From: an uncultured Oscillibacter sp.
Lineage (GTDB): Bacteria; Bacillota; Clostridia; Oscillospirales; Oscillospiraceae
Assembly (NCBI GenBank): GCA_947365245.1
Contig: CANAWG010000002.1
Span: forward strand, 186,001-250,000
DNA: 64,000 nucleotides
Direction: 5' to 3'
Below, piece by piece: positions 1-64,000 of this stretch (position 1 is the stretch's first letter; the number at the start of each line of letters is the position of its first letter). The notes beneath the pieces were generated by a model. That model ran no database searches, was not told the DNA's origin, and saw only the letters and a list, made by a program, of their open reading frames with translations. The position numbers were made by a program, and so were the translations under genes.

Positions 1-1
1 C

Positions 2-2044
2 GACCCCAAGGAGCAGCTGATGGGCGCCGTCAAGGCCGTCTTCCGCTCCTGGGACAACCCCCGGGCCAATGTCTACCGCCGGGACAACGACATCCCCTAC
101 TCCTGGGGCACCGCCGTCAACGTCCAGTCCATGGCCTTTGGCAACATGGGCGACGACTGCGGCACCGGCGTTGCCTTTACCCGCAACCCCGCCACCGGCG
201 AGCGCAAGCTCTTCGGCGAGTTCCTCACCAACGCCCAGGGCGAGGACGTGGTGGCCGGCGTCCGGACCCCCATGCCCATCAGCGAGATGGCCGACAAGTT
301 CCCCGAGGCGTTCAGCCAGTTTGAGAAGGTCTGCAAGATCCTGGAGGATCACTATCACGACATGCAGGACATGGAGTTCACCGTGGAGGCGGGGAAGCTC
401 TACATGCTCCAGACCCGCAACGGCAAGCGCACCCCCGCCGCCGCTTTGAAGATCGCCTGCGACCTGGTGGACGAGGGGCAGATCAACGAAAAGCAGGCCG
501 TGGCCATGATCGAGCCCCGGTCCCTGGATACGCTCCTCCATCCCCAGTTTGACGCCGCCGCCCTGAAGGCCGCCCCCGTGGCGGGCCACGCCCTGGGCGC
601 CTCCCCCGGCGCCGCCAGCGGCAGGATCGTCTTCACCGCCGAGGACGCCAAGGAGTGGGCCTCCCGGGGCGAAAAGGTGGTTCTGGTCCGCCTGGAGACC
701 TCTCCCGAGGACATCGAGGGCATGAAAGCCGCCCAGGGCATCCTCACCGTCCGCGGCGGCATGACCTCCCACGCCGCCGTGGTGGCCCGGGGCATGGGCC
801 GCTGCTGCGTCTCCGGCTGCGGCGACATCAACATGGACGAGGAGAACAAGAAGTTTGAGCTCTCCGGCAAGACCTACCGCGAGGGCGACTGGCTGAGCCT
901 GGACGGCTCCACCGGCAAGATCTACGACGGGGCCATCCCCACCGTGGACGCCACCATCGGCGGCGAGTTCGCCCGCGTCATGGGCTGGGCGGACAAGTAC
1001 CGCCGCCTGGGCGTCCGCACCAACGCCGACACCCCCCACGACGCCGCCCAGGCCCGGAAGTTCGGCGCCGAGGGCATCGGCCTTTGCCGCACCGAGCACA
1101 TGTTCTTCAACGACGACCGCATCCAGGCCATCCGGGAGATGATCTGCTCCGACACCGTGGAGCAGCGGGAGAAAGCCCTGGCCAAGCTGGAGCCCATGCA
1201 GCAGAGCGACTTTGAGGGCATTTACGAGGCCATGGAGGGTCTGCCCGTCACCATCCGCTACCTGGATCCCCCCCTGCACGAGTTCGTGCCCACCGAGGAG
1301 GCCGACATCGAGGCCATGGCCAAGAGCATGGGCAAGAGCGTGGAGGACATCAAGGCCATCATCGCCGGCCTCCATGAGTTCAACCCCATGATGGGCCACC
1401 GCGGCTGCCGCCTCAGCGTCACGTTCCCGGAGATCGCCAAGATGCAGACCCGGGCCGTCATCAAGGCCGCCCTGGCTGTCCAGGCCCGCCACCCCGAGTG
1501 GACCATGGTGCCCGAGATCATGATCCCCCTGGTGGGCGAGCTGAAGGAGTTCGACTACGTGAAGAGCATTGTCACCAGCGTCGCCGACCAGCTCATCAAG
1601 GAGGCCGGCAGCGATATGAAGTACCTGGTGGGCAACATGATCGAAATCCCCCGCGCCGCCATGTGCGCCGACGACATCGCCCCCCACTCCGCTTTCTTCT
1701 CCTTTGGCTCCAACGACCTGACCCAGCTGGTCTTCGGCTTCAGCCGGGACGACGCGGGCAAGTTCCTGGACGCCTACTACGACAAGAAGATCTATGAGAA
1801 CGACCCCTTCGCCAAGCTGGACCAGCACGGCGTGGGCCGGCTGATCTCCAACGCCGCCCGCTGGGGCCGGTCCACCAATCCGGACCTGCACTTAGGCATC
1901 TGCGGCGAGCACGGCGGCGACCCCTCCAGCGTGGAGTTCTGCCACAAGATCGGCCTGGACTATGTGTCCTGCTCGCCTTTCCGGGTGCCCATCGCCCGCC
2001 TTGCCGCCGCCCAGGCCGCCATTAAGGACATGAAAGAGAACTGA
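2..2044 (+). CDS. ppdK: Pyruvate, phosphate dikinase, C-terminal part (5' truncated by window)
   Basis: Open reading continues upstream of the first ATG (DPKEQLMGAVKAVFRSWDNPRA). PEP-utilizer His motif GGMTSHAAVVARGMGRCCVSGC and C-terminal GICGEHGGDPSSVEFCHKIGLDYVSCSPFRVPIARLAAAQA. Confidence 0.97.
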   Translation, partial: DPKEQLMGAVKAVFRSWDNPRANVYRRDNDIPYSWGTAVNVQSMAFGNMGDDCGTGVAFTRNPATGERKLFGEFLTNAQGEDVVAGVRTPMPISEMADKFPEAFSQFEKVCKILEDHYHDMQDMEFTVEAGKLYMLQTRNGKRTPAAALKIACDLVDEGQINEKQAVAMIEPRSLDTLLHPQFDAAALKAAPVAGHALGASPGAASGRIVFTAEDAKEWASRGEKVVLVRLETSPEDIEGMKAAQGILTVRGGMTSHAAVVARGMGRCCVSGCGDINMDEENKKFELSGKTYREGDWLSLDGSTGKIYDGAIPTVDATIGGEFARVMGWADKYRRLGVRTNADTPHDAAQARKFGAEGIGLCRTEHMFFNDDRIQAIREMICSDTVEQREKALAKLEPMQQSDFEGIYEAMEGLPVTIRYLDPPLHEFVPTEEADIEAMAKSMGKSVEDIKAIIAGLHEFNPMMGHRGCRLSVTFPEIAKMQTRAVIKAALAVQARHPEWTMVPEIMIPLVGELKEFDYVKSIVTSVADQLIKEAGSDMKYLVGNMIEIPRAAMCADDIAPHSAFFSFGSNDLTQLVFGFSRDDAGKFLDAYYDKKIYENDPFAKLDQHGVGRLISNAARWGRSTNPDLHLGICGEHGGDPSSVEFCHKIGLDYVSCSPFRVPIARLAAAQAAIKDMKEN

Positions 2045-2100
2045 GGGAACCGGACGGGCTTCCCAAAACGGCTCTTCGGCGCCGACACTGTTCTTTGAAG

Positions 2101-2136
2101 AGAGGAACGCCGCGAAAGCGGCGTTCCTCTCTTTTG
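2101..2136 (+). terminator. Rho-independent terminator after ppdK
   Basis: GAGGAACGCCGCgaaaGCGGCGTTCCTC followed by TCTTTT. Confidence 0.85.
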
Positions 2137-2508
2137 CCGCCCGGGGGACAAGCTCGCGTTTTAATCCGGGCTTTCCCAAGCTGCGTTTCCAGTTAAAAAC
2201 TGCCGCAATGACTCCGCGGCATGTCGGAGTACGCCCACAAAAGGCGCGTTTTTCGGGACACGGCTTCGGCTGTACAACTTTTATGAAAGGTATGGCAAAA
2301 TTTCAGCTGGACGGCGGCGAGAAGCTGCTGGGGGATGTGCCGGCACCATCACCCTGAAGCGCGGGGACGGCGGGAGCCGAGAGATCGCAGGGGTGTTCAG
2401 CAGGAAGCCGGTCCGGATTCTGACAGAGGCCGAGGCCGCCGCACCACCGGGGACGGGAACATATAATGAATTAGACTATATGACATATCCCGCTCAGGAG
2501 GAATTGAC

Positions 2509-3144
2509 ATGACGCAGCGATACCCGTTTCAAGCAAAGACGCTTCCGTTTGGGCTCAGCTCTCTGAGCCCTTACTGCGATCCCGATACCCTGTATCTGCA
2601 CCACGGCCAGTACTATGCCCGGAAAGTCCGGGAGCTGAACCACCTGGTCGCCAAGCACGGCCTGACCAATCTCAGCCTGGAGGAGCTGCTCACCCAGGAC
2701 ATCAAAATGCCCGCCGCCCACCTGACCCGGCTGAGGGGGGCCGCCGGGGCCGTGTACAACCACGAGCTGTACTTTGACAGCATTCAGTCCGTCATGGACA
2801 CGCCGCCCCTGAACAAGCTGACAGGCGTTTTGATCGGGGTCTACGGCTCCATGAGCGCCTTCAAGCGGCTGCTGCTGGAGGCCGCCGAGAGCCTCCCCGG
2901 GGCCGGCTGGGTGTGGCTGGTGGCGGAGCGCAGCGGCGGACCCCACATCGTCATCACGGACAACAACGAGGCCGTGGACCTCCAGGTCGTCCAGCCCCTC
3001 TTCGTGGCGGACCTCTGGGAGCACGCCTACTTCCTGGACGACCAGTTTGACAAGGAGAAATACCTGGACTACTGGTTCTCTTTCATCGATTGGAAGAAGG
3101 CGGAGGCCCGCTTTGAGCAGTCCCGGGCGGACGTTCCGTGCTGA
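2509..3144 (+). CDS. Fe/Mn superoxide dismutase family protein
   Basis: SOD-like ligand motifs LHHGQYYARK, YNHELYF, GAGWVWLV and VADLWEHAYFLDDQFDKEKYLDYWFSFIDW; RBS aggaggaattgac upstream. Confidence 0.85.
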   Translation: MTQRYPFQAKTLPFGLSSLSPYCDPDTLYLHHGQYYARKVRELNHLVAKHGLTNLSLEELLTQDIKMPAAHLTRLRGAAGAVYNHELYFDSIQSVMDTPPLNKLTGVLIGVYGSMSAFKRLLLEAAESLPGAGWVWLVAERSGGPHIVITDNNEAVDLQVVQPLFVADLWEHAYFLDDQFDKEKYLDYWFSFIDWKKAEARFEQSRADVPC

Positions 3145-3158
3145 TCCGAATCCAAAAT

Positions 3159-3206
3159 AAAAAAGCGCCGGTCCCGGCTTTTACGGCGGGACCGGCGCTT
3201 TTTGGG
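3159..3206. terminator. Bidirectional terminator between sod-like gene and convergent FUSC-like gene
   Basis: AAAAAAGCGCCGGTCCCGgcttttacgGCGGGACCGGCGCTTTTT. Confidence 0.85.
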
Positions 3207-3237
3207 GAGGCAGATGACCACGGGCGGGGGCTCTTTC

Positions 3238-3993
3238 TCACTCCGTGGTCCCGTTCTGGAGGACCTCCTCCGGTTTGTCAGTTCCTTCGGCCTGCCGACG
3301 GTCTCCAGCCTGCCGGCGGTCCGTTCCCTGCCGGCGGTCTCCTCCCTGCCGGCGGTCCGTTCCCTGCCGGCGGTCTCCTCCCTGTCGGCGGTCCACTCCC
3401 CGCCGGCGGTCTTCGCCGGCAATCTCCGTCTCCTCCTGGAAGCGCTCCATGCGGATGCCCAGGCGCTCATAGAACCGCCGCATGAAGCTGAACGTAAATC
3501 CCCCGGGCAGCATGCTGTTCACCAGCAGGGCCGCCACCACGCCCACGCCGGTGTCCAAAATCCGGTTGAGGGCGTAGCTGACGTAAGTGTCCACCGGAGT
3601 GCTGAAGAGCACGATACAGAGCACCACGCCGCCGGGCTGAACGCCCCCCACCCAGAAGATCTGACAAAGCCAGATCAGGACGATGGTCCCGATGAAGATC
3701 AGCGGCACCAGCAGCAGCGTCTTATTCCCCTCCGGGCAGAAGATCAGGTACACCCGAAACAGCGCCATGGCCAGAAGCCCGCCGATGGCGGTGCCGAAGA
3801 GGCGGTTTCCGCCGTGGAGCTTGGAGCTCTCCAGGTCGCTGCCCATGCCGAAGACGGCGCCGATGCAGGCGAAAGCGGGGTTGCGCTGCCAAAAGTAATA
3901 GATCAGCGCGCACAGGGCGGCGGCCAGGGCCGTTTTGAAATTACGCATTCCGATTTTGGGGAGGCGGCGGGGGGACTGGCCGGTGTGGCTCAT
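3238..3993 (-). CDS. Aromatic acid exporter/FUSC-like integral membrane protein with a C-terminal (G/A)xDRRQ hexapeptide repeat tail
   Basis: Hydrophobic N-terminal region (ALAAALCALIYYFWQRNPAFACIGAVFGMG...GGLLAMALF) and C-terminal GVDRRQGGDRRQGTDRRQGGDRRQGTDRRQAGDRRQ. Confidence 0.75.
   Translation of the reverse strand: MSHTGQSPRRLPKIGMRNFKTALAAALCALIYYFWQRNPAFACIGAVFGMGSDLESSKLHGGNRLFGTAIGGLLAMALFRVYLIFCPEGNKTLLLVPLIFIGTIVLIWLCQIFWVGGVQPGGVVLCIVLFSTPVDTYVSYALNRILDTGVGVVAALLVNSMLPGGFTFSFMRRFYERLGIRMERFQEETEIAGEDRRRGVDRRQGGDRRQGTDRRQGGDRRQGTDRRQAGDRRQAEGTDKPEEVLQNGTTE
3291..3416. repeat. Seven tandem 18-bp units encoding the DRRQ tail
   Basis: cctgccggcggtccgttc / cctgccggcggtctcctc alternate at 3291, 3309, 3327, 3345, 3363, 3381, 3399. 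Confidence 0.95.
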
Positions 3994-4167
3994 GAAAATC
4001 TCTCCTGATCCGCGGGCCGGTTTTCAGAGCGCCCGCTGTGAAATCAGTATACCACGCGGAACCTCGAATGGAAAGAGCGTACGCAAAATTTTCGGAAAAT
4101 TTGTAAAAATTTGCGAAAAAAGCCCTCGGCGCTCCACAGAGGGCGCCGGGGACTTTGGGGCGGGAAC

Positions 4168-4410
4168 TCAGGCCATTCTGGCCACCAGCCGGTCCAGGCT
4201 CCTGGGGCTGACGCTGTCGTCGGCCACCACGTTGACCCGCTTGCCGATCAGGGCGTACAGGCCCAGCAGGGAGCGGGCGTCCAGCATCAGCGTGTCGGTG
4301 CTCAGCCACACCTCATAGGGCGTCTCCAGAGCCAGCTCGTTGATCTTCTCCACCTGATCGCGGTCTTTTATATCAAGTTTCTTAACCATCGGATATTCCT
4401 CCTTTTGCAT
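4168..4410 (-). CDS. HPr-like protein without the GLHARPA phosphorylation motif
   Basis: VEKINELALETPYEVWLSTDTLMLDARSLLGLYALIGKRVNVVADDS resembles the HPr C-terminal half (compare NAKSLLGVLSLGIVKGTSVTLIADG in the HPr at 11515); no active-site His motif. Confidence 0.65.
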   Translation of the reverse strand: MQKEEYPMVKKLDIKDRDQVEKINELALETPYEVWLSTDTLMLDARSLLGLYALIGKRVNVVADDSVSPRSLDRLVARMA

Positions 4411-4602
4411 CCATGGGGTTGGGCCCTGCCTGGAACGCGGCGGAGCACGGCCGCCGCCGTCTCCCCGGGCCAGGCCTCCCGCGGGAGATTGACCATATTT
4501 TAGCAGGGCAGGGAGGAAGTGTCAACGAGGTTTTTGTACAAAGCGACTAAGGTAATCGATTACATATTGTGCAATTTCACAATGGATTGTGCCAAAGGCC
4601 GC

Positions 4603-5520
4603 TCAGCGCCGGGCGGAGAGCTTCCGCAGCTGCTCCAAAAACTCCGGCGGCAGGGGGCAGGAGAGCTCCAGCGTCTCCCCGGTGCGGGGGTGGCGGAACC
4701 GGAGGCCGACGGCGTGGAGGCACTGGCCCTGGAGGCCGGGGACGGCCTTTTTCGCCCCGTAGACCGTGTCCCCCAGGATGGGGTGGCCGATGTGGGCCAT
4801 GTGGACCCGGATCTGGTGGGTGCGGCCCGTCTCCAGGCGGCACCGGAGGTGGGTGAAGCCGGGAAAGCGCTCCAGCACCTCCCAGTGGGTGACGGCGGGG
4901 CGGCCGCCCGCCACCACCGCCATGCGCTTGCGGTCCGTGGGATGACGGCCGATGGGGGCGTCCACGGTGCCCGCGTCCCGGCGGAGGTTTCCGGTGACGA
5001 TGCACTGGTATGTCCGGGCCAGGGTGTGGTCCTGGAGCTGGGCGGCCAGCGCCTGATGGGCGCAGTCGTTCTTGGCGGCGATGATGAGGCCGGAGGTGTC
5101 CCGGTCGATGCGGTGGACGATGCCCGGCCGCAGGGCCCCGCCCACGCCGGAGAGGGAGTCCCCGCAGTGGTAGAGCAGGGCGTTGACCAGCGTGCCGTCG
5201 GGGTGGCCGGGGGCGGGGTGGACCACCAGCCCCTTGGGCTTGTTGACGACGATCACGTCGCCGTCCTCGTACACCACGTCCAGGGGGATGTCCTGGGGAA
5301 GGGCCTCCGCGGTCTCCGGCTCCGGCAGGGAGACCTCCACCGTCTCGCCGCCGGTGAGCAGGTCGCTCTTGCCCAGGGGCTTTCCGCCGCGGGTGACGCG
5401 GCCCTGGGCCAGGAGCCTGGCGGCGGCGGAGCGGGTCAGGCCCTCCACCGCCTCCGCCAGCCACACGTCCGCCCGGCGGCCCGCCTGGGACTCACCGGGG
5501 CGCAGCGTCAGCGTCTCCAT
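4603..5520 (-). CDS. rluD: RluA/RluD family pseudouridine synthase
   Basis: N-terminal S4-like region; GIVHRIDRDTSGLIIAAKN; HQIRVHMAHIGHPILGDTVYG. Confidence 0.93.
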   Translation of the reverse strand: METLTLRPGESQAGRRADVWLAEAVEGLTRSAAARLLAQGRVTRGGKPLGKSDLLTGGETVEVSLPEPETAEALPQDIPLDVVYEDGDVIVVNKPKGLVVHPAPGHPDGTLVNALLYHCGDSLSGVGGALRPGIVHRIDRDTSGLIIAAKNDCAHQALAAQLQDHTLARTYQCIVTGNLRRDAGTVDAPIGRHPTDRKRMAVVAGGRPAVTHWEVLERFPGFTHLRCRLETGRTHQIRVHMAHIGHPILGDTVYGAKKAVPGLQGQCLHAVGLRFRHPRTGETLELSCPLPPEFLEQLRKLSARR

Positions 5521-6025
5521 GGGGGCCTCCTTTTTTGTCGTACTTCTCGTAGAACCACAGGTAGTACACCGCCGCCAGCACGGCGCCGCACACCACGCAG
5601 ATATCCGCCACGTTGAAAACGGGATAGGAGGGCCAGAACTGGAAGTGGAACATATCCACCACGTAGCCCAGCCGCACCCGGTCGACGATGTTGCCCAGCC
5701 CCCCGGCGAGGATCAGACACCCCGCCAGCACCCCCAGGGGGTGGCGGACGGTCCGCCGGACCAGGACGGCCAGCACCGCCAGCAGGATGAGGGACGTGAG
5801 GCCCACCAGCAGCCACCGCCGGCCGGAGAAGCTGGACCAGGCCGCGCCGTAGTTGTGGACCCGCGTCAGCTCTACCACCCCCGGGAGAAGCTCCCTGGCG
5901 GGGTCGGCGGTCCAGTAGAGATTGGGGGGGACGGGGGCGGCGAAGCGGGACACCGTCCACTGCTTTACCCACTGGTCCAGCCCCAGCAGGGCCGCCCCCA
6001 GCAGGGCGCACAGGGTGTAGGTCAT
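5492..6025 (-). CDS. lspA: Signal peptidase II (lipoprotein signal peptidase)
   Basis: MTYTLCALLGAALLGLDQWVKQW; NIVDRVRLGYVVDMFHFQFWPSYPVFNVADICVVCGA; start placed at internal ATG 6025. Confidence 0.92.
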   Translation of the reverse strand: MTYTLCALLGAALLGLDQWVKQWTVSRFAAPVPPNLYWTADPARELLPGVVELTRVHNYGAAWSSFSGRRWLLVGLTSLILLAVLAVLVRRTVRHPLGVLAGCLILAGGLGNIVDRVRLGYVVDMFHFQFWPSYPVFNVADICVVCGAVLAAVYYLWFYEKYDKKGGPHGDADAAPR

Positions 6026-6190
6026 AACGGGACGCTCCTTTATACGGATCGGAATTTTCTCCAGTTTACACGGTTTTGCAGGGAAAAGCAAGGGGAGGCT
6101 GTCATGCGCCCGTCTCCCCGGGAGCTCCAGCCCTCCGGCGGGGCGGGCAAAAAACACGCCTCCGGCCAAAAAATTTTTCAAAAGAGGACT

Positions 6191-6217
6191 TAATTTCCAG
6201 GGGGCCCTGCCGATAGA
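6191..6217 (+). promoter_or_regulatory. Candidate sigma-28 (SigD/FliA-type) flagellin promoter
   Basis: TTAA-N15-GCCGATAG close to the TAAA-N15-GCCGATAA consensus, about 190 nt upstream of flagellin. Confidence 0.7.
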
Positions 6218-6360
6218 GTTAGTGAACGGGTTCGGCGACGGCTGAGCCCCAGAGATTTCACCCGGTCCGCGCGGCCGGTTGAAATACCTGTACCGACGTC
6301 CAAAGGCCCGGGCAGTCCGGCCGGTTGCCCGAACCGGAAGATGTCACCACCTGTGGGGAC

Positions 6361-6402
6361 GGACGCATGGATTAGCGTCCGGCATAAAAGATAAGGAGAT
6401 AA
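6361..6402 (+). promoter_or_regulatory. Candidate CsrA-binding leader: GGA in a hairpin loop plus GGA in the Shine-Dalgarno
   Basis: GGACGC-ATGGATTA-GCGTCC perfect 6-bp stem with ATGGA loop, followed by AAGGAGATAAGGTTATG. Confidence 0.5.
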
Positions 6403-6406
6403 GGTT

Positions 6407-7963
6407 ATGCGTATTCAGCACAATATTATGGCGATGAACGCCTACCGGAACTACAACACCAACACCAGCGCTCTGGCGAAGAACCTGGAGAAGCTGAGCT
6501 CCGGCTACAAGATCAACCGCGCCGGCGACGACGCCGCCGGTCTGGCCATTTCCGAGAAGATGCGCGCCCAGATCACCGGTCTGAACGCCGCCCAGAAGAA
6601 CGTCAAGGACGGCATCTCCCTGGTGAAGACCGCCGAGGGCGCCATGCAGGAGATCCAGGACATGCTCAACCGCATGGACTACCTGGCCACCCAGTCCGCC
6701 AACGGCACCTACGACAACGAGGTCGACCGCGCCAACCTCCAGAAAGAGGTCGACGCCCTGAAGAGCGAAATTGACCGTATTGCCGACAGCTCCAACTTCA
6801 ACGGCATCAAGCTCCTGGACGGCTCCCTGGCCGGCTCCGGCAGCACCTCCGGCGTCTCCAGCATCAAGACCAGCCTGCCCACGACCAACATCAAGGCTGT
6901 TGCCGGTAAGTATGAGTCCGCTGCCGTTGCTGCGGATACGACTGTCGCCGATGGCGACAAGCTGACCCTGACCGTTGGCCTGGATAACGGCAAGGCTGTC
7001 AACCTGGAGTTCACCGTGGACGCCACCAACAAGAAGCTGATCGGCGCCAACGGCGAGTATGCAATTGCTGACGCCGCCAAGGCCACCCCGGCTGAGCTGG
7101 GTAAGGCCGCTCAGGCTGAGCTGGCTAAGGTGATGAAGGACTTCACCGTCACGGAGACTGGCGGCAAGCTGACCTTCGAGTCCAAGACCGCCGGCACCGG
7201 CGCGGTCAAGGTCGACAACGTGTCCTGGAGAGTCAATGATGACGCTCCTACCGCCCTTGCTGTCACCGTTCCCCAGGCTGCCGCGGACGCCAAGACCGGC
7301 ATCAAGGCCGCCAGCATCACCGAGTATGACGGCACCAACGAGGAGGACGCTGTCTTCACCCTCAACGGCAAGAAGTACGTGATCGCCGACACCGCGAACG
7401 TTGATGTGAGCAATCTCAGCGACAAGGGTATTGTCGTCATCAGCGGCGCGCTGGGCACTGACGATGACGCCATTGCCCAGCAGCTGGCCCAGAAGACCGG
7501 CATGACCGTGGCGTACAATACGGATACCTTCGAGTTCTCCGCCGGCACCGGCAGCGCTGCCAGCGGCGGGTTGCAGCTGCAGATCGGCGACACCGCGGAC
7601 GCTTTCAACCAGATGAAGGTCATCGTGGGCGACATGCACACCAAGGCCCTGGGCATTGCCGGTCTGGACATCAGCGACCCCGAGAGCGCCGCCGGCGCCA
7701 TCGAGACCATCCGTGCCGCCATCAACAACGTGTCCTCCGTCCGCGGTGACCTGGGCGCCACCCAGAACCGTCTGGAGCACACCCAGAAGAACCTGAGCGT
7801 CATGGCCGAGAACATCCAGGACGCCGAGTCCACCATCCGCGACACCGACGTTGCCGAGGAGATGATGGCCTACACCAAGAACAACATCCTGATCCAGTCC
7901 GCCCAGGCCATGCTGGCCCAGGCCAACGCTGTTCCTCAGGGCGTGCTGCAGCTGCTGGGCTGA
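6407..7963 (+). CDS. hag: Flagellin
   Basis: MRIQHNIMAMNAYRNYNTNTSALAKNLEKLSSGYKINRAGDDAAGLAISEKMRAQI and C-terminal AESTIRDTDVAEEMMAYTKNNILIQSAQAMLAQANAVPQGVLQLLG. Confidence 0.97.
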   Translation: MRIQHNIMAMNAYRNYNTNTSALAKNLEKLSSGYKINRAGDDAAGLAISEKMRAQITGLNAAQKNVKDGISLVKTAEGAMQEIQDMLNRMDYLATQSANGTYDNEVDRANLQKEVDALKSEIDRIADSSNFNGIKLLDGSLAGSGSTSGVSSIKTSLPTTNIKAVAGKYESAAVAADTTVADGDKLTLTVGLDNGKAVNLEFTVDATNKKLIGANGEYAIADAAKATPAELGKAAQAELAKVMKDFTVTETGGKLTFESKTAGTGAVKVDNVSWRVNDDAPTALAVTVPQAAADAKTGIKAASITEYDGTNEEDAVFTLNGKKYVIADTANVDVSNLSDKGIVVISGALGTDDDAIAQQLAQKTGMTVAYNTDTFEFSAGTGSAASGGLQLQIGDTADAFNQMKVIVGDMHTKALGIAGLDISDPESAAGAIETIRAAINNVSSVRGDLGATQNRLEHTQKNLSVMAENIQDAESTIRDTDVAEEMMAYTKNNILIQSAQAMLAQANAVPQGVLQLLG

Positions 7964-8002
7964 TTCGCCGCACGAGTTGTTTTTGGAACAAACCGCATAA
8001 CA

Positions 8003-8043
8003 CCAAAAAAAGGGGCGGCCCATCCGGGCCGCCCCTAAAAAAC
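8003..8043 (+). terminator. Rho-independent terminator after flagellin
   Basis: AAAAAAAGGGGCGGCCCatccGGGCCGCCCCTAAAAAA. Confidence 0.75.
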
Positions 8044-8064
8044 CCCCGGACTGCAGTCCAGGGG

Positions 8065-8093
8065 TTGACATCGGCCTCTCTTGGGCCTATAAT
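8065..8093 (+). promoter_or_regulatory. Consensus housekeeping promoter for a short RNA
   Basis: TTGACA - 17 bp - TATAAT (tcggcctctcttgggcc spacer), no ORF downstream on this strand. Confidence 0.9.
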
Positions 8094-8098
8094 AAGAC

Positions 8099-8195
8099 AT
8101 GGAAAGGGCGCCGCGGCAAGCGGTTAGCCCGTGCTTAGGTTAGAGTTTCCATAAAAGGAACCGTCACCTGCCGGGGTGGCGGTTCCTGCTTTTCA
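8099..8195 (+). ncRNA. Candidate antisense/antitoxin small RNA (~97 nt)
   Basis: Perfect promoter at 8065-8093; closing stem ATGGAAA/TTTCCAT (8099-8105/8146-8152); inner GGGCGCCGC...GCGGTTAGCCC hairpin; terminator stem 8156-8168/8175-8187 then GCTTTT. Confidence 0.7.
8156..8187. terminator. Bidirectional terminator shared by the convergent small RNA and small ORF transcript
   Basis: AGGAACCGTCACC-tgccgg-GGTGGCGGTTCCT, 13-bp stem; T-rich tract on both strands. Confidence 0.8.
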
Positions 8196-8241
8196 CGATG
8201 ATCGTAACGGTGAACCGTCCGATATGTAACGTGATCCGCAT
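8164..8241 (-). CDS. Candidate 25-aa basic/hydrophobic type I toxin-like peptide MRITLHIGRFTVTIIVKSRNRHPGR
   Basis: ATG at 8241 with SD AGGGGGTGA inside an ACCCC-GAAA-GGGGT hairpin; own promoter at 8321-8349; stop falls in the terminator stem. Confidence 0.6.
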   Translation of the reverse strand: MRITLHIGRFTVTIIVKSRNRHPGR

Positions 8242-8320
8242 GGCGTCACCCCCTTTCGGGGTCATGTGACCAACCGCCCGCCGTTGCGCGGCGCCCAGCC
8301 CCCACCTGGGGGCCGCTTTC

Positions 8321-8349
8321 AGTGTAGCACAGAATGTCGGAAAAAGCAA
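8321..8349 (-). promoter_or_regulatory. Promoter for the small toxin-like ORF
   Basis: Minus strand TTGCTT - 17 bp - TACACT. Confidence 0.65.
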
Positions 8350-8381
8350 ACGGGGGCGGGTTTTGAATCGCCCCTCGTTCT

Positions 8382-8846
8382 TTATCTTCGCCGGTCTCTC
8401 CTCCGCCTCAAGCGGCGGACCAGCAGGGCGGCCGTCACCGCCTGGGCCAGGGCCAGGAGGTAGGAGAGCCACGCCGCCTGGGAGAGGCCGGTGTATGCGG
8501 AGATGAACAGGGCGTAGGGCATGACGCAGAGGGCGGAGAAGATCCCCGTCCCGCCGCTGGCGGCGATCCCAAGGACCATGACGGCCACCGCCGCCCACCG
8601 AACAATGACCGCGAGGCGCAGGACGTCCCCCCGGTTTCGCAGCAGCAGGGCCGCCGGCCACCAGAGGACCACGTACAGCCAGCTGAACACCGCGCCGAAA
8701 AAAGAAGGGGTCTTGCGGACAGAGAAGAAGAGCCCCACGTTGCAGAGGACGGCCCCGGCAAAGCACACCGCCACGGCGATGGCCAGGGCGTTTTCCCACT
8801 TATCCCAATTTGCCTTGATGGAGATCAGACGCATCCGAAACGACAT
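8382..8846 (-). CDS. Hypothetical membrane protein
   Basis: Several hydrophobic helices; start MSFRMRLISIKANWDKWENALAIAVAV; RBS aaaggagg. Confidence 0.65.
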   Translation of the reverse strand: MSFRMRLISIKANWDKWENALAIAVAVCFAGAVLCNVGLFFSVRKTPSFFGAVFSWLYVVLWWPAALLLRNRGDVLRLAVIVRWAAVAVMVLGIAASGGTGIFSALCVMPYALFISAYTGLSQAAWLSYLLALAQAVTAALLVRRLRRRRDRRR

Positions 8847-8859
8847 GCCGCAGCCTCCT

Positions 8860-10701
8860 TTAGGGGTCTTCTCTCTCCGGGGCGTGGAAGTGATTCCAGA
8901 CGGATTCCGCCGCGTCCCGGGGCAGCACCGCCGCCAGCGATTCCATGTCCGCCTCCCGGATGGCCTTGACGGTGCCGAAGTGTTTCCGCAGGGCCTCCCG
9001 CCGCTTGGGCCCCACGCCGGGGATGCCGTCCAGGGCGGAGCGGGTGGCGCTCTTGGAGTGGCTCTCGTGGTGGAACGTAATGGCAAAGCGGTGGGTCTCC
9101 TCCTGAATCTGGCCGATGAGGGAGAACACCGCCTGATTGCCCACGATGCCGATCTCCCGGCCCTCCGGCGTCACCAGGGCCCGGGTGCGGTGGCGGTCGT
9201 CCTTCACCATGCCGAAGATGGGCGCCGTGACGCCGAAGTCCCGGGCGACGCCCAGGGCGGCCTGGGCGTGGGTCACGCCGCCGTCGATCAAAAAGACGTC
9301 CGGCAGGGGCAGGAACTTCTCGTCCCCGTCCGCCGCCCGCTGGAGCCGGCGGCGCAGCACCTCCCGCATGGAGGCGTAGTCGTCGGGATGACCCTCCGGC
9401 AGGTCCTTGATGTGGAAGCGGCGGTAGGCGCTTTTCAACGGCCTCGTGCCGCTGTAGACCACCATGGAGGCCACAATGTCGCTTTTTCCGGTGTTGGAGA
9501 TGTCAAAGGACTCCATCCGCTCCGGCGGGGCGGGCAGGTCCAACATCCTCTGCAGGAGCTCCAGAGTGTGGGTCACCCGCTCCTGGGCGGTGGTGGCCCG
9601 CTCCGCCTCCTGGCTGGCGTTTTGGCGGGCCATGGCCAAAAGCTCCGCTTTCTCCCCCCGCTGGGGGATGTGGACCCAGACCTTGTGCCCCGCCCGCCTG
9701 GTGAGCACCCGGGAGAGGTCCTCGCAGTCCTCCTCCGCCCCCTGGGGCAGCAGAATCTCGTGGGGCAGGATCGCCCGGGGGAGGTAGTACTGGGCCGTCA
9801 GGGCGGAGAGGATCTCCGCCTCGCTCTCCTCCATGGGGGCGGTGAAGAGCTCCGTCTCCCGGCCCGCCAGATTCCCCTCCTCCATGTGGAGCACGGCGTA
9901 GCAGCACTTGCCGCTGCCCCGGCAGAGGCCCCAGATGTCCGTGTCGGCGCACAGGCCCGCGATTACCGTCTGCTTCTTGCCCAGGGCCTGGATGGCGGTG
10001 ATCCGGTCCCGCAGCAGCGCCGCCCGCTCGAAGCGCAATGATTCCGCCTCCGCCTCCATCTCGGCGGTCATCTCCTTTAAGAGCTGCTTGGCCCGGCCCT
10101 CCAGCATCAGCGCGGCCTGGTCGATCCGGCGGCGGTACTCCTCCGCCGTCATCTCGACGCGGCAGAAGCCGTCGCACCGGCCCATGTGGAAGTTGAGGCA
10201 GGGCCGCTCCGCCCCGACGTCCCGGGGGAATTTCCGATTGCAGGTGGGCAGGCGCAGGGCGGAGAGCACCGCGTCCAGGGCCTGCCGGGTCTCAAACCGG
10301 CCGCCGAAAGGGCCGAAGTACCGGGCCCCGTCGTTTGCCCACTTGTGTGTCATGGTGAAGCGGGGGTACTCGTCCTTGGAAAGACGCACAAAGGGGTAGC
10401 CCTTGTCGTCTTTCAGCAGGATGTTGTAGCGGGGCATGTGGCGCTTGATGAGGGAATTCTCCAGCACCAGGGCCTCAAACTCGCTGGTGACGAAGATGGT
10501 GTCGAAGTGGTCCACCTGGGAGACCATCTGCCGCGTCTTGGCGGTGTGGGAGGCGCTGTCCTGGAAGTACTGGCTCACCCGGTTTTTCAGCTTCTTGGCC
10601 TTGCCCACGTAGATGACCTTGCCGGTCTTGTCCATCATGAGATAGACCCCGGGGGTCAGAGGCAGGGCGTTGGCCTTTTCTTTCAGTTCGTCGTGGGTCA
10701 C
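8860..10701 (-). CDS. uvrC: UvrABC system protein C
   Basis: GVYLMMDKTGKVIYVGKAKKLKNRVSQYF (GIY-YIG), SFDISNTGKSDIVASMVVYSG, DGGVTHAQAA, C-terminal HhH. Confidence 0.98.
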   Translation of the reverse strand: MTHDELKEKANALPLTPGVYLMMDKTGKVIYVGKAKKLKNRVSQYFQDSASHTAKTRQMVSQVDHFDTIFVTSEFEALVLENSLIKRHMPRYNILLKDDKGYPFVRLSKDEYPRFTMTHKWANDGARYFGPFGGRFETRQALDAVLSALRLPTCNRKFPRDVGAERPCLNFHMGRCDGFCRVEMTAEEYRRRIDQAALMLEGRAKQLLKEMTAEMEAEAESLRFERAALLRDRITAIQALGKKQTVIAGLCADTDIWGLCRGSGKCCYAVLHMEEGNLAGRETELFTAPMEESEAEILSALTAQYYLPRAILPHEILLPQGAEEDCEDLSRVLTRRAGHKVWVHIPQRGEKAELLAMARQNASQEAERATTAQERVTHTLELLQRMLDLPAPPERMESFDISNTGKSDIVASMVVYSGTRPLKSAYRRFHIKDLPEGHPDDYASMREVLRRRLQRAADGDEKFLPLPDVFLIDGGVTHAQAALGVARDFGVTAPIFGMVKDDRHRTRALVTPEGREIGIVGNQAVFSLIGQIQEETHRFAITFHHESHSKSATRSALDGIPGVGPKRREALRKHFGTVKAIREADMESLAAVLPRDAAESVWNHFHAPEREDP

Positions 10702-10725
10702 AGTGTCTCTCCTCTCAAAAGGCGC

Positions 10726-11070
10726 TCAGATGCCCCATACATTCCGCAGCACGCCCCAGGTAAGCACCGCCGCCGCCAGCGCCCAGGTCAAAACCCCGGC
10801 GGCCCGGGGACGGCGGCGCTGAAGCCACAGCGCCACAGGGATCCAGGGGGCGATCAGCACCAGGCCGTAGTTGTACCCGGGGACGAAGCGCCCGTGGAGC
10901 AGCCCCAGGCACAAATCGGTGATGCCGCAGCCGGGGCAGCGCAGCCCCGTCACAAGCCGAAAGGGGCAGGGAATCCGCAGCCCCAGGGGGATCAGCACAT
11001 AGCCATAGAGAAGACCGGCGCAGAGCAGGCCCGCGCCGGCCGGGAGCGGTTTACTCCGCCGCATACTCAT
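10726..11070 (-). CDS. DUF2752 family membrane protein
   Basis: CPFRLVTGLRCPGCGITDLCLGLLHGRF. Confidence 0.8.
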   Translation of the reverse strand: MSMRRSKPLPAGAGLLCAGLLYGYVLIPLGLRIPCPFRLVTGLRCPGCGITDLCLGLLHGRFVPGYNYGLVLIAPWIPVALWLQRRRPRAAGVLTWALAAAVLTWGVLRNVWGI

Positions 11071-11401
11071 TGAGCTCGGACTGCATCAGGGCGTAGGAGA
11101 TGATGCTAAAGCCGAAGATGGCCAGCAGCAGATACAGAATGCCCAGGTGGCCGGCCGCCTGACCCTGGTTCACCCGCTGGCGGTCCAGGTCGTCGCCGGC
11201 GCGGTAGAGCCAGTAGAGGCCGTAGATGTTGCAGGTGACGATGCTCAGCAGCAGCACAAGCCCGCCGGAGGGGGCGTTGGGCCGGGCCGTGGCCAGGTTT
11301 ACGTCCTCCGCCAGGCAGTACAGCCAGTAGAGGCCGTAAATTCCGCAGGTGACAATGGTCAGCACGATGCAAAGGCCGATGCTGCGCTTTTGGATACTCA
11401 T
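11051..11401 (-). CDS. DUF4234-like small membrane protein with duplicated IVTCxIYGLYWLY motif
   Basis: LTIVTCGIYGLYWLYCLAED and LSIVTCNIYGLYWLYRAGDD; start placed at 11401. Confidence 0.8.
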   Translation of the reverse strand: MSIQKRSIGLCIVLTIVTCGIYGLYWLYCLAEDVNLATARPNAPSGGLVLLLSIVTCNIYGLYWLYRAGDDLDRQRVNQGQAAGHLGILYLLLAIFGFSIISYALMQSELNEYAAE

Positions 11402-11514
11402 AGATACAATCTCCTCTCTCACATAGAATCTCCGCCCAGTATACCACACTTTTTCCCAGGACGCAACAAAGGGCGGCCTCCTGAGAGACCGCCCTTTCCG
11501 GAACGAGACTGAGA

Positions 11515-11778
11515 TTACTCGCCGAAGTTGTCGTTGACCAGCTCCACCAGAGCGCCCACGGCCTCTTTCTCATCGGCGCCGTCGGCGATGAGGGTGACGC
11601 TGGTGCCTTTCACGATGCCCAGGGACAAAACGCCCAGCAGGCTCTTGGCGTTGACGCGGCGGTCCTCTTTCTCCACCCAGATACCGCTTTTGAACTCGTT
11701 GGCCTTCTGGATAAAGAAAGTGGCGGGCCGGGCGTGCAGACCCACTTCATTATTAACAGTGATCTCCTGGGTATACAT
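11515..11778 (-). CDS. ptsH: HPr phosphocarrier protein
   Basis: EVGLHARPATFFIQKANEFKS, VNAKSLLGVLSLGI. Confidence 0.95.
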   Translation of the reverse strand: MYTQEITVNNEVGLHARPATFFIQKANEFKSGIWVEKEDRRVNAKSLLGVLSLGIVKGTSVTLIADGADEKEAVGALVELVNDNFGE

Positions 11779-12174
11779 ATTACAGCGCTCCTTTTCTACA
11801 CAAAGTTAAAGTCAGACTGTGTTAAACCAAATCTGCTACCATCATAACCGCTTTTTCCCATCTCGTCAACAGTATTTTTCACAAACATTTGCGGAAATCT
11901 TCCACTTGTAAAAATGCTTTTTAGTAGTTTACACCATTTTTAACCAATTCTATACCACAAAATGGCCATATTTTGCAAAACCTGTGCCCGTTTCTCTGAC
12001 AACGGTCCGCCGCCCGTCTGGCAGGGACCGGCACGGCTCACAAAAACTGCCGGGATTTTTCCGCCGCCGCCGGGGACAATACTCTTGGCTGACAGGTCCG
12101 GATGACCCGTTCCTGCGGCCGACGCGGGTTCCTTGGGTATCGCACACACTACCCGCGCAAAGGAGGACCCTGCG

Positions 12175-12447
12175 TTGAAAAGAAGTTTTGCGCTTTTGCT
12201 GACCTCTGTGATGCTGGTGGTTTCCCTGGCGGCCTGCGGCAAGGACCGCGTTGACGGCGCCGGTGACATGACGAACGGCACTTATGATAACGGCGCCGGC
12301 GACATGGCAAACGGCGCCAGGGACGCCATGGACGACATGGGCGACGCGGCCCGGGACGTGGTCCGGGGCGCCGAGGACGCCCTGACCGGCGGCAGTAATC
12401 ACGAGACAAGCGGCTACACCTACGACCAGACGGACCGAATCGGCTGA
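12175..12447 (+). CDS. Small predicted lipoprotein, Gly/Asp/Ala-rich
   Basis: TTG start with SD aaaggagga; signal KRSFALLLTSVMLVVSLAAC lipobox; quasi-repeats GAGDMxNGxxD. Confidence 0.7.
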   Translation: MKRSFALLLTSVMLVVSLAACGKDRVDGAGDMTNGTYDNGAGDMANGARDAMDDMGDAARDVVRGAEDALTGGSNHETSGYTYDQTDRIG

Positions 12448-12477
12448 CGGCGCGTCAGCGGTCTGGCCGGAAATCAC

Positions 12478-12519
12478 AGCGCCCCGGAGCAGGAAACTGC
12501 CCTCGGGCGCTGTTTTTTT
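12478..12519 (+). terminator. Rho-independent terminator
   Basis: CAGCGCCCcggagcaggaaactgccctcGGGCGCTGTTTTTTT. Confidence 0.8.
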
Positions 12520-12640
12520 ACGGCGCCTTGTCTTTCCTTTTCCCGGAGTCTCCTGTATAATGGCCCGTAGAACATCACCCGCTCCCGCCGCAAGCGGGGG
12601 CGGCCTGCGGGGCGCGGCCCCGGGAAAGGACGGCCATGCC

Positions 12641-13333
12641 ATGACTCAGGCGTTTTCCATGCGGGTGATCGCCCGCGTCCACAGTGAGTTCTCCTCAAAG
12701 TTCGGCGTGCCCCGGCAGAGCGGACTGGTGGAGGCGCTGGAGTCCACATTGGTCTTTGAACCGGAATTTCGCAGCGAGGAGGCCCTGCGGGGGCTGGAGG
12801 GCTTCTCCCACCTGTGGCTGGTATGGGTGTTTCACCAGGCAATCCAGCGGGAGTGGTCCCCCACGGTGCGGCCGCCCCGGCTGGGGGGAAACGCCCGGAT
12901 GGGTGTCTTTGCCACCCGCTCCCCTTTCCGGCCCAACCCCATCGGCCTGTCCTCCGTGCGTCTGGCGGGGATTGAGCGCACGGCGGAGCACGGGACGGTG
13001 CTGCGCCTCCGGGGGGCGGACCTGATGGACGGCACCCCGGTGCTGGACATCAAGCCCTACGTCCCCTACGCCGACAGCCGCCCGGAGGCCCTGGGGGGCT
13101 TCGCCGCCGTCCCCGCCCGGGAGACGCTGGCGGTGGAGATCCCCCCGGAGCTGCTGGAGCGCATCCCTCCGGAGCGCCGGGAGGCCCTGCGGGGCGTGCT
13201 GGCCCAGGACCCCCGCCCCCGCTATCAGGAGGACCCGGAGCGGGTCTACGGCTTTGGCTTCGCGGGGCTGGAGGTGCGCTTTTCCGTGGCGGACGGCGTG
13301 GCGACGGTGCGGGAGATCCGAAAAGCCCTGTGA
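12641..13333 (+). CDS. trmO: tRNA (N6-threonylcarbamoyladenosine(37)-N6)-methyltransferase TrmO
   Basis: FSHLWLVWVFHQ, FATRSPFRPNPIGLSSVRLAGIE, GTPVLDIKPYVPYADS. Confidence 0.92.
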   Translation: MTQAFSMRVIARVHSEFSSKFGVPRQSGLVEALESTLVFEPEFRSEEALRGLEGFSHLWLVWVFHQAIQREWSPTVRPPRLGGNARMGVFATRSPFRPNPIGLSSVRLAGIERTAEHGTVLRLRGADLMDGTPVLDIKPYVPYADSRPEALGGFAAVPARETLAVEIPPELLERIPPERREALRGVLAQDPRPRYQEDPERVYGFGFAGLEVRFSVADGVATVREIRKAL

Positions 13334-13471
13334 GATACCGGAAATTCCCCGGCGGACAGCGGTGCTTTTCATGCAGAATGTCACTTGCAAATCCGGGGAA
13401 AAACGCTATGATATGGTTATATTTAAACGTTTGCGCGAGGCGCTGACCCCGCGGAGTAAAGGAGCGTCCAA

Positions 13472-14761
13472 ATGTCTTATCACTATCTGCTGGATCTGGC
13501 GCTGATTCTGCTGAGTACAAAATTTTTGGGGATCATCACCGGCAAGTTCCAGATGCCCCGGGTGGTGGGGGCCCTGCTGGCGGGTCTGGTGCTGGGTCCC
13601 GCCGTGCTGAACGTGCTGTCGGAGACGGCGTTCCTCTCCCAGCTCAGCGAGCTGGGGGTCATCGTCATCCTCTTCACCGCCGGCATGGGCACGGACCTGC
13701 GGGAGCTCCGCAGCGCCGGAAAGTCCGGCTTTTTCGTGGCCCTGTGCGGCGTGCTGGTGCCCATGGCCATGGGCACGGGCTTCGGCTTTCTGGCGGGATG
13801 GGCCGGCTGGCTGCCGGAAAACACCGTGCTGGAAAATGTGTTCCTGGGCACCGTCCTCACCGCCACCTCCGTCAGCATCACGGTGGAGACCCTGCGGGAA
13901 CTGGGGCGGCTGGACACCAAGGTGGGCGGCACCATCCTGGCCGCCGCCCTCATCGACGACGTGCTGGGCCTTATCGCCCTGACGATCGTGGCCAGCTTCG
14001 CGGGGGAGGGCACCAACCTGGCGCTGGTGCTGGTGAAGATCGTACTGTTCTTCGCTTTCGCCATCGTGTCCTCCGTTTTGGGCATCCGGCTCTTCCACTG
14101 GATGATTGACCACGCCCGGGGGAAGAATCTGCGCCGCTACCCCGTGTTCGCCTTTGTGACCTGTCTGCTGCTGTCCTACTGCGCCGAGGAGTTTTTCGGC
14201 GTGGCGGACATCATCGGGGCCTTTGTGGCGGGCCTCATCGTGGCCTGCACCCCCAAGGCCAAGTACATCCAGTCCAAGTTCGAGCCCCTGAGCTATCTGC
14301 TGCTGACGCCGGTGTTCTTCTCCGGCATCGGCATCAAGGTGGAGCTGCCCTCCCTGGACGGACGGCTGGTCCTCTTCTCGCTGCTGCTGCTGGCCACGGC
14401 CATCCTCTCCAAGGTCATCGGCTGCGGCCTGGGGGCCCGGCTGTGCGGCTTCCGGGGCATGGAGTGTGCCCAGGTGGGCGTGGGCATGGCCTGCCGGGGC
14501 GAGGTGGCGCTGATTGTGGCCAACCGCGGGCTCAGTATGGGGGTCATGAGCCAGGCCATGATGACGCCCATCATCATCACCGTGGTGGGCTGCGCGGTGC
14601 TGACGCCCATTTTGCTCAAGCTGGTCTTCCGGGGCCAGCCGGACTCCGTCCCCCAGGAGAGCCGCCTCACCGACGGCTATCGGGCCACCGAGCAGATGGA
14701 CCTGGTGTCCGCCCAGCTGCTGAACCGGGAGAACCGGACCCCCTCCGGAAAGGGAAATTGA
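13472..14761 (+). CDS. Kef-type cation:proton antiporter
   Basis: LGIITGKFQMPRVVGALLAGLVLGPAVLN, Na+/H+ exchanger-like multi-TM pattern, ALIDDVLGLI. Confidence 0.88.
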   Translation: MSYHYLLDLALILLSTKFLGIITGKFQMPRVVGALLAGLVLGPAVLNVLSETAFLSQLSELGVIVILFTAGMGTDLRELRSAGKSGFFVALCGVLVPMAMGTGFGFLAGWAGWLPENTVLENVFLGTVLTATSVSITVETLRELGRLDTKVGGTILAAALIDDVLGLIALTIVASFAGEGTNLALVLVKIVLFFAFAIVSSVLGIRLFHWMIDHARGKNLRRYPVFAFVTCLLLSYCAEEFFGVADIIGAFVAGLIVACTPKAKYIQSKFEPLSYLLLTPVFFSGIGIKVELPSLDGRLVLFSLLLLATAILSKVIGCGLGARLCGFRGMECAQVGVGMACRGEVALIVANRGLSMGVMSQAMMTPIIITVVGCAVLTPILLKLVFRGQPDSVPQESRLTDGYRATEQMDLVSAQLLNRENRTPSGKGN

Positions 14762-14811
14762 CCGGAGATTGATCCGCCCGCCGCGTAGAGCGCGGCGCTA
14801 TATTCACGAGA

Positions 14812-16242
14812 ATGCGCGCCGGAGAGAGCGGGCCAGCCGCCCCTCCCCGGCGCGCCGGCCATGCCGGGGAGGAGGACAACCCTGTGGGACAGAGGGATTT
14901 GACAAGGGGAGCCGTGTTCCCCACCATGTGCCTGTTCGCGCTGCCCATGATTCTGGGAAATCTCTTGCAGCAGTGCTACAACATCGTGGACTCCTGGGTG
15001 GTGGGACACTATGTCAGTTCCGCCGCTCTGGGGGCGGTGGGATCGGCCTTTGCCCTGATGACCTTTTTGACCTCGGTGCTGCTGGGGCTGTGTATGGGCA
15101 GCGGGGTGGTGTTCTCATTGTGCTTCGGCACCGGGGACCAAAAGCGGCTGGAGGAGGGCCTCCGGGCCTCCTGGGTGCTGACGGCGGCGATCACGGCCCT
15201 GCTCACCGCGGCGTCCCTGCTGGGGGTGGACGCCATTGTGGTCTGGATGCGCATCCCCGCGGAGATCACGGAGCTGACCCGGGACTACCTGGTGCTGGTG
15301 TTCTGGGGCATCCCGGCCATCGCCCTCTATAACTTCTTCGCCGCCTACCTCAGGGCCCTGGGCAACTCCGTGGCGCCGCTGGTGTTTCTGGGCGTCTCCA
15401 CGGCGCTGAACATCGCGCTGGACCTGCTGCTGGTGGCGGTCTATCCCTTTGGGACGGCGGGGGCCGCCGCCGCCACGGTCATCGCCCAGTATGTCTCGGG
15501 CCTTGGCATCGCCCTGTGCGCTCTGGCGCGGGACCGCCAGCTGCGGCAGGTGTTCCGCCGCCTCCGGATCAAACGCGCCAGCCTGCGGGAGATCGCCGGC
15601 TACTCCCTGCTCACCTGTGTGCAGCAGTCCGTGATGAACTTGGGGATTTTGATGGTCCAGGGGCTGGTGAACAGCTTCGGCACCGGGGTCATGGCGGCCT
15701 TTGCCGCCGGGGTGAAGATCGACGCCTTCGCCTATATGCCGGTGCAGGAGTACGGCAACGCCTTTTCCACCTTCATCGCCCAGAACATGGGGGCGAGAGA
15801 GCCGGAGCGCATCCGGCAGGGCGTCCGCTGCGGCGTGGGAACGGTGGTGGGCTACTGCGCCGCCGTGTCGCTGATATTGTGGTTCTTGGCGAGGCCGCTG
15901 ATTCTGATCTTCATCGACCCCGGCGAGACCGCCGTGGCGGCGGAGGGCGTCCGCTACCTCCACACCGTGGGGCCCTTCTACTGCGGCATCGGGTGCCTGT
16001 TTCTGCTCTACGGGCTGTACCGGGCCCTGGGCCGGCCCGCCGTCTCCGTGGTGCTGACGGTGATCTCCCTGGGCACCCGGGTGGCCCTGTCCTACTCGCT
16101 GGCTCCAATCCCGGAGATCGGCGTGGCGGGGATCTGGTGGTCCATTCCCATCGGCTGGGCCCTGGCGGATCTCACCGGCTTCCTCATCTATATGAAAAAC
16201 CGGGACCGCCTCATGCCCGCCGCGGGGCAGAGGGAGACTTGA
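14812..16242 (+). CDS. MATE family efflux transporter
   Basis: LFALPMILGNLLQQCYNIVDSWVVGHYV; MATE-type TM pattern; start codon uncertain. Confidence 0.92.
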   Translation: MRAGESGPAAPPRRAGHAGEEDNPVGQRDLTRGAVFPTMCLFALPMILGNLLQQCYNIVDSWVVGHYVSSAALGAVGSAFALMTFLTSVLLGLCMGSGVVFSLCFGTGDQKRLEEGLRASWVLTAAITALLTAASLLGVDAIVVWMRIPAEITELTRDYLVLVFWGIPAIALYNFFAAYLRALGNSVAPLVFLGVSTALNIALDLLLVAVYPFGTAGAAAATVIAQYVSGLGIALCALARDRQLRQVFRRLRIKRASLREIAGYSLLTCVQQSVMNLGILMVQGLVNSFGTGVMAAFAAGVKIDAFAYMPVQEYGNAFSTFIAQNMGAREPERIRQGVRCGVGTVVGYCAAVSLILWFLARPLILIFIDPGETAVAAEGVRYLHTVGPFYCGIGCLFLLYGLYRALGRPAVSVVLTVISLGTRVALSYSLAPIPEIGVAGIWWSIPIGWALADLTGFLIYMKNRDRLMPAAGQRET

Positions 16243-16337
16243 AGAGGGCGCTTTGCGCCCTCTTTTTTTGTCCTCCCGGCGGGAAATTCTCCGGCGTTTG
16301 TGAAAACAGCCAAATTCCGGTGCGGATTTTTGTGAGC

Positions 16338-16411
16338 AAGTTTGATTAAATTAGATTGACTCTGATGAAGTTCCGTGATAGTATCCAGTTACAGTAAAGT
16401 TAATCAAACTT
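16338..16411 (+). promoter_or_regulatory. PTS operon promoter flanked by a perfect 12-bp inverted repeat (putative DeoR/FruR operators)
   Basis: AAGTTTGATTAA (16338-16349) / TTAATCAAACTT (16400-16411); TTGACT-N17-TAGTAT at 16356-16384. Confidence 0.7.
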
Positions 16412-16454
16412 AATCATACAAAATCAATCCAAATCAGGAAAGGAAGCTGAGACC

Positions 16455-18380
16455 ATGCGCATCACCGATCTGCTGAACGCCGCCGGCATCCAGCTCCACG
16501 CCGCACCCGACAGCAAGGACTCCGCCATCGACCTGCTGGTCAGCCTTCAGGAGCGGGCGGGCCGCCTCACCGACAGGGAGCTGTACCGGACGGACATCCT
16601 GGCCCGGGAGGCCCTGAGCTCCACCGCCATCGGAAACGGCATTGCGGTGCCCCACGCCAAGAGCGCCGCTGTCAGGGAGGCGGGCCTCGCCGCCGTCACC
16701 GTCCCCGCCGGGGTGGACTACGACGCCCCCGACGGCCTGCCCTCCAGGCTCTTCTTTATGATCGCGGCCTCCCAGAGCGGCGGCGACGTCCACCTGGAGA
16801 TGCTCTCCCGGCTGATGGTCATGCTGATGGACGAGGACTTCTGCCAAAAGCTCCTGGACGCGGAGGACGTGGAGACCTTCCTCGGCCTGATCGACGCCCA
16901 GGAGCGGGCCAAGTATCCCGACGAGCCCGCCCCCGCCGCCGCGGAGGAGGACACCGGGAGGCTCCGGGTGCTGGCCATCACCGCCTGCCCCACGGGCATC
17001 GCCCACACCTACATGGCCGCCGAGGCCCTGGAGAAAAAGGGCCGGGAGCTGGGCTTCGGCGTCAAGGCGGAGACCCAGGGCTCCGGCGGTGCCAAGAACA
17101 TCCTGACCCGGGAGGAGATCGCCGGGTGCGACGGCATCATCATCGCCGCCGACAAGAACGTGGACCTGGCCCGGTTTGACGGCAAGCCCCTGCTGCGGGT
17201 CCCGGTGTCCGACGGCATCAACAAGCCCGAGGAACTGATCCGGAGGATCATCGACGGCCAGGCGCCCGTCTACCACCACCAGGGCGCGGCCGCGGAGGAG
17301 GATCTGGGGAACGAGAGCACGGGCCGCCGGCTCTACAAGCACCTGATGAACGGCGTGTCCCACATGCTGCCTTTCGTCATTGGCGGCGGCATCATCATGG
17401 CCCTCTCCTTCCTGCTGGACGGCGGCGCGGCGGGCACCTCCGCCTTTGGCTCGTCCTGGGTGCTGCCGGCGTTTTTCAACAAGGCGGGCAATATCGCCTT
17501 TGGCTTCATGGTGCCCATTCTGGCGGCGTTCATCGCCCAGTCCATCGCCGACCGGCCGGGCCTCATGGTGGGCTTTGTGGGCGGCTCCCTGGCCGCCACC
17601 GGCGCCACCTTTGCCTACTTCGCCGACCCCACCGTGCCCATCGTCCCCGCGGGCTTTTTGGGGGGCCTCCTGGCGGGCTTTGTGGGCGGATGGTTCATGA
17701 AGTGGCTGCGCAGGCTCTGTGACAAGCTGCCCGCCTCCCTGGAGGGATTGAAGCCCATTTTGATCTACCCCGTGGCGGGCCTGCTCTTCATCGGCGCGTT
17801 CATGTGCCTGGTAAACCCCCTGGTGGGCATGATTAACAACGCCCTCATCGCCGCGCTGAACTCCATGGGCGGAGCCTCCGCCGTGCTGCTGGGGGCGCTT
17901 GTGGCCGGGATGCAGGCCACCGACATGGGCGGGCCCATCAACAAGGCGGCCTACGTCTTCGGCACCGCCTCCATCGCCATGGCCGAGGGCGGCTTCTCCC
18001 CGGTGATGGCCGCCGTCATGGCGGGCGGCATGGTGCCCCCCATCGCCATCGCCCTGGCCACCATCTTCTTCAAGGACCGCTTTACCGCCCAGGAGCGCAA
18101 GTCCGGCCCGGTGAACTTCATCATGGGACTGTCCTTTATCACCGAGGGCGCCATCCCCTACGCCGCCTCCGACCCTCTCCACGTGATCCCCTCCTGCATC
18201 GTGGGCTCCGCCGTGGCGGGCGCGCTGTCCATGGCCTTTGGCTGCGCCTCCCCGGCGCCCCACGGCGGACTGTTCGTGTTCCCCGTGATGCAGAATCCTC
18301 TGGGCTACGCGGCCGCGCTGCTGATCGGCTCTGTGGCGGGCATGCTGATGCTGGGTCTGCTGAAAAAGAGGAAAGTGTGA
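16455..18380 (+). CDS. fruA: Fructose-family PTS transporter subunit IIABC
   Basis: EIIA (GNGIAVPHAKSAAV), EIIB (ITACPTGIAHTYMAAEALEKKG), EIIC (FVIGGGIIMALSFLLDG ... FITEGAIPYAASDP). Confidence 0.95.
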   Translation: MRITDLLNAAGIQLHAAPDSKDSAIDLLVSLQERAGRLTDRELYRTDILAREALSSTAIGNGIAVPHAKSAAVREAGLAAVTVPAGVDYDAPDGLPSRLFFMIAASQSGGDVHLEMLSRLMVMLMDEDFCQKLLDAEDVETFLGLIDAQERAKYPDEPAPAAAEEDTGRLRVLAITACPTGIAHTYMAAEALEKKGRELGFGVKAETQGSGGAKNILTREEIAGCDGIIIAADKNVDLARFDGKPLLRVPVSDGINKPEELIRRIIDGQAPVYHHQGAAAEEDLGNESTGRRLYKHLMNGVSHMLPFVIGGGIIMALSFLLDGGAAGTSAFGSSWVLPAFFNKAGNIAFGFMVPILAAFIAQSIADRPGLMVGFVGGSLAATGATFAYFADPTVPIVPAGFLGGLLAGFVGGWFMKWLRRLCDKLPASLEGLKPILIYPVAGLLFIGAFMCLVNPLVGMINNALIAALNSMGGASAVLLGALVAGMQATDMGGPINKAAYVFGTASIAMAEGGFSPVMAAVMAGGMVPPIAIALATIFFKDRFTAQERKSGPVNFIMGLSFITEGAIPYAASDPLHVIPSCIVGSAVAGALSMAFGCASPAPHGGLFVFPVMQNPLGYAAALLIGSVAGMLMLGLLKKRKV

Positions 18381-18430
18381 TACAATCAAAGGGAAATCGT
18401 CCGGCAGGACGGGAAAGGCAGGTTTTGAGT

Positions 18431-19441
18431 ATGAGTGAAAACAGGCGTTTGCGCTGGGTGGTGCTGGGCACCGGCGTCATCGCCAACGAGATGGCCCAGG
18501 CCCTCCGGTCCATGGGCCGGACGCTGGACGCCGTGGGCAACCGCACCTATGAAAAGGCCGCCGCCTTCGGGGAGAAATACGGCGTCCCAAAGGTCTACGG
18601 CGACTATCACGAGATGTTCTCCGACCCGGACGTCGACGTCATCTACATCACCACCCCCCACAACACCCATATCGCCTTTTTGGAGCAGGCCCTCTCCCAG
18701 GGCAAGCATGTGCTGTGCGAGAAGTCCATCACCCTCAACAGCCAGGAGCTTGCCAGGGCGCGGAAGCTGGCGGAGGAGAACGGCGTCGTCCTGGCGGAGG
18801 CCATGACCATCTACCACATGCCCCTCTATCGCGAGCTCACCCGGCGGGTGCGGAGCGGTGAGCTGGGGCGGGTGAATCTCATCCAGCTGAACTTCGGCAG
18901 CTTCAAGGTCTACGACATGAAAAACCGCTTCTTCAGCCGCTCCCTGGCGGGGGGCGCCATGCTGGACATCGGCGTGTACGCGTTCTCTCTGGCGCGGCTG
19001 TTCCTGGAATCCAGCCCGGACCAGGTGAAGTCCTTTGTCCGCATGGCCCCCACCGGGGTGGACGAGAGCGCCGCCATCGCCATGGCCAACGCTCAGGGCC
19101 AGCTGGTCACCGCCGCCCTCTCCCTCCACTCCAAGCAGCCCAAGCGGGCGGTGATCTCCTGCGAGAGAGGGTACATTGAGATCATGGAGTACCCCCGGGC
19201 CGACGAGGCGGTCATCGTGGACGCAGAGACCGGGGCCCGGGAGACCGTCCGGGCCGGCAAAACCGCCGACGCCCTGCGCTACGAGCTGGAGGACATGGAG
19301 CGGGCCATTCTGGACGGCGGGGACATGAAGCTCTCCTGCACCGCCGATGTGATGGAGCTGATGACCGCCCTGCGCCGGGAGTGGGGCGTGGTCTACCCCG
19401 AGGAGGAGTGGGCGTCCCTGCTTGACTTTGCGCATCTGTGA
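18431..19441 (+). CDS. Gfo/Idh/MocA family oxidoreductase
   Basis: LRWVVLGTGVIANEMAQAL, YITTPHNTHIAFLEQALSQGKHVLCEKSI. Confidence 0.93.
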   Translation: MSENRRLRWVVLGTGVIANEMAQALRSMGRTLDAVGNRTYEKAAAFGEKYGVPKVYGDYHEMFSDPDVDVIYITTPHNTHIAFLEQALSQGKHVLCEKSITLNSQELARARKLAEENGVVLAEAMTIYHMPLYRELTRRVRSGELGRVNLIQLNFGSFKVYDMKNRFFSRSLAGGAMLDIGVYAFSLARLFLESSPDQVKSFVRMAPTGVDESAAIAMANAQGQLVTAALSLHSKQPKRAVISCERGYIEIMEYPRADEAVIVDAETGARETVRAGKTADALRYELEDMERAILDGGDMKLSCTADVMELMTALRREWGVVYPEEEWASLLDFAHL

Positions 19442-19444
19442 TGA

Positions 19445-19775
19445 TACCATTGACTGACAAGGGGGAACACGCCTGCCAGCGGCCAAAATAGGCGCTGGAC
19501 TGCGTTCTGCCCGCAGGGGGCACGCCGCAGCCCTAAGCGGCAAAGCCGCCAAGGGCTGCGCAGTCGGATTTGGCGGGCGTCAGCCCGCCTGCATCCTGCG
19601 GCCTTGCCAGCCCCCATTTTTGCTCGCTGGCAGGTCCTCCGGAGTTTTTCGGGAGCGAAAACGGACTCTGGCAAGGCAGACGAGGCAGCCGGGCTGGCGC
19701 CCGGCAACGAGACTAACGCCGCCAGCGTCCGTTTTAGCCCCGAAAAACCGTATTCCCCTTTGTCAATCAATGGTA
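19445..19775. mobile_element. MITE-like non-coding element with 27-bp imperfect terminal inverted repeats and subterminal inverted repeats
   Basis: TIR-L TACCATTGACTGACAAGGGGGAACACG (19445-19471); TIR-R reverse complement TACCATTGATTGACAAAGGGGAATACG (19749-19775), 24/27 identical; inner inverted repeat 19644-19672 / 19721-19748. Confidence 0.65.
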
Positions 19776-19807
19776 CCATGGTAAAAAAACACAGGGGGCG
19801 TTTTCGT

Positions 19808-20551
19808 ATGTTGGCAGAGCAGAGGATGGAGGCGATCCTGGCGGAGCTGGAGCGGGAGCAGGCGGTGAGCGTGGCGCAGCTGTGCGCGGCCACCGGGGCC
19901 TCCGGGGCCACCATCCGGCGGGATCTGAACGAGCTGGCCCGCCGGGGCAAGCTGAACAAGGTCTACGGCGGGGCCATGTCCCTCCGGGAGGAGTTCCGGG
20001 GGGAGGAGCCGGACATGGAGGCCAAGCGGGAGCTCCGCACCCAGGAGAAGGTCCGCATCGCCCGGTACGCCGCCGGTCTCATTCAGGACGGGGACGTGGT
20101 GTTCCTGGACGCCGGGTCCACGGTGATGCACATGGTGGACTACATCCAGGCCTCCGGGGCCACCTTTGTCACCAACAGCGTCGAGTGCGTTCAGCGGCTG
20201 CCCCTGCGGGGTCTGCGGACCTACGTGCTGGGGGGCGTCATCAAGCCGGGCACTCTGGCGGTCATCGGCGGCGAGGCCATGGAGGCGCTGAAAAACTACA
20301 ACTTCACCAAGGCGTTCCTGGGCATCAACGGCATCACGGTCCGCCAGGGCTTCACCACCCCGGACCGGGAGGAGGCCATGGTCAAGGCCCTGGCGGCCGC
20401 CCGGGCCCGGGAGACCTGGGTGCTGGCGGACTCCAGCAAGTTCGGCGCCGTCACCGCCGCCGCCGTGCTGCCGTTGGAGGGGGCCCGGATCATCACCGAC
20501 CGCCTGGAGGACCGCCGCTATCTGGAATACACGGAGATCAAGGAGGTTTAA
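19808..20551 (+). CDS. DeoR/GlpR family transcriptional regulator (FruR-like)
   Basis: MLAEQRMEAILAELEREQAVSVAQLCAATGASGATIRRDLNELARRGKLNKVYGGAM; adjacent to fruK. Confidence 0.93.
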   Translation: MLAEQRMEAILAELEREQAVSVAQLCAATGASGATIRRDLNELARRGKLNKVYGGAMSLREEFRGEEPDMEAKRELRTQEKVRIARYAAGLIQDGDVVFLDAGSTVMHMVDYIQASGATFVTNSVECVQRLPLRGLRTYVLGGVIKPGTLAVIGGEAMEALKNYNFTKAFLGINGITVRQGFTTPDREEAMVKALAAARARETWVLADSSKFGAVTAAAVLPLEGARIITDRLEDRRYLEYTEIKEV

Positions 20552-20553
20552 CG

Positions 20554-21456
20554 ATGGTTTACACCGTCACTTTTAACCCCGCGCTGGACTACATCGTGCG
20601 CGTGCGCGACTTCCGGATCGGGGAGACCAACCGCACCGAGAGCGACGAGCTCCAGTGGGGCGGCAAGGGCATCAACGTGTCCACGGTCCTGGGCAATCTG
20701 GGAGTGGAGAGCGTGGCCCTGGGCTTCCTGGCGGGCTTTACGGGCCGGGCGCTGGACCAGGGCCTGCGGAACACGGGCGTCCGCACCGACTTCATCTGGC
20801 TGGAGGAGGGGCTGACCCGGGTCAACGTGAAGATCAAGGCGGAGCAGGAGACGGAGATCAACGGCGCCGGGCCCGCCATCCCCGCCGCCGCACTGGAGGA
20901 GCTGTTCGCCAGGCTGGACCGCCTCCGCTCCGGGGACGTGCTGGTGCTGGCGGGGTCCATTCCCGCCTCCCTCCCCAGCGACGTCTACCAGAGAATCCTG
21001 GCCCGCCTGGCGGACCGGGAGATCCTCACCGCGGTGGACGCCACCGGCGCGCTGCTGCGGGCCGTGCTGCCCTACCGGCCTTTCCTCATCAAGCCCAACC
21101 GGGCGGAGCTGGGGGAGCTCTTCGGGAAGACGCTGAACAGCGACAGGGAGATCCAGGACTGCGCCCGCCGCCTCCAGGAGGAGGGGGCCCAGAACGTGCT
21201 GGTGTCCATGGCGGGGGACGGCTCGCTGCTGCTGGACGAGACGGGGGCCGTCCACCGTCTGGGTGTTCCAAGGGGCACGGTACGCAACTCCGTGGGCGCG
21301 GGGGACTCCATGGTGGCCGGCTTCCTGGCGGGCTGGCTGGAGCGGGGGGACTACGCGTGGGCCCACCGCCTGGGAACCGCCGCCGGCGCGGCCACGGCAT
21401 TTTCCCAGGGGCTGGCCGAAAGGGACCGGGTCCGGGAGCTGCTGGAGGCCTTTTGA
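20554..21456 (+). CDS. fruK: 1-phosphofructokinase (PfkB family)
   Basis: VTFNPALDYIVRV, GGKGINVSTVLGNLG, VGAGDSMVAGFLAG. Confidence 0.93.
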   Translation: MVYTVTFNPALDYIVRVRDFRIGETNRTESDELQWGGKGINVSTVLGNLGVESVALGFLAGFTGRALDQGLRNTGVRTDFIWLEEGLTRVNVKIKAEQETEINGAGPAIPAAALEELFARLDRLRSGDVLVLAGSIPASLPSDVYQRILARLADREILTAVDATGALLRAVLPYRPFLIKPNRAELGELFGKTLNSDREIQDCARRLQEEGAQNVLVSMAGDGSLLLDETGAVHRLGVPRGTVRNSVGAGDSMVAGFLAGWLERGDYAWAHRLGTAAGAATAFSQGLAERDRVRELLEAF

Positions 21457-21463
21457 GAAAAGG

Positions 21464-21497
21464 AAAAGAGGCACGGCGGAAGCCGTGCCTCTTTCTG
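21464..21497. terminator. Terminator between convergent fruK and mgtE
   Basis: AAAGAGGCACGGCggaaGCCGTGCCTCTTT. Confidence 0.85.
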
Positions 21498-21511
21498 TGT
21501 TTGCCGCCGCA

Positions 21512-22897
21512 TCACAGTCCCAGCACTGCCGAGGCGATCTGGAAGTAGATCAGCAGGGAGATGGCGTCCACAATGGTGGTGATGAAAGGGGAGGCCATCA
21601 CCGCCGGGTCGAAGCCGATCTTCTTGGCCAGCAGGGGCAGGGAACAGCCCACCAGCTTGGCGCACAGGACGGTGCAGACCATGGTGCAGCAGATGACCGC
21701 CGCCACAGGGACCGTCACCATGGCGTTGTGGAACAGCATCCGGTCCACCAGCATCAGCTTGACGAAGTTGGCGGCCGCCAATGTGCAGCCGCACACCGCC
21801 GCCACCCGAATCTCTTTCCAGATGACCCGGAAGATGTCGGAAAACTCGATCTCCCCCAGGGAGAGGCCGCGGATCACTGTGACGCTGGCCTGGGAGCCGC
21901 AGTTGCCGCCGGTGTCCATCAGCATGGGGATATAGGCGGTCAGGACGGTGGCCGCCGCCAGGGCGCTTTCGAAGCTGGAGATGATCTGCCCGGTAAAGGT
22001 GGCGGAGATCATCAGCAGCAGCAGCCAGGGGATGCGCGCCTTATAGGTCTCAAAGGTGCTGGTCTTCAGATAGGGCTTGTCCGAGGGGAGGATGGCCGCC
22101 ATCTTCTCCATATCCTCGGTGACCTCCTCCTGGAGGACGTCCATGGCGTCGTCTACGGTGACGATGCCCACCAGCCGGTTCTCCGTGTCCACCACCGGCA
22201 GGGCCAGGAAGTCATACTTGCTCAGGGAGCGGGCGGTGGTCTCCTGGTCGTCCAGGGTCTGAACGGCGATGAAGTTCCGCTCCATGATGTCGCCGATGAC
22301 GTCGTCCTCCTCCGCCAGCAGCAGCGTGCGGATGGAGAGCAGGCCGATGAGGTGCCGCTCGTCGTCGATGACGTAGGAGACGTTGATGGTCTCCTTGTCC
22401 GGGCCGGTGCGGCGGATGCGCTTTAACGCGTCCTCCACCGTCATGGTCTCCTGCAGGTCCACGAACTCCGTGGTCATGATGCTGCCGGTGGAGTCCTCCG
22501 GGTATTTCAGGATCTCGTTGATGCTCTTGCGGGTCTCCGGGTCGGCGTGCTGCAAAATGCGCTTCACCACCCCCGCCGGCATCTCCTCCACGATGTCCAC
22601 GGCGTCGTCCAGGTACAGCTCGTCCAGCACCTCTTTCAGCTCCGTGTTGGAGAAGCCCCGGATCAAAGCCTCCTGCTCGTCGCTGTCCAGCTCCACGAAC
22701 ACCTCCGCCGCCAGCTCCTTGGGCAGCAGACGGAAAATCAGATGGGGCGCTTTTTCATCCAGCTCTTCAAAAAGCAGCGCGATGTCCGCCGCCTCCAGGG
22801 GCAGCAGGAGGTCCCGCAGCTCCGCGTATCGCTTTCGGGACACCAGATCTTCCACTTGCTCCGCCAGCGCTTCCCATTGGTTCTCAGACTCAAACAT
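21512..22897 (-). CDS. mgtE: Magnesium transporter MgtE
   Basis: N-terminal MgtE repeat region, CBS pair, TM region IPMLMDTGGNCGSQASVTVIRGLSLGEI; start set to 22897. Confidence 0.96.
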   Translation of the reverse strand: MFESENQWEALAEQVEDLVSRKRYAELRDLLLPLEAADIALLFEELDEKAPHLIFRLLPKELAAEVFVELDSDEQEALIRGFSNTELKEVLDELYLDDAVDIVEEMPAGVVKRILQHADPETRKSINEILKYPEDSTGSIMTTEFVDLQETMTVEDALKRIRRTGPDKETINVSYVIDDERHLIGLLSIRTLLLAEEDDVIGDIMERNFIAVQTLDDQETTARSLSKYDFLALPVVDTENRLVGIVTVDDAMDVLQEEVTEDMEKMAAILPSDKPYLKTSTFETYKARIPWLLLLMISATFTGQIISSFESALAAATVLTAYIPMLMDTGGNCGSQASVTVIRGLSLGEIEFSDIFRVIWKEIRVAAVCGCTLAAANFVKLMLVDRMLFHNAMVTVPVAAVICCTMVCTVLCAKLVGCSLPLLAKKIGFDPAVMASPFITTIVDAISLLIYFQIASAVLGL

Positions 22898-22959
22898 GCC
22901 GCGCAACCTCCTTTCCAATATCTGCTTCCCCGCCGCCCGCGGAAAAGGCGGCAAAAAAT

Positions 22960-23190
22960 CTCCAATCGTGCCGGGACGGTACGACTGGAGACGCCTACGC
23001 TGCCGGGAGAGCGGCTCCGCGCCCTCCCCAACCGTTCAAGCTTTAGCCTCACAAGGCGATGAAATCGCGTTAGATGATACCTTCGTGTTCGATATCGCCT
23101 GTTCAAACCCTCTCATGATGTCTCCATCACTCCGCGGCAGCGACCCGTATCCTTGTGGTAGCCTTACCTACCGGACAGTATGCACTTTTT
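22960..23190 (-). ncRNA. M-box (ykoK) Mg2+ riboswitch with downstream intrinsic terminator
   Basis: Minus strand GGTAGGTAAGGCTACCACAAGGATACGGGTCGCTGCCGCGGAG...CATCATGAGAGGG...CATCGCCTTGTGAGGCTAAAGC; then TCTCCAGTCGTaccgtcccggcACGATTGGAGATTTTTT, immediately upstream of mgtE. Confidence 0.85.
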
Positions 23191-23311
23191 CTACTATCTT
23201 ATAATATGCCTCATTGGACCACTTGTCAACCCGCCATGCGGGAATCCGCGGGAATTTTCCGGAGGTTTGGAGGCGGAAATATCCCGCCCCGGGCCGGAAA
23301 ATCTTTTTCTT

Positions 23312-23339
23312 GACATTTGCCGCCAGTCCTGTATAATAA
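23312..23339 (+). promoter_or_regulatory. Promoter of rpsF-ssb-rpsR operon
   Basis: TTGACA-N16-TATAAT. Confidence 0.8.
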
Positions 23340-23415
23340 TAGGGCTTGCATAATGCAGGCATATCCTTGCTCCCGCCTTTGAGCGGGGGCCATTTGTCCA
23401 AAAGGAGGTGCAAAC

Positions 23416-23712
23416 ATGGCAAAGGTTACTGCCAATTACGAGGTCGTGTATATCATCGACCCTGCACAGGGGGAGGAGAGCATCGCCGCGATGGTGGCGA
23501 AGTTCAAGGCCCTGGCTGAGCAGCACGGCTCCGCCGTCGAGGTGGAGGAGTGGGGTGCCCGGAAACTGGCCTATCCCATCAACTACAAGAACGACGGCTA
23601 CTATGTGCTGATGACGTTCACCAGCGGCCCCGAGTTCCCCAAGGAGCTGGACCGCGTCCTGGGCATTACCGAGGGCATCATGCGCTCCATGATCGTCTGC
23701 AAGGGCGAGTGA
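23416..23712 (+). CDS. rpsF: 30S ribosomal protein S6
   Basis: NYEVVYIIDPAQGEESIAAMVAKF ... WGARKLAYPINYKNDGYYVLMTF. Confidence 0.97.
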   Translation: MAKVTANYEVVYIIDPAQGEESIAAMVAKFKALAEQHGSAVEVEEWGARKLAYPINYKNDGYYVLMTFTSGPEFPKELDRVLGITEGIMRSMIVCKGE

Positions 23713-23722
23713 GGAGGCATCT

Positions 23723-24178
23723 ATGCTCAACAAGGTTTTCCTCATGGGCCGCCTGACCCGTGACCCGGAGCTGCGCCGGACCCAGGGCGGTACCGCCGTC
23801 ACGTCTTTCTCCCTGGCCGTGGACCGGGACTTTAAGTCCCAGAACGGCGAGCGGGAGACGGATTTCATCGACGTTGTGGCCTGGCGGAGCACGGCGGAAT
23901 TTGTCAGCAAGTACTTCACCAAGGGCCGCATGGCCGTGGTGGAGGGCCGGCTGCAGATCCGCGACTGGACCGACAAGGAAGGCGGCAAGCGCAGAAGCGC
24001 TGAGGTGATCGCCGACAACATCTACTTCGGAGATTCCAGGCGGGACGGCGCCGCGGGAGACTACGGCACGCCGCCTCCCTACGGAATGCCTGCCGGCCAG
24101 GGAGGAACTCCGCCGCCCATGGGCGGCGGCTCCGAGTTCGACGATCTCGGCGACGGGGACGGCGAACTGCCGTTCTGA
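23723..24178 (+). CDS. ssb: Single-stranded DNA-binding protein
   Basis: MLNKVFLMGRLTRDPELRRTQGGTAVTSFSLAVDRD; acidic tip DDLGDGDGELPF. Confidence 0.97.
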   Translation: MLNKVFLMGRLTRDPELRRTQGGTAVTSFSLAVDRDFKSQNGERETDFIDVVAWRSTAEFVSKYFTKGRMAVVEGRLQIRDWTDKEGGKRRSAEVIADNIYFGDSRRDGAAGDYGTPPPYGMPAGQGGTPPPMGGGSEFDDLGDGDGELPF

Positions 24179-24240
24179 TTCGGTGCTCCGCCTGGTTTTT
24201 CCGGAGCGGAGGCCTGACTATGAAATAAGGAGGAAGCACT

Positions 24241-24492
24241 ATGGCTTTCGATCGTGAAGCGAGACCCGCCCGCCCCATGCGGGGCAAGCGCCGCAAGGTC
24301 TGCCAGTTCTGCGCTGAGAAGTGCGAGAGCATTGACTACAAGGATGCCGCCAAGCTGCGCCGGTTCACCTCCGAGCGCGCCAAGATCCTGCCCCGCAGGA
24401 CCACCGGCACCTGCGCCATGCATCAGCGCCAGCTGACTGAGGCCATCAAGCGCGCCCGTCAGATCGCCCTGCTGCCCTACGTCACCGACTGA
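24241..24492 (+). CDS. rpsR: 30S ribosomal protein S18
   Basis: [60 protein letters not shown]. Confidence 0.98.
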
Positions 24493-24518
24493 GGGCACAG
24501 CGGATACGCGAAATAGAC

Positions 24519-24553
24519 ACAGCCCGTCCCAGGTGGGACGGGCTGTTTTTTTG
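24519..24553. terminator. Terminator downstream of rpsR
   Basis: ACAGCCCGTCCCaggtGGGACGGGCTGTTTTTTT. Confidence 0.88.
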
Positions 24554-24568
24554 ACTTCTAGGGGGGCG

Positions 24569-25453
24569 TCAGTCCAGCCGCCGCTGGAAGTTGCCGTGGA
24601 CCCGCACGCCCTCCTGCATGGTGACAAAGGCGTGGGGATCGATGGTGTGGACGGTGTGGAGCAGCTCTTCGATCTCGTACTTGGAAAGGCAGACGCACAG
24701 CACGTGGACGTCGGTGCCGGTGTAGGCGCCCACGCCGTTCCAGTAGGTGACGCCCCGGCCCAGCTTCTCCATGATGAAGTGGGAGAGCTTGTCCTGGTCG
24801 TCCCGGGTGAAGATCAGCGCCTCCACGCTGACGTTCTGCTGGTGCATCCGGTCCAGCACCATGGCGGAGAAGTAGTTGTAAATCACGGAGTAGATGGCGA
24901 TCTCCGGCCGGAACAGGATCAGACAGACGGCGTACAGGAAGAAGTTGAACGTGAGGGAGAATTTGCCCACGGTGAAGCGGCTGCCCCGCTTGCTCAGGCA
25001 CAGGCCCACGATGTCCAGCCCGCCGCCGCTGCCGCCGCAGGTGAGGGCGATGCCGCAGCCGATGCCGTTGAGGATGCCCCCCAGCAGACAGGCCGTCAGA
25101 TAGTCGTCCACGATGGGGGCGGAGGGACTGGGCACCATGCTGTAAAACAGGGAGTAGGCCAGGGTGCACACCAGTGTCTTAAAGACGAAATGCTTTCCCA
25201 GTGTCTTGAAAGCGAAGAGCAGGATGGGGATGTTCAGCACAAAGTACAGGATGCCGGCGATGTCGCCGCCGCCGAAGTCCAGGCCCGCGTAGGTCTGCAT
25301 CAGGGTGCGGAACAGCTGGCACACACCCATCAAGCCGCCGCTGTACAGATCCAGCGGCACAATGAAAAGGCGGACGCCCACGGCGCAGATCAGCTCGCCG
25401 AAGACGGCGGCCACCAGCCGCAGCCAGCGGTTGTGTAGGGTGTTGTAGATCAT
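24569..25453 (-). CDS. YitT family membrane protein (DUF2179 C-terminal domain)
   Basis: ICAVGVRLFIVPLDLYSGGLMGVCQL, GGSGGGLDIVGLCLSKRGSRFTVGK. Confidence 0.88.
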   Translation of the reverse strand: MIYNTLHNRWLRLVAAVFGELICAVGVRLFIVPLDLYSGGLMGVCQLFRTLMQTYAGLDFGGGDIAGILYFVLNIPILLFAFKTLGKHFVFKTLVCTLAYSLFYSMVPSPSAPIVDDYLTACLLGGILNGIGCGIALTCGGSGGGLDIVGLCLSKRGSRFTVGKFSLTFNFFLYAVCLILFRPEIAIYSVIYNYFSAMVLDRMHQQNVSVEALIFTRDDQDKLSHFIMEKLGRGVTYWNGVGAYTGTDVHVLCVCLSKYEIEELLHTVHTIDPHAFVTMQEGVRVHGNFQRRLD

Positions 25454-25613
25454 GTCGTCTCCTCTCGGGGGCAGCGCCCCACTTTCCATATAGTCTTAGT
25501 ATAGTGGCTTCCTATGTTCGATTATACGGGCTTTTTTGGAAAAAACAAGAGGGGAGCTCCGTGCGAATTGCACAGAAAAACCACGCCGTTTCGGCGAATT
25601 TGATAGAGAGGGC

Positions 25614-25910
25614 CTACAGGGTGTACCGCAAAAAGCGGTAGAGCCGGTCCCGGGCCCGCCGGAGGGTGCGGGACACCGTGGAGCGGTTTACCCCCAGCCG
25701 CTCCGCGATCTGGGGCATGGTCATCCCCTGGTCGTAGTACAGCGACACCATCTCCCGCTGGCGGTCCGTCAGCTCCTGCTCCCGGGCCCGGCGCAGGTTC
25801 CGGCGCAGCCGGCCGAGCTGCTCGCTGTTGTCCTGGGCGTTGGCCCGCATCCAGACGGTCATGTCCCCCAGCCACTCGCTGCTGCGGTTTTCAAAGCGTG
25901 TATCGTTCAT
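25614..25910 (-). CDS. Sigma-70 region 4-like HTH protein
   Basis: ELTDRQREMVSLYYDQGMTMPQIAERLGVNRSTVSRTLRRARDRLYRFL. Confidence 0.75.
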   Translation of the reverse strand: MNDTRFENRSSEWLGDMTVWMRANAQDNSEQLGRLRRNLRRAREQELTDRQREMVSLYYDQGMTMPQIAERLGVNRSTVSRTLRRARDRLYRFLRYTL

Positions 25911-26124
25911 TTTTATGATAACTCCTGTCGTAATAGCGGCCGGTCAGGGTGGCCAGCTCCCGCATCTCCCGCCAGAGGGGCATCAGCGCCGCAATGCGCA
26001 GGCGGAGGCGGCGGGCGGCCTCCACGTCGGTCTGGGCCCGTTCCAATGTCCGCAGCTCCACCACCCGGGCGTGGATGATCTCGGCGCTCTCCCGATACTC
26101 CCGGGACATCTCCAGCAGCGTCAT
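25891..26124 (-). CDS. Small hypothetical protein
   Basis: MTLLEMSREYRESAEIIHARVVELRTLERAQTDVEAARRL...; translationally close to neighbours. Confidence 0.55.
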   Translation of the reverse strand: MTLLEMSREYRESAEIIHARVVELRTLERAQTDVEAARRLRLRIAALMPLWREMRELATLTGRYYDRSYHKNERYTL

Positions 26125-26309
26125 CGCACCCTCTCCTCTCCCCGGATCTCCCGGCAGGGGGCCAGCTCCCGCCGGGCCAGGTCCGGCAGACACGCGCCGC
26201 ACACGCTGCCGCCGTTGCAGAACCAGTACTCCGCCCCCACCGGGATCTCCCGCCCGCACAGGGTGCAAAAGAGCCTCTGCCGCCTCCCGCGGCACTTGTC
26301 AGAATACAT
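26121..26309 (-). CDS. Small Cys-rich (zinc-ribbon-like) hypothetical protein
   Basis: MYSDKCRGRRQRLFCTLCGREIPVGAEYWFCNGGSVCGACLPDLARRE. Confidence 0.6.
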   Translation of the reverse strand: MYSDKCRGRRQRLFCTLCGREIPVGAEYWFCNGGSVCGACLPDLARRELAPCREIRGEERVR

Positions 26310-26410
26310 ATAGACCACTCCTCTCAAAATTGGAAAATTTACCGGAAAAGCGAAAAAAGCTGTTGACAAAATGGGGCCCATCTGTTATGATAGGCAATGC
26401 TGTTGGAACT

Positions 26411-26486
26411 GCTGGTGTAGCTCAGTTGGTAGAGCAGCTGATTTGTAATCAGCAGGTCGGGGGTTCGAGTCCGTCCACCAGCTCCA
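26411..26486 (+). tRNA. tRNA-Thr (UGU anticodon)
   Basis: GCTGGTG acceptor, CTGAtttGTAATCAG anticodon arm (TGT), T-arm GGGTTCGAGTC, encoded CCA. Confidence 0.95.
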
Positions 26487-26496
26487 AATTTCATAC

Positions 26497-26581
26497 GGGG
26501 GAGTTCCAGAGCGGTCAAATGGGGCAGACTGTAAATCTGTTGTCACTGACTTCGGTGGTTCGAATCCACCCTCCCCCACCA
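26497..26581 (+). tRNA. tRNA-Tyr (GUA anticodon), long variable arm
   Basis: GGGGGAG...CTCCCCC acceptor, anticodon loop CTGTAAA (GTA), GTGGTTCGAATCCAC T-arm, encoded CCA. Confidence 0.95.
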
Positions 26582-26628
26582 AAACAAAAAGCACGCTTCG
26601 GCGTGTTTTTTGTTTTGGTGGGGGAGGG
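26569..26628. repeat. 28-bp-stem inverted repeat including the 3' end of tRNA-Tyr
   Basis: CCCTCCCCCACCAAAACAAAAAGCACGC-TTCG-GCGTGTTTTTTGTTTTGGTGGGGGAGGG. Confidence 0.9.
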
Positions 26629-26839
26629 CCGCTCCATGCTTCCAGCATGGAGCGGTTGCCTTCGGGCGGGTTGATTTCAATCCCGCAGGGGGAACCCGAA
26701 AAGGTTCCCCCCGCGGACACCCCCCTCCTTCGGGCTGCTTTCGGCTTGCCCGGAATCGGGACGCGCCCCAGGGGATGCGAAGGATGAGTTTATCTCTGTT
26801 GCGGGACAAGAGCACGCTTCGGCGTGTTTTTTGTTTTGG
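26590..26839. repeat. 29-bp direct repeats flanking a hairpin-rich segment
   Basis: AGCACGCTTCGGCGTGTTTTTTGTTTTGG at 26590-26618 and 26811-26839. Confidence 0.9.
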
Positions 26840-26914
26840 CCGTCTGCGCCCCAGCCGCCAGCGGCGGCGACAAAGTGCCCCTGGGGTGCGGGGGCAGGGG
26901 AAGAAGTGCGAATT

Positions 26915-27028
26915 AACAAGAATCTTGTTGATATCCCCATAGTATCACAAGAAACTTGTAATGTCAAGGGTGATTTTACAAGTTTCTTGTAAAAATTGAT
27001 TGACGGTAACAAGAAAATGAGATACACT
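26915..27028 (+). promoter_or_regulatory. Array of operator-like palindromes (ACAAG-N3-CTTGT) plus promoter for the XRE-S24 gene
   Basis: AACAAGAATCTTGTT, ACAAGAAACTTGT, TACAAGTTTCTTGTA and degenerate ACAAGAAAATGAG, centres 26922, 26953, 26984, 27015; TTGACG-N17-TACACT at 27000-27028. Confidence 0.85.
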
Positions 27029-27059
27029 GATACTATCAGAGGAAAGGGGGCCTGGAGAG

Positions 27060-27812
27060 ATGCGGTTTGGTGAGCGGATGCGGGCGCGGCGGGAGGAGCT
27101 GGGGCTCTCCCGGGCGGCGCTGGCGGCGATGATGGGGATCTCCGGGTCCGCCGTGGGCAATTACGAGGGCGGCGTCAGCTTTCCCAAGGAGGAGGTGCTG
27201 CTGCGGCTGTTCGACTGCCTGGAGACGGACCCCAACACGCTGTTTCAGGACAGCTTCCGGGGCGGCGCCCAGGTGCCGAGTCAAGTTGAGCGGCAGCTGC
27301 TGGAGCAGTACCGGGGGCTGTCCGCCAGGGGGCGGGAGTCGGTGCGCTCCGTGGTGGAGACGCTGTGCGCCTATCGGGACGAGATGGAGAGCGGCCCGGC
27401 GGAGCCGGAGCCCCGGGTAATTCCCCTGTACTGCTCCCCCGCGGCGGCGGGCTATGCCGCGCCGGTGTTCGGGGAGGACTTCGACTACCTGGAGGTCTCC
27501 GGGGACGTGCCGGCGGCGGCGGAGTTCGCCGTGCGCATCCAGGGGGACTCCATGACGCCCTATATCCAGGACGGGTCGGTGGCCTATGTGAACCGGGATC
27601 CCCTGCGGCCCGGGGACGTGGGGATCTTCTGCGTGGACGGGGACATTTTGTGCAAGCAGTACTACCGGGACCCGGCGGGGACTGTGTACCTCTTCTCTCT
27701 GAACCGGGCCCGGGCGGACGCGGACGTGGTGTTCACCTCCGGCAGCGGCCGGACGCTGGCCTGCTTTGGCCGGGTGATCCTCCACGCGCCGCCTCTGCCG
27801 GGGCGGGACTGA
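27060..27812 (+). CDS. XRE-type HTH / S24 peptidase (LexA-like) transcriptional repressor
   Basis: N-terminal HTH (MRARREELGLSRAALAAMMGISGSAVGNYEGGVSFPKEE); S24 domain IQGDSMTPYIQDGSVAYV ... GDILCKQYYRDP. Confidence 0.9.
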   Translation: MRFGERMRARREELGLSRAALAAMMGISGSAVGNYEGGVSFPKEEVLLRLFDCLETDPNTLFQDSFRGGAQVPSQVERQLLEQYRGLSARGRESVRSVVETLCAYRDEMESGPAEPEPRVIPLYCSPAAAGYAAPVFGEDFDYLEVSGDVPAAAEFAVRIQGDSMTPYIQDGSVAYVNRDPLRPGDVGIFCVDGDILCKQYYRDPAGTVYLFSLNRARADADVVFTSGSGRTLACFGRVILHAPPLPGRD

Positions 27813-27894
27813 GCGGCGCAATGCAAAAAAGAGCCTGCGGAAATTTTCCGCAGGCTCTTTTGGACTTTCTGGAGCAGTTCCGGAGGAGAGGCGG

Positions 27895-28716
27895 TCATTC
27901 GACCTTTCCCAGGATGTGGACGTCCAGCTTGTTGTAGGGGATCTCCACACCAGCCTCTTCGAAAGCCGTCCGCAGGTTTTCCGCCAGGGCGAAGTGGACC
28001 TCCCAGTAGTTCTCCGCTGTGGTCCAGCAGAATACCGTGTACTCGATGCCGCTGTCGCCGTAGGCAGAGAGGTACACGGCGGGGGCCGGATCGGTCAGAA
28101 TATTCCCCGTGGCCGCCAGGGCCCTTTGGCAGGCGGCCTTGACCGTCTCCGTGGGCGCATCGTAGGAGGCCGGCAGCTTCCAGGTCACCCGGCGCCGGCC
28201 CAGGGTGGTGTAGTTGGTCATCTGAGAGTCCGCCAGCGTCTTGTTGGGCAGCATCACCAGCAGGCCGTCCGGCGTCACCAGCTTGGTGTAGTTCAGGGTG
28301 ATCTCCTCCACGGTGCCGGCGGTGCCGGAGACCTCGATGTAGTCCCCGATGGCAAAGGGGTGGGCGGAGAGGATCACCAGCCCGCCGGCCACGTTGGCCA
28401 GCACGTCCTCCGCCGCCAGAGTGACTCCCAGAGAGGCCACTGACAGCAGCGCCACCAGGGACGTCATGTCGATGCCCAGGCTCCCCACCACGATGATGGC
28501 GGAGAGGAGGTACAGCACCAGTCGGATGCCGGAGAGCAGGTACTTCTGCACCCGGCCGTCCAGCCGGGAGGCGGACAGCAGCCGCCGGGTCACCCTCATC
28601 AGCAGCCGCACCGCCACCAGGCAGACCACCAGCACCAGCAGCGCCGTCAGCACGTCCCCTACGGATACTTTCCCCACAGAGGCGGACAGCAGGGTCTTTA
28701 CATCAAAATTTCCCAT
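27895..28716 (-). CDS. Small-conductance mechanosensitive channel (MscS family)
   Basis: ASLGVTLAAEDVLANVAGGLVILSAHPFAIGDYIEVSGTAGTVEEITLNYTKL. Confidence 0.92.
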   Translation of the reverse strand: MGNFDVKTLLSASVGKVSVGDVLTALLVLVVCLVAVRLLMRVTRRLLSASRLDGRVQKYLLSGIRLVLYLLSAIIVVGSLGIDMTSLVALLSVASLGVTLAAEDVLANVAGGLVILSAHPFAIGDYIEVSGTAGTVEEITLNYTKLVTPDGLLVMLPNKTLADSQMTNYTTLGRRRVTWKLPASYDAPTETVKAACQRALAATGNILTDPAPAVYLSAYGDSGIEYTVFCWTTAENYWEVHFALAENLRTAFEEAGVEIPYNKLDVHILGKVE

Positions 28717-28730
28717 AGAGGTGCTCCTCC

Positions 28731-29180
28731 TCAGGCGTTTTCAGCGGCGCTCCGGGGGCCGGCGGCCCGCCGCTCCATCACCGCCGGATCCACGCAGAAG
28801 AACGTGAACTCCCCGGTGGCCAGCAGGACGCCGTCCTCGCCGGTGATGTCCACCTCCGCAAGGCACGTGGACTTCCCCCGGTGGCGGACCCGTCCCTCCG
28901 CCCGCACCGTCCCCGCCGCCTGGTTGCGCAGGAAGTGGAGGGAGCTGGTCTGGGTGACATAGGCCCGGCCGTCGGTGTGGGCGGCTACGCCGGCGGCGTT
29001 GTCCGCCAGGGTGTACAGCGCGCCGCCATGGACCATGCCGAAGGGATTCCGGCTCTCCGGCCGGATCTCCAGCCGGAACACGGCCCCATCCGGCCGGACG
29101 GATTCCAGCTCCATGCGGTTATACTGTGCAAAGGCGTTGCGCTCCAGCCGCGCCTGAGTCTGTCTCAGCAGTTCTTCCAT
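28731..29180 (-). CDS. PaaI-family hotdog thioesterase
   Basis: NPFGMVHGGALYTLADNAAGVAAHTDGRAYVTQTSSLHFLRNQ. Confidence 0.88.
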   Translation of the reverse strand: MEELLRQTQARLERNAFAQYNRMELESVRPDGAVFRLEIRPESRNPFGMVHGGALYTLADNAAGVAAHTDGRAYVTQTSSLHFLRNQAAGTVRAEGRVRHRGKSTCLAEVDITGEDGVLLATGEFTFFCVDPAVMERRAAGPRSAAENA

Positions 29181-29261
29181 AAAAGCCCTCTTTTCTCCCA
29201 AATCGATTCTCCACAGTATACCACGGACGCGCCGTCTTTTCCACGTTTTTTCAAAAAACCA

Positions 29262-29311
29262 TTGACAATTTGGAAAACCCGGAGTATTATGAAAACATGA
29301 ACAATTATTCA
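29262..29311 (+). promoter_or_regulatory. Metal operon promoter with ArsR/SmtB-type operator
   Basis: TTGACA-N17-TATTAT (29262-29290) followed by TGAACAATTATTCA (29298-29311), the TGAA-N6-TTCA hallmark. Confidence 0.75.
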
Positions 29312-29336
29312 AATGTTTATATGAAAGGAGGAGCCC

Positions 29337-29699
29337 ATGGAGGACCGATACAATGTGGAGTGCTGCGACTTCATCCACGCCCACGGGGAGCTGGTGGAGC
29401 GGGTGCGAAAGACGCTGCCGGGGGAGGACACCCTGTACGACCTGACGGAGCTGTTCCGGATCTTCGGGGATTCCACCCGCATCCGGATTCTGTACGTCCT
29501 GTTTGAGTCGGAGATGTGCGTGTGCGACATCGCGTCGCTGTTAGGGCTCACCCAGTCCGCCGTCTCCCACCAGCTGCGGGCGCTGAAAAACGCCCGGCTG
29601 GTGAAGTCCCGGCGGGAGGGAAAGACGGTGTTCTACTCCCTGGCGGACGACCATGTCAAGACCATCATCGACCAGGGGCTGGAGCACGTGTCCGAGTGA
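29337..29699 (+). CDS. ArsR/SmtB family metalloregulator
   Basis: LFRIFGDSTRIRILYVLFESEMCVCDIASLLGLTQSAVSHQLRALKNARLVKSRREGKTVFYSLADDHV. Confidence 0.95.
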   Translation: MEDRYNVECCDFIHAHGELVERVRKTLPGEDTLYDLTELFRIFGDSTRIRILYVLFESEMCVCDIASLLGLTQSAVSHQLRALKNARLVKSRREGKTVFYSLADDHVKTIIDQGLEHVSE

Positions 29700-29738
29700 A
29701 CCTGACAATTTGATGATTGATTTTAGGAGGAATTCACC

Positions 29739-29957
29739 ATGAAAAAGCGCTACAAGCTCACCGATCTGGACTGTGCCAACTGTGCCGCCAAGATGGAGGA
29801 CGCCATTCGGAAGATCGACGGCGTGCACGACGCAACGGTCAGCTTCATGGCCCAGAAGCTGACCATCGACGCCGACGAGGAGCGGTTTGACGAGATTATG
29901 CGGGAGGTGGCGGCCGTCTGCCGGAAGGTGGAGCCGGACTGCGTGATCAACCTGTGA
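29739..29957 (+). CDS. Stand-alone heavy-metal-associated (HMA) domain protein
   Basis: YKLTDLDCANCAAKMEDAIRKIDGVHDATVSF. Confidence 0.9.
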   Translation: MKKRYKLTDLDCANCAAKMEDAIRKIDGVHDATVSFMAQKLTIDADEERFDEIMREVAAVCRKVEPDCVINL

Positions 29958-30607
29958 GCACTTTCTGGGACCGGTGGGCCGTACTTTACGACTGTGTCCA
30001 GCGGACGAACCGACGGGCAAATGATGCGGCGGCGGCCCGCGCGGCGGAGTTGATTCCCGCCGGGGCCAAAGTGCTGGACTGTGCCGCCGGAACGGGGCTG
30101 TTCTCCCTGGCGGCGGCGGAGCGGGCCGGTTCGGTGCTCTGCACCGACCTGTCAGAGGGGATGCTGAAACAGGCAAAGCGGAAAGTGGAGAGGCGGGGCC
30201 TTTCCAACGTCGCCTTTGCCCGCAGGGATGTGACCGCCCTGCCGGACCCGGAGGGCCTCTTTGACGCGGTAATTGCCGCCAATGTGCTCCACCTGCTGCC
30301 GGAGCCGGAGAGGGCAGTCCGGGAGCTGTGGCGGGTCACCGCCCCGGGCGGGCGGCTCATCCTGCCGACCTATCTCCAGGGGAAAATCGGGGCGGCCTAT
30401 GGGGCCGTGATCCGGATTTACCATGGAGCGGGCTTTCACTATGAGCATGCGTTCACCCCTGAGACCTACCGGAGATTTCTGGAGAGCCTGGAGCTGGGCC
30501 GGGTGACGGTGGAGGTAATTCCCGGACGGCTGCCCGTGGGACTGGCGGTGCTGTGCAGGCCGGGTCCCTCCGGGGAGGCGCGTTCATCAAAGGAGGAAAT
30601 GATATGA
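29954..30607 (+). CDS. Class I SAM-dependent methyltransferase
   Basis: VLDCAAGTGLFSLAAAERAGSVLCTDLSEGMLKQAKRK; GTG start overlapping the HMA stop, ATGA overlap with the next gene. Confidence 0.88.
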   Translation: MSTFWDRWAVLYDCVQRTNRRANDAAAARAAELIPAGAKVLDCAAGTGLFSLAAAERAGSVLCTDLSEGMLKQAKRKVERRGLSNVAFARRDVTALPDPEGLFDAVIAANVLHLLPEPERAVRELWRVTAPGGRLILPTYLQGKIGAAYGAVIRIYHGAGFHYEHAFTPETYRRFLESLELGRVTVEVIPGRLPVGLAVLCRPGPSGEARSSKEEMI

Positions 30608-32607
30608 AGAGCCTTACCCGCGGGCAGCGGAAAATGCTCATCCGGATCCTGGCGGCGGCGGCGCTGTTAATTGTCGTGAAACTGCTGCCGGATCAGATCT
30701 ATCCGGCGGACCGCTGGGTCATCGATTTTACCGGCCAATGGACCCCGCCCGCCGAATGGGCGACGTCGGGCTACACGCTGTACAGCTGGGGCCCCGTCCG
30801 GTTCCTGCTCTATCTGATCCCCTACGGGATCATCGGCTGGGACGTGCTGTGGCGGGCCGTCCGGAATATTCGAAACGGCCAGGTCTTTGACGAGAACTTC
30901 CTCATGGCATTGGCCACCCTGGGAGCTTTTGCTACCTCCGAGTACGCCGAGGCGGTGTTCGTCATGCTCTTCTACCAGGTGGGGGAGCTGTTCCAGGACT
31001 ACGCCGTGGGCAGGTCCCGCCAGTCCATCGCCGCTTTGATGGACATCCGGCCGGACACCGCCAACCTGGAGCGCCCGGACGGCTCTCTGGAGACGGTGGA
31101 CCCCGAGGACGTGGAGGTGGGGGCCGTCATCGCGGTAAAGCCCGGCGAGCGGGTGCCCCTGGACGGGGAGGTCCTCGAGGGCGTCTCCGCCCTGGATACC
31201 GCCGCCCTCACCGGCGAGTCCGCGCCCAGGGACGTGGGACCCGGGGACGCGGTGATCAGCGGCTGCGTCAACCAGTCCGGCCTCCTGCGGGTGCGGGTCA
31301 CCAAGCCCTGTGAGGAGTCCACGGTGTCCAAGATCCTGGACCTGGTGGAGAACGCCGGGGAGAAAAAGGCCGCCAGTGAGAACTTTATTACCCGCTTTGC
31401 CCGGTACTACACGCCCTGCGTGGTGCTGGCGGCGCTGGCGCTGTTCCTGCTGCCCGCCGCCGCCCTGGCGCTGCTTCCCGCGGGGGCGCAGCCCGGCTTT
31501 TTGGCAGAGACGGCGTGGCAGGACTGGCTCCACCGGGCGCTGATCTTCCTGGTGATCTCCTGTCCCTGCGCCCTGGTGATCTCCGTGCCCCTGAGCTTTT
31601 TCGGCGGTATCGGCGGCGCCGGCAAGTGCGGTATTTTGGTAAAGGGCAGCAGCTTCCTGGAGCTGCTGGCGAAGACGGAGACGGTGGCTTTCGACAAGAC
31701 CGGCACGCTGACGGAGGGCTCGTTCACCGTCACCGCCCTGCACCCCGCCGGGGGCGTTCCGGAGCAGACCCTGCTGGAGTGGGCCGCCCTGGCGGAGAGC
31801 TGGTCCGGTCACCCCATCTCCCTGTCCCTCCGCAGCGCCTGGGGGGGAGAGATTGACCCGGGTCGGGTGACGGACGTGGAGGAGATCGCCGGCCACGGCG
31901 TCACCGCGAGAGTGGACGGCAGGCGGGTGGCCGCCGGCAACAGCCGGCTGATGGAGCGGGAGGGCGTCCGGTGGGAGGACTGCCAGCGGCCGGGGACTGT
32001 CGTCCATGTGGCGGTGGAGGGGACCTACGCCGGCTGCATTTTGATCTCCGATCTGCCCAAGCCCGCGGCCAAATCCCTGGTGGAGGGCCTGAGAGCGGCG
32101 GGGGTGAAGCGGACTGTCATGCTCACCGGGGACACGGAGGCCGCGGCCAGGGCCGTGGCCGGGGACCTGGGGGTGGACGAGGTCCACGCCCAGCTCCTCC
32201 CGGCGGACAAGGTGGAGCAGGTGGAGCGCCTGCTGGCGGCCAAGTCGCCGGGGACGACGCTGGCCTTTGTGGGGGACGGCATCAACGACGCGCCGGTGCT
32301 GACCCGGGCGGATGTGGGCATCGCCATGGGCGCCCTGGGGTCCGACGCCGCCATCGAGGCCGCGGACATCGTGCTGATGGACGACAATCCCGCCAAGATC
32401 GTCACCGCCATGGGGATCGCCCGCAAGACGCTGCGGATCGTGAAGCAGAATATATGGTTCGCCCTGGGGGTGAAGTTCGCGGTGCTGGCCCTGGGGGCTT
32501 TCGGCATGGCCTCCATGTGGGCGGCTGTGTTTGCCGATGTGGGCGTGGCGTTTCTGGCCATTCTCAACGCCACCCGGTGCCTGCGGGTGAAAGAATTCGG
32601 AAAATAG
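30604..32607 (+). CDS. cadA: Heavy-metal translocating P1B-type ATPase (Cd/Zn/Co type), no N-terminal HMA domain
   Basis: SCPCALVISVPLSFFGGIGGAGKCGILVKGSSFLELLAKTETVAFDKTGTLTEG, GDGINDAPVLTRADVGIAMG. Confidence 0.94.
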   Translation: MKSLTRGQRKMLIRILAAAALLIVVKLLPDQIYPADRWVIDFTGQWTPPAEWATSGYTLYSWGPVRFLLYLIPYGIIGWDVLWRAVRNIRNGQVFDENFLMALATLGAFATSEYAEAVFVMLFYQVGELFQDYAVGRSRQSIAALMDIRPDTANLERPDGSLETVDPEDVEVGAVIAVKPGERVPLDGEVLEGVSALDTAALTGESAPRDVGPGDAVISGCVNQSGLLRVRVTKPCEESTVSKILDLVENAGEKKAASENFITRFARYYTPCVVLAALALFLLPAAALALLPAGAQPGFLAETAWQDWLHRALIFLVISCPCALVISVPLSFFGGIGGAGKCGILVKGSSFLELLAKTETVAFDKTGTLTEGSFTVTALHPAGGVPEQTLLEWAALAESWSGHPISLSLRSAWGGEIDPGRVTDVEEIAGHGVTARVDGRRVAAGNSRLMEREGVRWEDCQRPGTVVHVAVEGTYAGCILISDLPKPAAKSLVEGLRAAGVKRTVMLTGDTEAAARAVAGDLGVDEVHAQLLPADKVEQVERLLAAKSPGTTLAFVGDGINDAPVLTRADVGIAMGALGSDAAIEAADIVLMDDNPAKIVTAMGIARKTLRIVKQNIWFALGVKFAVLALGAFGMASMWAAVFADVGVAFLAILNATRCLRVKEFGK

Positions 32608-32711
32608 AGGATTGCCCCGCGGGAGGCCGGCCGCCTGCCGCGGGGGATAATTTTCGCTTTGGGGCTTGCAATCTGTGCGGTGATATGCTAAGATACTAAA
32701 GCAGACTATCT

Positions 32712-32787
32712 GCTAGTGTAGCTCAGTCGGTAGAGCAGCTGATTCGTAATCAGCAGGTCAGGTGTTCGAGTCACCCCACTAGCTCCA
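32712..32787 (+). tRNA. tRNA-Thr (CGU anticodon)
   Basis: GCTAGTG acceptor, CTGATTCGTAATCAG anticodon arm, encoded CCA. Confidence 0.95.
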
Positions 32788-32943
32788 GCTCAGAAATTCC
32801 CCTTGCCGCTTCGCTTCCCGCTTTTGACGGAGAGCTCCGCCGGACGGGGGGATTTCTTTGCGTTATATCCGTTCGTCCCACCGGAGTTAAGCGGGGGCGG
32901 CTTTCGTGAAATGCGAGTTTGACAGTGTCAAAGGAGAGGTCCT

Positions 32944-34323
32944 ATGGACGATCAGCTGGTATGGAAAGAAGAGTACAATATCGGAGTGGAAATCATTGAC
33001 ACGGAGCACCAGCGGCTGTTCAAGATCATCAACAAGCTCTTCACCGTGGATGAGGAGGACGAGGAGAAGAAGAGCCGGTGGGCGTGCAATCAGGGCATCA
33101 AGTATTTCAAGAGCCACGCCATAAAGCATTTTGAGGATGAGGAGCGGTACATGGAGTCCGTGGACTACGCGGGCCGCGGGCGCCACCGCAGTATCCACGA
33201 GAACTTTCGCAACAACATTCTTCCGGCTCTGGAGGAGGAGCTGCGTAAGACCGATTTCTCCCAGGAGGCCATGGACCACTTCCTGGGTGTGTGCACCGGC
33301 TGGCTCATCGGCCACACCCTGACGGAGGATCAGGCCATCGCGGGCGGGAAGGTGAGCAAGTGGGAAAACCTCCTGCCGGCGGAGCAGGTGACGGCCATCC
33401 AGAAGACCATCGCCCGGCAGGTGTTCGATATGTTCCACCTGGAGTCCCAGGTCATCAGCGATACCTACGGCGGCGAGAAGTTCGGACGGGGCATCTACTG
33501 CCGCCTGGTCTACGGCACCAGCCGGGAAAAACGGCGGCAGGAGGTCCTCATGGTCTTTGAGGAGAAGCTGCTGATCAACACCGTGGGCAAGGCCATGGGC
33601 CTGAAGACCAACAAGCTGGACACCATGCTCCTCAACGCCGCCCGGTACACCACCCGCCAGTTTGTGGGCCGGCTGCTGGAGCATTTCCCCGAGTGGGACT
33701 CCTACGACCTGACGGAGGAGGAGCTGCTGTCCTACGAGCAGTTCCGGCAGGTATTTGAGCGGGAGAAGCCCCAGGTGAGCCTGCTGTTCAACACCGGCGG
33801 CTCCGGGTATTTCGCCTTTTGCACCATCGCGCCCCACCTGCTGGAGGAGGGCGTTGGGACCCCCATTCAGGCGGACAACGCCCTCGTCGAGGTGGAGCAG
33901 TACCTCATGCGGCGGGAGGAGCAGGACAATGCCGGCAACGGGCTTCCCAAGATCCTGGTGGTGGACGACTCCGCCACCATCCGCACGGCCATGATGCAGC
34001 TGCTGCGGGAGGACTACGACGTGTCTCTGGCGGAGTCCGGCGTGGCCGCCATCCGGGCCATCACCCTGAACCGGCCGGACCTGATCCTGCTGGACTACGA
34101 GATGCCCGTGTGCGACGGCAGGCAGACGCTGGAGATGCTGCGCTCCGAGAAGTCCTTTGCGGATATTCCGGTGATCTTCCTCACCGGCCAGGGCGACCCG
34201 GAGGTGGTGCGAAAGCTCCTGTCCCTGAAGCCCGCGGGGTATCTGCTGAAGTACTTGAAGACGGCGGATATCAAGAAGAAGATCGACAGCTTCTTCGACA
34301 CATGGGAGCTCAAAAAACACTGA
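32944..34323 (+). CDS. Hemerythrin-like domain + middle domain + response-regulator receiver (REC) protein
   Basis: N-terminal LVWKEEYNIGVEIIDTEHQRLFKIINKL ... HFEDEERYMESVDYAGRGRHRSIHENF; C-terminal KILVVDDSATIRTAMMQLL ... LILLDYEMPVCDGRQTLEML ... VIFLTGQGD. Confidence 0.9.
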   Translation: MDDQLVWKEEYNIGVEIIDTEHQRLFKIINKLFTVDEEDEEKKSRWACNQGIKYFKSHAIKHFEDEERYMESVDYAGRGRHRSIHENFRNNILPALEEELRKTDFSQEAMDHFLGVCTGWLIGHTLTEDQAIAGGKVSKWENLLPAEQVTAIQKTIARQVFDMFHLESQVISDTYGGEKFGRGIYCRLVYGTSREKRRQEVLMVFEEKLLINTVGKAMGLKTNKLDTMLLNAARYTTRQFVGRLLEHFPEWDSYDLTEEELLSYEQFRQVFEREKPQVSLLFNTGGSGYFAFCTIAPHLLEEGVGTPIQADNALVEVEQYLMRREEQDNAGNGLPKILVVDDSATIRTAMMQLLREDYDVSLAESGVAAIRAITLNRPDLILLDYEMPVCDGRQTLEMLRSEKSFADIPVIFLTGQGDPEVVRKLLSLKPAGYLLKYLKTADIKKKIDSFFDTWELKKH

Positions 34324-34375
34324 GCGTAAGAATTGCGTCCCCCCTCCGGCCGGCCGGAGGGGGGACGTGGATTTA

Positions 34376-35230
34376 TCAGGTCTCGCTGGGGCGCTGGAAG
34401 AAAGCCACGGCCACGGCGCCCGGCCCCGCGTGGGCGCCGATGGTGGCGCCCACGGCCGCAATGGGCAGCGTGTCGGTGTGGGCTTCCCACAGCGCGGCGC
34501 TGTCGGCGATGTATTTTTGCAGGAGGCTGTCCTCCAGCCCGGTGTAGCCCAGCAGGTAGGGGCGGTCAAAGTCCACGCCCCGGGTCTTGCGGATCTCCTG
34601 CACCAGCAGGTTGTTTCCGTTTTTGGAGCCCCGGGCCTTGCCCAGCATGACCACCTCGCCGTGCTCCACGGCGATTACCGGCTTCACGGACAGCAGCCCG
34701 CCCACCAGCGCCACGGAGGGGGAGATCCGCCCGCCCCGCTTGAGGTACTCCAGGGTGTCCAGCAGGGCGACGAGGCAGACGTCCCCTTTCTCCCGCTCCA
34801 GCTGCTCGGCGAGATCGGCGGCCGTCAGCCCCTGCTTGGCCAGGGCCAGTGCCCGCCGTACCAGGATCTGCTGGCCGATGGCGGCGCTCTCGCTGTCCAC
34901 CACGAAGACGCGGCCGGGGAAGGACTCCGCGGCGATGCGGGCGCTCTGGCAGGTGCCGGAGAGCTTGGACGACAGCACCACGGCCACCACGTCCTCCCCC
35001 GCCTCCACAGCCTGGCGGAAAGCGTCCTCAAACTGGGCGGGATTGATCTGGCTGGTGGTGGGCAGGGCGTCCCCCTCGATGAGCTTTTCGTAGAACTGAC
35101 GGCAGCTCAGGTCCACGCCGTCCCGGAACTGCTCGTCCCCGAAGGTCACTGTCATGGGCAGAACGGTGATCCCCGGAGGGCAGGACCGGGGCAGGTCGGA
35201 GGCGGAGTCGGTGATGATGCGGATATTCAT
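34376..35230 (-). CDS. DegV family fatty-acid-binding protein
   Basis: MNIRIITDSASDLPRS; SSKLSGTCQSARIAAESF; RGGRISPSVALVGGLLSVKPVIAVEHGEV. Confidence 0.93.
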   Translation of the reverse strand: MNIRIITDSASDLPRSCPPGITVLPMTVTFGDEQFRDGVDLSCRQFYEKLIEGDALPTTSQINPAQFEDAFRQAVEAGEDVVAVVLSSKLSGTCQSARIAAESFPGRVFVVDSESAAIGQQILVRRALALAKQGLTAADLAEQLEREKGDVCLVALLDTLEYLKRGGRISPSVALVGGLLSVKPVIAVEHGEVVMLGKARGSKNGNNLLVQEIRKTRGVDFDRPYLLGYTGLEDSLLQKYIADSAALWEAHTDTLPIAAVGATIGAHAGPGAVAVAFFQRPSET

Positions 35231-35329
35231 AATGTGTTCCTCTTTTCCTTGTTTTTCATAAGCGGTTTCAGTCGGCGCGGTATGCGGACTTTTGCCGCGG
35301 AGATGCGTGCTGAAGCCGGATACAGCTTC

Positions 35330-35764
35330 TTAGAGCCGGAGGCCGGCCTGGGAGAGTTTTTCGGCCATGCGGACGAAGCTCTGCGCGTCCTCCCGGCCCA
35401 CGACGCCGATGATCTGTTCCACCAGCGCCAGGGAGCGGCGGTGGACGGCCAGGAAGTCCTCCAGGCGGGATTCCACCGGGCGGACGAAGACGTTCCGCCC
35501 GTCGCGCTCCCCCCGCTCCCGCAGGAGGTATCCCCGGTCGCACAGGGCGTTGACGGTGCGGTTTACCAGGCTCTTGAGCATGTTGGTCTCCCGGGCGATC
35601 TGCCCCGCGGCCACCCGCCCCACCCCGTCGGCGCGGTACTGGCCGTAGACCAGCCTCATCACAATGGCCTCGTTGTAGGTCAACCCCTGGGTGATCCGGG
35701 AGTCCTTCAGCATTCCGTTGACCTCGATCCAGGCCTCCAGCATCCGTTCGCACAGCTCCTCCAT
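35330..35764 (-). CDS. MarR family transcriptional regulator
   Basis: QGLTYNEAIVMRLVYGQY...ARETNMLKSLVNRTVNALCDRGYLLRERGERDGRNVFV. Confidence 0.88.
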   Translation of the reverse strand: MEELCERMLEAWIEVNGMLKDSRITQGLTYNEAIVMRLVYGQYRADGVGRVAAGQIARETNMLKSLVNRTVNALCDRGYLLRERGERDGRNVFVRPVESRLEDFLAVHRRSLALVEQIIGVVGREDAQSFVRMAEKLSQAGLRL

Positions 35765-36209
35765 AGCAGCCTCCTCGATAGAAAGTTTACTTTGTGAACT
35801 ATCTCAGTATACCACTGTTTTCCGGAAAATACAACAGAAAGATTCCCGGGAGTCGACGGAAAATGAGAGAATTTTATGTATACAAACCCGGGGAAATGTG
35901 TTATACTTACTAAAATAAGGCGTCGAGGCCGGGCCTCCGCCTATTTTCGATATTTTACCGGCGCGGACGCGGTTTCCCGCTGGTCGAATAGATCACAGAA
36001 GCTCATAGGGACATTTGGATTTGACGTGACCGAACCCCTGCCGGCGAAACGGGGCCGCGCAGACGACGGGCGTCTCTTCTTTGCGTGCGCCCATTTGCGG
36101 CCATCCACCGCCGGGCGCGTCCTCCGGGGCCTCTGTTACATATTTTAAGAACCTGCGTTCCAAGGCTATGAATGAAGGTTCCAAGAGTGCAAAGGAGTTC
36201 ATTGTATCT

Positions 36210-37868
36210 ATGGCAGAAAAACTGAAAATCATCCCTCTGGGCGGTCTGGACGAGATCGGCAAGAACATGACCGCCTACGAGTACGGCGGCGAGATCATCG
36301 TGGTGGACTGCGGTATGGCGTTCCCCGGGGACGATATGTACGGCATTGACCTCATCATCCCCGATGTGACCTACCTCATCAAAAACCGCTCCCGGATTCG
36401 GGGCCTCTTTATCACCCACGGCCACGAGGACCACGTGGGGGCCATCCCCTACGTCCTCAAGCAGGTGAATATGCCCATCTACTGTACCCGCTTCACCGCC
36501 GGCCTTATTTCGCTGAAGCTGGAGGAGCACGGGCTGGTGAAGTCCACCAAGCTCATCACTGTGGAGCCGGGCAAGACCGTGCGGGCGGGGAAGTTCAACG
36601 TGGAGTTCATCCACGTCAACCACTCCATCGCCGACTCCGTGGCCTTTGCCATCCACACCCACATGGGCACCGTGGTCCACACCGGCGACTTCAAGATCGA
36701 CTCCACCCCCATCGACGGGGAGGTCATCGACCTGGCCCGCTTCGGCGAGCTGGGCAAGGAGGGCGTGCTGGCCCTGTGCGCCGACTCCACCAACGTGGAG
36801 CGCCCGGGGTACACCATGAGCGAGAGCGCCGTGGGCCAGACCTTTATGCGGCAGTTCCAGGGCTGTGACGAGCGGATTATCGTCACCACGTTCGCCTCCA
36901 ACGTCCACCGGATCCAGCAGGTGCTGGACGCGGCGGCGGCCTTTGGCCGGAAGGTGGCCGTCACGGGCCGGTCCATGGAGAACATCATGAAGGTCTCCAC
37001 CTCCCTGGGCTATATGAAAGTGCCCAAGAACACCCTCATGGACATCAACAAGATCAAGGGCCTGCCCAAGAACAAGCAGGTCATCGTCACCACCGGCTCC
37101 CAGGGCGAGGAGATGAGCGCCCTGTACCGCATGGCGTTCTCCCAGCACAAGCAGGTGGAGATCGGGCCGGGGGACAAGGTTATCATCTCCGCCTCCGCCA
37201 TCCCCGGAAACGAGGTGACGGTGGGGCGGGTCATCAACGAGCTGTTCCGCAAGGGCGTCCACGTGGTCTACGACAAGGCGGATATGCTCCACGTCTCCGG
37301 CCACGCCTGCCAGGAGGAGCTGAAGATCATCCACGCCCTGACGAAGCCCCGTTTCTTCGTCCCCCTCCACGGGGAGCAGCGGATGCTCCAAATCCACAGC
37401 CAGCTGGCCCAGCAGATGGGCATGGACCGCAACCACATCGCCATCGCGGAGAACGGCTCCGTCATTGAGCTGACCGCCAAGACGCTGAAGATCGGCGGCG
37501 TTATCCCCGCCGGGGAGGTGTACGTGGACGGCTCCGGTGTGGGCGACGTGGGGGCCGTGGTCATGCGGGACCGCAAGCGCCTTGCCGAGGACGGCATGGT
37601 GGTGGTGGTGATGCCCGTCTCCGCCCACAACGGCGCGCTGCTGAGCCCGCCGGAGATCATCACCCGGGGCTTCATCTACGTCAAGGAGTCCGGGGATCTG
37701 ATGAAAGAGCTCCAGGGCGTGGCCATGGACGCGGCGGAGGGCGTCACCCGCCGCCGGGGCCGGGACGACGGCGAGCTGCGGGGCGCGGTGAAAGCCGCCG
37801 TCAGCAGCTACCTGTTCAAAAACACCAAGCGCAGCCCCATGGTCATCCCCGTGGTGACCAGGCTGTAA
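36210..37868 (+). CDS. rnj: Ribonuclease J
   Basis: IPLGGLDEIGKNMTAYEYGGEIIVVDCGMAFP, ITHGHEDHVGAIPYVL, HVSGHACQEELKIIHALTKPRFFVPLHGE. Confidence 0.96.
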   Translation: MAEKLKIIPLGGLDEIGKNMTAYEYGGEIIVVDCGMAFPGDDMYGIDLIIPDVTYLIKNRSRIRGLFITHGHEDHVGAIPYVLKQVNMPIYCTRFTAGLISLKLEEHGLVKSTKLITVEPGKTVRAGKFNVEFIHVNHSIADSVAFAIHTHMGTVVHTGDFKIDSTPIDGEVIDLARFGELGKEGVLALCADSTNVERPGYTMSESAVGQTFMRQFQGCDERIIVTTFASNVHRIQQVLDAAAAFGRKVAVTGRSMENIMKVSTSLGYMKVPKNTLMDINKIKGLPKNKQVIVTTGSQGEEMSALYRMAFSQHKQVEIGPGDKVIISASAIPGNEVTVGRVINELFRKGVHVVYDKADMLHVSGHACQEELKIIHALTKPRFFVPLHGEQRMLQIHSQLAQQMGMDRNHIAIAENGSVIELTAKTLKIGGVIPAGEVYVDGSGVGDVGAVVMRDRKRLAEDGMVVVVMPVSAHNGALLSPPEIITRGFIYVKESGDLMKELQGVAMDAAEGVTRRRGRDDGELRGAVKAAVSSYLFKNTKRSPMVIPVVTRL

Positions 37869-37905
37869 AAAAAGGCGGAGGGACGCAGCGTCCCTCCGCC
37901 TTTTC
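37869..37905 (+). terminator. Rho-independent terminator after rnj
   Basis: AAAAGGCGGAGGGACGcaGCGTCCCTCCGCCTTTT. Confidence 0.88.
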
Positions 37906-37954
37906 GCGGAAACGGGAGAGGCGCCGCCTCTCCCGTTGATTGTCTGTTTTCCTG

Positions 37955-38749
37955 TTACGCCACGGCGGAGAACGGCGCGCGGGGCTCCTGGTCCTGCTGG
38001 TCCTGCTGCTGCGCCTGTTCCTCTGTTTGGGGCTGGGTGTCGGCGGCGGTGACCGTGCGGGTGGTGCCGCCGGAGACGTAGGCCCTGCCGCACTCCGGGC
38101 AGATGGCGGTGTGGTAGGTCACGCTCTGACTGACCACTTTCCGGCCCTCTCGGCTGGCCTTGGCCTGCTCCCGGTAGACGTGCTCCATCTCGTGGCCCCG
38201 GACCGCCGAGGGAGCCTGGTCCGGGTCAATGTTGGTGGGGGTCTTGAAAGAGACGCCGGGGTCGTCGGAGCCGTCCTGGTACTTCCGCTCCTTGCAGGTC
38301 TGGCACTCGCCCTCCTCCAGGGCCTTCTGGGCGCCCTCGACACCCGCGGCGGGCGTGCCGTCCCCCTCTGCCGCCGCGGCGGACTGAGCGCCCTCCGGCA
38401 GATGGGCATCCGCGGCCTGCTTGGCGCCGGCGATCTGCCGGGCGTCCTCCGGCGCGGGCTCACCGTACTGGATGCGCATCCGCACGGCCATCTCCACCGG
38501 GTCCGCCCCCTGGCGGATGGGCAGACCCAGCCGGGCGGAGCCGGCCTCGTTGGGGTTGATGGCGGGAGCGGGGCGCACCGGCTCCACCGGCGTCTCCGGA
38601 GAGGCGGGCTTCCGGGCCGTCCAGACGCCGCCGGTTTTCTGGGCGCTCTGAGCCTGCTCCGCCGGTTTGGCGGCGGCATAGGTGCCAGCGCTCTGATAGG
38701 GATTGTAATAGAAGCTCAGGCTGGAAACTCCGCCGATCATATCGCTCAC
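37955..38749 (-). CDS. Putative HExxH metalloprotease-like protein
   Basis: AVRGHEMEHVYREQAKASREGRKVVSQSVTYHTAICPECGRAYVSGGTTRTV; GTG start at 38749. Confidence 0.65.
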   Translation of the reverse strand: MSDMIGGVSSLSFYYNPYQSAGTYAAAKPAEQAQSAQKTGGVWTARKPASPETPVEPVRPAPAINPNEAGSARLGLPIRQGADPVEMAVRMRIQYGEPAPEDARQIAGAKQAADAHLPEGAQSAAAAEGDGTPAAGVEGAQKALEEGECQTCKERKYQDGSDDPGVSFKTPTNIDPDQAPSAVRGHEMEHVYREQAKASREGRKVVSQSVTYHTAICPECGRAYVSGGTTRTVTAADTQPQTEEQAQQQDQQDQEPRAPFSAVA

Positions 38750-38834
38750 TCCTGTCAGTACAGACTCATCTCAATGATACTCCCATTATAGCAGTTTTTT
38801 TCCAAATGGCAAGCCCTCTTTTCTCTCTTCCGGC

Positions 38835-38863
38835 TTGCGGTTTTTCCGCAAAAGGGGTATCAT
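38835..38863 (+). promoter_or_regulatory. Retron ncRNA promoter
   Basis: TTGCGG-N17-TATCAT, placing +1 at the start of the a1 repeat (~38870). Confidence 0.6.
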
Positions 38864-38870
38864 AGTTCCA

Positions 38871-39044
38871 CGGAACAAAAGAGACTGTCCAATTTCGATT
38901 GGCGCCGGCGGCGTGTCGCCGTCGGTTTTCGCACACCCGACGTATTCGCTTTGCTCAGCCGCGCCGCTCCACGGTAGAACTGCACGGCCCCGCCGTGCTT
39001 CATGCTACCGCTCCGCGGCCCGCCATGCAGATGGTTTTGTTCCG
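38871..39044 (+). ncRNA. Retron msr-msd non-coding RNA
   Basis: a1 CGGAACAAAA (38871-38880) / a2 TTTTGTTCCG (39035-39044); msr hairpins CCAAT-TTCG-ATTGG (38889-38902) and CCGGCGGCG-TGT-CGCCGTCGG (38905-38925); long msd hairpin GCCGCG...CGGTAG...GCACGGC-CCC-GCCGTGC...CTACCG...CGCGGC (38958-39019); directly upstream of the RT. Confidence 0.88.
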
Positions 39045-39071
39045 GAACGCCAGGAGAGGGGGCCTCTTTCT

Positions 39072-40001
39072 ATGATCGTATACCGGGAGGCCGCCTCCCT
39101 GGCCAGAGACCTGGGGGTGGAGGTCCGGACCCTCTACGCCCTCAGCAACAGCCTGCCCGCCCACTACCACACGGTGGAGCTCCCCAAAAAAGACGGGGGC
39201 GTCCGCCGGCTCACCGTGCCGGACGAGGCGCTGAAGCGGGTCCAGCGGGCCATTTTGCGCAATCTCCTGGCCTATATGCCCGTTTCATCTTATGCCACGG
39301 CCTACCGCTGCGGCGGCGGCGCCGTCCGGGGTGCGGCGCGGCACGTGGGGAGACGCCAGGTGCTGCGGCTGGATATCCGTCATTTTTTTGACAGCGTTCT
39401 CTACTCCGCCGTGAAAGACGCCGTCTTTCCCCCGGAGATCTTCTCCGAGCCCCTGCGGGTGCTTTTGACCATGCTCTGCTACTACCGGGACTCTCTGCCC
39501 CAGGGGGCGCCCACCTCCCCCGCCATCGCCAACATCCTTCTGCGGGACTTTGACCACCGGGTGGGCGCGTGGTGCCGGCGGCGGGACGTCGCCTACACCC
39601 GCTACTGCGACGATCTGACGTTCTCCGGGGAGGACCTGACCGGCGTTGAATCCATGGCGGAGGCGGAGCTGCGGGGACTGGGCTTTTTCCTCAACGACAA
39701 AAAGACCCGGCTTCGCGGCGCCGGGCGGCGGCAGACGGTGACGGGCCTGGTGGTGAATGAAAAGGTCAGCGTCCCCCGGGAGGAGCGGCGGGCCGTCCGC
39801 CAGGCGGTGTACTGCTGCCGCAGGTTCGGCGTGGAGGACCACCTGGCGCGGACGGGGGAGGACTTGTCCCCGGAGGCCTGCCTGGACCGGCTGCTGGGCC
39901 GGGTGGGGTACGTCCTTCAGGCGGATCCGGGCTGCGCCTGGGCCCTGGAGGCCAGGCGGTGGCTGCTGGAGGAGCGCCGCCGGGGAAAAGATGGAAGATG
40001 A
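39072..40001 (+). CDS. Retron-type reverse transcriptase (309 aa)
   Basis: LRLDIRHFFDSV, LPQGAPTSPAIANILLRDFD, YTRYCDDLTFSG (YxDD), GFFLNDKKTRLRGAGRRQTVTGLVVNEKVSVPR (VTG motif), LLGRVGYVLQADPG. Confidence 0.95.
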   Translation: MIVYREAASLARDLGVEVRTLYALSNSLPAHYHTVELPKKDGGVRRLTVPDEALKRVQRAILRNLLAYMPVSSYATAYRCGGGAVRGAARHVGRRQVLRLDIRHFFDSVLYSAVKDAVFPPEIFSEPLRVLLTMLCYYRDSLPQGAPTSPAIANILLRDFDHRVGAWCRRRDVAYTRYCDDLTFSGEDLTGVESMAEAELRGLGFFLNDKKTRLRGAGRRQTVTGLVVNEKVSVPREERRAVRQAVYCCRRFGVEDHLARTGEDLSPEACLDRLLGRVGYVLQADPGCAWALEARRWLLEERRRGKDGR

Positions 40002-40003
40002 AG

Positions 40004-40042
40004 ATAAAGAGCGGGACGGCTTTGCCGTCCCGCTCTTTTTTG
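40004..40042. terminator. Bidirectional terminator between RT and SLH protein gene
   Basis: AAAGAGCGGGACGGCtttGCCGTCCCGCTCTTTTTT. Confidence 0.9.
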
Positions 40043-40048
40043 GGGCTA

Positions 40049-43000
40049 TTATTTGCGGTACTGGTTCATGCGCCACACGATGGCGGACATCTGACCGCGG
40101 GTCAGGGTCTTGCTGGGCTGGTAGGTGCTGGTGCCGTTGGAGAAGTAGCCCTCCACGATCCCGGCGGCGTTCAGCGCCTGGACGTACACGTCGGAGGTGT
40201 CCGTAAAGGGCTTCACGCTGGAGAGATTGCTGGTGCTGAGCTTCAGCGCGCCGGCGGCGATCTGAGCCACCTGGAGGCGGGTGATGGGCGCGGTCAGGTT
40301 CACGTTGCTCCGGGTGACGATGCCGTCGGCCTGGGCCCGGGCAAGATAGCCGCTGAAGACGTTCTTGCCGGTGGGGGCCTGCTCGGGATAGCCCGCGGCC
40401 AGCATGATGAGCTTCAGCGCCGCGCCGTAGGTGACGGTGCTGTTGGGCTTGAAGCTGCCGTCCGGATAACCGGAGATGACGTTCTGGTCCGTCAGCTCCA
40501 TGACGTACTTGTAGCACCAGGTTGCGGAGTTCACGTCCTTGAGGGTCTTGCGGTTGTTCAGCACGCCCAGGGAGAACGTGCCGGAGGCCAGGGCGTTGCC
40601 GCTGGCGTCCAGGGCCACGTAGGGAATTTCCACGGAGCCGGTAAAGGCGGCGGTGGGTACAAAGCGCAGGGAGCTCATGGAGTTGACCCCGGAGGCGTAG
40701 GTGTACACGGTGCGGGTGTCCGCCCAGTCATTGCCGGTACCCACATACACGGTGCCGCTGGTGACGGGGGGCAGGGACAGCAGCTGGATGCCGCTGAGAG
40801 CGGAGCCGGTGGCGGTGAGGACCGCGCTGTAAATGGAGCTGGCGGGGAAGCTCACCGCGGTATTCCGGGGTGTAATGCCGTAGACCTCGGACACCGGGGC
40901 GCGGCTGACGCTGATGAGGATGCTGCCGGTGACGCTGACACTGCCGGTGCCGTAGGCGGTGAAGGGGATGGTGGCGCAGTAGCCGGTGCCGCTGGGCACG
41001 TACGTCAGCTCCGTCAGGGCGTACTGGGCGGTGGTGGCGGGGCTGAGGTAGAATGTCAGTCCGGCGCAGTTGGCGGTGGTGATCTGGGTGCGGCTGGTGA
41101 CGCCGTAGCTGCTGGCGTTGTAGTAGTTGTAGTACAGGCCGCCGGTGGCGGGGACGCCGCCCAGGGTCACATACTGAAGGCTGTAGGCGGGATAGGTCTG
41201 CTTGAAGTACCGGGCGATGTCGTTGGCGTTGATCTGGACATTGGTGCCGGTGGTGGTGGTGTAGCGGATGCTGCCGGTGTAGTTGGAGCTGATGGCGGTG
41301 GTGTCGGCCTTAATGACCACGGTGCCCTCCACATACTCGTTGCTCCGTTCACCGTATGCGGTGAAGTCGAGGGTGATGGAGTTCTTGAAGCCGCTGCCGG
41401 CCGCAAAGGTCAGCTCGTCCAGATAGTAGTCGTTGCGGCCCGCGTTGTTCTTGTCGTAGTAGAACTTGGTGCCGCCCAGGTCGCTGCGGCCAAATGTGGT
41501 CTGGCTTGCGGTGCCGTAGTCGCAGTAGAACATGCCGTCGTTAAAGACGGTGCTGCTGGGCCGCTGGAAGACCACATAGCTGACAGTGCTGTTGTAACTC
41601 CTGCGGAAGTAGGTGTTGAAGTCGGTGCGCCTGAGATCCACGTACTTGCCGGGAGCCACGGTGTAGGTGATATCGCCGTCATTGGCGCTCTCCGTGGAGG
41701 CCACGGCGACGCGGCCGCTGACGGAGCGGCCATTGGTGCCGTATGCGGTGAAATCCAGGGTGATGGTCTCCTTGAAGTTGTTGGAGGCCACGAAAGTCAG
41801 GTTGCCGATGCCGTGCTGGCTGCTGGAGGGGCTGTAGTAGAACTTCTGGTCATCAATGGTGGTGCGGTTGAACGACTTGGAGGAGCTGGTGCCGTAGTTG
41901 TGGTACAGCGTGCCGTTGTCAAAGGCGCTGGAAGAGGGCTGGTCGAATTCCACATAGTCGAACGTGCCGCTGGCGTTGTCCTCGTAGAACTCCCGGAAGT
42001 CCCGCTGCCGAAAAGCCACGGTCTTGCCGGGGGCCACGTCGTAGTTGATGTCGCCGCTGTTAGTGCCCTTGCCGATGGTAATCACCAGGTTGCACTCCAC
42101 ATAGTCGCTGGAGCCTCTGCCGTAGTAGGCGCGGAAAGGAATGGTGATGGAGTCGCCGTCCTTGGCGTTGCTGTCGGCCTTGAAAGACATCCGGTCCAGC
42201 TCATAGTCGTTGACGCCTGCGTCTCGGCTGTCATAGAAGAAGTAGGCGTTGTTCAGCTTGCTGCGGTCAAAGGAGGTGTTGCCCACATACACGGTGCCCC
42301 GGAAGCTGCTGTAGCTGGTGGGGGCGGAGAAAGTAACGTAGTAGAGGGTATAGCGGGTACTGTTGTACTTGTCCTGGAACGCCTTGTTGAAGTCCCGGGA
42401 GTCAAAGTCGATCTCCCTGCCGGGGTCTACGTTGTAGGACACATCGCCCATGGCGGCACCGGAGACGGTGATCTCCAAGGTGCCGGAGACATTGTTGCCG
42501 CTTCCGTAAGCCGTGAAAGGAATGGATAGTGTGCCGCTCTTTGATTTGCTGTCCGCCTTGAAAGAGGTGGAGCCCAAGGCGTAATCGCCATCTCTGGAGC
42601 TGCTGTAATAGAACTTGTAGCTGGAGAGGTTGCTCCGGGTAAAGTCACGGGAGCTGACGCTCACTGCGCCGTAATCGCTGTAATCGGTTGGGGCGGAGAA
42701 CACCACATAGTACAGGCTGGCGCTGCTCCCGGACGCATTCCGGTACAGGTTTCGGAAATCGGTGTCGTTGAACACCTTGGACCGTCCTGCCGCCACAGTG
42801 TACTCAATTTTATTGGTGGATGCTGAGGAGCCGATGAAGATGGTGCCGGAGACGGTATTGCTTTTGCTGACATCATAGGCGGTATAGCTCAGGGAGTATC
42901 CGTTGGAGCTGCCGCTCTTAAAGGTCATGGAGATAACGCTGCCATATTGATAATCCGTATTGGGGGCCACGGCATATCGCTGGGTGCTGTCGGAGTACAG

Positions 43001-44062
43001 GGTGCCGTAAACGCTGCTGGGCAGAGAGAAACGGACGTATTGGGGGGAGAACCCGTAGGAGCCGGTGCATTTGCTGCTGATCTGCGACCAAAGTGTGCCG
43101 CCGATGGCGGTAGTGGCTTCGATTGTGACGTTGGGGGCAGTTCCATTCACGCTATAAATAGCATAATAGTCCACCGGGCCGGAAACAGCGACGTCGCCCG
43201 GATTGGTGACCGTGGAGGTGCTGCTGGTCCAGAGGTTGTTTCCGGGATTCGATGTGACCCAGCCCCGGAAAGTGTAACCAGTGCCCTTGTTGGGATTACC
43301 GGGAACAGTGGGCTTGCCGTTCAGCGGGATGTTCTGTGTGCTGAGCAGAGAACTGCCGTTAAAAAAGCGGACAACAAAAGTGTTGGCGGCTTTTACGGCA
43401 CCGCAGGCGCAGGTAGTGTTGTTATTCAGAGTATAATTATGAGGAACTTCGTTGACTTTTCCATGACATACAGTACACTCATTCCAATGAGTGGTGTCAT
43501 TGTGCTTTAATTCGGGGCCTGGAGTATGAGCTGCCAAATCCAGCTCGTTGACGATTTTTGTATATTGACATACTGTGCAGGTTTGCTCAACCCGTCCCTT
43601 TGTTGTGCAAGTGGACGGGATGGTAACGGCAGTAGCCCAAGTATGACCGCTGGCATCCTGCTTGGCAGAGCAATTACTGAAGTTTTTACAAGCATGGTAA
43701 TGCTGCTCCGAATCGCTGGACCAAGTGGTTTGATATTCATGCTCGATCTTGTCGATGCTGGATGTAATTTTATAATTGCATCCACTGCAAGAAGTGGTGG
43801 AGACGCCTGTTGAATAGCAAGTAGGGGCTGTGGTTGTTACAGGACTGCCCATCGAATGGGGTGTAGCATTTTGTTTTGCACCACAAATACTGCATTCCTC
43901 ATAATGCTCAGTATCGTTATAAGTGAATTTCCAGTCATGGTTACCATCGGGGCAGGGATCCACCGCCAACGCCGCGGGCATTAAGCTGACAATCATCACC
44001 AGCGTCAAAAAGAACGCCGGTACACGTTTTTTCCATAATCCGTTCATAAAACTTCCCTCCAT
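40049..44062 (-). CDS. Large secreted repeat protein with C-terminal SLH domains
   Basis: Signal peptide VPAFFLTLVMIVSLMPAALA; Cys-pair repeats (CSICGAKQ, CTVCQY, CTVCHG); about seven ~110-130 aa repeats (GDxxYxVxPGxxVxFxxxDFxxxF...); C-terminal SLH modules (DQNVISGYPDGSFKPNSTVTYGAALKLI; AAGIVEGYFSNGTSTYQPSKTLTRGQMSAIVWRM). Confidence 0.9.
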   Translation of the reverse strand: MEGSFMNGLWKKRVPAFFLTLVMIVSLMPAALAVDPCPDGNHDWKFTYNDTEHYEECSICGAKQNATPHSMGSPVTTTAPTCYSTGVSTTSCSGCNYKITSSIDKIEHEYQTTWSSDSEQHYHACKNFSNCSAKQDASGHTWATAVTIPSTCTTKGRVEQTCTVCQYTKIVNELDLAAHTPGPELKHNDTTHWNECTVCHGKVNEVPHNYTLNNNTTCACGAVKAANTFVVRFFNGSSLLSTQNIPLNGKPTVPGNPNKGTGYTFRGWVTSNPGNNLWTSSTSTVTNPGDVAVSGPVDYYAIYSVNGTAPNVTIEATTAIGGTLWSQISSKCTGSYGFSPQYVRFSLPSSVYGTLYSDSTQRYAVAPNTDYQYGSVISMTFKSGSSNGYSLSYTAYDVSKSNTVSGTIFIGSSASTNKIEYTVAAGRSKVFNDTDFRNLYRNASGSSASLYYVVFSAPTDYSDYGAVSVSSRDFTRSNLSSYKFYYSSSRDGDYALGSTSFKADSKSKSGTLSIPFTAYGSGNNVSGTLEITVSGAAMGDVSYNVDPGREIDFDSRDFNKAFQDKYNSTRYTLYYVTFSAPTSYSSFRGTVYVGNTSFDRSKLNNAYFFYDSRDAGVNDYELDRMSFKADSNAKDGDSITIPFRAYYGRGSSDYVECNLVITIGKGTNSGDINYDVAPGKTVAFRQRDFREFYEDNASGTFDYVEFDQPSSSAFDNGTLYHNYGTSSSKSFNRTTIDDQKFYYSPSSSQHGIGNLTFVASNNFKETITLDFTAYGTNGRSVSGRVAVASTESANDGDITYTVAPGKYVDLRRTDFNTYFRRSYNSTVSYVVFQRPSSTVFNDGMFYCDYGTASQTTFGRSDLGGTKFYYDKNNAGRNDYYLDELTFAAGSGFKNSITLDFTAYGERSNEYVEGTVVIKADTTAISSNYTGSIRYTTTTGTNVQINANDIARYFKQTYPAYSLQYVTLGGVPATGGLYYNYYNASSYGVTSRTQITTANCAGLTFYLSPATTAQYALTELTYVPSGTGYCATIPFTAYGTGSVSVTGSILISVSRAPVSEVYGITPRNTAVSFPASSIYSAVLTATGSALSGIQLLSLPPVTSGTVYVGTGNDWADTRTVYTYASGVNSMSSLRFVPTAAFTGSVEIPYVALDASGNALASGTFSLGVLNNRKTLKDVNSATWCYKYVMELTDQNVISGYPDGSFKPNSTVTYGAALKLIMLAAGYPEQAPTGKNVFSGYLARAQADGIVTRSNVNLTAPITRLQVAQIAAGALKLSTSNLSSVKPFTDTSDVYVQALNAAGIVEGYFSNGTSTYQPSKTLTRGQMSAIVWRMNQYRK

Positions 44063-44391
44063 GAAATCTCGGATTGCCAGTGCTTTCAGGTTACATAATA
44101 TACCTTTCTATAAAGTACCTGAAACCACCCCTGAAATCATGAACAAATTATGAACAAGCGGCAACATTTTCGTATCAGATCGGTTACAATTTGTGGAAAA
44201 GCGGCGGCTTTCCGGGGATTCCGCCGCCTTGGGCTCTAGTCTGGTAAATATTTCTATTTTTGGGCGAGCGGAGAGGGACCCCGCACCGGGCGGACAAAAA
44301 CCCGCCCCGCCGGAAAGGTTTCCCTTTACAAATAAATCTTCCTCCTATATAATACTATGGCTAATGAAATTGAGAAGAACGGAGAACCGCC

Positions 44392-45516
44392 ATGGCTTTG
44401 ATTGAGTACGACGCCTATAAACAAAAACTCCGGGACCTGCGGCCCGAGCTGGACAAGCTCTCCGCCGCCCTGGATATCGAGAGCGCCCGCCAGGAGGCCG
44501 CGCGGCTGGAGGACGAGACCGCCCAGGAGGGCTTTTGGAACGACCTGGAGCGGTCCCAGAAGGTTCAGATGCGCCTCAAGCAGCTTCAGAACAAGGTTGC
44601 CAAACAGGAGAAGCTCCTCTCCGCCTGGGAGGATTTGACCGCCCTTTGCGAGATGGGCCAGGAGGCCGAGGACGGGGAGATTCTGGAGGAGCTCAAGGGC
44701 GAGTTCGCCGCCCTGGAGCGCCAGGTGGAGGAGTCCCGCATGGCCACCCTCCTCTCCGGGGAGTACGACGGGGCCAACGCCATTTTGCAGTTCCACCCCG
44801 GCGCCGGCGGCACCGAGGCCCAGGACTGGGCTCAGATGCTCTACCGCATGTACACCCGGTGGGTGGAGCGCCACGGCTTCAGCTACAAAATTCTGGACTA
44901 CGAGGACGGCGACGAGGCGGGCATCAAGTCCGCCGCCATCTCCATCGAGGGGGAGAACGCCTACGGGCTCCTAAAGAGCGAGAACGGCGTCCACCGCCTG
45001 GTGCGGGTTTCCCCCTTTGACGCCAACGCCCGCCGCCAGACCTCTTTCGCCGCCGTGGAGGTCATGCCGGAGATCGAGAACGACGAGACCATCGAGATCC
45101 GGGAGGAGGACATCGAGATGCAGGTCTACCGGGCCAGCGGCGCCGGCGGCCAGCACGTCAACAAGACCTCCTCCGCCGTGCGCCTCATCCACAAGCCCAC
45201 GGGCATCGTAGTGGCCTCCCAGCAGGAGCGCAGCCAGTTCCAGAACAAGGACAACTGCATGAAGATGCTCCGGGCCAAGCTTCTGGAGCTGAAAGCCCAG
45301 CAGCACGCGGAGAAGATCAGCGACATCAAGGGCGTGCAGATGAAGATCGAGTGGGGCAGCCAGATCCGCTCCTACGTCTTCATGCCCTACCAGATGGTGA
45401 AGGACACCCGCACCGGCTACGAGACCGGCGCCATCGACGCCGTGATGGATGGAGACCTGGACGGCTTTTTGAACGCCTACCTGACCCAGCTGGCCACGGG
45501 CGAATTGAAGAAGTGA
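44392..45516 (+). CDS. prfB: Peptide chain release factor 2 (no frameshift site)
   Basis: VSPFDANARRQTSFAAVEV; YRASGAGGQHVNKTSSAVRLIHKPTGIVV; uninterrupted N-terminus. Confidence 0.96.
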   Translation: MALIEYDAYKQKLRDLRPELDKLSAALDIESARQEAARLEDETAQEGFWNDLERSQKVQMRLKQLQNKVAKQEKLLSAWEDLTALCEMGQEAEDGEILEELKGEFAALERQVEESRMATLLSGEYDGANAILQFHPGAGGTEAQDWAQMLYRMYTRWVERHGFSYKILDYEDGDEAGIKSAAISIEGENAYGLLKSENGVHRLVRVSPFDANARRQTSFAAVEVMPEIENDETIEIREEDIEMQVYRASGAGGQHVNKTSSAVRLIHKPTGIVVASQQERSQFQNKDNCMKMLRAKLLELKAQQHAEKISDIKGVQMKIEWGSQIRSYVFMPYQMVKDTRTGYETGAIDAVMDGDLDGFLNAYLTQLATGELKK

Positions 45517-45625
45517 AGAAGTAAAGAGGGGGCTTTGCCCCTGGACCACAGCCCTCCCCAAGAGGCGCGGCCATATAGCCGCGTCCCTTTTCTGCACCTT
45601 TGCACAGATAGAAAGGAACACACAG

Positions 45626-47005
45626 ATGAAACAACACCCTCAGCCGCCCATGCAGGAGAACAAGATGGGCGTGATGCCCATCGGGCCGCTGCTGGCCGGC
45701 ATGGCCATCCCCATGATGGTCTCCATGCTGGTCCAGGCCCTTTATAACATCGTGGACAGCGTCTTCGTGGCCCGCATCAGCCAGGACGCCCTCAACGCCG
45801 TCTCACTGGCGTTTCCCCTGCAGAACCTGATGATCGCCGTGGGCGGCGGCACCGGCGTGGGCATGAACGCCCTGCTCTCCCGCTCACTGGGGGAGAAAGA
45901 CCAGGAGCAGGCCGATCGGGCCGCCAACACCGGCATCTTCCTCTTCTTCCTCAGCGCCGTCATCTTCGGCGTGTGCGGCTTTGCCCTGGCCAGGCCGTTC
46001 TTCCTGGCCCAGACGGATATCGCCCCCATTGTGGACTACGGCACCACCTACGCCCGGATATGCCTGGGACTGTCCATCGGCATCTTCAGCCAGTTCTGCT
46101 TTGAGCGGCTGCTCCAGTCCACCGGGCGGACGGTGTACTCCATGGTCACCCAGCTCATCGGAGCGGTCATCAACATCATCATGGATCCCATTTTGATCTT
46201 CGGCCTCTTCGGCTTTCCCCGGATGGAGGTGGCGGGGGCCGCCGCCGCCACGGTGCTGGGTCAGATCATCGCCGCCATCCTGGGTCTTATCATCAACCTG
46301 AGGTGCAACCCGGACATCCATATCCGTCTGCGGGAAATCCGGCCCCACAGGGCCATCGTCCAGGAGATCTACCGGGTAGGCGTGCCCTCCATCGTGATGC
46401 AGTCCATCGGCTCCGTCATGGTCTTCGGTATGAACCAGATTCTCATGGCCTTTACGGACACCGCCACCGCCGTCTTCGGAGCCTACTTCAAGCTCCAGAG
46501 CTTCATCTTCATGCCCGTGTTCGGGCTGAACAACGGCATGGTGCCCATCATCTCCTACAACTACGGAGCCGCCCGGCTGGACCGGGTGAAGCGGACCTAT
46601 AAGCTCACCGCCGCCACCGCCACGGTGATCATGTGCCTCGGCTGCGCCGCGTTCAACCTGTTTCCCGAGGTCCTGCTGGGCTTTTTCAGCCCCTCGGAGG
46701 AGATGCTCTCCATCGGCACCGTGGCCCTGCGGGTCATCAGCTACTCGTTCCTGCTGGCGGGATTTGACATCATCGCGGGCTCCGTGTGCCAGGCCATCGG
46801 CAACCCCGTCTACACCCTCGTCTGCTCCGTGTGCCGCCAGCTGGTGGCGCTGCTGCCGGCGGCGTGGCTTCTGGCCCGGACGGGGATATTGGACCTGGTG
46901 TGGTTCTGCTTCCCCATCTCGGAGGTGGTGTCTTTGGTGCTGAGCATCTTCTTCCTGCGGCGCACCATGCGCCGTGTGGAGGCCCAGATTGGGACGGCGG
47001 AGTGA
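45626..47005 (+). CDS. MATE family efflux transporter
   Basis: MAIPMMVSMLVQALYNIVDSVFVARISQDALNAVSLAFPLQNLMIAVGGGTGVGMNALLSR. Confidence 0.95.
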   Translation: MKQHPQPPMQENKMGVMPIGPLLAGMAIPMMVSMLVQALYNIVDSVFVARISQDALNAVSLAFPLQNLMIAVGGGTGVGMNALLSRSLGEKDQEQADRAANTGIFLFFLSAVIFGVCGFALARPFFLAQTDIAPIVDYGTTYARICLGLSIGIFSQFCFERLLQSTGRTVYSMVTQLIGAVINIIMDPILIFGLFGFPRMEVAGAAAATVLGQIIAAILGLIINLRCNPDIHIRLREIRPHRAIVQEIYRVGVPSIVMQSIGSVMVFGMNQILMAFTDTATAVFGAYFKLQSFIFMPVFGLNNGMVPIISYNYGAARLDRVKRTYKLTAATATVIMCLGCAAFNLFPEVLLGFFSPSEEMLSIGTVALRVISYSFLLAGFDIIAGSVCQAIGNPVYTLVCSVCRQLVALLPAAWLLARTGILDLVWFCFPISEVVSLVLSIFFLRRTMRRVEAQIGTAE

Positions 47006-47032
47006 GGATATCCGCGGAACCGGAAAAAATCG

Positions 47033-47075
47033 AGCGTCCCCGTCCGGCGGCCAAGGGCCGCCGGACGGGGACGCT
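47033..47075. terminator. Strong 20-bp perfect hairpin terminator
   Basis: AGCGTCCCCGTCCGGCGGCC-aag-GGCCGCCGGACGGGGACGCT then gtgtttt. Confidence 0.85.
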
Positions 47076-47151
47076 GTGTTTTGAGGGAGCTGCCCTCCAC
47101 CAAATGCCGCCATTTCACGGCTTTGGCCGGGAGATCCGCGGGGCGCGGCCG

Positions 47152-47454
47152 CTATCTGCGGATGCCCCGCCGGGCCGCCTCTTTTCGAAGAAAGTCACAG
47201 AACTCCCCGCAGTTGATCCTGCCGTAGAGCCCCGCCTTTCCCGCCGTCATGTTTTTCTTCAGGCAGTCCGGGACGCCCACACCGCTCTTGAAATGGATCC
47301 GATCCTCGGGGGCCCAGGCGCCCTGCTCCTGGTTGTTCTCGTGGACCCAGAAATCCACATTGGCCGAGGTCAGGATGTAGTCAACGGCGATATCAAGTTC
47401 CGCCTGCGAGTCAAAACTCACCTGATTGTTCCTGCCAAATACGATTTTGCCCAT
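47152..47454 (-). CDS. Small hypothetical protein (third gene of R-M locus)
   Basis: MGKIVFGRNNQVSFDSQAELDIAVDYILTSANVDFWVHENNQEQGAWAPEDRIHFK...; ATG at 47454 with strong SD; same strand, 16 bp after the HNH gene. Confidence 0.65.
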   Translation of the reverse strand: MGKIVFGRNNQVSFDSQAELDIAVDYILTSANVDFWVHENNQEQGAWAPEDRIHFKSGVGVPDCLKKNMTAGKAGLYGRINCGEFCDFLRKEAARRGIRR

Positions 47455-47470
47455 GGATGCACCTCCTTTC

Positions 47471-48694
47471 TCATGAGGTGTAATGCGCGTTGATGGCGTT
47501 GATGACCCCACGGAAGTCCCTGTCCTCGATCTCTGAGAAGCTGTCATCGTCAAAGCCGACGCTCAGCACAAACAGAAGATTGGAAAACTCGTAGATGGTC
47601 TCCGCGGAGGGGCCCGCCAAATTCTCGCGGATCCGCTCCACCTTGGAGAGCAGCAGCAGATGCTGGTATTGCCGGTCGATTTCCTGCGTGCGGCCGCTGG
47701 GGTGGGCGTAGCCGAGGTGCTGGGTGGGCGTGAGGGCCGCCAGGTTCTCCAGATAGGAGCCGATCTCCGGATAGAGGGACTCCGGAAAGATGTGGTGTAC
47801 ATGGATGGCCTGGTCCGCCAGGTGCGCGGGTTCCAGGTGCTCCGTCCGTCCGCCGCGGACCTGGTCGTTGAAGAGCCGGAGATACCGCTTGGCCTTGGCG
47901 GACTGGTAGCGATAGTACGCCTCGTTGACCTCCGCGGGGTGCGCAGCCGCGTACTCTTTCCGTGTGACCCCCTTGGGCTTGTCGGCGTACACGTCCCGGA
48001 AGTTGTTGCGGTTGTACATCAGCATATCGTAGGTGATGATCTGCTGGGACAATCGGCCCTTTTCCGTGCCGCGGGAGTTGTGGAAATACGCCAGCGGATT
48101 GAGCACCTTGATGAAAATACGGTTGCACTCCACAACGCCGTTGATTTTTGTGTGGCGAATGATGAAAGAGGAAAAGGTCTCTTTTGCGGCCCGGTAGCCG
48201 TCCTTGGTCTGGGTTTGGAAGAACGCCTCAAAAGCGGGGTAAATGCCGCTGTCCCGCAGAACCTTCTCGATGTAGGTCCGCAGGAAAAACAGCGCGTTTC
48301 GCTCCCGCAGGGCGATGTACTCCAGGACCTCCATGCTGTTTACCCGGTAAAAATTCTTGTTGCCGTGCTTGCTCTTCAGGAGAACCCCGGCGTTTGCCAG
48401 CATCTCCATGGGCTGCTGGAAAAACTTGTCGTACTCATTTCTGGCGGCGGCGCTCTCAACACCCGGCTTTTTGAAGATGGCCTCCACGTTCTCGACGGTG
48501 TATCGGTTGTGCCAGATCTCGGAGGTGGTGAAGACGCGCTGTCCGTCCGGAAGCGCGCAGCGGCAGATGCAGTCCGCCACCACCGTGACCACATCCGCCG
48601 CGCACTTCTGGTCGATCCACCGCCCGTTTCCGCTCTTGCGGAGGTCGTAGTCAAACCGGCTGCAAAAATTTACGAGGTCCTGCTGCGTCAGCAT
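47471..48694 (-). CDS. HNH-family putative restriction endonuclease
   Basis: IHVHHIFPESLYPEIGSYLENLAALTPTQHLGYAHPSGRTQEID; overlaps the methyltransferase gene by 7 bp. Confidence 0.8.
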   Translation of the reverse strand: MLTQQDLVNFCSRFDYDLRKSGNGRWIDQKCAADVVTVVADCICRCALPDGQRVFTTSEIWHNRYTVENVEAIFKKPGVESAAARNEYDKFFQQPMEMLANAGVLLKSKHGNKNFYRVNSMEVLEYIALRERNALFFLRTYIEKVLRDSGIYPAFEAFFQTQTKDGYRAAKETFSSFIIRHTKINGVVECNRIFIKVLNPLAYFHNSRGTEKGRLSQQIITYDMLMYNRNNFRDVYADKPKGVTRKEYAAAHPAEVNEAYYRYQSAKAKRYLRLFNDQVRGGRTEHLEPAHLADQAIHVHHIFPESLYPEIGSYLENLAALTPTQHLGYAHPSGRTQEIDRQYQHLLLLSKVERIRENLAGPSAETIYEFSNLLFVLSVGFDDDSFSEIEDRDFRGVINAINAHYTS

Positions 48695-51303
48695 TTTTTC
48701 ACCACCTCTTCTGAACCGGAAGGCGCGCGCTGGAGGTTCTCCCGCTCATCCAGTGTCTCCTGGATGGGGGCCGCCTTTTCGTCCTCTCTCAAAAGACCGT
48801 AGAAGAACACCGAGTAGGCGTCCACGTTCAAAGACCGGGTCTGATAATTTCTGGCGGTCTGGTAGAAATCCCGGTACTCCTGGGTGGAGAAATAGGCCAG
48901 CTGCGCCTCCGTGGGGGAGACGCCGTTTTTCGGGATGAGGATGGCCAGAGAGCCGTTGACAAGGGTGCCCGCGGGCTTTCGGATCACCCGCGGCTTGTAG
49001 GTCATGTTGGGGGTGAGATACACGTCGTCCCGCCGCAGGTACTCATACACGGCCAGGGAGGATGCGGCGTCGGGCGATATGTATGCGTCGTATCCCTCAA
49101 TATCCACGATGGCCGTCCCGCTGTCATTGATGTTGCGGGATTTCAGCACTCGAATGCCGCCGGCGGCGGAGAGGAGCTTGTTTGTGATCTGCCGGTCGCG
49201 GAATACCCGGAAGACGTTGAAATCCAACCGCCGGCAGACCTGGTCAAAGGCCTTGTTTCGGTAGATGATCCAGTAGGGGAGCTTTTTGTCGAAGATATAG
49301 CTCTGGGGCTGTACGAGGTGGATGCCGCGGGTTATGGACGCAACGCGGGTGCGGGACGGCCGGCCCTGGAGGTTGATGAGGATGGCGAGAGTCTCCACCA
49401 GCACGCCGGGGAATCCCTTTTCCCCGAAGTCGATGATAGACTCCACCGCCTTTGCCGAGAGGTACTCCCTGGTTTTGGCAAATTCCGGCGTGTTGAGCAG
49501 GAACTTCGGAAAGACCAGGGCGACGTAATTTCCGATGCGCATCGCCTTGTCGAGAAAGAACGAGCAGATATTGGTGGTGTCCTGGTTGACCGCCTCGCCG
49601 CGATAGACGCGCAGCAGAGGATTGGCGGACTTCATTTTGTGAAAGGGGGGGTTGCCGATGACGTAGTCGTACTTCTCCCCAAACTCGTGCAGCAGGAAGT
49701 CGTCTGCGATATAGTTGATCGTGCAGGTGTCGGGGATGTCGTAGCCTGCCAGAATCAGCCTCGCGATCTCCAGGCTGTGGGCGTCGATGTCCACGACGTC
49801 CAAAATCACGTTCCGCCCCTCGAATTTTTTCGCAATGAGAGGGACGAAGTTCCCGACGCCGACGGAGGGCTCCAGAATTCTGACGGTCTTTTGATCCGTG
49901 TCCGGCAGCGCTTTCATCATCTCCGTGATGAGCGCCTTGCCGGTGAAAAAGGCGGCGTGATCGGTGGGGCTCGTGTTGGCCAGCTCCGCGATTTTTCCCA
50001 GGGACGCCGCGGACAGGGACAGGGGGTTCTCGGTGATAAAGCGCTTGAGCGCCTCCGTGTCGGAAAGGCCGCGCTCTTTGACAATCCGATGGATGGCCGC
50101 CCGGTTCAGCGGCGGAGAGGCGGCGGCCCTGGCGATCTTCTTTGCGATGGCCTGGAAAATCGCCGTGGGAACGGCCTCTCCCAGGGACTGCCGGATCTTG
50201 ATCTCCTCTTTTTTCAAGAAAGCGCGCTTTTTCGCGGGGGACAGGCGGTTGAGGGATTCCAGGTCCGCCTCCACCCATTTGAAAGAGCGGGGCACGGTCA
50301 TCATCAGCATCAGCTCCCGGATGCTGAAAACCCGGTCGTCCCTGGGGTGGATGGTATTCTGGCTGGCAAGCTGGTCGTTTCTCGTGTGGATGCAGGGACC
50401 CACCTTGTCCCAGTACTGGCGGCGGTACTTGTCCCCGTTTTTCTGCTGGTTGATGACGATCTTTCCGTTCTTGATCTGATGGGGCTTTTTTTGATCGTCG
50501 CTGTTTTCAAAGGCCGACTGCCCCTCCCGGAGATCGGCGATCCACGCCCGCATGTGCTGGGGGTAGACACGGAAAGAGTGGTAGATGTCGCTCTCGTCAA
50601 TCTCGCCGAACCGGCGCAGGGGCTTGAGATCCCCGATGACCTGGCGGAGCGTCCGCTCCTCCACCGGCGCGGGGTACAGCTCCAGCGGGGAGACCTCGTC
50701 CGCGTAATCTCTGGAGACGCCGATGACCACGGTCCGCTGCCGGCTGGAGCAGGCCCCGTAATTTTTAAAATTGATCACCCGGGAGACATAGGAGTACTCC
50801 GCGCCTAAATTGTTTTCAATGGCCTCCGCGATGGACTTGTTGACGCCGTCCGTGTCCGTGCAGACCGTCTTCATAAAGGCGGGGACGTTTTCAAAGATGA
50901 AAAAGCGGGGGTTGATCCGCTGGATGATCTTGATGGACTCGATGACCAGGGAATTGCGCACAATCTCCGTGGAGCTCTTCTTGTGGTTGGCAACGGACAT
51001 GCCCTGACAGGGCGGAGTTGCGATGACCACGTCGACGCGGGAGAGAGACTCCTCCCGCCGCCACAGATCGATCTGGGCGTACAGCGCGGCCTTGGTCTCG
51101 TCCTTTGCGAGATCCCCGCAGATATATCCGCTCTCGTATTTGCACTTGTGGTTGTACCGCTGAATATCCAGTCTCCTGGGAATCAGCTCGTTTGTCGCCA
51201 CGCAGTCAAAGTGCTCCAGATGAAAGCCGTAGCACCCGATTCCGGCACTGCTGAACAAGCTGATGTATGTGGGCCGCCTGTCTGTGTTCATCTTTTGTAC
51301 CAT
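48688..51303 (-). CDS. Fused DNA C5-cytosine and N6-adenine methyltransferase
   Basis: N-terminal C5-MTase motifs (LFSSAGIGCYGFHLEHFDCVATNEL, VVIATPPCQGMSVANHKK, FFIFENVPAFMKTV); C-terminal N6A-MTase motifs (RILEPSVGVGNFVPLIAKKF, YDYVIGNPPFHKMKS). Confidence 0.92.
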   Translation of the reverse strand: MVQKMNTDRRPTYISLFSSAGIGCYGFHLEHFDCVATNELIPRRLDIQRYNHKCKYESGYICGDLAKDETKAALYAQIDLWRREESLSRVDVVIATPPCQGMSVANHKKSSTEIVRNSLVIESIKIIQRINPRFFIFENVPAFMKTVCTDTDGVNKSIAEAIENNLGAEYSYVSRVINFKNYGACSSRQRTVVIGVSRDYADEVSPLELYPAPVEERTLRQVIGDLKPLRRFGEIDESDIYHSFRVYPQHMRAWIADLREGQSAFENSDDQKKPHQIKNGKIVINQQKNGDKYRRQYWDKVGPCIHTRNDQLASQNTIHPRDDRVFSIRELMLMMTVPRSFKWVEADLESLNRLSPAKKRAFLKKEEIKIRQSLGEAVPTAIFQAIAKKIARAAASPPLNRAAIHRIVKERGLSDTEALKRFITENPLSLSAASLGKIAELANTSPTDHAAFFTGKALITEMMKALPDTDQKTVRILEPSVGVGNFVPLIAKKFEGRNVILDVVDIDAHSLEIARLILAGYDIPDTCTINYIADDFLLHEFGEKYDYVIGNPPFHKMKSANPLLRVYRGEAVNQDTTNICSFFLDKAMRIGNYVALVFPKFLLNTPEFAKTREYLSAKAVESIIDFGEKGFPGVLVETLAILINLQGRPSRTRVASITRGIHLVQPQSYIFDKKLPYWIIYRNKAFDQVCRRLDFNVFRVFRDRQITNKLLSAAGGIRVLKSRNINDSGTAIVDIEGYDAYISPDAASSLAVYEYLRRDDVYLTPNMTYKPRVIRKPAGTLVNGSLAILIPKNGVSPTEAQLAYFSTQEYRDFYQTARNYQTRSLNVDAYSVFFYGLLREDEKAAPIQETLDERENLQRAPSGSEEVVKKC

Positions 51304-51698
51304 CCTTACATCGCTTGCCTGTCACCGGGAGTTTACGCCGCATGGTCATCGATTCCCCGAAGGAAAGGGGGTTCGCTGGGGCTTCCGCCGCCGCGTGGGG
51401 CGGCGCGTGTCCGCGGCTTCGCAGAGTGTGGTTTTATCGGGATAGACTGCGGTTTTCCTGGCCGGCCGCGGTCTGAAAGCGTTCCGCCAGGCACCTTTTC
51501 AGTATACCGCAGGGCGGCTGTAATTGCAACGATAAATTGCGGGAAACTCCAATTTATTCTCCAAAAGCGGGGAGTTTATAATCTTGAGATGGATAACGGA
51601 GAGCGGAGGGACGAAGGCGCTCCTCCGGGAAAAAGGCCCTCACCGGCGCTTTCTCCGATGAGGGCCTCTCTCTATGAATGCCGCCCGGCCTCAGCCGT

Positions 51699-52679
51699 TC
51701 ACTCCCATTCAATCGTCCCGATGGGCTTGGGCGTCAGGTCGTAGAGCACCCGGCATACCCCCGGCACCTCCGCCAGCACCCGGTCGGTGATGGTCTTCAG
51801 CACCGCGTAGGGGATCTCCGGCACCGTGGCGGTCATGGCGTCTACGGTGTTGACGGCGCGGATGATCACCGGCCAGTCAAAGGCCCGCCTGCCGTCCCGC
51901 ACGCCGGTGGAGCGGAAGTCCGGCACCACGGTGAAAAACTGCCACACCTTGTCCGCGAGGCCCGCCTTGGAGAACTCCTCCCGCAAAATAGCGTCGGACT
52001 CCCGCAGGGCCGCCAGGCGGTCCCGGGTGATGGCCCCCAGGCACCGCACCCCCAGGCCGGGGCCGGGGAAGGGCTGGCGGTCCACCATGGACGCCGGCAG
52101 GCCCAGGGCCCGGCCTACCACCCGGACCTCGTCTTTAAAGAGGAGCTTCACCGGCTCCACCAGCTCGAACTGCATTTCCTCCGGAAGCCCGCCCACGTTG
52201 TGGTGGGCTTTCACGCCGTCGCTCTCCAGGATGTCGGGGTAGATGGTCCCCTGGGCCAGGAAAGAGATGCCCTCCAGCTTCCGCGCCTCCTCGTCAAAGA
52301 CCTTGATAAACTCACCGCCGATGATCTTGCGCTTGCGCTCCGGCTCGTCCACCCCGGCCAGCAGGTCCAGAAAGCGGTCCGTGGCGTCCACATAGATGAG
52401 GTTGGCGTCCATCTGGTTCTGGAAGACCTCGATGACCTGCTCGCTCTCGCCCTTGCGCATGAGGCCGTGGTTCACATGGACGCATACCAGCTGCCTGCCG
52501 ATGGCGCGGATCAGCAGGGCGGCCACCACAGAGGAGTCCACGCCGCCGCTGAGAGCCAGCAGCACTTTCCTGTCCCCCACTTGGGCGCGGACCCTTGCCA
52601 CCTGGTCCGCGATAAAGGCCTCCGCCAGCTCCGGGGTGTTGATCCGCCGCATATCGGCGGGCCGCACATTGTTTTCCAT
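51699..52679 (-). CDS. guaA: GMP synthase ATP-pyrophosphatase (synthetase) subunit, no GATase domain
   Basis: KVLLALSGGVDSSVVAALLIRAIGRQLVCVHVNHGLMRKGE; HHNVGGLPEEM; C-terminal PKPIGTIEWE; ORF begins just upstream of the PPi-loop. Confidence 0.94.
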   Translation of the reverse strand: MENNVRPADMRRINTPELAEAFIADQVARVRAQVGDRKVLLALSGGVDSSVVAALLIRAIGRQLVCVHVNHGLMRKGESEQVIEVFQNQMDANLIYVDATDRFLDLLAGVDEPERKRKIIGGEFIKVFDEEARKLEGISFLAQGTIYPDILESDGVKAHHNVGGLPEEMQFELVEPVKLLFKDEVRVVGRALGLPASMVDRQPFPGPGLGVRCLGAITRDRLAALRESDAILREEFSKAGLADKVWQFFTVVPDFRSTGVRDGRRAFDWPVIIRAVNTVDAMTATVPEIPYAVLKTITDRVLAEVPGVCRVLYDLTPKPIGTIEWE

Positions 52680-52891
52680 GGATGATCCTCCTCGTGAAAA
52701 TTTTGGTTTCCGGTTTTTTTATACCATAACAGCAGGGGAAAAGCAATTAAAATCTGAGGGCGGAGACGCGGGGAAATACCGGGGATGGATCGGACGGGAG
52801 AGACTCCCTCCGCCATTTTTTCGGGGGGCGGTATAACCACTGAAAAAAACGTCCATACTCTCCCTGTACCAAATTAAGGGAGGGACAGACC

Positions 52892-53617
52892 ATGAACAGA
52901 TGGAAGTCGATTTTCGGCAGCGCCGGATTTTACGCGGTGCTGGCCCTGTGCGTGCTGGTCGTCGGCGTAGGGGGGAGCATTGCCCTGTTCTCGGGACGGG
53001 ACAAGCCGGCGGAGGCGCAGAGCGTCCCCGCTGGGACGGATCTCATCGTCCCGGCGGAGGAGACGCCCGTCACGCCGGAGCTCCCCGCCCTGGTGGAGAC
53101 CATTGGCCCGGCTGAGGAGGCACCCCCGAAGGAAGAGCCCCCGGAGGAGGCGCCGCCCCCCATGCCGGAGGTGCCGGTGGACGACACCCCGGTGACGGTG
53201 GAGGCCCCCCGGCTGATCGTCTCGCCGCTGAACGGAGAGGTGGTCACGGTGTTTTCCGTGGACCAGCTGGTGTACAGCGAGACGCTGGGGGACTGGCGGA
53301 CCCACGACGGCATTGACATCGCCGCCGTCCAGGGCACCACGGTGCTCTCCGCCAGCTCCGGCACCGTGGCCTCGGTGACGGACGATCCCCTGATGGGCAC
53401 CACGGTGACCATCCGCCACGACGGCGGCTATGAGACCACATACGCAAACCTCCAGGCCCGGCCCAACGTGGAGGCGGGGGAGACCGTCTCCGCCGGGCAG
53501 ATCATCGGCGCGGTGGGCCGCACCGCGGCCGCGGAGTCCGCCCAGGGGCCCCATCTCCACTTCTCCGTCAAAAAGGACGGTGAGCCGGTGGACCCCGGCG
53601 AGTATCTCAAGCGCTGA
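52892..53617 (+). CDS. M23 (LytM) family peptidoglycan hydrolase, SpoIIQ-like
   Basis: N-terminal TM helix; THDGIDIAAVQGTTVLSASSGTVASV ... GPHLHFSVKKDGEPVDPGEYL. Confidence 0.88.
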   Translation: MNRWKSIFGSAGFYAVLALCVLVVGVGGSIALFSGRDKPAEAQSVPAGTDLIVPAEETPVTPELPALVETIGPAEEAPPKEEPPEEAPPPMPEVPVDDTPVTVEAPRLIVSPLNGEVVTVFSVDQLVYSETLGDWRTHDGIDIAAVQGTTVLSASSGTVASVTDDPLMGTTVTIRHDGGYETTYANLQARPNVEAGETVSAGQIIGAVGRTAAAESAQGPHLHFSVKKDGEPVDPGEYLKR

Positions 53618-53647
53618 GGGCGGGAGACCGCCGGTTCCCGGCAAAAA

Positions 53648-53680
53648 AGAGGGACGCCGTCTGCGGCGTCCCTCTTTCAT
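53648..53680. terminator. Terminator between convergent M23 and NfnB genes
   Basis: AGAGGGACGCCGtctgCGGCGTCCCTCTTTC. Confidence 0.85.
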
Positions 53681-53693
53681 TATGGCGGTGCGT

Positions 53694-55076
53694 TTACTTG
53701 CTCAGCTGCTCGTCAATGGCCTTGGCGGCGGTCTTGCCGGCGCCCATGGCCAGGATGACCGTGGCCGCGCCGGTGACGGCGTCGCCGCCGGCGTATACGC
53801 TGTCCCTGGAGGTCAGGCCGTCCTCGTTGACCACGATGCCGCCTTTCTTGTTGATCTCCAGGCCCTTGGTGGTGGACTTGATCAGGGGGTTGGGGCTGGT
53901 GCCCAGGGCCATGATGACGCAGTCCACGTCGATGTCGAACTCGCTGCCGGCCTTCTCGATGGGCCGCCGCCGGCCGGAGGCGTCGGGCTCGCCCAGCTCC
54001 ATCTCGATACAGCGGATCTTGCTCACATCGTCGTTCTCGTCGGCGAAGATCTCCACCGGGTTGCAGAGGGTTTTGAAGATGACGCCCTCCTCCTCGGCGT
54101 GCTCCACCTCCTCTTTCCGGGCGGGCAGCTCCTCCATGCCCCGGCGGTAGACGATGTACACCTCGGCGCCCAGGCGCTTGGCGCAGCGGGCGGCGTCCAT
54201 GGCCACGTTGCCGCCGCCGACAACCGCCACTTTCCTCGGGTGCTGGATGGGGGTGTCGGAGTCGGGGAGGTACGCCTTCATCAGGTTGATGCGGGTCAAA
54301 AACTCATTGGCGGAGTACACGCCCCGGTAGTTGACGCCGGGGATGTCCATGAACATGGGCAGGCCCGCGCCGGAGCCGATGAACACGGCCTCGAAGCCCT
54401 GCTCGGTCATCAGCTCGTCGATGGAGATGGTGCGCCCGACAACGGTGTCCGTGGCGATGGTGACGCCCAGGGCCTTCAGGCCGTCCACCTCTTTCTGGAC
54501 GATGGACTTGGGCAGACGGAACTCGGGGATGCCGTAGACCAGCACGCCGCCGGCCAGGTGCAGCGCCTCAAACACGGTGACCTCGTACCCCTTGCGGGCC
54601 AGGTCGCCGGCGCAGGTGAGGCCCGCGGGGCCGGAGCCCACCACCGCCACACGGTGGCCGTTGGAGGCGGGCTTCTCCGGAGCCGCCTTGGCGTGCTGGT
54701 TGTGCCAGTCGGCCACGAACCGCTCCAGGCGGCCGATGCCCACGGGGTCGCCCTTCTTGCCCCGGACGCAGTACTTCTCGCACTGGCTCTCCTGGGGGCA
54801 CACCCGGCCGCACACGGCGGGCAGGGCGGAGGTGGCCGCGATGATCTGATAGGCGGCCTCAAAGTCGCCCTTGGCCACCTCGGCGATGAACTCCGGGATA
54901 TGTACCATGACCGGGCAGCCGGTCATGCAGGGCTTGTTCTTGCAGTTCAGGCAGCGCTGGGCCTCGTCCAGGGCCTGGGCCTCGGTGTACCCCAGGGCCA
55001 CCTCCTCAAAGTTCTTGTTGCGGACGTTGGGGTCCTGGGAGGGCATGGGGTTTTTCTGTAAAGACATATTGGCCAT
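53694..55076 (-). CDS. gltA: NADPH-dependent glutamate synthase small-subunit-like / NfnB subunit
   Basis: EAQRCLNCKNKPCMTGCPVMVHIPEFI; GSGPAGLTCAGDLARKGYEVTVFEALHLAGGVLVYGIPEFRLPK. Confidence 0.93.
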   Translation of the reverse strand: MANMSLQKNPMPSQDPNVRNKNFEEVALGYTEAQALDEAQRCLNCKNKPCMTGCPVMVHIPEFIAEVAKGDFEAAYQIIAATSALPAVCGRVCPQESQCEKYCVRGKKGDPVGIGRLERFVADWHNQHAKAAPEKPASNGHRVAVVGSGPAGLTCAGDLARKGYEVTVFEALHLAGGVLVYGIPEFRLPKSIVQKEVDGLKALGVTIATDTVVGRTISIDELMTEQGFEAVFIGSGAGLPMFMDIPGVNYRGVYSANEFLTRINLMKAYLPDSDTPIQHPRKVAVVGGGNVAMDAARCAKRLGAEVYIVYRRGMEELPARKEEVEHAEEEGVIFKTLCNPVEIFADENDDVSKIRCIEMELGEPDASGRRRPIEKAGSEFDIDVDCVIMALGTSPNPLIKSTTKGLEINKKGGIVVNEDGLTSRDSVYAGGDAVTGAATVILAMGAGKTAAKAIDEQLSK

Positions 55077-55078
55077 GA

Positions 55079-55921
55079 TTACTGGGCCTCCTTCTTGAAC
55101 AGGTTGCAGGTCTCCTCGTACTTGTGCTTCTCAAAGGGCACATACATCTGATTGCGCTTCACGGCCAGATCCCAGTCCACCTTGTGGCCGTCGAAGTCCG
55201 GGCCGTCCACGCAGGCGAACTTCATCTCGCCGCCCACGCTCAGCCGGCAGCCGCCGCACATGCCGGTGCCGTCGATCATGATGGGGCTCATGGACACGGT
55301 GGTGGGCACGCCGTAAGGCTCCGTGGTCTTGCAGACGAATTTCATCATAATCATGGGGCCGATGGCGAAGATCTCATCGTACCGCTCCCCGGCGTCCAGC
55401 AGCTCCTTCAGCGCGTCGGTGACCAGGCCCTTGCGGCCGTAGCTGCCGTCGTCGGTGCAGATAATCAGCTTGTCGCTGGACTTCTTAAAGTCCTCCTCCA
55501 GAATCACCAGGTCCTGGTTTTTGAAGCCCACCACGGCGTGGACCTCGGCCCCGTCGTCGTGGAACTTCTTCAGCACGGGGTAGGCGATGGCGCAGCCCAC
55601 GCCGCCGCCGACGACGCAGACCTTCTTCTTCCCGGCGGTCTCGGTGGGCTTGCCCAGGGGGCCGACGAAATCCTGGAGGCAGTCGCCCTGCTTCAGGTGG
55701 CTCAGCTTCTCCGTGGTGGCGCCCGCCGTCTGGACGATGATGGTGACGGTGCCCTTGTCCGGGTCGTAGGCGTTGATGGTGATGGGGATGCGCTCGCCGT
55801 GCTCATCCACCCGCAGGATGATGAACTGTCCCGGCTGGGCCTTTTTGGCGATCAGCGGCGCTTTGATCTCGTACAGCGTCACGGTGGGCCGCAGGGCCTC
55901 TTTTCTCACGATCTCATACAT
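55079..55921 (-). CDS. Ferredoxin-NADP+ reductase subunit alpha (NfnA-like)
   Basis: PGQFIILRVDEHGERIPITI; CVVGGGVGCAIAYPVLKKF; DGTGMCGGCRLSVGGEMKFACVDGPDFDGHKVDWD. Confidence 0.92.
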   Translation of the reverse strand: MYEIVRKEALRPTVTLYEIKAPLIAKKAQPGQFIILRVDEHGERIPITINAYDPDKGTVTIIVQTAGATTEKLSHLKQGDCLQDFVGPLGKPTETAGKKKVCVVGGGVGCAIAYPVLKKFHDDGAEVHAVVGFKNQDLVILEEDFKKSSDKLIICTDDGSYGRKGLVTDALKELLDAGERYDEIFAIGPMIMMKFVCKTTEPYGVPTTVSMSPIMIDGTGMCGGCRLSVGGEMKFACVDGPDFDGHKVDWDLAVKRNQMYVPFEKHKYEETCNLFKKEAQ

Positions 55922-56111
55922 GTCGGTTCCTTCTTTCCACATTTTCAGTTCTGCGCGGACTGGTACTCAATAGGAGGTTATACACAGCTTCTATTCTACA
56001 CGAACCGAGGCGGGCCGTCAATGCTTTCTCCTGCCACCAACGGAAATTAAAACATTTTGCCGATCATATAGCAAAATGATATGAGGAGGCGCAGGCGCGG
56101 GGGCGCACCGG

Positions 56112-56771
56112 TCAAAGCAGCGTAAAGCGCCGCCCCTCGGAGCGGACCACGCCCTCCTCCCGCAGGCGCTTGAGCTCCCGCATCATGGCGCTGCGGTCCG
56201 TGGCGATATAGTCCGCCAGGACGCTGAGGGAGAAAGGCAGGGTGAAGCTGTCCCCGCCGGCCCGCCCCGCCAGCTGGCGGAAGTAGCAAAGGAGCTTTTC
56301 CCGGATGGAGCGGCGGGAGAGCACGTCGATGCGCTCCGACAGGGCCTGAGCCTTGTCCGCCATCAGCCGCAGCATGTTCTGCACCAGGGTGCTGTGGTAG
56401 GCGCAGGCCCGCTCGCACCGCCGCAGGATGTGGGGATAGTCGATGAACAGCACCTCGCAGGGAGTGCGGCACACCACCTCCAGGCTGTCCCCCGCCGGTC
56501 CGGCGAAAGCCAGATCCCGGCCGAACACGCCGCCGGGGCCCAGCTCCTCCAGCACGGTGGCGATGCCCTCCTCGTCGATGCGGATCAGCGCCGCGGTTCC
56601 CCGCTCGATGACCCCCACGTCGTCCCGCCGGGCGTCCGTGAAGTCGTAGATCAATTCGTCCGCCTGAAACGTCCGCCCCACCGCCTGAAAACAGGGCAGC
56701 AGCCGCTGGTACTCCTCATAGGTGATGTCCTGAAACAAAGGACTCTTTTCCAATTCCCGGGGAGACAGCAT
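56112..56771 (-). CDS. Crp/Fnr family transcriptional regulator
   Basis: cNMP-binding-like domain (ELGPGGVFGRDLAFAG) and C-terminal HTH (LSVLADYIATDRSAMMRELKRLREEGVVRSEGRRFTLL). Confidence 0.88.
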   Translation of the reverse strand: MLSPRELEKSPLFQDITYEEYQRLLPCFQAVGRTFQADELIYDFTDARRDDVGVIERGTAALIRIDEEGIATVLEELGPGGVFGRDLAFAGPAGDSLEVVCRTPCEVLFIDYPHILRRCERACAYHSTLVQNMLRLMADKAQALSERIDVLSRRSIREKLLCYFRQLAGRAGGDSFTLPFSLSVLADYIATDRSAMMRELKRLREEGVVRSEGRRFTLL

Positions 56772-56995
56772 ATCATCACTCCTCCTTGTTGCATATACGA
56801 CATCTCCATCATACCAGCATTGGCGGCAAATGTAAAGGGCAACCTCAGCCTGCCGTTTTGTGAAAATTAAGGCAAATTTCACAATTTGTTCATCAACACC
56901 GTCAAAGCCTCTTGTATACTATAACCAGCAAGATCCCATAACCTGCCATCCGCCCCAGGCGGGACCGCCCGCCGCCAGCGAGAAACGAGGCTACT

Positions 56996-57448
56996 ATGAA
57001 CATCGCTTATTTTCTGCTCCCCAAGAGCCGCACGGCGTTCCTGTATGACGACTACACGGTCCGTCAGGGACTGGAGAAAATGCGGTACCACGGATACGCG
57101 GCCATTCCGGTGATCTCCCGCAGCGGAAAGTACGTCGGCACCGTCAGCGAGGGGGACTTCCTGTGGTGTCTGCTGTCCGAGGAGGGCGGACGCCGCGCCA
57201 CCCGCAGTCTGAAGGATCTGGAAAAGCTCCGCGTCCGGGACATCCTGCGTGAGGAGACGGCCCCTCCGGTGGGCATCACCGTCAGCATGGAGGAGCTGCT
57301 CACCAGCGCCATGAACCAGAACTTTGTCCCCGTGGTGGACGATCTGGAGAACTTCATCGGCATCATCACCCGAAAGGACATCATCCGCTATTTCGCCGAG
57401 GGGAAAACGACGGCGGAAGCCTCCCAGCGGATGCGGAAGATTGTATAA
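56996..57448 (+). CDS. CBS-domain-pair protein
   Basis: YHGYAAIPVISRSGKYVGTVSEGDFLW ... AMNQNFVPVVDDLENFIGIITRKDIIRYF. Confidence 0.9.
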   Translation: MNIAYFLLPKSRTAFLYDDYTVRQGLEKMRYHGYAAIPVISRSGKYVGTVSEGDFLWCLLSEEGGRRATRSLKDLEKLRVRDILREETAPPVGITVSMEELLTSAMNQNFVPVVDDLENFIGIITRKDIIRYFAEGKTTAEASQRMRKIV

Positions 57449-57494
57449 AAGAGCCGTGAGACCGGCGGGCAGTGCCCGCCGGTCTTTTGTGAGC

Positions 57495-59270
57495 TCAGAC
57501 TTGCGCGTCGATCTTCTCTTTCAGCTCGTTGAGGTAGACCCACCGCTCCGTCCGCTCCTCCAGGGCGGCCTCCAGTTCCGCCTGCCGCCCCTGGAGCTCC
57601 TGGAGCCTCACGTAGTCGCTGCCGCAGCGCTCCTGGGCCGCCCGGCACTCCGCGACCTGCGCCTCCAGCGCCTCCAGCTCACCGTCGATGGTCTCAAACT
57701 CCTGCTGTTCCCTGTAGGTGAACTTCAGCTTCCGCTCCCGGGGGCGCTCCGCCGCCGGGCGGGGCTTTTCCGCCGCCGCGGGGGCGGGGGCCGCCTCCCG
57801 GCGCTTCGCCGCCCAGTCGGACCAGTTGCCGGTGAACCGCAGGACCTCTCCGCTTCGCACCTCGAAAATGGACTCCGCCAGCTTGTCCAGAAAGAAGCGG
57901 TCGTGGGACACCGCCAGAATGGGGCCGGGGAAGGACTGGAGGTAGTCCTCCAGGATGGACAGGGTGGTCACGTCCAGGTCGTTGGTGGGCTCGTCCAGCA
58001 GCAGCACGTTGGGGGCCGCCATCAACACCGACAGCAGGTACAGCCGCCGCCGCTCCCCGCCGGAGAGCCGCCCGATGGGCACGGACTGGAGATCCCCGGG
58101 GAAGAGAAACCGCTCCATCATCTGATTGGCGGAGATGGTCCCCTCGCAGGTCTCCACCTCGTCGGCGATGGAGTGGATGAAGTCGTACACCCGCTGATCC
58201 AGGTCCAGCTCCCGGCCCTCCTGGGAGAAGTGGCCGATTTTCACCGTGGCCCCCATCTCCACCGACCCGGCGTCCGGCTGGAGCTCCCCGGCGATCAGGC
58301 GCAGCAGCGTGGATTTCCCCGCGCCGTTGCGGCCCACGATGCCGATGCGGTCCCCCCGCAGCAGATTGTAGGAGAAGCCGCCGATGACCGTGCGGCCGCC
58401 GTAGGTTTTGGTGACGTCCTTCAGCTCGATGAGCTTCTTTCCCAGACGGCTGGAGGCCGCCGCCATCCGCACCGCCTCGTCCGCCTCCGGCGCCTCCTGA
58501 CTCAGCAGGTTCTCATAGCGCTGGACGCGCTCTTTGGACTTGGTGGAGCGGGCCCTGCACCCCCGCAGGATCCACTCCCGTTCCACACGGAGGATGGACT
58601 GGCGCTTGCGCTCGCTGCTCTCCGCCATGGCAAAGCGCTCCTCCCGCAGCTCCAGGTATTTGGAGTAGTTGGCCTCGTAATGGTAGAGCTTGCCCCGGCT
58701 CAGCTCGGTGATGTGGTTCGCCACCCGCTCCAGGAAGTAGCGGTCATGGGTCACCATCACAAGGCCGCCCCGGAACCTCCGCAGCCACTCCTCCAGCCAG
58801 GCGACCATCTCGCTGTCCAGGTGGTTGGTGGGCTCGTCCAGCACCAGCACGTCCGCCGGGTGGATCAGCGCCGCCGCCAGGGCGACCCGCTTCCGCTGCC
58901 CGCCGGAGAGGCTGCCCACTTTCCGGCCGTAGTCCGGCAGGCCCAGCCGATTCAGCATGGACTTGGCCTCGTACTCGTTCAGCGCCCGGAACTCCGGCGG
59001 GAAGTGGAGGAACACCTGCTCCAGGACCGTGGCGCTGTCCTCCATCACCGGGTTCTGGGCGAGGACGCTGACCTGGACGTTGGGATTCCGGGCCACGGCG
59101 CCGGCGTCCGGCTCCAGCGCACCGGCCAGCACCTTTAAAAAGGTGGACTTGCCGGTGCCGTTGATGCCGATGATCCCGGTCTTGTCCCCCTCGTTCAGAT
59201 AGAAATTCACGTCCTCCAGCAGCTGGCGGCTGCCGAAGTTGATGGAGAGATGTTCCGCGGATAAGAGCAT
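57495..59270 (-). CDS. ABC-F family ATP-binding protein
   Basis: Two ATPase cassettes: [31 protein letters not shown] and [31 protein letters not shown]. Confidence 0.95.
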
Positions 59271-59494
59271 GTGGGGACCTCCTGAATGTTTCAAAAATCG
59301 GGGACGCGGCGCTGCCCGCGCGCACCCTTTCACAGTGTCCCCCACAGTATAGCACACGTCCCGCCTCTCCGGCAAGGCGGGAAATCCGGCCGCGCCGGAA
59401 AATTGACGCTTTCCCCGGTTTTAGCAGTTGCGTATTCCAAACAAAACTGGTATACTAATATATCTACCGTATTTGTGTATTTAGGAGCCTGGCT

Positions 59495-61489
59495 ATGAAT
59501 AATAAAAAACTCTCCCGCCTGCTGGAGCCCAACTTAAAGCTGTACTTCCTCTGCATGGTGCTGTTTTGTCTGCTGGCATTGGCGGTGAATCCCCTGCTGG
59601 CCGCGGCGGAGGCCTGCGTCACCGCGGCGCTGTACGCCTACTTCTCCCAGGTGAACAAGAAGCGCCGCCAGGGGATTCTGCAGTACATCGACTCTGTCAC
59701 CGGCAGCGTGGACACCGCCAGCAAATCCACCCTGATCCACTCCCCCCTGCCCATCATGGTCTTCCGGCCGGACACCGGGGAGGTCATCTGGAGCAACGAG
59801 GATTTCCTCCAGCTGGCCGGGGTGCGGGAGCACCTCTTTGAGATGCGGGTGGAGGACGCGGTGCCGGACTGCCCTGTCCAGTGGCTGCTGGAGGGGAAGC
59901 AGGAGTGCCCGGAGCGGGTGGTGATGAACGGCCGGCGCTTCCGGGTCTACGGCAGTCTGGTGCGGGCCAGGAGCCGGACCGGAGAGCAGAATCTGGTGGC
60001 CACCACCTACTGGGTGGACGTCACCGAGGCCGACGCCCTGCGGGAGGCCTACGCCGCCACCCGCCCCGTGCTGGCCCTTTTGACGGTGGACAACTACGAG
60101 GATCTGATGAAGACCTGTGCCGACACCCAGCGCAGCGGCATCCTGGCCCAGATCGACGAAAAATTGGACCAGTGGGCCGCCGGCAGCGACGGCGTGCTTT
60201 TAAAGACCGAGCGGGACCGCTACCTCTTCCTCTTTGAGGAACGGCACTACGAGCACTTCCTGGAGGAGAAGTTCTCCGTGCTGGACGCGATCCGGGACAT
60301 CAAGCTGTCCGAGGGCGTCCACCCCACGCTGTCCATCGGCATCGGAAAGGACGGCGCCACGCTGGCGGAGCTTTTGAAAAACGCCAACCTCTCCCTGGAG
60401 ATGGCCCTGAGCCGGGGCGGCGACCAGGCGGTGGTCCGGGGCAAGGTGGACTTCGCTTTCTACGGCGGCCGGGCCAAGGCCACGGAGAAGCGCACCAAGG
60501 TCAAGTCCCGGGTCATGGCCAACGCCCTCAGCGAGCTGATGGCCGACGCGGGCCAGATCTACGTCATGGGCCACAGCTACGCCGACATGGACGCCCTAGG
60601 CGCGGCGGTGGGCATCTGCTGCGCCGCCCGGAAGCGGGGCAAAAGGGCCCAGATCGTCATGGACGTGGAGCGCAACGCCGCGGAGGCGCTGCTGTCGCGG
60701 GTCCGGTCCATGCCGGAGTACGCCGACGCGTTCATCTCCGGCGGCGAGGCCTTTTTGAAGATGCAGCCGGGGGCCCTTTTGGTGGTGGTGGACACCAACC
60801 GCCCGGAGCTGGTGGACAGCCCCCAGGTGCTGGACGCCTGCAACCGCGTGGCGGTCATCGACCACCACCGCCGGGCCGCCACCTACATCGAAAGCGCCGC
60901 GTTCAGCTTCCACGAGCCCTATGCCTCCTCCGCCTCGGAGCTGGTGACGGAGCTTTTGCAGTACCTCATCGAGCCCGCCGACCTCATGCGGGGGGAGGCG
61001 GAGGCCCTGCTTGCCGGCATCGTGCTGGACACCAAGCACTTCACCCTCCGCACCGGGGGCCGGACCTTTGAGGCGGCGGCGTTCCTCCGCCGGGCCGGGG
61101 CCGACACGGCGGATGTGCAGCGGCTGTTCCAGAACGATCTCAGCGACATGGTCTCCCGGTACGACATCGTCCGCCGGGCGGAGCTGTACCGGGGGGACAT
61201 CGCCGTCTCCGTGGTGCCCCAGGAGGGGGTGGACCGGGTGGCGGCGGCCCAGGCGGCCGACGAGCTCTTGACCCTCAAGGGCGTGAAGGCGTCTTTCGTG
61301 CTCTACCGCAACGGGGACAACGTGCTGATGTCCGCCCGCTCCCTGGGGGAGGTCAACGTCCAGGTGATCCTGGAGGCCCTGGGCGGCGGCGGCAACTCCA
61401 CCACCGCCGGCGGCAGCGTGGAAAACGGCGACCCGGAGGAGGTGCGCTCGAAGCTGCTGGCGGCCATCGACGCCTATTTTGAGAAATAG
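59495..61489 (+). CDS. gdpP: c-di-AMP phosphodiesterase GdpP (degenerate GGDEF + DHH/DHHA1)
   Basis: Two N-terminal TM helices; IYVMGHSYADMDALGAAVGI; VAVIDHHRRA; GGGGNSTTAGGSV. Confidence 0.95.
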   Translation: MNNKKLSRLLEPNLKLYFLCMVLFCLLALAVNPLLAAAEACVTAALYAYFSQVNKKRRQGILQYIDSVTGSVDTASKSTLIHSPLPIMVFRPDTGEVIWSNEDFLQLAGVREHLFEMRVEDAVPDCPVQWLLEGKQECPERVVMNGRRFRVYGSLVRARSRTGEQNLVATTYWVDVTEADALREAYAATRPVLALLTVDNYEDLMKTCADTQRSGILAQIDEKLDQWAAGSDGVLLKTERDRYLFLFEERHYEHFLEEKFSVLDAIRDIKLSEGVHPTLSIGIGKDGATLAELLKNANLSLEMALSRGGDQAVVRGKVDFAFYGGRAKATEKRTKVKSRVMANALSELMADAGQIYVMGHSYADMDALGAAVGICCAARKRGKRAQIVMDVERNAAEALLSRVRSMPEYADAFISGGEAFLKMQPGALLVVVDTNRPELVDSPQVLDACNRVAVIDHHRRAATYIESAAFSFHEPYASSASELVTELLQYLIEPADLMRGEAEALLAGIVLDTKHFTLRTGGRTFEAAAFLRRAGADTADVQRLFQNDLSDMVSRYDIVRRAELYRGDIAVSVVPQEGVDRVAAAQAADELLTLKGVKASFVLYRNGDNVLMSARSLGEVNVQVILEALGGGGNSTTAGGSVENGDPEEVRSKLLAAIDAYFEK

Positions 61490-61501
61490 ACGGGGGCAGC
61501 C

Positions 61502-61780
61502 ATGAGACGGTTTTTACCCATTTTTTGTACCTTTTTCCTCTGCCTCGTCCCCTGCCTGGGTGTGATGGGGATCGCCTCCTGGCTGCTGACGTGGTACCCG
61601 GAGTTCGCGCCGGCCTGCGTCTTTGCCGCAGTCCCGCTTGTGACGGCGGGACTGCTCTCCGCCCTGCTGGTCCAGCGGGACAGGATGGAGGCCCTGGAGG
61701 GGCGGGTCCATACTCTGGAAAAACAGATTTCCTCTTTTGAAAACAGGGAAGATTCAAGTGATAAGGAGAAGAACCGATGA
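61502..61780 (+). CDS. Small membrane protein with C-terminal coiled coil
   Basis: Two hydrophobic segments then [27 protein letters not shown] overlap with rplI. Confidence 0.65.
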
Positions 61781-62226
61781 AAGTGATTTTACAGCAGGAT
61801 GTAAAGGGCCAGGGAAAGAAGGGCCAGATGGTGGAGGTCTCCGAGGGCTACGCCCGGAACTTCCTCCTGCCCCGGAAGATGGCCATCCCCGCCACGGCGG
61901 ACGCCATCAACACCATGAACCTCAAGGAGAAGGCGAAAAAGGCCGAGGAGGCCCGGCTGAAGGCCGAGGCGGAGACCATCGCCGAGAAGCTCAAGGAGTG
62001 CCAGGTGAAGCTCACCGCCAAGGCGGGCGCGGGCGGCAAGCTCTTCGGCGCCGTTACCACCAAGGAGATCTCCGAGGGCCTCCAGAAGCAGTACGCCATC
62101 GACGTGCCCAAGCAGAAATTGGTGCTGGACGAGCCCATCAAGTCCTTTGGCAGCTATCAGGTGAAGGCCAAGCTGGGCTTCGAGGTCACGGGCACGGTGT
62201 ACGTGTCCGTATTCGAGGAGAAGTAA
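61777..62226 (+). CDS. rplI: 50S ribosomal protein L9
   Basis: [40 protein letters not shown]. Confidence 0.97.
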
Positions 62227-62280
62227 TTCCAGGGGGAACATCCGGAATTTTCCCCGATCTCCAATTCCCGATGCGAAAGG

Positions 62281-63648
62281 GTGGTGTTTTTCTTGGCAAA
62301 CGAGGACCTGCTTCTCCGTCAGATGCCCCACAGCCTGGAGAGCGAACAGGCGGTGCTGGGCTCCATGCTCATCGACGCCGACTGCGTCAAGGACGTGATG
62401 GACAAGCTCCGGCCCGCCGACTTCTATCTGCGGCAGAACCGGGAGATCTTTGAGACCATCTGCTCCATGTTCGCCTACGCCCGGCCCATCGACGGCATCA
62501 CCGTCTGCGAGGAGATGCGAAAGAGCGGCACTTACGACGACCAGACTACCCGCTCGTATCTGGCACAGCTGATGGAGATCACCCCCACCAGCGCCAACGT
62601 GATGGAGTACGCCGCCATCGTCCGGGACAAGGCCCTGCTGCGGGGCGTGGCCCAGGCGGCGGCGGAGATCACCGCCCTGGTGCAGGAGGGCGTGGGAGAG
62701 GCCGCCGACATTCTGGAGGCGGCGGAGCAGAAGGTCTACGCCATCCGCCGGGGCCAGTCCGCTCAGGACATGGTGCCGCTGCGCCAGGTGCTGCCGGAGG
62801 TGCTGGACCGCCTCAGCGAGATGGGGGAGAGCGAAAACCACCTGCCGGGGCTCTCCACCGGCCTCTCCGCCATCGACCAGAAGATCACCGGGCTCAACAA
62901 ATCCGACCTGATTTTGCTGGCCGCCCGGCCCGGTATGGGCAAGACCTCCCTGGCGCTGAACGTGGCGCTGAACGTGGCCAAGGGCACGGAGAAGACCGTG
63001 GCCATCTTCTCCCTGGAGATGTCCCGGGAGCAGCTGGCCGCCCGGCTTTTGAGCTCCGAGGCCCTGGTGGAGAACAACCGGCTGAAGACCGGCTACCTCC
63101 GGGAGACGGACTGGGAGAAGATCGCCGGGGCCGCCACCATCTTAAATAAAGTGGACATCCGCATCGACGACAACCCCATGCTGTCCGTGGCGGACATGAA
63201 CGCCAAGTGCCGCCGGCTGGACAACCTGGGGCTGGTGGTCATCGACTACCTGCAGCTGATGACCTCCGCCGGGGGCCAGACCCGGGGCGGCGAGAACCGC
63301 CAGCAGGTGGTCAGCGATATGTCCCGGATGCTGAAGATTATGGCCAAGGAGCTGAACGTGCCTGTCATCTGCCTCAGCCAGCTCTCCCGCGCCAACGAGA
63401 AACGGGACGACAAGCGCCCCATGCTCTCGGATCTGCGGGAGTCCGGCGCCATCGAGCAGGACGCGGACATCGTGCTCTTCTTGTACCGGGACGACTACTA
63501 CAACGAGGACTCTGAAAAACACAACATCGCCGAGTGCATCGTGGCCAAGAACCGCCACGGCGAGACCGGCAAGGTGGAGCTGCGGTGGATGCCCGAGTAC
63601 ACCCAGTTCTCCACCCTGGACAAGCGCTATGACGACGAGGAGGACTGA
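62281..63648 (+). CDS. dnaB: Replicative DNA helicase DnaB
   Basis: PHSLESEQAVLGSMLID; LAARPGMGKTSLALNVALN; LGLVVIDYLQLM; LSQLSRANEKRDDKRPMLSDLRESGAIEQDADIV; start codon GTG/TTG uncertain. Confidence 0.97.
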   Translation: MVFFLANEDLLLRQMPHSLESEQAVLGSMLIDADCVKDVMDKLRPADFYLRQNREIFETICSMFAYARPIDGITVCEEMRKSGTYDDQTTRSYLAQLMEITPTSANVMEYAAIVRDKALLRGVAQAAAEITALVQEGVGEAADILEAAEQKVYAIRRGQSAQDMVPLRQVLPEVLDRLSEMGESENHLPGLSTGLSAIDQKITGLNKSDLILLAARPGMGKTSLALNVALNVAKGTEKTVAIFSLEMSREQLAARLLSSEALVENNRLKTGYLRETDWEKIAGAATILNKVDIRIDDNPMLSVADMNAKCRRLDNLGLVVIDYLQLMTSAGGQTRGGENRQQVVSDMSRMLKIMAKELNVPVICLSQLSRANEKRDDKRPMLSDLRESGAIEQDADIVLFLYRDDYYNEDSEKHNIAECIVAKNRHGETGKVELRWMPEYTQFSTLDKRYDDEED

Positions 63649-64000
63649 GACGCCGGAGGCCCGCCGCCGGGCGGCGCTGCCCCCGGCGGGGACGCGGGTG
63701 CTGTGCGCCGTCTCCGGCGGGCTGGACTCCATGTGCCTTCTCCACATGCTGGATGACTGGCGCCGGGAGGGGGGCGGCGGGGTGATCGCCGCCCACTTCA
63801 ACCACTGTCTCCGGGGGGCGGCGGCGGACCGGGACGAGGAGTTTGTCCGGGAGATCTGCCGCCGGTGGAACATCCCCCTGACCGTGGGCCGGGGAGACGT
63901 GGGGGCTTTCGCGGCCCGGGAGGGCCAGACCGTGGAGGAGGCCGCCCGCACCCTGCGCTACGCCTTTTTGCGTCAGGCGGCGGAGGCGGAGGGCTGCGAT
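63629..64000 (+). CDS. tilS: tRNA(Ile)-lysidine synthase, N-terminal part (3' truncated by window; absent from supplied ORF track)
   Basis: Translation from ATG 63629: MTTRRTETPEARRRAALPPAGTRVLCAVSGGLDSMCLLHMLDDWRREGGGGVIAAHFNHCLRGAAADRDEEFVREICRRWNIPLTVGRGDVGAFAAREGQTVEEAARTLRYAFLRQAAEAEGCD. Confidence 0.9.
   Translation, partial: MTTRRTETPEARRRAALPPAGTRVLCAVSGGLDSMCLLHMLDDWRREGGGGVIAAHFNHCLRGAAADRDEEFVREICRRWNIPLTVGRGDVGAFAAREGQTVEEAARTLRYAFLRQAAEAEGCD

What the first reader, a model, noticed from the sequence alone, without database searches (positions are those of the whole stretch)
47152..51303. Compact R-M locus: HNH nuclease plus single-chain dual C5/N6A methyltransferase and a third small ORF
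Seen: the 871-aa protein has an N-terminal C5-cytosine MTase (PPCQGMS, ENV) and a C-terminal N6-adenine MTase (NPPF). An HNH nuclease gene overlaps it by 7 bp, and a 100-aa ORF follows 16 bp later. Established: type IIS enzymes of the Alw26I/Eco31I/Esp3I group use both C5 and N6A methylation on an asymmetric site and HNH nucleases. Inference: this may be a divergent relative or a new specificity.
Basis: partly seen in the sequence, partly recalled or inferred. Interest (0 to 1): 0.7.

Follow-up and report, generated by a model that had tools for sequence, protein, structure and literature searches.

The report
HpyAV-type restriction system plus small cassette
A gut Clostridia bacterium carries a known kind of DNA-cutting defence, predicted to recognise the sequence CCTTC (a motif strikingly rare in its own genome), followed by a small, previously unannotated gene family that keeps turning up next to this type of system across distant bacteria.

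Summary
On the - strand lie a single-chain C5 + N6A DNA methyltransferase (871 aa), an HNH nuclease (407 aa, 7-bp overlap) and a 100-aa ORF with a strong ribosome-binding site, 16 bp on.

The proposed relatives (Alw26I/Eco31I/Esp3I) are wrong. All tests point to the HpyAV/Hin4II Type IIS family (CCTTC 6/5): full-length profile matches (E 1.5e-282 and 1.4e-130), the same M-then-R order, the same HH-16-N-9-H catalytic spacing, and a conserved presumed recognition region. Independent support comes from the host genome. CCTTC is the most depleted of 508 pentamers against same-genus, GC-matched genomes without the system (raw frequency ratio 0.32). All eight flanking contexts are depleted, and the three C-to-T products are the top three of its 15 one-base neighbours. 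GTCTC is not depleted.

So the R-M pair is a new member of a known kind. The less ordinary part is the third ORF. It belongs to a family with no Pfam, NCBIfam, PHROG or PADLOC match, found almost only beside HpyAV-type nucleases (32 of 87 loci), in swappable subtypes, some fused to an HNH or tudor-like domain. No fold match is significant. Its role is unknown; an auxiliary, non-essential modulator or second effector is most likely.

The parts
48688..51303 (-). M gene: single-chain C5-cytosine + N6-adenine DNA methyltransferase, 871 aa (possible alternative start at Met5, 51291)
   Evidence: full-length PADLOC match PDLC03277 (residues 7-840 of 871), E 1.5e-282
50131..51267 (-). C5-cytosine methyltransferase domain (residues 13-391): PPCQG 97-101, ENV 138-140, presumed target-recognition region about 241-330
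   Evidence: Pfam PF00145 E 3.8e-35; 241-330 highly conserved, 70/53/90% identical per 30-residue block to the H. pylori-like relative L112
48784..50103 (-). N6-adenine methyltransferase domain (residues ~401-840): NPPF 551-554, presumed target-recognition part at the C-terminal end
   Evidence: Pfam Eco57I/N6_Mtase; PADLOC PDLC03382 E 4.4e-118; NPP invariant
47471..48694 (-). R gene: HNH (beta-beta-alpha metal) restriction endonuclease of the HpyAV/Hin4II family, 407 aa
   Evidence: PADLOC REase_II PDLC03488 E 1.4e-130; family alignment A1
47717..47797 (-). HNH catalytic motif H300-H301-N317-H326 of the nuclease (HHIFPESLYPEIGSYLENLAALTPTQH)
   Evidence: same spacing as HpyAV H294/H295/N311/H320, the residues mutated in PMC2816704; also in L112
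48688..48694 (-). 7-bp overlap of the end of M with the start of R (ATG inside M)
47152..47454 (-). Third ORF (here 'P3'), 100 aa; member of an unannotated family linked to HpyAV-type nucleases
   Evidence: no Pfam/NCBIfam/PADLOC/PHROG match
47460..47468 (-). Shine-Dalgarno-like AAGGAGGTG in front of P3
   Evidence: sequence read directly

Best explanation
This is a complete Type IIS restriction-modification operon of the HpyAV/Hin4II family, M-R-P3. The single methyltransferase chain is predicted to put m5C on CCTTC and m6A on the complementary GAAGG strand. The HNH nuclease is predicted to cut unmodified DNA a few bases downstream (CCTTC 6/5 in HpyAV). Shown: domain make-up, catalytic residues, gene order, family membership, and a genome-wide trace of CCTTC loss with a C-to-T bias. 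Inferred: methylation and cleavage themselves, the exact cut offset, and that the trace was left by this locus. P3 is most likely a real, translated accessory component of the operon (conserved, with a strong ribosome-binding site), swapped between related systems and not needed for the basic R-M reaction (HpyAV was expressed and characterised from its M and R genes alone). I think it most likely tunes or complements restriction, as a DNA- or partner-binding domain. That last step is inference with low confidence, about 0.3.
For: Profiles: M full length E 1.5e-282 (model length 823, the length of M.HpyAV), its halves to 387- and 445-position models (the lengths of M1/M2.Hin4II), R E 1.4e-130 (family facts). 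HH-N-H spacing as in HpyAV. A Campylobacterales locus that looks like H. pylori (L112) is 57% identical in C5, 45% in N6A, about 38-44% in R. The presumed C5 recognition region is among the best-conserved parts. Published methylomes: M.HpyAV CCTTC m5C + GAAGG m6A (PMC3936762); a locus numbered like a listed HpyAV homologue in Neisseria gives GAAGG m6A (PMC7973814; Table 2 of PMC2816704). Host genome, 464 kb: CCTTC O/E 0.49, z -24; rank 1 of 508 against GC-matched congeners; raw ratio 0.32, one-base neighbours 0.68-1.56, all eight flanks 0.22-0.43, the C-to-T products CTTTC 1.56, TCTTC 1.23, CCTTT 1.12 the top three of 15. Most nuclease loci hold both MTase domains next to R.
Against: CCTTC is not depleted in four other genomes that carry relatives (O/E 0.88-1.01), only in the H. 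pylori-like one (0.57). One congener, G048, shows mild depletion (0.63) without the system. Another C5 MTase-like hit exists in the same genome (G000:C29). No methylome or cleavage assay was possible.
Confidence: 0.9

Rival explanations
1. It is a divergent member of the Alw26I/Eco31I/Esp3I group, recognising GTCTC-like sites.
For: Same general design (C5 + N6A on an asymmetric site, HNH nuclease); a weak hit of the N6A part to TIGR02987, E 2e-8.
Against: The hit covers about 108 residues and scores 33.4 bits against a cut-off of 353.5, while the HpyAV-like full-length model scores 938 bits. GTCTC O/E in the genome is 0.98; CCTTC 0.49.
Confidence: 0.02
2. Same family but with a shifted specificity (a one-base relative of CCTTC).
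For: R is only about 40% identical to the H. pylori-like enzyme; 4 other family hosts show no CCTTC depletion.
Against: The presumed C5 recognition region is well conserved; exactly CCTTC, in all flanks, is depleted, and 13 of the 15 one-base neighbours lie at 0.80 or above (CATTC and CCTTA at 0.68).
Confidence: 0.06
3. The CCTTC depletion is a quirk of composition or of another, unseen system, and says nothing about this locus.
For: G048 is mildly depleted without the system; another C5 MTase-like gene sits at G000:C29.
Against: Nine other sampled congeners with 28 kb or more show O/E 0.87-1.03, three of them GC-matched; the motif depleted is the one predicted from homology; C-to-T products are raised.
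Confidence: 0.15
4. P3 is an ordinary passenger gene that happens to sit downstream.
For: 55 of 87 nuclease loci lack it; HpyAV itself was characterised without one; one orphan copy exists (L158).
Against: Homologues in Clostridia, Lachnospiraceae, Acinetobacter, Psychrobacter, Treponema and others sit beside the same nuclease, and P3-only searches led back to such nucleases: plasmids 2/2, phages 1/1, viral contigs 3/3, most genome hits.
Confidence: 0.2
5. P3 is a derived LAGLIDADG-like half domain that binds DNA.
For: The Foldseek list of the 100-aa model is dominated by I-DmoI (E 0.65-4, TM about 0.5).
Against: No hit is significant; the longer, better model puts I-DmoI at rank 10 with TM 0.29; no LAGLIDADG Pfam family is among the matches of any member even at E 10; the many I-DmoI entries are one protein.
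Confidence: 0.1

Closest known systems
HpyAV R-M system (Helicobacter pylori 26695, hp0053/hp0054; CCTTC 6/5; PMC2816704)
   Same: Single-chain C5 + N6A methyltransferase before an HNH nuclease, same direction; same catalytic residue spacing; the predicted recognition site agrees with the motif lost from the host genome.
   Different: About 48% (M) and roughly 40% (R) identity to the H. pylori-like locus; a P3 gene follows R here, and none was found in the H. pylori-like locus.
Hin4II (Haemophilus influenzae RFL4, CCTTC)
   Same: Same nuclease family; its M1 and M2 correspond to the two halves of this methyltransferase.
   Different: Two separate methyltransferase genes instead of one.
Alw26I/Eco31I/Esp3I group
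   Same: General plan: m5C + m6A protection of an asymmetric site, HNH nuclease (from general knowledge).
   Different: Fails the family's curated N6A model by a wide margin; the genome shows no GTCTC depletion.
Type IV HNH enzymes (EcoKMcrA, ScoMcrA) - only for the P3-HNH variants
   Same: N-terminal extra domain plus C-terminal HNH (L065, L068, L157).
   Different: P3 has no family match to any reader domain; only the HNH part matches a Type IV model (E 5e-6).

Membership tests
HpyAV/Hin4II Type IIS R-M family | HNH nuclease with HH-16-N-9-H catalytic spacing (H294/H295/N311/H320 in HpyAV) | tested here: met
   H300/H301/N317/H326, invariant in A1; numbers from PMC2816704
HpyAV/Hin4II Type IIS R-M family | C5 and N6A methyltransferase parts with catalytic motifs, fused or paired, upstream of R | tested here: met
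HpyAV/Hin4II Type IIS R-M family | Full-length profile similarity of M and R | tested here: met
   PDLC03277 E 1.5e-282, PDLC03488 E 1.4e-130; that these models derive from HpyAV/Hin4II is inferred from their lengths
HpyAV/Hin4II Type IIS R-M family | Specificity CCTTC - indirect trace in host genome | tested here: met
   CCTTC rank 1 of 508 depleted pentamers against GC-matched congeners; exact motif and flanks; the trace is absent in four other family hosts
HpyAV/Hin4II Type IIS R-M family | m5C at CCTTC, m6A at GAAGG, cleavage 6/5 | not testable with these tools
   needs methylome and purified enzyme
Alw26I/Eco31I/Esp3I family | N6A methyltransferase above the curated cut-off of TIGR02987 | tested here: not met
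   33.4 bits against 353.5
Alw26I/Eco31I/Esp3I family | GTCTC-type specificity | tested here: inconclusive
   No GTCTC depletion, O/E 0.98; absence of a trace is not proof
LAGLIDADG (for P3) | LAGLIDADG fold / Pfam match | tested here: inconclusive
   no significant hit

The most novel reading that the evidence does not exclude
P3 is a new family of R-M accessory domains, a swappable cassette at the end of HpyAV-type operons. It would widen or regulate restriction, for example by recognising modified or hemimethylated target DNA or by binding the nuclease. In its HNH-fused form it would act as a second, Type IV-like nuclease against phages that evade the first by modifying their DNA.
Probability: 0.15. 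Interest if true: 0.7.

Novelty: new member of a known kind. Interest (0 to 1): 0.4.

Why it matters
The R-M pair itself is ordinary, but it shows the HpyAV family to be far more widespread than the dozen systems listed in 2010 (212 confirmed stretches in one genome scan), and that a restriction specificity can sometimes be read from host-genome composition alone. The P3 cassette, if it modulates restriction, would be an overlooked third component of a known Type IIS family, with subtypes exchanged between closely related R-M cores: a possible sign of an arms race, and directly testable in a laboratory strain.

Tried and rejected
Alw26I kinship: rejected by curated score. LAGLIDADG origin of P3: suggested by the first Foldseek list, not supported by the longer model, the viral library or Pfam at E 10; LAGLIDADG_3 hits collected for comparison appeared to be mainly WhiA (my reading of their length and sequence) and were not pursued. 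No solved structure matches the nuclease or P3 by sequence. CCTTC depletion as a general mark of family hosts: rejected, only two of six sampled hosts show it. Literature: no description of P3 was found in the held library, which lacks most subscription papers.
Full report
OBSERVATION. The three ORFs are present as described, on the - strand: M 48688-51303 (871 aa), R 47471-48694 (407 aa, starting inside the last 7 bp of M) and a 100-aa ORF at 47152-47454, 16 bp after R. Pfam finds a C5 DNA methylase over residues 13-391 and an Eco57I/N6_Mtase domain in the C-terminal half. The third ORF has AAGGAGGTG just before its ATG, so translation is plausible. GC of the locus is 0.587 against 0.635 for the window, in keeping with transfer from elsewhere; no nuclease homologue was found in the 60 congeners searched.

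WHAT IT IS. The nuclease has no Pfam match, but PADLOC matches it full length as a Type II restriction enzyme (E 1.4e-130), and matches M over residues 7-840 of 871 with an 823-position model (E 1.5e-282); 387- and 445-position models match the two halves. These lengths equal those given for M.HpyAV, M1.Hin4II and M2.Hin4II in PMC2816704; that the models stem from these enzymes is my inference. That paper describes HpyAV as an HNH enzyme cutting CCTTC(6/5), with M a single-chain fusion of C5 and N6A methyltransferases upstream of R, and with H294, H295, N311 and H320 as catalytic residues. The window's H300/H301/N317/H326 have the same spacing and are invariant in nine aligned sequences. A Campylobacterales locus (L112) whose gene content looks like H. 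pylori (my reading) carries the same arrangement with R split into two frames; the window protein is 57% identical in C5, 45% in N6A, and 44% and 38% in the two R pieces.

DISTRIBUTION. One genome scan with the nuclease alignment gave 212 confirmed candidates, of which the best 80 were kept: Clostridia, Lachnospiraceae, Treponema, Acinetobacter, Streptococcus suis, Weissella, Campylobacter and others. In most of them the C5 and N6A parts lie directly before R, fused or split; in two (L066, L074) C5, N6A and R appear as one ORF. This sample is biased to sequences near the window's.

SPECIFICITY. In 61 fusion methyltransferases PPCQG, ENV and NPP are invariant, and the presumed C5 recognition region (241-330) is among the best-conserved parts. 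Published methylomes: M.HpyAV m5C in CCTTC and m6A in GAAGG (PMC3936762); NEIS0295 in Neisseria GAAGG m6A (PMC7973814), which from its locus number I take to be the homologue of the Nme18ORF295P entry at 42% identity to M.HpyAV. A prediction follows: CCTTC. It was tested on composition. In 464 kb of the host genome CCTTC occurs 262 times against 534 expected from a maximal-order Markov model (O/E 0.49, z -24), alike on three contigs; against GC-matched congeners it is the most depleted of 508 pentamers. Nine other congeners with 28 kb or more sampled lie at 0.87-1.03; one, G048, at 0.63 without any M or R homologue of note. Raw frequency is 0.32 of the control; each of the eight one-base extensions is depleted (0.22-0.43), the 15 one-base neighbours range from 0.68 to 1.56, and the three C-to-T products are the highest of them, CTTTC most. 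This fits loss by m5C deamination, by avoidance, or both. GTCTC is normal. Limits: of five other family hosts sampled, only the H. pylori-like genome shows the depletion (0.57; the rest 0.88-1.01), so the trace is not a rule and may depend on residence time and activity. Ratios of overlapping pentamers are not fully independent.

THIRD ORF (P3). Homologues were first seen beside the nuclease in viral and phage contigs and in Acinetobacter and Psychrobacter plasmids at 34-64% identity. An iterative profile found the family in 32 of 87 nuclease loci used for a tree. It usually follows R directly, sometimes precedes M (L036, L083) or sits between M and R (L084). Searches with P3 alone led back to such nucleases: three of three viral contigs, two of two plasmids, one phage record, and in genomes the window, G291, G351 (decayed), G636, G637 and G817. 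Some searches were seeded with P3-bearing genomes, so rates are not prevalence. On the nuclease tree the presence of P3 changes at least 19 times and its subtype at least 25 times; close nucleases carry different subtypes (L015 a, L018 c; L012 b, L013 none). Variants are fused to an HNH domain (L065, L068, L157) or a UvrD tudor-like domain (L021; L095 resembles it). No member has a meaningful family match in the P3 part. AlphaFold gives confident models (mean pLDDT 86 and 90), but Foldseek finds nothing significant. HpyAV was characterised without P3, so it is auxiliary at most. A modulator or second effector is my best guess (about 0.3); a passenger is about 0.2.

VERDICT. The R-M pair is a new member of the HpyAV/Hin4II family with strong indirect support for CCTTC. 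P3 is the part worth further work.

Noticed in passing
window 51699-52679 (-): GMP synthase ATP-pyrophosphatase domain alone (326 aa), without the glutaminase half; a normal-length GuaA-like copy lies at G000:C45 (open frame 520 aa), and near relatives keep a short copy at 90-93% identity.
   Followed up: partly
L066:2436-6230, L074:272-4015: C5 methyltransferase, N6A methyltransferase and HNH nuclease read as one ORF (about 1250 aa), a possible all-in-one R-M enzyme; assembly error not excluded.
   Followed up: no
L065:6560-7396, L068:6608-7423, L157:1325-2185: P3 domain fused to a C-terminal HNH nuclease, preceded by a further unknown ORF of about 124 aa and in L065 and L068 followed by a second P3.
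   Followed up: partly
L096:1425-1748 and 4248-4802: A helix-turn-helix gene (possible controller protein, my reading) just upstream of M, and an extra 184-aa ORF between M and R; a similar-looking 192-aa ORF follows P3 in L007.
   Followed up: no
L095:5016-6260: A second, divergent nuclease of the same family (37% identical to the window's) right after P3.
   Followed up: no
L158:7143-8651 and L063 downstream of P3: A P3 of subtype c followed by a protein that looks like DUF262/GmrSD (my reading), in L158 without an adjacent R-M.
   Followed up: no
G048 (sampled L190-L197): Mild CCTTC depletion (O/E 0.63) in a congener without this system; cause unknown.
   Followed up: partly
G014, G003, G009 samples (L215-L219, L223-L226): Very strong depletion of other pentamers (CCAGG 0.14 and 0.03; GCAGC, GACTC, GGACC around 0.1-0.2 in G009), hinting at other restriction or methylation systems in this genus.
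   Followed up: no
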